Origin: Lachnospiraceae bacterium
GTDB taxonomy: Bacteria; Bacillota; Clostridia; Lachnospirales; Lachnospiraceae
NCBI GenBank assembly: GCA_003453515.1
Contig: DMLD01000086.1
Location: 1 to 17,800 of the forward strand
Direction: 5' to 3'
Length of the DNA stretch: 17,800 nt
Both the position numbers and the translations under genes were made by a program. The notes beneath the pieces are model-generated. The model saw only the letters and a list, made by a program, of their open reading frames with translations, was not told where the DNA came from and searched no databases. Shown piece after piece: positions 1 to 17,800 of the stretch; within the stretch, counting starts at the first letter, position 1; every line of letters starts with the position of its first letter.

Positions 1-284
1 TAGGACTGCCATGTCAGCTGCTGGGCATTCCCCCGGATATAGCTGGTTATCCCGAAGTTCTTCCACAGATACATCGGATCGAAGTTCTCATACACCTCGC
101 AATCGCCGATCATCAGCACATCGTGGTCGGTGGTCTCCTCGTAGTACTCCGAGGTGAAATTCCCCTCGAGCGGGTACTCTCCTCCGTCATACTTTGGCAT
201 CACGAGGCGGTTGAGCGCTGCAAGTGACGCTGCCACGACCGCTGCCGACAGCGCAAAGACCAATATTTTTCTAAAAAGCTTCAT
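1..284 (-). CDS. DltD/SGNH-like membrane-anchored protein (N-terminal part, cut by window edge)
   Basis: Only the first 94 codons are present; the gene runs off the left edge. The start ATG (282-284) follows an AAGGA-type ribosome binding site. Residues 1-28 form a basic-then-hydrophobic N-terminal signal anchor, so the rest should lie outside the membrane. Residues 55-65 read as a beta strand ending in G60-D61-C62-E63, placed like block I (GDS/GSS) of SGNH hydrolases and of DltD/AlgJ-type partners of MBOAT acyltransferases. The usual nucleophilic serine position is a cysteine here. It lies 66 bp after the MBOAT gene on the same strand, which matches the position of dltD in dlt-type operons. 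The likely role is to help pass the acyl group from the MBOAT protein to an extracellular polymer. The family call is an inference from context and this short motif; the catalytic Asp/His block is outside the window. Confidence 0.7.
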   Translation of the reverse strand, partial: MKLFRKILVFALSAAVVAASLAALNRLVMPKYDGGEYPLEGNFTSEYYEETTDHDVLMIGDCEVYENFDPMYLWKNFGITSYIRGNAQQLTWQS

Positions 285-350
285 ATGTCTTTCCTTCCCT
301 GAAGAATGCCCGTATGTCCGGCATTTCCTAACACCTTAAAACAGCTTACC

Positions 351-1928
351 TTAAAAAGCGTTGTATATGAACTGGCTCGCGTCAAGCCCCGCGCCGTACT
401 TTCCAAACATCACCGTTGCCAAAAACAGCAAAAGGCTCACGGAAAACCTCACCGCATACGGAGTGCTTTTGAGTCTTTCGCCGACCGGCTTGCTCCGTCC
501 GCACATACTCACCGTTATCATCAGTACCACTCCCACAGCGACTATGATGTAGTCTGTCCCGGTAAGCCCGAAGCTCATCAGTTCCGAACCCTTCACGGGA
601 TTTGAGAACAGATCCGTAAACATCCTTACAAACTGCCTGATGGCGAGCTTGGCAGAATTGTACACGTCAAACAGCCGTATACAGCACATCAGCAAAAATG
701 TCCTGCCCACCATAAAAAGCTTATACCCCCACGAAGCCACCAAGACCGGATGCTTCCTTCGAAACCTCCCATACAGCGGAGCCAGCTCTGAGGTGATAAG
801 CAGTATCACTCCGTTAGTGAGTCCCCACGCGACAAAGTGCCACGCCGCTCCGTGCCATATACCCGTAGCCAGCCAGCAGATAAGCGTAGAGAGATATACA
901 GCGATCCTCTTTGCGGCACCCATGCCGAAGTGAGCCTTACCAAAGGATGTGAGCCGCCTCATGGGCTTTGATATGCTGCACGGATAGAAAACATAGTCTC
1001 TGAACCACGTTCCCATGGTGATATGCCATCTTCTCCAGTATTCCGTGATATCCTTTGAGAAAAACGGTCTGACGAAGTTCTCCTCGACTCTTATCCCGAG
1101 CATCCTCGCGATGCCTATGGTGATATCTATACCGCCGGTGAAGTCGGCATACAGCACGATCGCCCAAAATATCATCATTATAAATACGTAGCCGCCGGTA
1201 TAGTGCTTGGCTCCGTCAAAAAGCTCCCTGACAGCAGGCATAAGTCTGTCCGCTATCACAAGCTTCTTGAAGTAGCCCCACAAGACCCTTTGCAGACCGT
1301 ATCCGACCTCGACACCCACAAACTTATGGGGTGTGTAAAGCGTTTGCGAAAGATCTTTGTAGCGGCTTATCGGTCCCTGTATCAGCTGCGGGAAAAACGT
1401 AACGAACAGAAGGAATTTCGGATAGCTTCTTTGCACCTCACACTTTCCCCAATACACATCCAAAAGATAGCTGACCGCCTGAAACGTGTAGAAGGATATA
1501 CCGAGCGGTATGATCAGATCGGGCACATGCACGGCATTGCCCTCATCAAGAAAGCGATTGATGTTTGCTATGACAAATGATGTGTATTTGGTAACTGCCA
1601 AAATTCCTAAATTCAAGATTAAACATGACAGCATTACAAGCTTTTTGCGACGGTTAAATTCTGCTTTAATCTTCTTTTTCTGTGCGCGATCTATTTTTCC
1701 GGAGCTTACAAATTCAGCATATCTTTTGTCCTGAAGCCCTATATACATGGCTGCGAGGTAGACGGTCGTTGCCGTGACCGTGATGTATATGAGATAGCTT
1801 GCCCCCGCAAAATAATAAAAGCCAAAGCTCGCAAACAAAAGAAGCCCCCACTGAAGCTTCTTTGGAATAATATAGTATACTATGACAAGCCCTATTATAA
1901 ATGCGATAAAGCCGTATGAAACGAACAT
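351..1928 (-). CDS. MBOAT-family membrane O-acyltransferase, DltB/AlgI-like
   Basis: This is a polytopic membrane protein of 525 residues (529 if the GTG at 1940 is used). Numbered from the GTG, it has about ten hydrophobic segments, the MBOAT signature region WRRWHITMGTWFRDY around residues 302-316, and the invariant histidine in GIWHGAAWH (H363). MBOAT proteins of the DltB/AlgI type move an activated acyl group from a cytoplasmic carrier across the membrane to an extracellular acceptor. The GTG start overlaps the carrier-protein stop codon as GTGA. However, the ATG at 1926-1928 has a GAGG element 6 nt upstream and is the better-supported start. The gene sits between the carrier-protein gene and the DltD-like gene and is almost certainly translated with them. 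The membrane-transfer role is well supported; the cargo (D-alanine or another amino acid or acyl group) and the acceptor polymer are not shown by the sequence. Confidence 0.9.
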   Translation of the reverse strand: MFVSYGFIAFIIGLVIVYYIIPKKLQWGLLLFASFGFYYFAGASYLIYITVTATTVYLAAMYIGLQDKRYAEFVSSGKIDRAQKKKIKAEFNRRKKLVMLSCLILNLGILAVTKYTSFVIANINRFLDEGNAVHVPDLIIPLGISFYTFQAVSYLLDVYWGKCEVQRSYPKFLLFVTFFPQLIQGPISRYKDLSQTLYTPHKFVGVEVGYGLQRVLWGYFKKLVIADRLMPAVRELFDGAKHYTGGYVFIMMIFWAIVLYADFTGGIDITIGIARMLGIRVEENFVRPFFSKDITEYWRRWHITMGTWFRDYVFYPCSISKPMRRLTSFGKAHFGMGAAKRIAVYLSTLICWLATGIWHGAAWHFVAWGLTNGVILLITSELAPLYGRFRRKHPVLVASWGYKLFMVGRTFLLMCCIRLFDVYNSAKLAIRQFVRMFTDLFSNPVKGSELMSFGLTGTDYIIVAVGVVLMITVSMCGRSKPVGERLKSTPYAVRFSVSLLLFLATVMFGKYGAGLDASQFIYNAF

Positions 1929-1936
1929 ATCAAACC

Positions 1937-2182
1937 TCACTCATCCATAAGTCTTACGATCATATCGGTGAGAAGGTCAGCCGAGTTGAAGTTGTCAGCC
2001 ACAAAATCACCTGCACCTATCTCCACATCAAAGGTCTCTGAAAGCTCTGTCACCAGAGTCACAAGGTCGAATGAATCCAGTATCTTGCCGTCGACCAGCC
2101 CGTCCTCATTTTCAAAATCCACATCCTCGTGAAGCTCTGTCAAAAGGTCGATTATCTCCTGTTTTATCTCATCTCTTTCCAT
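1937..2182 (-). CDS. Acyl/aminoacyl carrier protein, DltC-like
   Basis: This is an acidic helical protein of 81 residues, the normal size of a stand-alone carrier protein. The phosphopantetheine attachment serine is S37 in the motif I-L-D-S-F-D (residues 34-39). The DSF form is the one seen in DltC. The start ATG has a strong AAGGAGG site 6 nt upstream, lying inside the end of the adenylating-enzyme gene, and the two genes overlap by 14 bp. The following MBOAT gene begins at or just beyond this gene's stop, so the three are probably translationally coupled. The inferred role is to receive the adenylated substrate as a thioester and present it to the MBOAT transporter at the inner face of the membrane. 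A general fatty-acid ACP is less likely given its operon. Confidence 0.9.
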   Translation of the reverse strand: MERDEIKQEIIDLLTELHEDVDFENEDGLVDGKILDSFDLVTLVTELSETFDVEIGAGDFVADNFNSADLLTDMIVRLMDE

Positions 2183-3689
2183 GCCTTTCCTCCTTATATA
2201 TCTCCATCAGCCGCATGCGGTCAAGCTTTCCGTTGGGCAGCAGCGGAAGTCTGTCTATCTGTCTTATGGCGTTAGGAACCATATATCCCGGCAATCTTTC
2301 CTTTAGTCCGGTGCCAAGCTCCGCCTTTGTTATATCGCCCGAGTAAAAGAGAACTATCTTCTCATTTTCCCTGAAAAATACGCAGGCGCACCCCTTTACG
2401 CCCTCAACGCAGGCTGCATCCGCCTCTATCTCACCGAGCTCTATCCTGTGTCCCATGTGCTTGATCTGATGATCTGTCCTCGATGCAAAGTACAAAAGCC
2501 CGTCCCTTTTGTATCCCATGTCTCCGGTATGGTATATCATCTCGTCATAATCAGGTCGTGTCGGATCGTGTGTAAAGGCAGCTTTAGTCTTCTCAGGATT
2601 ATTGTAATACCCCTTTGTAAGGCAGCTCCCGCTGATGCAGATCTCTCCCTCGGCGCCCTCCGTAACCTCGTTTCCGTCCTTATCGAGCAGCACTATCCTT
2701 GTGTTTCTAAAGGGTCTTCCTATCGGGATCACATCACCCTTGGCAAACTCCCTGTCGACGCGGTACACACAGCTCATCCCGGTAGCCTCCGTCGGTCCGT
2801 ACAGGTTATAGAACCTAGCATCGGGCAGGGTCTCCCTCCACAGGTTAAACTGCTTTATCGGGAAGACCTCACTCCCAAACGCCACTATCTTCAGATATTC
2901 GGGTCGTACAACATCGAAGGTTTTGAAGCCCGATATCATCGTCAGCACCGAGACCACCCAGCATATGGTATTTATCCTATGCTCGTTCAGGTACTCGACT
3001 ATCCTCGTTGGAAATAAAAATACCTCCGCCGGGATAAGCCATGTAGCTGCCCCGTATAAAAATGTCGAGAGTATCTCCTTCAGGCAAGCATCCAGATAAA
3101 GCGGCGATTGCATACCGAACACACAGTCACCGTCTATCTCCAAAGCTTCGGTGAGTGCATATGCGTAGTCGATCACTCCCCTGTGATACCCCACTACACC
3201 CTTGGGAACACCAGTCGAGCCCGATGTAAAGAGAATGTACACGGGATCAGTGTCGATCGAGCTCTCCCTCACACATGAAAGCCCCTTCTCATCCGTCTCA
3301 TCAGGGATGTCCTCATATTTTAAGATACTGCCGTCAAAATCCAGCCCCATGGCGCTCTCATATGTGGTCTCATCACATATCATCCACTCCGCCTTAGTGG
3401 TCTTAAGTATCAGCTCTATCCGCCATCCCGGCATCTCGGTATCCACCGGAACATAAAAGCAGCCTGCAGCCACCGTGCCAAAAAACGCAGTCAGTGTCAG
3501 AGGTGATCTCCTCATAAAAATGATGACCGGCTCCGAGGCAGCTCCCTTTTTCAGAAGAAAGCTCCCTACGCGATCCGCTCTTTTTTTGAACTCATCAAAA
3601 GATAAAGACAGCTCATCATCCGCAAAGGCTGTACGCCCGGGATACCTAACAGCTGCCTCATCCATAAACTCAAGTATATTGGTTACCAT
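2169..3689 (-). CDS. Stand-alone amino-acid adenylation enzyme, DltA-like
   Basis: 506 residues, the length of DltA. ANL-superfamily core motifs appear in order: the A3 phosphate loop FTSGSTGVPKG (154-164), A5 YGPTEAT (297-303), A7 HTGD, A8 GHRIELGEIE and the C-terminal A10 PNGKLDR with the catalytic lysine. The enzyme should activate a carboxylic acid with ATP and load it on the downstream carrier protein. An aspartate at 200 fits the residue that binds the alpha-amino group in amino-acid adenylation domains, so an amino acid substrate is likely. Pocket positions around 204 (Lys), 270-273 (Ala-Phe-Gly-Ser) and 304-305 (Gly-Met) differ from DltA as I recall it, so I do not assign D-alanine or the symbol dltA. 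The ATG has a GAGG site upstream. The gene overlaps the carrier gene by 14 bp and lies 57 bp after the transglutaminase-like gene. Confidence 0.88.
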   Translation of the reverse strand: MVTNILEFMDEAAVRYPGRTAFADDELSLSFDEFKKRADRVGSFLLKKGAASEPVIIFMRRSPLTLTAFFGTVAAGCFYVPVDTEMPGWRIELILKTTKAEWMICDETTYESAMGLDFDGSILKYEDIPDETDEKGLSCVRESSIDTDPVYILFTSGSTGVPKGVVGYHRGVIDYAYALTEALEIDGDCVFGMQSPLYLDACLKEILSTFLYGAATWLIPAEVFLFPTRIVEYLNEHRINTICWVVSVLTMISGFKTFDVVRPEYLKIVAFGSEVFPIKQFNLWRETLPDARFYNLYGPTEATGMSCVYRVDREFAKGDVIPIGRPFRNTRIVLLDKDGNEVTEGAEGEICISGSCLTKGYYNNPEKTKAAFTHDPTRPDYDEMIYHTGDMGYKRDGLLYFASRTDHQIKHMGHRIELGEIEADAACVEGVKGCACVFFRENEKIVLFYSGDITKAELGTGLKERLPGYMVPNAIRQIDRLPLLPNGKLDRMRLMEIYKEERHGKR

Positions 3690-3746
3690 TATATTTGCCT
3701 CGGTTATCTATATTGTACGGAAAACGGCGATACTACTGCCGTCTCC

Positions 3747-4715
3747 TCAGAACTTAAATTTCTCTTTTACAACATAGGGCTCATGTGTCGTCGTTCCGAA
3801 TACCGCCCCGTGCATGTTGTCATAATACTTGCCGTCTACCATGACAAACGCGTGTGAATGTGCCGCCCAGATCACATACGGCTGAAATCCGAGATCCTTG
3901 GCACAGGCAGCTACCGCACAGGATATACCGTAGCAATCTCCCACGAGTCCGAAGGAAAACATCTCTATGGCAGACCTATACTGCCAGCCTTTCTCTCCGA
4001 AGCCCTGCGGTCTCCAGTCGCCCACGTATACATTGCCTCCGACAATCTGCTTGAAGCACTTTCTGAACTTTTCCATGGCGGAATCCGACGACGATGTGTG
4101 CTTTTTTATAAACTTTCTCGCAAGCAGCATCGCCCTTACCTGCTCCGCGTTTTTGGCGTAGCCCTTTTTGTTCATGGGTATGTAGCCGCACCTTTTCCGC
4201 TTATCGTAGGAGCCGTTCTTTCTGGTGTGAAGCATCTTCTCCCCGACCTCAAACCAGCCCTTGAGCGCATACCCGTTTTTATCTATAAGATATTTTGTAC
4301 CGTTTACCTTGACTGTCTTTCTTTTCGTGTTCCTGAAAAGATGTCCGTATTTGTTGAACACCCTGTATTTTTTGTTTATGGAAACGCTCCCGATGGCAGC
4401 CCTGCAATTTTTCTTGAAATAATACCAGTCTCCGTTGATCCCCTTCCAACGCTTCTTTAACGCCTTTCCGTTGCTTCCGAAGTAGTATATCCTGTTTCCG
4501 GTCTTGATGAGTGTATTTTTCACTCTCTCACCGAATATGTAATAATAGTAGCTTCCCTTTTCCTTTATAAGTCCGGACTTGACCGGTGTCACCGATGCTC
4601 CTCCGCCGCTGACCGCCTCCGAGGCTGCCTTCGAGGTGCTCCCACCGGTGATAAGACCGACACATCCGATAATAAGCATTACTCCGACCCAGACCAGTTT
4701 TCCAACCCGGCTCAT
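3747..4715 (-). CDS. Secreted transglutaminase-like protein with cell-wall-binding repeats
   Basis: 322 residues. Residues 1-31 are a signal sequence or anchor. Residues of about 50-165 contain repeated aromatic-glycine units (for example SYYYYI, NRIYYFGSNGKAL, DWYYFKKN, TKYLIDKNGYALKGW), typical of choline-binding/glucan-binding cell-wall repeats. The C-terminal domain has a transglutaminase/protease core: C261 in GDCYGISC, H288 in HSHAFV and D299 in KYYDNM give a plausible Cys-His-Asp triad. Proteins of this layout are common surface enzymes in Clostridia and may cleave or cross-link peptides at the cell wall; the actual reaction is unknown. The ATG has GGAGGA 5 nt upstream and a strong promoter about 50 bp upstream. 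The dlt-like operon starts 57 bp after its stop with no convincing terminator between, so read-through transcription is likely. Confidence 0.85.
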   Translation of the reverse strand: MSRVGKLVWVGVMLIIGCVGLITGGSTSKAASEAVSGGGASVTPVKSGLIKEKGSYYYYIFGERVKNTLIKTGNRIYYFGSNGKALKKRWKGINGDWYYFKKNCRAAIGSVSINKKYRVFNKYGHLFRNTKRKTVKVNGTKYLIDKNGYALKGWFEVGEKMLHTRKNGSYDKRKRCGYIPMNKKGYAKNAEQVRAMLLARKFIKKHTSSSDSAMEKFRKCFKQIVGGNVYVGDWRPQGFGEKGWQYRSAIEMFSFGLVGDCYGISCAVAACAKDLGFQPYVIWAAHSHAFVMVDGKYYDNMHGAVFGTTTHEPYVVKEKFKF

Positions 4716-4753
4716 CTGTATCCTCCATTCATGGTGTCATCCCATATTCACTC

Positions 4754-4788
4754 GACATATCTACTATACCATCATAAATGGATATGTC
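4754..4788. promoter_or_regulatory. Operator-like inverted repeat framing the promoter
   Basis: GACATATC (4754-4761) and GATATGTC (4781-4788) are perfect 8-bp inverted copies, 27 bp centre to centre. One overlaps the -35 element and the other lies at the expected transcription start. This layout fits a repressor binding on one helix face, about 2.5 turns apart, but no regulator is encoded nearby. Confidence 0.5.
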
Positions 4789-4790
4789 AA
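4763..4790 (-). promoter_or_regulatory. Sigma-70 promoter of the transglutaminase-like gene
   Basis: On the minus strand there is a perfect -35 TTGACA (4785-4790), a 16-bp spacer and a -10 TATAGT (4763-4768). Transcription should start near 4756, giving a leader of about 40 nt before the ATG at 4715. The same promoter could also serve the dlt-like genes downstream. Confidence 0.8.
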
Positions 4791-4840
4791 CCTTTTCTTT
4801 GACAAAATCCTAAAATTAGTTGTTTCTAAATACATAATGA

Positions 4841-5087
4841 TAACAACCAAAGCCGCCAAGTCAGAGAAACACAAGTGACGCGGCACGATCTTGCCGATTC
4901 GAAATACCTTTTGACAACCTTAGGCGCCCATGCGGAACTCGCGTGTTTCGCGCGACGGATGCTTTGCATCCCTCTTCGAAACTGCGCTCAAACAGTCCTA
5001 TGGTCGCCTGTCAAAAGGCATCTCTTATCAGGCGCGATCGGCAATGCGCACTTGTTGTTTCTCTGATCTTGGCGGTATTTTTTGTTA
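4841..5087. repeat. 247-bp long imperfect palindrome (MITE-like element or structured RNA)
   Basis: The two halves are reverse complements around a centre at 4964 (GGATGC-TTT-GCATCC, 4957-4971). The outer 20 bp at each end match at 16 of 20 positions (TAACAA...CCGCCAAG). Further matching blocks inside each arm include TCAGAGAAAC, ACAAGTG, TTGCCGAT, CCTTTTGACA and GGCG-CCAT, with small compensating indels. The ends 4841 and 5087 are equidistant from the centre. Short open frames through it (both strands) have no family features and look like chance. There is no convincing target-site duplication directly at the ends. It could be a miniature inverted-repeat transposable element or a long hairpin RNA. 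Confidence 0.75.
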
Positions 5088-5110
5088 CATATAAAGATTT
5101 GAACAAACTG

Positions 5111-5313
5111 ATCTATAAGCATTTTTGTTCCAAAGCATCGAGGGGGCGAAGCAGATCCTTTTGCACGAGGGGGCTCAAGCAAACGCCACTGCGCAGCGTT
5201 GGTATTTTCAACGCGTGCAGTGCTGCGTTTGGTTACGGTGCAAACGGACCCCCGAGTGAAAAGGACTGCTTCGCCCCCTTATGTTATAGAAACACCTAAT
5301 TTATAAGCATTTT
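5111..5313. repeat. 15-bp direct repeats flanking the 140-bp hairpin
   Basis: ATCTATAAGCATTTT (5111-5125) and ATTTATAAGCATTTT (5299-5313) match at 14 of 15 positions and lie either side of the hairpin. The right copy encodes the last residues of the HlyD-like protein. They could be a target-site duplication or the remnant of a segmental duplication. Confidence 0.5.
5141..5280. repeat. 140-bp hairpin repeat downstream of the HlyD-like gene
   Basis: The outer arms pair GGGGGCGAAGCAG plus TCCTTTT and GGGGG (5141-5173) with their complement (5249-5280). The inner arms pair CAAACGC...GCAGCGTTG (5180-5201) with CAACGC...GCAGTG...GCGTTTG (5209-5232) around a short loop near 5205. A smaller hairpin GAACAAA/TTTGTTC (5101-5130) lies next to it. 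There is no run of T after the hairpin in the transcribed direction, so it is not a normal intrinsic terminator, although it may protect or end the transporter mRNA. Confidence 0.7.
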
Positions 5314-5712
5314 GATCAGATCCGTCTGCTTAAAGGTGACCCTCACGCGATACGACCCGTCAGGCACGTTGGCATTGGAAACAGCGATCACATTGCCTGC
5401 GCTATCCACCCCCACATCGCTCACCTCAGACATGGTCTCGCCTATCTCTACCTTCATCCCCTCCTTGACATTGTCAGCTATCTCGCTGTTGTCAAAGGCT
5501 ATGGTGAGAACGCCCTTCTCCGCCTTGGCAGTTCCGGAGATATAGCTGTCGACGACCACGAATCTCGACCATATGATGCCGCCTACTATGAGAGCCGCCA
5601 CCACGACAATGACGACCCATATTCTCGGTCTGGTCACCTGCAGATATGTGTCAAGCTGTTCAGGTGAAGTGATCTGCTCGGTACTCTTTTTTCTGAAAAT
5701 TGATTCGTCCAT
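5296..5712 (-). CDS. Short HlyD-like adaptor of an NHLM-type peptide export system
   Basis: 138 residues: a cytoplasmic N-terminus of about 30 residues, one transmembrane segment (about 31-53, rich in Ile/Val/Ala), then an extracytoplasmic beta-rich part. It lacks the long coiled coil and most of the biotinyl-lipoyl hairpin of full HlyD proteins, so it is a minimal form. Its place directly after two NHLM-family ABC transporters (14-bp gap, AGGAGG site overlapping the end of the upstream gene) supports a role as secretion accessory protein. The last codons and the TAG stop lie within a direct repeat and an outer inverted repeat of the adjoining palindromic region. The C-terminus may therefore have been changed by insertion; this is an inference. 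Confidence 0.75.
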   Translation of the reverse strand: MDESIFRKKSTEQITSPEQLDTYLQVTRPRIWVVIVVVAALIVGGIIWSRFVVVDSYISGTAKAEKGVLTIAFDNSEIADNVKEGMKVEIGETMSEVSDVGVDSAGNVIAVSNANVPDGSYRVRVTFKQTDLIKMLIN

Positions 5713-5726
5713 ATCAAAAAGCCTCC

Positions 5727-7901
5727 TTAGTCACTGGCGATCAGCTCGGCATATACGCCGCCCGCCGCATACAGCTCCTCATGCTTACCATGCTCCACGA
5801 TCTGTCCGCCCTCGAGCACAAATATCTCATCACAGTCGCGTATCGTCGAAAGCCTGTGAGCGATGACGATACACGTGATACCGCGATTTTCGATCGCCTT
5901 GACCATCTCATACTCCGTTTTGGCATCAAGGGCTGATGTCGCCTCGTCAAGAATGATTATCGACGGATCCTGCGCAAGGACTCTCGCGACCTCCAGTCGC
6001 TGTCTTTGTCCTCCGGACAGGTCTCTCCCCTCTTCGAGGAGCCTTCCGTGATATCCGCCTACCCTTGCCATGATGTCATCATGTATCTGAGCATCCCTCG
6101 CCGCGAGTATCACCTCATAGTTTTCGATCGTATCATCCCACATTTTTATGTTGTCATCGATCGTGTCTGAGAACAGTGTTATATCCTGATCCACGACCGC
6201 CACTGATCCGGTAAATATCCTTCTGTCGATCTCTGATATGGGCTTTCCTCCAAAGTATATATCACCGCTCCACGGCTTGTACAAGCCGGATATCAGCTTG
6301 GACACCGTGCTTTTTCCGCTACCCGAGCCGCCGACTATAGCCACCTTGCTTCCCGGCCTGATATGCATGGAAAAATCCTTGAGTATCGGATCGGTCATCT
6401 GTGAATAACCAAACGTCACATTCCTTAATTCTATATCGCCGTTGAGCTTCCCGTACTCTTGAACATCCTCCGTTGTTCTTTTAAAAATATCATCGTCGGG
6501 ATACTCCATCACATCCTCGACTCTCTCCATCCTTGTGCGCATCTCCTGCAGGACCTGTCCCGTCTCTATCACGCTCTCGGCAGGGCTCATAAATCCGCCG
6601 AGTATCGTCTGAAACGCCATTATCATACCGAGTGAAAAATCGTATTCTATCGCAAGAAATACGCCGATCACTATGATCATATCCGAGGTCAGCTCCAGTA
6701 TTATCTCCGGGATGATCCCAAGAAAAACATTGACCTCCGTATAACGGACTCTTTGCTTTTGAACGAGCGCCTGATAGCCGGACCATTTTTCAAAAAAGCC
6801 ACGCTCCGCACCGCTTGACTTGATGGTCTCCATCATGCTTATTCCCGAGATCGTCGCGGATTCGAGCCGCCCCTCGTCTCTCATCATAACGCCGGTTATG
6901 TGCACCCTCTTCTTTGAGATGACCCTTGCAAGAAAGAGATTTATGCTCACCGATGCAACACCGATGAGTGAAAGCAGCGGCGAGTAACGTATCATGACCA
7001 CCAGATAGAACACCATCATAAAGGCGTTCAATATGATAGGAGCGAGCTTGTTGACGACCGTCGACGAGATCATCGCATTGTCCTGCTGGCGCATGAGCAG
7101 ATCACCCTTAAGCCTTTGTGAGAAAAATTCCACGGGCGATCTGAGCAGCTTCCACATAAATCCGGAGTTGCCTATGACAGACATTTTTCCGTCTATCTTC
7201 AGAGAGTATACCGCCTGTATCACGGATATAAGTATCTGAAGCGATCCCACCACAGACAGCGTCACCAGGAACGGAATGAGCGAATCCACATTTTCACCGG
7301 TCAGGAGTATATCGACAAAATATCTTGAAAACGACGGATTAATGAGCTCAAAGGCGTACCCGATGAGCATTGTTATCCCCACAAAGAGGACTGCCTTTTT
7401 CGCACCTCTTAGTCTGCCTGCTATGAAGCTAACGACACTTCTTCTCTTTCCGCTCGGAGCATGGTCAGCCCCCGGTCTTATCAGGATACATACGCCGGTA
7501 AACGATCTGTCAAATTCCTCCGTGCTCACCTTTATATCGCCGCGGGCGGGATCCGAGAGATACACATAGCTTCCCTTAAAGCCACGAAGCACCACAAAAT
7601 GATTCATCTCCCAGTGGATGATGCACGGGAACTCTCCCTCGCGCCTCAGCTCGTCCGGCTCATAGCGCATACCCTTTACCTCAAAGCCGTAGCTTCTGGC
7701 GGTTTTCGTTATATGGGATGCTCTCACGCCGTCTCTGGAAACTCCCATATCGGAGCGCAGCTTGGTAAGCGCGACCCATGTGCCATAGTATGCCATGACC
7801 ATGGCAAGCGAGGCAGCACCGCACTCGAGCGTTTCCATCTGCATCACCGTGGGTACCTTTACCACACCCTTGGTGACGGGTTTTCTCGTCCTTTTGCCCA
7901 T
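5727..7901 (-). CDS. Peptidase-containing ABC transporter (PCAT), NHLM bacteriocin type
   Basis: 724 residues, full length. The N-terminal C39 peptidase has Q21 (oxyanion), C27 in LECGAAS, H101 in MNHFVVL and D117 in LSDPARG. This is the complete set that cleaves after the double glycine of leader peptides. A six-helix exporter domain follows (about 165-445), then an ATP-binding domain with Walker A GGSGSGKST, signature LSGGQRQR, Walker B IIILDEATSALD and the H-loop AHRLSTI. Family knowledge: PCATs cut the leader and export the mature peptide. It lies 43 bp after a second ABC exporter and just before the HlyD-like gene. The double-glycine peptide encoded at 10144-10320 is the evident substrate. 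The ATG is preceded by GGAGA. Confidence 0.93.
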   Translation of the reverse strand: MGKRTRKPVTKGVVKVPTVMQMETLECGAASLAMVMAYYGTWVALTKLRSDMGVSRDGVRASHITKTARSYGFEVKGMRYEPDELRREGEFPCIIHWEMNHFVVLRGFKGSYVYLSDPARGDIKVSTEEFDRSFTGVCILIRPGADHAPSGKRRSVVSFIAGRLRGAKKAVLFVGITMLIGYAFELINPSFSRYFVDILLTGENVDSLIPFLVTLSVVGSLQILISVIQAVYSLKIDGKMSVIGNSGFMWKLLRSPVEFFSQRLKGDLLMRQQDNAMISSTVVNKLAPIILNAFMMVFYLVVMIRYSPLLSLIGVASVSINLFLARVISKKRVHITGVMMRDEGRLESATISGISMMETIKSSGAERGFFEKWSGYQALVQKQRVRYTEVNVFLGIIPEIILELTSDMIIVIGVFLAIEYDFSLGMIMAFQTILGGFMSPAESVIETGQVLQEMRTRMERVEDVMEYPDDDIFKRTTEDVQEYGKLNGDIELRNVTFGYSQMTDPILKDFSMHIRPGSKVAIVGGSGSGKSTVSKLISGLYKPWSGDIYFGGKPISEIDRRIFTGSVAVVDQDITLFSDTIDDNIKMWDDTIENYEVILAARDAQIHDDIMARVGGYHGRLLEEGRDLSGGQRQRLEVARVLAQDPSIIILDEATSALDAKTEYEMVKAIENRGITCIVIAHRLSTIRDCDEIFVLEGGQIVEHGKHEELYAAGGVYAELIASD

Positions 7902-7923
7902 TTCGTTTCTCCGACCTTATCTG

Positions 7924-7949
7924 ATTGGTATCAAGTAATTGGTATCAAG
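7924..7949. repeat. Tandem 12-bp duplication at the end of the ABC transporter gene
   Basis: ATTGGTATCAAG occurs at 7924-7935 and 7938-7949 with a 14-bp period. The right copy contains the transporter's TGA stop. It looks like a slippage duplication with no obvious function. Confidence 0.6.
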
Positions 7950-10125
7950 CGTTTCCCAAACGCTGTCTCTCGACAAGCTCTCTGAACATGTCGCTTTTTT
8001 TCATCATCTCGTCGTAGCTTCCCTCTGACACTATGCGTCCCTCATCCATCAAAAGTATCCTGTCACAATTCCTTATGGTAGACAGACGATGCGCTATGAC
8101 TATTCTCGTGCAGCCAAGCCCCGACAGCGCATCGGACACCCGCTTCTGTGTCCGGTTATCAAGTGCCGAGGTCGCCTCATCAAATATCAGAAGCTGCGGC
8201 TTCGAGGCTATCGCCCTTGCTATCATCAGTCTCTGCTTCTGACCGCCTGATATGCCTCCGCCCCCATCCGATATCATGGTATTCATCCCCATCGGCATAG
8301 AGCGTATATCCTCGGCTATCCCTGCCATAGTCGCCGCCTCCCACGCCTCATCCATGGAAAGCCCGGGCTTTGATATGGCTATGTTGGAATAGATATCGCC
8401 CGCCATCAGGTCTCCGTTTTGCATGACCGTTCCTATATGCGCTCTGAGCGAGGACGGGTCTATTTTTCTGATATCCATACCGTCATAGTACACCGAGCCC
8501 CTGACAGGCTCCTCAAAGCCGAGCAAAAGCCGCATAAGAGTACTCTTGCCGCAGCCGCTCCTGCCGACTATGGCTACGTACTCGCCCGGTTTTATCCTCA
8601 TATCGAGATCATCTATGACATACGGAGAGAGCTCATCATATCTGAAGCTGACATGGTTTAGCTCTATGGCTCCGCTTATATTCCTTATCCTTGTTCTGCC
8701 GCGGCTCACCTCGGGCTCGGCTTCAAGTATGGGCTTTATCTGTTCAAGCACGGGTCTTATCTCCGCTAAGCTCATGGCAGCCTCAGCCAGAGCGTTAAAC
8801 GATGTCACGACCACTCCGAACGCGGCATTGAACGCAAGAAACTCCGCGGGACTCACATCCGTAAGCGCTCCCGAAGCATATATGAATACAGAACCTATAA
8901 GACTTACCGCCAGTATTATCGAAGATCGTATCTTTAACAAAAACGGCGGATTGTATATGAGCTTGGCTCCCTCGGCGTAGTCGCTCGCCCACTTCGCGAA
9001 GGCACGTTTCTCAGCGCCGGACAGCCTTATTTTCGGTATCCCGTTTATGATCCCGTAGGAAAGCCCCACCAGCTTTGCGTGATGCTCCTTTTCCCTGCGG
9101 ACTATCCTTGTCTGCAGTGCTCCCTCGGCGACGATCACCACGACCGTTGCAGCCACTGTGATAAGAGCCGGTGCCACCACGCCCGGTGCAAAGCCCACCA
9201 TCTCAAATATATAAAGAAGCGACGAAAACGCCGTAAGTACCATCCCCAGCACGCTGCCGAACATGATCTCGCACAACGCTCCAACCTCATCGACTCTTTC
9301 CGCGAGCTCTCCCGCCGGAAAGCCCCTGAAAAATGAGGGTTTCAGGCTCAAAAGTCTCATCATCATAGCTGACTGTATCGACAGCGTCACCTTTGATTCG
9401 AGCCTGTCCGAAGCGAACTCGCTCACTCCGTCGAGCACCTTCTTTGACAGCACGATCGACACCAAAAGCAGCGCACTGCCCGTCAAAAATGAGACCCTTC
9501 CGCTCTCGAGCACTATCCCGGTAAGTATGTATACAACTCTTGGCACCATCATTCCGATCAGGGTGGTCAGCAGGGCAAGACAAATAAGCAGGGCGATATC
9601 GGAGGCTCCGAAGCACCTGCTTACATACACTATGAGATCTCTTGCCTTTAGAGAACGCATGGGAAGCGGTCTGTAAAACACATATCCCTCTCCGGAAAAA
9701 TAAGCCGCATTTTTCCTCGTGATACGTATTTTTCTCCCCATGGAATCCTTATAATAGTATCCTCCCATACCTCCGGGAAGGATCGGTGTTGCCACACCAT
9801 CGACCGTAAAGACCATCATCGGACCGTGGGCATCCCTGTACCATTTGTCCTTAAGGCTCACCCTTCTGTACATTATGCCCTTGGGGCGCATCACATATTC
9901 AAGCTGCTCCGTGGTCTCGGTCAGGTTATCGGGAATCTCCTCCGGCTTGAAATGAAAGTATTTGAGTATGGCGTTTGCCGCGATCCTTGTTCCGAGTCTC
10001 TCTTCATCGAGATCGCCCGCCCTGTTTTCACCGATAACCGAAGAGGCCATCTCGAAGATCGACTCTTCAAAGACGGCCTGATCTGATTTTTCTCTCTGTT
10101 TTATCTGTTGTTCAAACCAACCCAT
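7945..10125 (-). CDS. NHLM-type ABC transporter, permease/ATP-binding protein without C39 peptidase
   Basis: 726 residues. The first 170 or so form a soluble N-terminal region (starting MGWFEQQIKQR) typical of the second ABC protein in NHLM clusters. It has no C39 cysteine motif. Transmembrane helices span about 180-450. The nucleotide-binding domain has Walker A GRSGCGKST, signature ISGGQKQR, Walker B LLIFDEATSALD and AHRLSTI, so it should hydrolyse ATP. It probably works with the peptidase-type transporter encoded next. The ribosome binding site is weak (no good AGGAGG before the ATG at 10125), and the gap after the peptide gene is only 18 bp. This could make exporter translation depend on, or be lower than, peptide translation. 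Confidence 0.92.
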   Translation of the reverse strand: MGWFEQQIKQREKSDQAVFEESIFEMASSVIGENRAGDLDEERLGTRIAANAILKYFHFKPEEIPDNLTETTEQLEYVMRPKGIMYRRVSLKDKWYRDAHGPMMVFTVDGVATPILPGGMGGYYYKDSMGRKIRITRKNAAYFSGEGYVFYRPLPMRSLKARDLIVYVSRCFGASDIALLICLALLTTLIGMMVPRVVYILTGIVLESGRVSFLTGSALLLVSIVLSKKVLDGVSEFASDRLESKVTLSIQSAMMMRLLSLKPSFFRGFPAGELAERVDEVGALCEIMFGSVLGMVLTAFSSLLYIFEMVGFAPGVVAPALITVAATVVVIVAEGALQTRIVRREKEHHAKLVGLSYGIINGIPKIRLSGAEKRAFAKWASDYAEGAKLIYNPPFLLKIRSSIILAVSLIGSVFIYASGALTDVSPAEFLAFNAAFGVVVTSFNALAEAAMSLAEIRPVLEQIKPILEAEPEVSRGRTRIRNISGAIELNHVSFRYDELSPYVIDDLDMRIKPGEYVAIVGRSGCGKSTLMRLLLGFEEPVRGSVYYDGMDIRKIDPSSLRAHIGTVMQNGDLMAGDIYSNIAISKPGLSMDEAWEAATMAGIAEDIRSMPMGMNTMISDGGGGISGGQKQRLMIARAIASKPQLLIFDEATSALDNRTQKRVSDALSGLGCTRIVIAHRLSTIRNCDRILLMDEGRIVSEGSYDEMMKKSDMFRELVERQRLGNA

Positions 10126-10143
10126 TTTATTACCGCTTTAAAA

Positions 10144-10320
10144 CTATTTTACTATTTCATGAACCTGTTTCATGTGCTTGTCCAGATCCTTCCGTGACTC
10201 AAAAAACTCAGGGCAGTACTGACACCTATAATAAGCCATGCCTTTTTTTGTCTTATCTCTATTTACCCCGCCTACTGCGCCGTCAAGCTCTTCTTCACTA
10301 AGCTCTCTTGGATCATTCAT
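10144..10320 (-). CDS. Double-glycine leader precursor peptide with a C2H2 zinc-finger core
   Basis: 58 residues. The ATG at 10318-10320 has a perfect AGGAGG 7 nt upstream. The leader (1-18) is acidic and fits the double-glycine consensus: L7-S8 at -12/-11, E11-L12 at -8/-7 and G17-G18 at -2/-1. The predicted core (19-58, about 40 residues, basic) holds C33-x2-C36-x3-F40-x5-L46-x2-H49-x4-H54. This is the complete classical C2H2 zinc-finger pattern, including the hydrophobic core residues. The gene lies 45 bp after the EAL-protein gene and 18 bp before the two exporters, exactly where a bacteriocin precursor is expected. No lantibiotic synthetase, radical SAM or other modifying enzyme is in the window, so the product may be exported unmodified and fold around a metal ion. 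Function is unknown: antimicrobial, signal, metal scavenger or nucleic-acid binder are all open. Confidence 0.9.
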   Translation of the reverse strand: MNDPRELSEEELDGAVGGVNRDKTKKGMAYYRCQYCPEFFESRKDLDKHMKQVHEIVK

Positions 10321-10365
10321 CACGCAACCTCCTTTTTCTTGACCTTTTTATAAAAATACTGTGTA

Positions 10366-12120
10366 TCAAAGCTCTGTTTTCTCCCAGACAAGACCCTTGT
10401 CCCTGCTTTCGTGTCTTGTCTGATCCATCGGCTGGGGCTTTCCGAAATAATACCCCTGGGCTCTGACACAGCCTATGGATCTTAGAAACTCAAAATGCTT
10501 CTCCGTTTCAACGCCCTCAGTCAGGGGCTCCAGTCCAAGCTTTGACGCCCCGCTGACTATATAATTCATAAGTATGTCTGTTTTCGGATTTTTGTCAAAG
10601 CTTCTCAAAAATACCAGATCGAGCTTCAGCACATCAAAGTCGAATTCCGTAAGGACATTGAGCGATGAGTATCCGCTTCCGAAATCATCCAGCCAAAGCT
10701 TGTACCCCTTATTTCTGAAGCGCTTGCACTCATTTTTCAAAAAGTCGTCCTTGTCGGTCAGTGCGCTCTCTGTTATCTCTATATCCAGATACTCGACCGG
10801 CACTCCGTAAACCTCTCTGGTCATCTCTATGGAGTCAAACACATCTATCAGCTCGAAGTCAAGCCGCGACAGGTTGATGGATACCGGAACGAGCGGCTCG
10901 CCCTGGAGCTTGAGCCTTCTGTAGTCCTTGCAGACCTGCTCGATCACATAGCTGTCCACCAGATGTATCAGGTGAAACTGCTCGAGCGTCTCGATAAAGT
11001 CACCCGGCGAGAGAAATCCCACGGTCGGATCTATCCAGCGCACCAGCGCCTCATATCCGCATATCTCGCCCGTACTGCACCTGATGACAGGCTGATAGTA
11101 CACATGTATATAGTTATTCTTGATAGCCTCGTCTATATGGTCGACCACATACTGCTGCTTGCGCATCTTCTCCCTGAGCATCTCGTCATATATACAAAGA
11201 TTGATGTCGTGCCTTGCCTTGATCGAATTGCACGCCAGTCTCGCATGGTCGCACGCAAGTCCCACCTCGGAGTAGTTCTCCTCCATGAAGTAGACTCCCG
11301 CCTTGATCCTGACTCTCTTGGTGGGATCCTCATGCGTCAGTATTTTCCTGAAAAATCTGTCGATCATCAGGGAGACATCGTCCTTGTCCTCGACATTTAT
11401 ATAGACAACAAAGTGATCGTCCGAAAACCTCGAAATGACCCCACCGACAAACACATCATGGAGTGCCTTTCCCACCTCGCACAAGAGCTCGTCTCCAAGT
11501 CTGAAGCCGTGTCTCTCGTTGTAAAGCTTGAACCTCGGTATATCAAAGTGTACAAAGGCTATGTGACCCCTGAGATCCTCGGGGTTTTGGAGCTTAAGCT
11601 GGACACTCTGATAGAAAAATGCCATGTTGAACAATCCCGTCAGCATATCTATCTCGCTGTTGACCGAAAGCACCTCCGCCTCGGCAAAGCTGTTCTTGCT
11701 GCGGTTCAGATACTCATCCTGATCCACATCAACTATGAACACATAGAAGAACTTCTTGCCCGACACGCCGTGAAGCAGATGCCCGAAATCCTCTATATAC
11801 CGGATCTCCCCGTTTTTCGGCTTGATCCTGTAGCGGACATAATCGTGTCTTTTCTCTCCGAACATAGTCTGAGCCTGTATCTCGTTTTGGATCTTCTGGA
11901 GATCCTCCTTGTACACCATGCCACTGAATGTGTTTCCGGTATACTCCCTGAATTCATCCAGTGTCGAGCATCCGAACATCGCTATAACATTCTCATCGGC
12001 AAAGAGTATCCTCTCTTCCTTGCCAGCCTCGTAGATAAAGAATCCACCCGGGACTCCTATCGGATAATACTGACGATCCATATCACCCATTTCATTGCCC
12101 TCATAACACATAACTTCCAT
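10366..12120 (-). CDS. PAS-GGDEF(degenerate)-EAL c-di-GMP phosphodiesterase
   Basis: 584 residues from the ATG at 12120. A PAS-like domain (about 17-135) is followed by a GGDEF fold whose active-site motif reads S-D-D-H-F (233-237), so cyclase activity is unlikely. The EAL domain (about 325-570) keeps the catalytic set: EALVRW at 357, INLS, EITES, DDFGSGYSSL, KLD, TEGVE and AQGYYFG. The protein should therefore hydrolyse c-di-GMP, with the GGDEF fold perhaps sensing GTP. A longer frame from a GTG at 12261 would overlap hypB by 46 bp and has a poor ribosome site. The ATG at 12120 has AGGGGG 7 nt upstream. Another in-frame ATG 11 codons later has GAGGG and is also possible. The gene lies between hypB and the zinc-finger peptide gene. 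Confidence 0.88.
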   Translation of the reverse strand: MEVMCYEGNEMGDMDRQYYPIGVPGGFFIYEAGKEERILFADENVIAMFGCSTLDEFREYTGNTFSGMVYKEDLQKIQNEIQAQTMFGEKRHDYVRYRIKPKNGEIRYIEDFGHLLHGVSGKKFFYVFIVDVDQDEYLNRSKNSFAEAEVLSVNSEIDMLTGLFNMAFFYQSVQLKLQNPEDLRGHIAFVHFDIPRFKLYNERHGFRLGDELLCEVGKALHDVFVGGVISRFSDDHFVVYINVEDKDDVSLMIDRFFRKILTHEDPTKRVRIKAGVYFMEENYSEVGLACDHARLACNSIKARHDINLCIYDEMLREKMRKQQYVVDHIDEAIKNNYIHVYYQPVIRCSTGEICGYEALVRWIDPTVGFLSPGDFIETLEQFHLIHLVDSYVIEQVCKDYRRLKLQGEPLVPVSINLSRLDFELIDVFDSIEMTREVYGVPVEYLDIEITESALTDKDDFLKNECKRFRNKGYKLWLDDFGSGYSSLNVLTEFDFDVLKLDLVFLRSFDKNPKTDILMNYIVSGASKLGLEPLTEGVETEKHFEFLRSIGCVRAQGYYFGKPQPMDQTRHESRDKGLVWEKTEL

Positions 12121-12215
12121 CACAGGTCCCCCTTCTTGGCCCATGCAACAAGCCTTGTTCGCACACCACGAACCGCATCCTGATAATATATTTAGAAAAT
12201 ACCGATCAAAGCTGT

Positions 12216-12890
12216 TTACCTGATCCACTCCTCTGTCTGTGCAGCCAGCCACTTGATCCACTCACCTATGCCCTCACCGGTCTTTGCGCATATCGGTATC
12301 ACAAGGGCATCAGGATTTCTTTTTTTAACATATTCCCTGCACTTATCAATGTCAAAATCAAAATACTCCATAACATCGATCTTGTTGATGAGTACCACAT
12401 CGCATACAGTGAACATCAGCGGGTACTTTAGCGGCTTGTCGTCTCCCTCGGGGACTGACAGTATCATCGCATTTTTCACGGCACCGGTGTCAAACTCAGC
12501 CGGGCATACTAGATTACCCACATTTTCAAGTATGGCGATATCTATGTCCTCGTCATTTATCTCATCGATACCCTGTCTGGTCATCCCGGCGTCGAGATGG
12601 CACATACCGCCTGTATGCAGCTGGACAGACTTAACTCCGCTGCCCGCTATGGTCTTGGCATCGACATCCGAGTCGATATCCGCCTCCATCACACCGATAC
12701 GGTAGGTATCCTTCAAGCCCTCTATAGTACGCAAAAGCGTCGTGGTCTTGCCCGCTCCGGGAGACGACATCAGATTAAGCAAAAATGTCCTTCTGCTTTT
12801 GAGCTCCTCACGAAGCAGCTTGGCCTCCCTGTTGTTATCCTCGTAAACGCTTTTTTTTACCTCTATTACCCGTACCCTGTCCTCGCTCAT
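12216..12890 (-). CDS. hypB: HypB, hydrogenase/urease nickel-incorporation GTPase
   Basis: 224 residues, the usual size for HypB without the N-terminal CxxCGC metal site. It has the P-loop SSPGAGKT (42-49), the ADIDSDVDA segment near 70, LHTGGMCHLDAGM with the metal-site pair C97-H98, LENVGNLVCPAEFD with C129, and NKID for guanine recognition. HypB inserts nickel into [NiFe]-hydrogenase using GTP hydrolysis, normally with HypA. No other hyp gene and no hydrogenase is in the window, so its placement at the head of a c-di-GMP and peptide-export operon is unusual. The ATG has GAGAGGA upstream and a strong promoter about 100 bp upstream. Confidence 0.93.
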   Translation of the reverse strand: MSEDRVRVIEVKKSVYEDNNREAKLLREELKSRRTFLLNLMSSPGAGKTTTLLRTIEGLKDTYRIGVMEADIDSDVDAKTIAGSGVKSVQLHTGGMCHLDAGMTRQGIDEINDEDIDIAILENVGNLVCPAEFDTGAVKNAMILSVPEGDDKPLKYPLMFTVCDVVLINKIDVMEYFDFDIDKCREYVKKRNPDALVIPICAKTGEGIGEWIKWLAAQTEEWIR

Positions 12891-12995
12891 TTTCCTGTCC
12901 TCTCTGATAATACACCCGTATACGGATATATCGTTTGTTTTATGGAAATAATCCTTTGGGAAAACGCTATCTTGACCCTTTCCCGCATCCTTGAA

Positions 12996-13024
12996 ATAAT
13001 ATCATTTTTTTGTTTAAAAGTCAA
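12996..13024 (-). promoter_or_regulatory. Sigma-70 promoter upstream of hypB
   Basis: Minus-strand -35 TTGACT (13019-13024), 17-bp spacer, -10 TATTAT (12996-13001). It lies just after the stop of the upstream sensor gene. The leader of about 100 nt contains a possible GGGAAA/TTTCCC stem (12958-12984) and a 10-bp palindrome CCGTATACGG (12916-12925). I did not recognise a known riboswitch. No promoter of similar quality was seen farther down, so this one probably drives hypB through the HlyD-like gene. Confidence 0.8.
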
Positions 13025-13029
13025 ATATA

Positions 13030-16000
13030 CTACTTATCGTATGACTTCCTGATGTTGTTGATATCCTCGGTGCTTCCGCCCCCATCGTCATCCGGAGCTC
13101 TGAACCCGCCCTTTTTCACGATCCTCATGAAAGCGTCGACCACATCCGGCGTGAGCTGCGTACCCGACACCTCCTGAATGATGGAGACCGCCTTATCAAA
13201 GTTCATGCGTTTTCTGTACGGTCTGTCGGAGTACATCGCATCGAACGTGTCCGCGACCGCTATGATCTGAGCGACCCTCGGTATCTCATCGCCCTTAAGT
13301 CCGTTGGGGTAGCCCTTGCCGTCAGGTCTTTCGTGGTGCGCACCGGCTCCTATGGCAAGGTCGGGCATGATGCTGATATTTTTAAGTACATTGTAACCCT
13401 GTGCGGAATGGGACTTGATTATCGCAAATTCCTCGTCGGTCAGCTTGCCCTGCTTGTTAAGTACCTCCTCCGGGACACCTATCTTTCCTATATCGTGAAG
13501 CAGTGCTATATTATGGTATTGCTCGACCTTCTCCTCGTCGTAGCCAAGCTCTCTTGCAAGCATGACAGTATACTCGGCGACCCTCGCGGAGTGACCCTTG
13601 GTATACTTATCCTTCATATCTATCGTCTTTGAGAACGACTCAACTATCTCACGAATAAGGAGCTTATCCCTTTCCTGCTTCTTAACATAGGCTCTGGTTT
13701 TTCTGACGATGTATAGCCTTACTATCACCGCTACTACAGCCAAAGCCAGTATGATACAAAGAACCATAAACCACAGCTCTTCATATAGTGATTTTTCCTT
13801 GATTATCTTTATCTGTGTCGTCTGCTGTATCTTTCCGGTTGATGTGTTGACGACAGACAGCTCGTATGAGAATTCACCGCCGGAGATATTTGTATATCTG
13901 ACGGGCTGCATATCCTTTTTAAATACGGTGTTTGCCTCCTTGTCGACTCCGTCAAGAAAGTATCTTATCCTCGGATTCTGCATGGAGTAGGTGAGCGCAA
14001 AACCGTATATCGTAACCGCGCTTGCCGATGACGGGAGCCTGATGACGCCCTCATAGTCGGGATAATATCTCTCCTCATCGGCTTCAACATAAGGTACTGT
14101 CAGCTTGATATCATGAGTTTTTTCAAAATACCTGTTGATATCAATTGTAAACACTCCTGTCCTGCCTGCCACATAGAGCTTGCCCAGCTTGTCCTGAGCG
14201 CTGTATGCGTTTACGGTCGCCATACATGGAAGCCCGCTTGTATAGTCATAGTGAAGGTACTCAAACTTTTCCTTCTCTATCATATCCCTCGCTTTAACAA
14301 CATAGAATCCGTTCGATGCAACCACCCACGCATTCTCTCCGTCGTCAAAGTATATATCGTAGTTGTTGGTGTAGGGAAAGCCCTCAACGGTCTTGATGGC
14401 ACCATCCTTCATATACTGGATGGAGTTGGAGGTAATGATCCATGTCACACCTCTCTTTTCATCATTTTTCATACGGAGTATGACATCACTCGTCAGTCCG
14501 TCCTCGCGTCCCATATGGGTTATATTGTTGCCGTCAACTATATAAATACCACCGCCGTCGGTTCCCAGATAATACTTTCCGTCACTTTCAACCACAGTCA
14601 GCACAACCGTATTACCCATTCCTTCGTCATAGCCTATGGTCTTTTCAACCTTATTGTTCCTTATTATGGCAAGGCCACCGTTGGTTGCGGCAAGTATACT
14701 TCCGTCACTTCCGAGCGTCGTTGACCTGATCTGGTTACTCTTTAATCCGTTGTTCACGGTCAGCGAGGATATCACACCTGTCTTTGACAAATAGACAAGT
14801 CCGAGATCATTGGTGTATGTCGATATCCACATGCCGCCATTGTCATCCTCCATAAGGCATCTGACTCTTGTCCCCTTTAAGTATGCGGCAAGCTTATCAC
14901 CCTTTATCGGGGTATAGTCCTTACTCAGCACCTGCATTCCGTCATCCGTGCCTATATATATCCTATCGTTGTGGATACATGTCGCATTTACGACAGAGTC
15001 ATCGAGATCATCGTGATCGGTTATATCCGAAAACTTGTTAGCAACGATCTTCATCACGCCCTGTCTGACGGATGCAAACCAGAGATTGCCCTCATAGTCC
15101 TCTTCCATAGAGTTGATGGATGAGTTCATGGGAAGGTTTTCCAGCACATGATAACCGTTCGAATCATCGAGCCAACCTATCATGTCATCTCTTATGACCC
15201 AGATACGGTTACTTGCATAGTTTATGACATTGACGGGTTTTTCATAATCCTCCTCTTCGCTCTCCCGGCTCTTCCCGCTTATTTGTATCCATTTTACATC
15301 CTTAAACTTGTCGTCAAAGCTGCCGTATCCCACTGTTCCGGCACGTGTCCCGATGTAGAGCATGCCTTCATTTTTCGGATCCGGAAAAATAGTTCTCACG
15401 GTTCCTGCATCCAAATCCTCGACACTTAAGTAAGCAAGCACCTTAAGATCCCTTATCATAAAAATGGCACCGGTCGAGTCACAACCGTATATGGTACCCT
15501 TGGCGTCAGCCTTGAGATTCTCTATATATTTATCATTGATCATGGGCTCATCCAAAGCATGGATCTCCATTTGTTCATCAACATAGTAGATGCCTTCGGT
15601 TGTTCCTATGATAATATTACCATTGTTGTCCTCGGTTATTGATCTGATGGATGAGCTCCTGAGTCCGTCGGTGTAGTCATACTTCCAACTCTTATCCTTA
15701 TGGATGGCAAGAACACCGTTATCATTGGTACCGATCCACAGATATCTCCTTGTGTCCTCATAAAGCGCATTGACGCTGGTTATACCCGAGGGAGAGGTCT
15801 GTCTCTCAAACGAGGTTCCGTCATGACGGATGAGTCCCGAGTATCCTCCTACCCAGATAAAGCCATCCTTTGTTGACAGTACCACATTGGCATCGGAAGT
15901 CGGAAGTCCGTTGGTCGCATCGTAGACATCGACCGAATACCCCAGTTCATCTGTCTGGTTTGTGACCGCGGCACCGCCTCCCACAACTGATGTCGAACTT

Positions 16001-16125
16001 CCCGATGCACTCACCGCCTCCGCGAGAGCACCCTCATCACCTGTCTCCAAAACTCCAACTATACCCATGGTCATCGCCAATAACAACACTCCCACCGTTG
16101 CCATGACACGTATCTTCACTTTCAT
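13030..16125 (-). CDS. Extracytoplasmic beta-propeller sensor with HD-GYP c-di-GMP phosphodiesterase
   Basis: 1031 residues. An N-terminal signal segment (about 8-27) is followed by many Reg_prop-type repeats (about 60-680; NGLPTSDANVVLSTKDG is the first). A Y_Y_Y-like beta domain precedes a transmembrane helix at 774-796. The cytoplasmic HD-GYP domain has H867-D868 in HDIGKIG, HHE near 920 and DGKGYP around 925-930, all expected for c-di-GMP hydrolysis. This is the layout of hybrid sensors that read an external ligand (often a polysaccharide in gut bacteria), with a phosphodiesterase instead of a kinase output. The ATG at 16125 is only 1 nt from its GGAGG. The in-frame GTG two codons on (16119) has the ideal 7-nt spacing and may be the real start. 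Confidence 0.9.
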   Translation of the reverse strand: MKVKIRVMATVGVLLLAMTMGIVGVLETGDEGALAEAVSASGSSTSVVGGGAAVTNQTDELGYSVDVYDATNGLPTSDANVVLSTKDGFIWVGGYSGLIRHDGTSFERQTSPSGITSVNALYEDTRRYLWIGTNDNGVLAIHKDKSWKYDYTDGLRSSSIRSITEDNNGNIIIGTTEGIYYVDEQMEIHALDEPMINDKYIENLKADAKGTIYGCDSTGAIFMIRDLKVLAYLSVEDLDAGTVRTIFPDPKNEGMLYIGTRAGTVGYGSFDDKFKDVKWIQISGKSRESEEEDYEKPVNVINYASNRIWVIRDDMIGWLDDSNGYHVLENLPMNSSINSMEEDYEGNLWFASVRQGVMKIVANKFSDITDHDDLDDSVVNATCIHNDRIYIGTDDGMQVLSKDYTPIKGDKLAAYLKGTRVRCLMEDDNGGMWISTYTNDLGLVYLSKTGVISSLTVNNGLKSNQIRSTTLGSDGSILAATNGGLAIIRNNKVEKTIGYDEGMGNTVVLTVVESDGKYYLGTDGGGIYIVDGNNITHMGREDGLTSDVILRMKNDEKRGVTWIITSNSIQYMKDGAIKTVEGFPYTNNYDIYFDDGENAWVVASNGFYVVKARDMIEKEKFEYLHYDYTSGLPCMATVNAYSAQDKLGKLYVAGRTGVFTIDINRYFEKTHDIKLTVPYVEADEERYYPDYEGVIRLPSSASAVTIYGFALTYSMQNPRIRYFLDGVDKEANTVFKKDMQPVRYTNISGGEFSYELSVVNTSTGKIQQTTQIKIIKEKSLYEELWFMVLCIILALAVVAVIVRLYIVRKTRAYVKKQERDKLLIREIVESFSKTIDMKDKYTKGHSARVAEYTVMLARELGYDEEKVEQYHNIALLHDIGKIGVPEEVLNKQGKLTDEEFAIIKSHSAQGYNVLKNISIMPDLAIGAGAHHERPDGKGYPNGLKGDEIPRVAQIIAVADTFDAMYSDRPYRKRMNFDKAVSIIQEVSGTQLTPDVVDAFMRIVKKGGFRAPDDDGGGSTEDINNIRKSYDK

Positions 16126-16159
16126 GCCTCCAAATATAAAATATACTTCATATATAGAT

Positions 16160-16187
16160 TTTATATCCTTTTACCCGATATAGTCAA
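16160..16187 (-). promoter_or_regulatory. Promoter of the HD-GYP sensor gene
   Basis: Minus-strand -35 TTGACT (16182-16187), 16-bp spacer, -10 TATAAA (16160-16165), about 35 bp upstream of the start codon. It is divergent from the promoter of the plus-strand gene, with about 50 bp between the two -35 boxes. Confidence 0.7.
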
Positions 16188-16238
16188 CTGTTTTTTCATT
16201 TTTAAGAATTCCTGTATTTACTATATACGGACGATCCC

Positions 16239-16267
16239 TTGATTTTGATCCGTAATAGTGGTATAGT
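16239..16267 (+). promoter_or_regulatory. Promoter of the secreted Ig-like protein gene
   Basis: -35 TTGATT (16239-16244), 17-bp spacer, -10 TATAGT (16262-16267). Transcription should start near 16274, leaving a leader of about 80 nt. Confidence 0.75.
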
Positions 16268-16277
16268 GAAGAGGATG

Positions 16278-16335
16278 TTGCTGTTTGCGGCAAGAACACC
16301 TGTGTAAGGTAAGACCGCAAACAGCCTCACAGCAA
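16278..16335 (+). promoter_or_regulatory. 5'-leader stem-loop with alternative pairing
   Basis: GCTGTTTGCGG (16280-16290) is perfectly complementary to CCGCAAACAGC (16315-16325), an 11-bp stem with a 24-nt loop. TTGCTG (16278-16283) can instead pair with CAGCAA (16330-16335), so two mutually exclusive structures are possible just before the ribosome site (GGAGGA at 16342-16347). I do not recognise a known riboswitch class. It may be an RNA regulatory element, a stabilising 5' stem or a DNA operator. Confidence 0.6.
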
Positions 16336-16354
16336 AATAACGGAGGATAAGAAT

Positions 16355-17638
16355 ATGAACAAACGACTGAAAAACAAACTTGCAATAGTTCTTGCATTAT
16401 CACTTATGGCAGGCATGATTCACTCTCCCGTGACAGATGCCGCCAAAAAGGTTCCCTCCTTTTCAGTGACCAAAAAAACACTTGAAGCAGGAACCTCATT
16501 TAACCTGAAAGTCAAGAAAAATAAAGCGAGCAAGATCATAGGCACATCATGGTCCGTAAATCTCGTGGGTCAGCGTGCGATCAGTATGACGGAATCCGGC
16601 AAGACCTACGCTCTCATCACTGCCAACTCGCTTGTAGGCATCAGCAAGGCGCAGGCAAGGGTCACAGCCAAGGTAAGATATAAAGTCGGCAAGAAGAAAA
16701 AAACCAAGAAGCTCACATGCGTTATAACCGTACTTGATCCAAACGCTTCAGCAAGTACTCCTACGCCGGCTATCACAACACCTACACCTGAGGTGATAAT
16801 ATTCACCCCGACTCCTTCGGCCACAGCCTCTGCTTCTCCAACCCCGACACCCGCCGGTGAGTTTTTGGTGGATCAAGGGAAGTCAACCGTAAGCATTGAC
16901 AATGATTACAATACGATAGTGACTGTTTACTTCAACCAAAAATACGACAATGTAACCTCTTATGATGCAACACCGACTCCGACCGTACCTGCATCAGCGG
17001 ATACCGGATATTGGACAACAAACGTATCCAATGTTGCCAGGTTCTACGATTCATCTAACAAGGAACAAAAAATAGAAAGGATCACAAGACCAAATGAGAA
17101 TAATTCACCTGACAGCCTTCAGATAAACCTTGGTGTATACAGACCAAAGGGCACATATCATATCGACCTGATGGGCTTTCGCGCATATGGCAGCCGCGAG
17201 ACCAACCCGGTATCGCACACCGCTACCATCACAACAAACACTACTGCTCTTACGATAGATACAAATTCAAGCAGCTATCAGACCTACACCGGAGCAAATG
17301 CCGTAAACGGCTCGATACTTCTCACACTCAAGGGCTGGAATGCAACACTGAAAAGCACCTCGGAGTTCCAGTCGCTCATATCTGCGCTGACAAGGGGTCA
17401 CATAACGATCGTTGACAGCAACGGAAACGCCTATTCTATACAGGACATAAGCTCAAACACTACTGATAATTCGCTTTTACTTGTTGTCTCGGTCTCAGGC
17501 AATTCCAATTCGGGAACAGCGATCGAGTACTTCAGGGTAAGCTTTGATGAGTATGTTCCGTATATGCTTTTCAAGGCACCGTCACAGGGCTTACTTACCG
17601 CAGAGAACGGCTTTACGATCAACAGATATGCATCCTGA
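16355..17638 (+). CDS. Secreted Ig-like protein with Thr-Pro linker, function unknown
   Basis: 427 residues. A signal peptide (about 1-30, ending VTDAA) is followed by a lysine-rich beta-sandwich-like domain (31-128) resembling small Ig-like surface domains of Lachnospiraceae. A low-complexity linker with four TPTP blocks spans 134-167, and a C-terminal beta-rich domain rich in Ser/Thr/Asn spans 168-427. A further TPTP stretch (206-213) interrupts the start of the C-terminal domain. There is no LPxTG or clear anchor at the end, so it is probably released or held non-covalently by the wall. The ATG follows GGAGGA with 7-nt spacing. It is the only complete gene on the plus strand, diverges from the HD-GYP sensor and ends at a strong terminator. 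I do not recognise a catalytic motif. Confidence 0.8.
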   Translation: MNKRLKNKLAIVLALSLMAGMIHSPVTDAAKKVPSFSVTKKTLEAGTSFNLKVKKNKASKIIGTSWSVNLVGQRAISMTESGKTYALITANSLVGISKAQARVTAKVRYKVGKKKKTKKLTCVITVLDPNASASTPTPAITTPTPEVIIFTPTPSATASASPTPTPAGEFLVDQGKSTVSIDNDYNTIVTVYFNQKYDNVTSYDATPTPTVPASADTGYWTTNVSNVARFYDSSNKEQKIERITRPNENNSPDSLQINLGVYRPKGTYHIDLMGFRAYGSRETNPVSHTATITTNTTALTIDTNSSSYQTYTGANAVNGSILLTLKGWNATLKSTSEFQSLISALTRGHITIVDSNGNAYSIQDISSNTTDNSLLLVVSVSGNSNSGTAIEYFRVSFDEYVPYMLFKAPSQGLLTAENGFTINRYAS

Positions 17639-17673
17639 CATATTCATTTCGGCAGATTTGTCTATATAAAAAT

Positions 17674-17706
17674 ATGGGACACCATGATAACCGGTGTCCC
17701 ATTTTT
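17674..17706. terminator. Bidirectional intrinsic terminator
   Basis: A 10-bp perfect stem ATGGGACACC (17674-17683) / GGTGTCCCAT (17693-17702) with a 9-nt loop is followed by TTTTT on the plus strand and by an AT-rich ATATTTTTATA on the minus strand. It lies between the convergent gene ends at 17638 and 17740 and should serve both. Confidence 0.9.
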
Positions 17707-17739
17707 ATTTGTCTGATCATATGCGATAGTCACTGCTTA

Positions 17740-17800
17740 TCAATACTCAGGGACCGCATCATACTTCTTCTGCTCCTCCTTCGCTGCCTCCACAGCCTCC
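17740..17800 (-). CDS. C-terminal end of a minus-strand gene (cut by window edge)
   Basis: The last 19 codons and a TGA stop (17740-17742) of a frame that enters from the right edge. The tail is rich in Glu, Ala, Lys and Gln and looks like the end of a charged helix, closing with PEY. It ends just before the bidirectional terminator, which supports it as a real gene end. The product cannot be named from so little sequence. Confidence 0.5.
   Translation of the reverse strand, partial: EAVEAAKEEQKKYDAVPEY

Follow-up and report, generated by a model that had tools for sequence, protein, structure and literature searches.

A Putative Double-Glycine Peptide With a Predicted C2H2 Zinc Finger Core Beside C39-Type Exporter Genes in a Lachnospiraceae Bacterium

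Organization of the Locus

The stretch of DNA analyzed here, which comprises 17,800 nucleotides of a Lachnospiraceae genome and is referred to as the window, contains on its minus strand a small peptide gene (10144..10320; 58 codons plus stop) that is defined by its open reading frame and by its homologues. The ATG lies at 10320 and the stop codon ends at 10144, an alternative GTG start occurs one codon earlier, and an AGGAGG ribosome-binding site is located seven bases 5' of the ATG (10328..10333, minus strand); a GGAG or GGAGG site also lies upstream of all 12 family genes inspected. The first 18 residues form a double-glycine leader, MNDPRELSEEELDGAVGG (10267..10320, minus strand), which ends in G17-G18 and displays L(-12), E(-8), L(-7), A(-4), G(-2), and G(-1). 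The 40-residue core, the predicted mature peptide (10147..10266, minus strand), has a K+R minus D+E balance of +4 and carries the motif C-x2-C-x3-F-x5-L-x2-H-x4-H, whose span from C33 to H54 (10159..10224, minus strand) is assigned to a C2H2 finger by Pfam and AF2. The families zf-C2H2_4 (1.5e-5) and zf-C2H2 (3.5e-5) both match slightly below their gathering scores; PF00096 gives the window peptide 24.4 (cut-off 25.2), and 25.4 with its neighbours in a search of 39 genomes of the genus. The ROS/MUCR domain is absent from the 12 Pfam families listed for the peptide, and at E ≤ 1 it is matched neither by the leader model TIGR01847 nor by nitrile-hydratase- or Nif11-like leader models. An Rfam scan of the window detected no structured RNA at gathering score.

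Three exporter genes follow on the same strand, separated by 18 bases (peptide to first ABC gene), 43 bases (between the ABC genes), and 14 bases (second ABC gene to adaptor). The first encodes an ABC exporter subunit without peptidase domain (7945..10125, minus strand) that resembles NHLM_micro_ABC2 (TIGR03797; 685.6 bits, below the cut-off of 709.4). The second (5727..7901, minus strand) encodes a C39 peptidase-ABC exporter subunit that passes the NHLM_micro_ABC1 model (TIGR03796; 866.9 bits against a cut-off of 853.3). Its C39 peptidase domain (7470..7856, minus strand; PF03412, 3.6e-36) contains Q21, C27, H101, and D117, which we take to be the catalytic residues; the same four residues occur in 9/9 rows that have the N-terminus. 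The third encodes a short HlyD-like adaptor of 138 residues (5296..5712, minus strand), which matches the N-terminal part of TIGR03794 with 33.5 bits, far below the cut-off of 156.2, and which is equally short in other clusters. The preliminary description had placed a C39 exporter next to the peptide gene; this linkage stands, but the gene directly downstream is the ABC subunit without peptidase, and the C39 subunit comes next after it.

Several other features surround the cluster. A PAS-GGDEF-EAL gene (10366-12261, same strand) ends 45 bases 5' of the peptide ATG and adjoins the cluster in the window alone. Downstream of the exporter, on the same strand (351-4715), lie genes for a DltA-like adenylation enzyme, a carrier protein, a DltB-like MBOAT protein, and a choline-binding-repeat protein; DltA/DltB-like genes and a choline-binding-repeat protein were not seen at other clusters. 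Two intergenic elements with inverted ends occupy 4853-5075 and 5141-5279, the first of which has a 78% copy on another contig of the same genome (C124).

Conservation of Leader and Finger

Leader and finger occur together in 22 clusters of a set of 5.8 billion proteins, in which a first profile gave 22 matches (19 full leader-plus-finger proteins, two fragments, and one unrelated protein) and a second profile added three; some family proteins bear the database name C2H2-type zinc finger protein, Eubacterium sp. The genome of the window (61.8% complete, 212 contigs) holds a second peptide copy on contig C94, and the genus as a whole yields 13 matches at E ≤ 0.001, found in 7 of 39 genomes. Eleven of these copies are classical fingers; the others are L031, which is one residue shorter and is the same peptide as L100, read twice, and L032, a variant with C-x2-C-x15-H-x3-C.

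Across 26 aligned rows, E11, L12, G17, G18, C33, C36, H49, and H54 are invariant and L7 is nearly so. The homologue alignment (A2) omits the fragments P0020 and P0021, P0022, which has no finger, as well as L032, L033, and the later-found P0024-P0026, of which P0025 and P0026 correspond to the peptides of L100 and L033, respectively. Apart from P0001, a 93% twin of the window peptide, the aligned homologues share 29-52% identity with it and retain both cysteines, both histidines, the double glycine, and the leader contacts. The spacing C-x2-C-x3-[FY]-x8-H-x4-H is found in 25 of the 26 rows, L100 with its shorter finger being the exception; in these 25 rows the hydrophobic places of the finger are always F/Y, mostly L, and mostly I/M/V, and the positions between them are variable. 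Family cores are basic, with net charges from +2 to +7, and one closely related core pair (G037 and G002) differs by 5 synonymous and 3 non-synonymous changes in 42 codons (dN 0.030, dS 0.32). The family member P0002 exceeds two curated cut-offs, that of the bacteriocin signal TIGR01847 (18.1 > 15.7) and that of PF00096 (25.7 > 25.2), and the peptides of L083 and L100 fall just below the former.

The combination of leader and core motif that the preliminary description had read from a single gene is thus borne out by the open reading frame and, since it defines a conserved family, had been understated. Loss of the zinc ligands or of the double-glycine leader, either of which had been named as evidence against that reading, is absent in full-length homologues, and the two database fragments each lack one half, P0020 being a finger without leader.

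AF2 models the window peptide as a beta-beta-alpha finger with a pLDDT of 82-83 over residues 31-50. Over the two family members predicted from the alignment, the window peptide included, the fold is the same, with finger pLDDT of 82-86 and means of 63.6 and 66.2. The 50 matches listed by Foldseek are C2H2 finger proteins, such as Kaiso (0.5 A over 26 columns), and none among those listed reaches E ≤ 0.001. The beta-beta-alpha fold of the finger is predicted at moderate confidence.

Searches with either half of the peptide converge on the same genes in the 39 genomes of the genus. The leader-only profile gave 16 matches at E ≤ 0.5, of which 13 lie in short frames and all 13 are followed by cores with zinc ligands; the other three lie in frames of 518-644 residues (E 0.057-0.43) and are read as chance rather than as family members. 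Because this profile was made from family members (L032 is absent from it, and most of the other short-frame matches are in it), the search tests what follows the leader and is not an independent discovery. PF00096 alone gave 10 matches in 6 genomes, 10/10 behind the family leader, and missed three peptides of one genome (G011); among 14 control genomes it matched solely in Methanocaldococcus jannaschii. Within the genus, the family leader is not seen with other cores. In the wider taxonomic family, 15 of 397 genomes have a match at E ≤ 0.001, and the clear case outside the genus is L033 (genus g169); ten of the 17 matches outside the window's own genome were read, the remaining seven lying in frames of 167-718 residues. 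A search of 392 genomes of the order at E ≤ 1e-5 returned, among the matches listed, the window's genome alone. The peptide family is rare beyond the genus.

A mobile origin was also considered. Neither P0002 nor the window peptide had a relative among IMG/VR contigs searched by short exact seeds; plasmids gave none, and phages gave none for the C94 paralogue. The finger of that paralogue (L013 6248-6421) does match the phage family phrog_6283 (E 8.6e-8), so that a phage donor of the finger is possible; this match aside, the searches give a mobile origin no support.

Linkage to the Exporter Genes

The short HlyD gene, the C39-ABC gene, and the second ABC gene are found in 7/7 peptide-bearing genomes of the genus, on the same strand. 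They share a contig with a peptide gene in six and are spread over contigs in one (G008). The gene order HlyD, C39-ABC, ABC, peptide is seen in four genomes (G002, G037, G026, and G007), a hisA-like gene precedes the peptide gene in G011 and G008, and the order is permuted in the window (peptide, ABC, C39-ABC, HlyD). In G008 the exporter genes and hisA lie on contig C326, and the tail of ABC2, hisA, and the peptide gene on C398; the two hisA copies differ, and this bin, with 6% contamination, may therefore mix strains. Copy by copy, the conserved transporter link expected by the preliminary description holds for 8 of the 13 genus copies, and the other five stand apart from any exporter on the contig stretches examined.

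In a tree of the ABC2 subunits (25 of the 29 ABC2-type matches, leaving out G008:C457, G015:C113, G021:C123, and G037:C89), the seven peptide-bearing genomes cluster together, with support of 81/70 when the window is included and 100/100 for the other six. The window forms a long branch, and G012 adjoins the group (99/99 for the eight).

An immunity gene common to all compared clusters was not found, in a comparison that would miss ORFs that are very small or overlapped. Two genes of 108-122 and 260-288 residues lie 5' of HlyD in three genomes (L018, L021, and L105), and one of them could be an immunity candidate. Three similar small ORFs with a MNRFELFTLIYF-type start surround the G037 cluster (L015 15226-15913 and 19094-19444), and the C39-ABC frame of G002 (L014 4241-6559) is about 50 residues longer, at 772 compared with about 725.

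Exchange and Diversity of Cores

Family cores fall into two types: those of a branch with 96/96 support bear a C-terminal HPGEP tail, and the remaining cores make up the second type. At least two peptide copies are present in five of the seven genomes, and G002, G007, and G008 carry one of each type. The G037 gene agrees with the first gene of G002 in its upstream DNA (57/60 bases) and leader (47/54 bases, compared with 34/54 for the second gene), and with the second gene of G002 in its core (117/126 bases). By these nucleotide identities the G037 gene is a chimera, and cores have been swapped behind leaders.

Zinc-type cores also occur behind other leaders. One genome of another genus (G210) contains four tandem double-glycine genes with near-identical 32-residue leaders (84-94% identity) and four different zinc-type cores, namely one of zinc-ribbon type, one of a Cys/His type that Pfam does not clearly support, and two of C2H2 type; this array (L103 11911-13463, on G210:C59) sits at the end of a 13.6-kb contig without exporter. 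A leader-only search of the same genome gave six matches, five of them full peptides with zinc-type cores, including one on contig C43 that passes the TFIIS zinc-ribbon score, and one truncated and lacking the GG. Among 18 other NHLM-type exporter regions in the window's genus (L082-L099), one has zinc-type cores (L083), nine have GG peptides without them, and in eight no GG peptides were found. At L083 (6507-7066, G031:C266), an NHLM exporter is followed by two peptides that have GG leaders and paired Cys motifs and match no Pfam zinc family; the C39-ABC of this locus is the closest to that of the window among those compared (58.7%). In 25 of 200 family genomes, 30 TIGR03796 loci yielded, at distances of up to 1.5 kb from ABC1, six peptides with GG leaders, spread over five loci and none with a zinc-type Cys pair, a weak negative because peptides beyond ABC2 fall outside such flanks, as happens at the window's own locus (L131). 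Possible zinc ribbons, with two CxxC pairs or, in L035, CxxC and CxxxH, are also encoded by ORFs with GG leaders from further genera of the family (L035, L039, L041, L045, L047, and L048).

Proposed Function and Alternative Explanations

The leader, the finger, and the exporter genes form a conserved set, and leader, exporter, and linkage jointly suggest that the core is very probably exported. Invariant ligands and predicted fold point to zinc binding, and we consider a metal-bound finger highly likely, if slightly less secure than export. By analogy with characterized C39 peptidases, the leader helix would dock through L(-12), L(-7), and A(-4) and be cleaved by the C39 domain after the Gly-Gly (G18), the two ABC proteins presumably acting as one exporter. 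Outside the cell, coordination of one zinc ion by the Cys2His2 site is predicted to pin the fold of the core, a task that disulfides would perform poorly in what is probably a reducing, anaerobic habitat. The folded peptide may then bind a target on competing cells, as suggested by the core swapping, the paralogues, and a variable surface on a fixed scaffold. The most likely role of the core is that of a bacteriocin-like mini-protein with zinc in place of disulfides: the exchange of cores between leaders, and paralogues that keep their leaders and vary their cores, as in LahA-type and class II systems, favor an antagonistic mini-protein. The lack of an immunity gene common to the clusters, in a comparison that would miss very small genes, stands against antagonism. 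For the whole reading, a cleaved, exported, zinc-folded, bacteriocin-like mini-protein acting on neighbouring cells, we estimate a probability of about 0.45.

The zinc-folded peptide could instead be a signal read by kin, its export being shared as in ComC/ComA, which we regard as unlikely. Signals too are cargo of C39 exporters in the available parts of two descriptions (PMC6363468; PMC10885120), P0002 has a weak match to the ComC family (E 0.0071, below the cut-off), and the GGDEF-EAL gene of the window ends close upstream; yet this gene lies beside the cluster in the window alone, the compared clusters share no recurrent sensor kinase or receptor, and core swapping together with array diversification suits antagonism better. 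It is quite improbable that cells short of zinc export the peptide as a zincophore, to scavenge the metal, or as a zinc-loading peptide. C2H2 fingers bind zinc tightly and the Cys2His2 site is invariant, as such a role would suggest, but a plain chelator need not retain the hydrophobic core or the spacing of a finger, the clusters have no uptake gene in common, and a Zur-like consensus box fits the 13 upstream regions no better than shuffles (5-7 mismatches in 14 positions at best, against means of 5.1-5.7 after shuffling). Among the roles proposed by the preliminary description, the bacteriocin-like one thus fits best, and zinc scavenging finds no support.

An exported nucleic-acid binder, directed at extracellular DNA or acting inside a eukaryotic host or protozoan cell, is just as improbable as a scavenger: its nearest solved relatives are DNA-binding C2H2 fingers and the cores are basic, but a single finger affords little sequence specificity and the would-be DNA-reading positions vary within the family. 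A CxxC pair closed as a disulfide or thioether, with the histidines present by coincidence, would leave an ordinary modified or disulfide-containing class II peptide; this seems very improbable. Cys pairs outside cells are often oxidised, and modified peptides are frequent cargo of C39 systems in the available parts of PMC10885120; against this, neither the two histidines nor their spacing varies, a scan of ten window proteins yielded no modification enzyme, and the alignment-based prediction gives a finger fold. The least probable alternative is an intracellular zinc-finger microprotein with a merely leader-like N-terminus. Copies away from an exporter and the leaderless finger P0020 would agree with it, but the leader contacts are more constrained than most of the core, P0002 lies above the curated bacteriocin-signal cut-off, and the linkage to the cluster persists across rearrangements.

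If the reading of an exported, zinc-folded mini-protein is true, an exporter lineage with C2H2 cargo would bring to secreted peptides a fold and a stapling chemistry that are both new, and zinc-dependent antimicrobials or signals could readily be drawn from it. We speculate, more tentatively still, that Lachnospiraceae-type bacteria could export a class of metal-pinned mini-proteins with C2H2, C2HC, and zinc-ribbon folds behind exchangeable double-glycine leaders, in which zinc would replace disulfides or lanthionines as a staple in an anaerobic habitat and the C2H2 branch would have its own exporter lineage.

Comparison With Known Systems

Classical C2H2 fingers are known to bind nucleic acids inside cells, mostly in eukaryotes. 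The family shares with them (PF00096, PF13894) the spacing, the hydrophobic core, and the predicted beta-beta-alpha fold, P0002 passing PF00096, but its finger is single, bacterial, and preceded by an export leader. Ros/MucR proteins likewise have a bacterial Cys2His2 zinc site, but the available part of the source describes Ros87 as an intracellular DNA-binding domain of 58 residues whose hydrophobic core is larger (PMC5745721); the finger found here has about 26 residues and follows an export leader. The preliminary description knew of no export system devoted to a C2H2 finger, and the open-access literature, which excludes most subscription journals, likewise yielded no report of double-glycine-exported zinc fingers; in the accessible part of a rumen bacteriocin survey the word zinc is absent (PMC13289728).

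The exporter resembles the NHLM/NHLP export cluster (TIGR03794, TIGR03796, TIGR03797), as far as it is covered by the part of Haft et al. (2010; PMC2887384) at hand, in being a three-gene exporter of the same architecture whose ABC1 passes TIGR03796. It departs from this cluster in that ABC2 and the adaptor score below the cut-offs, the adaptor has about 138 instead of 421 residues, and the leader, with 18 residues, is not nitrile-hydratase- or Nif11-like.

The peptides themselves resemble double-glycine peptides of C39/PCAT systems, such as class II bacteriocins, ComC, and LahA1-9/LahT of Lachnospiraceae C6A11, for which the available parts of two papers describe hydrophobic residues at -12, -7, and -4, GG at -2/-1, linkage to a C39-ABC gene, conserved leaders in front of divergent cores, and leader contacts of the C39 peptidase at -12, -8, -7, -4, -2, and -1 (PMC6363468; PMC10885120). 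The conserved leader positions of the family, L7, E11, L12, G17, and G18, correspond to -12, -8, -7, -2, and -1, and position -4 is Ala in the window. The family differs from these peptides in its classical C2H2 finger core, in its unlinked paralogues, and in the absence of a modification enzyme among the window proteins scanned. The export route is of a known kind, and cargo in the form of a classical zinc finger is undescribed as far as the open-access literature shows; we do not file the window peptide as a bacteriocin, but propose that it works like a C39-exported class II peptide.
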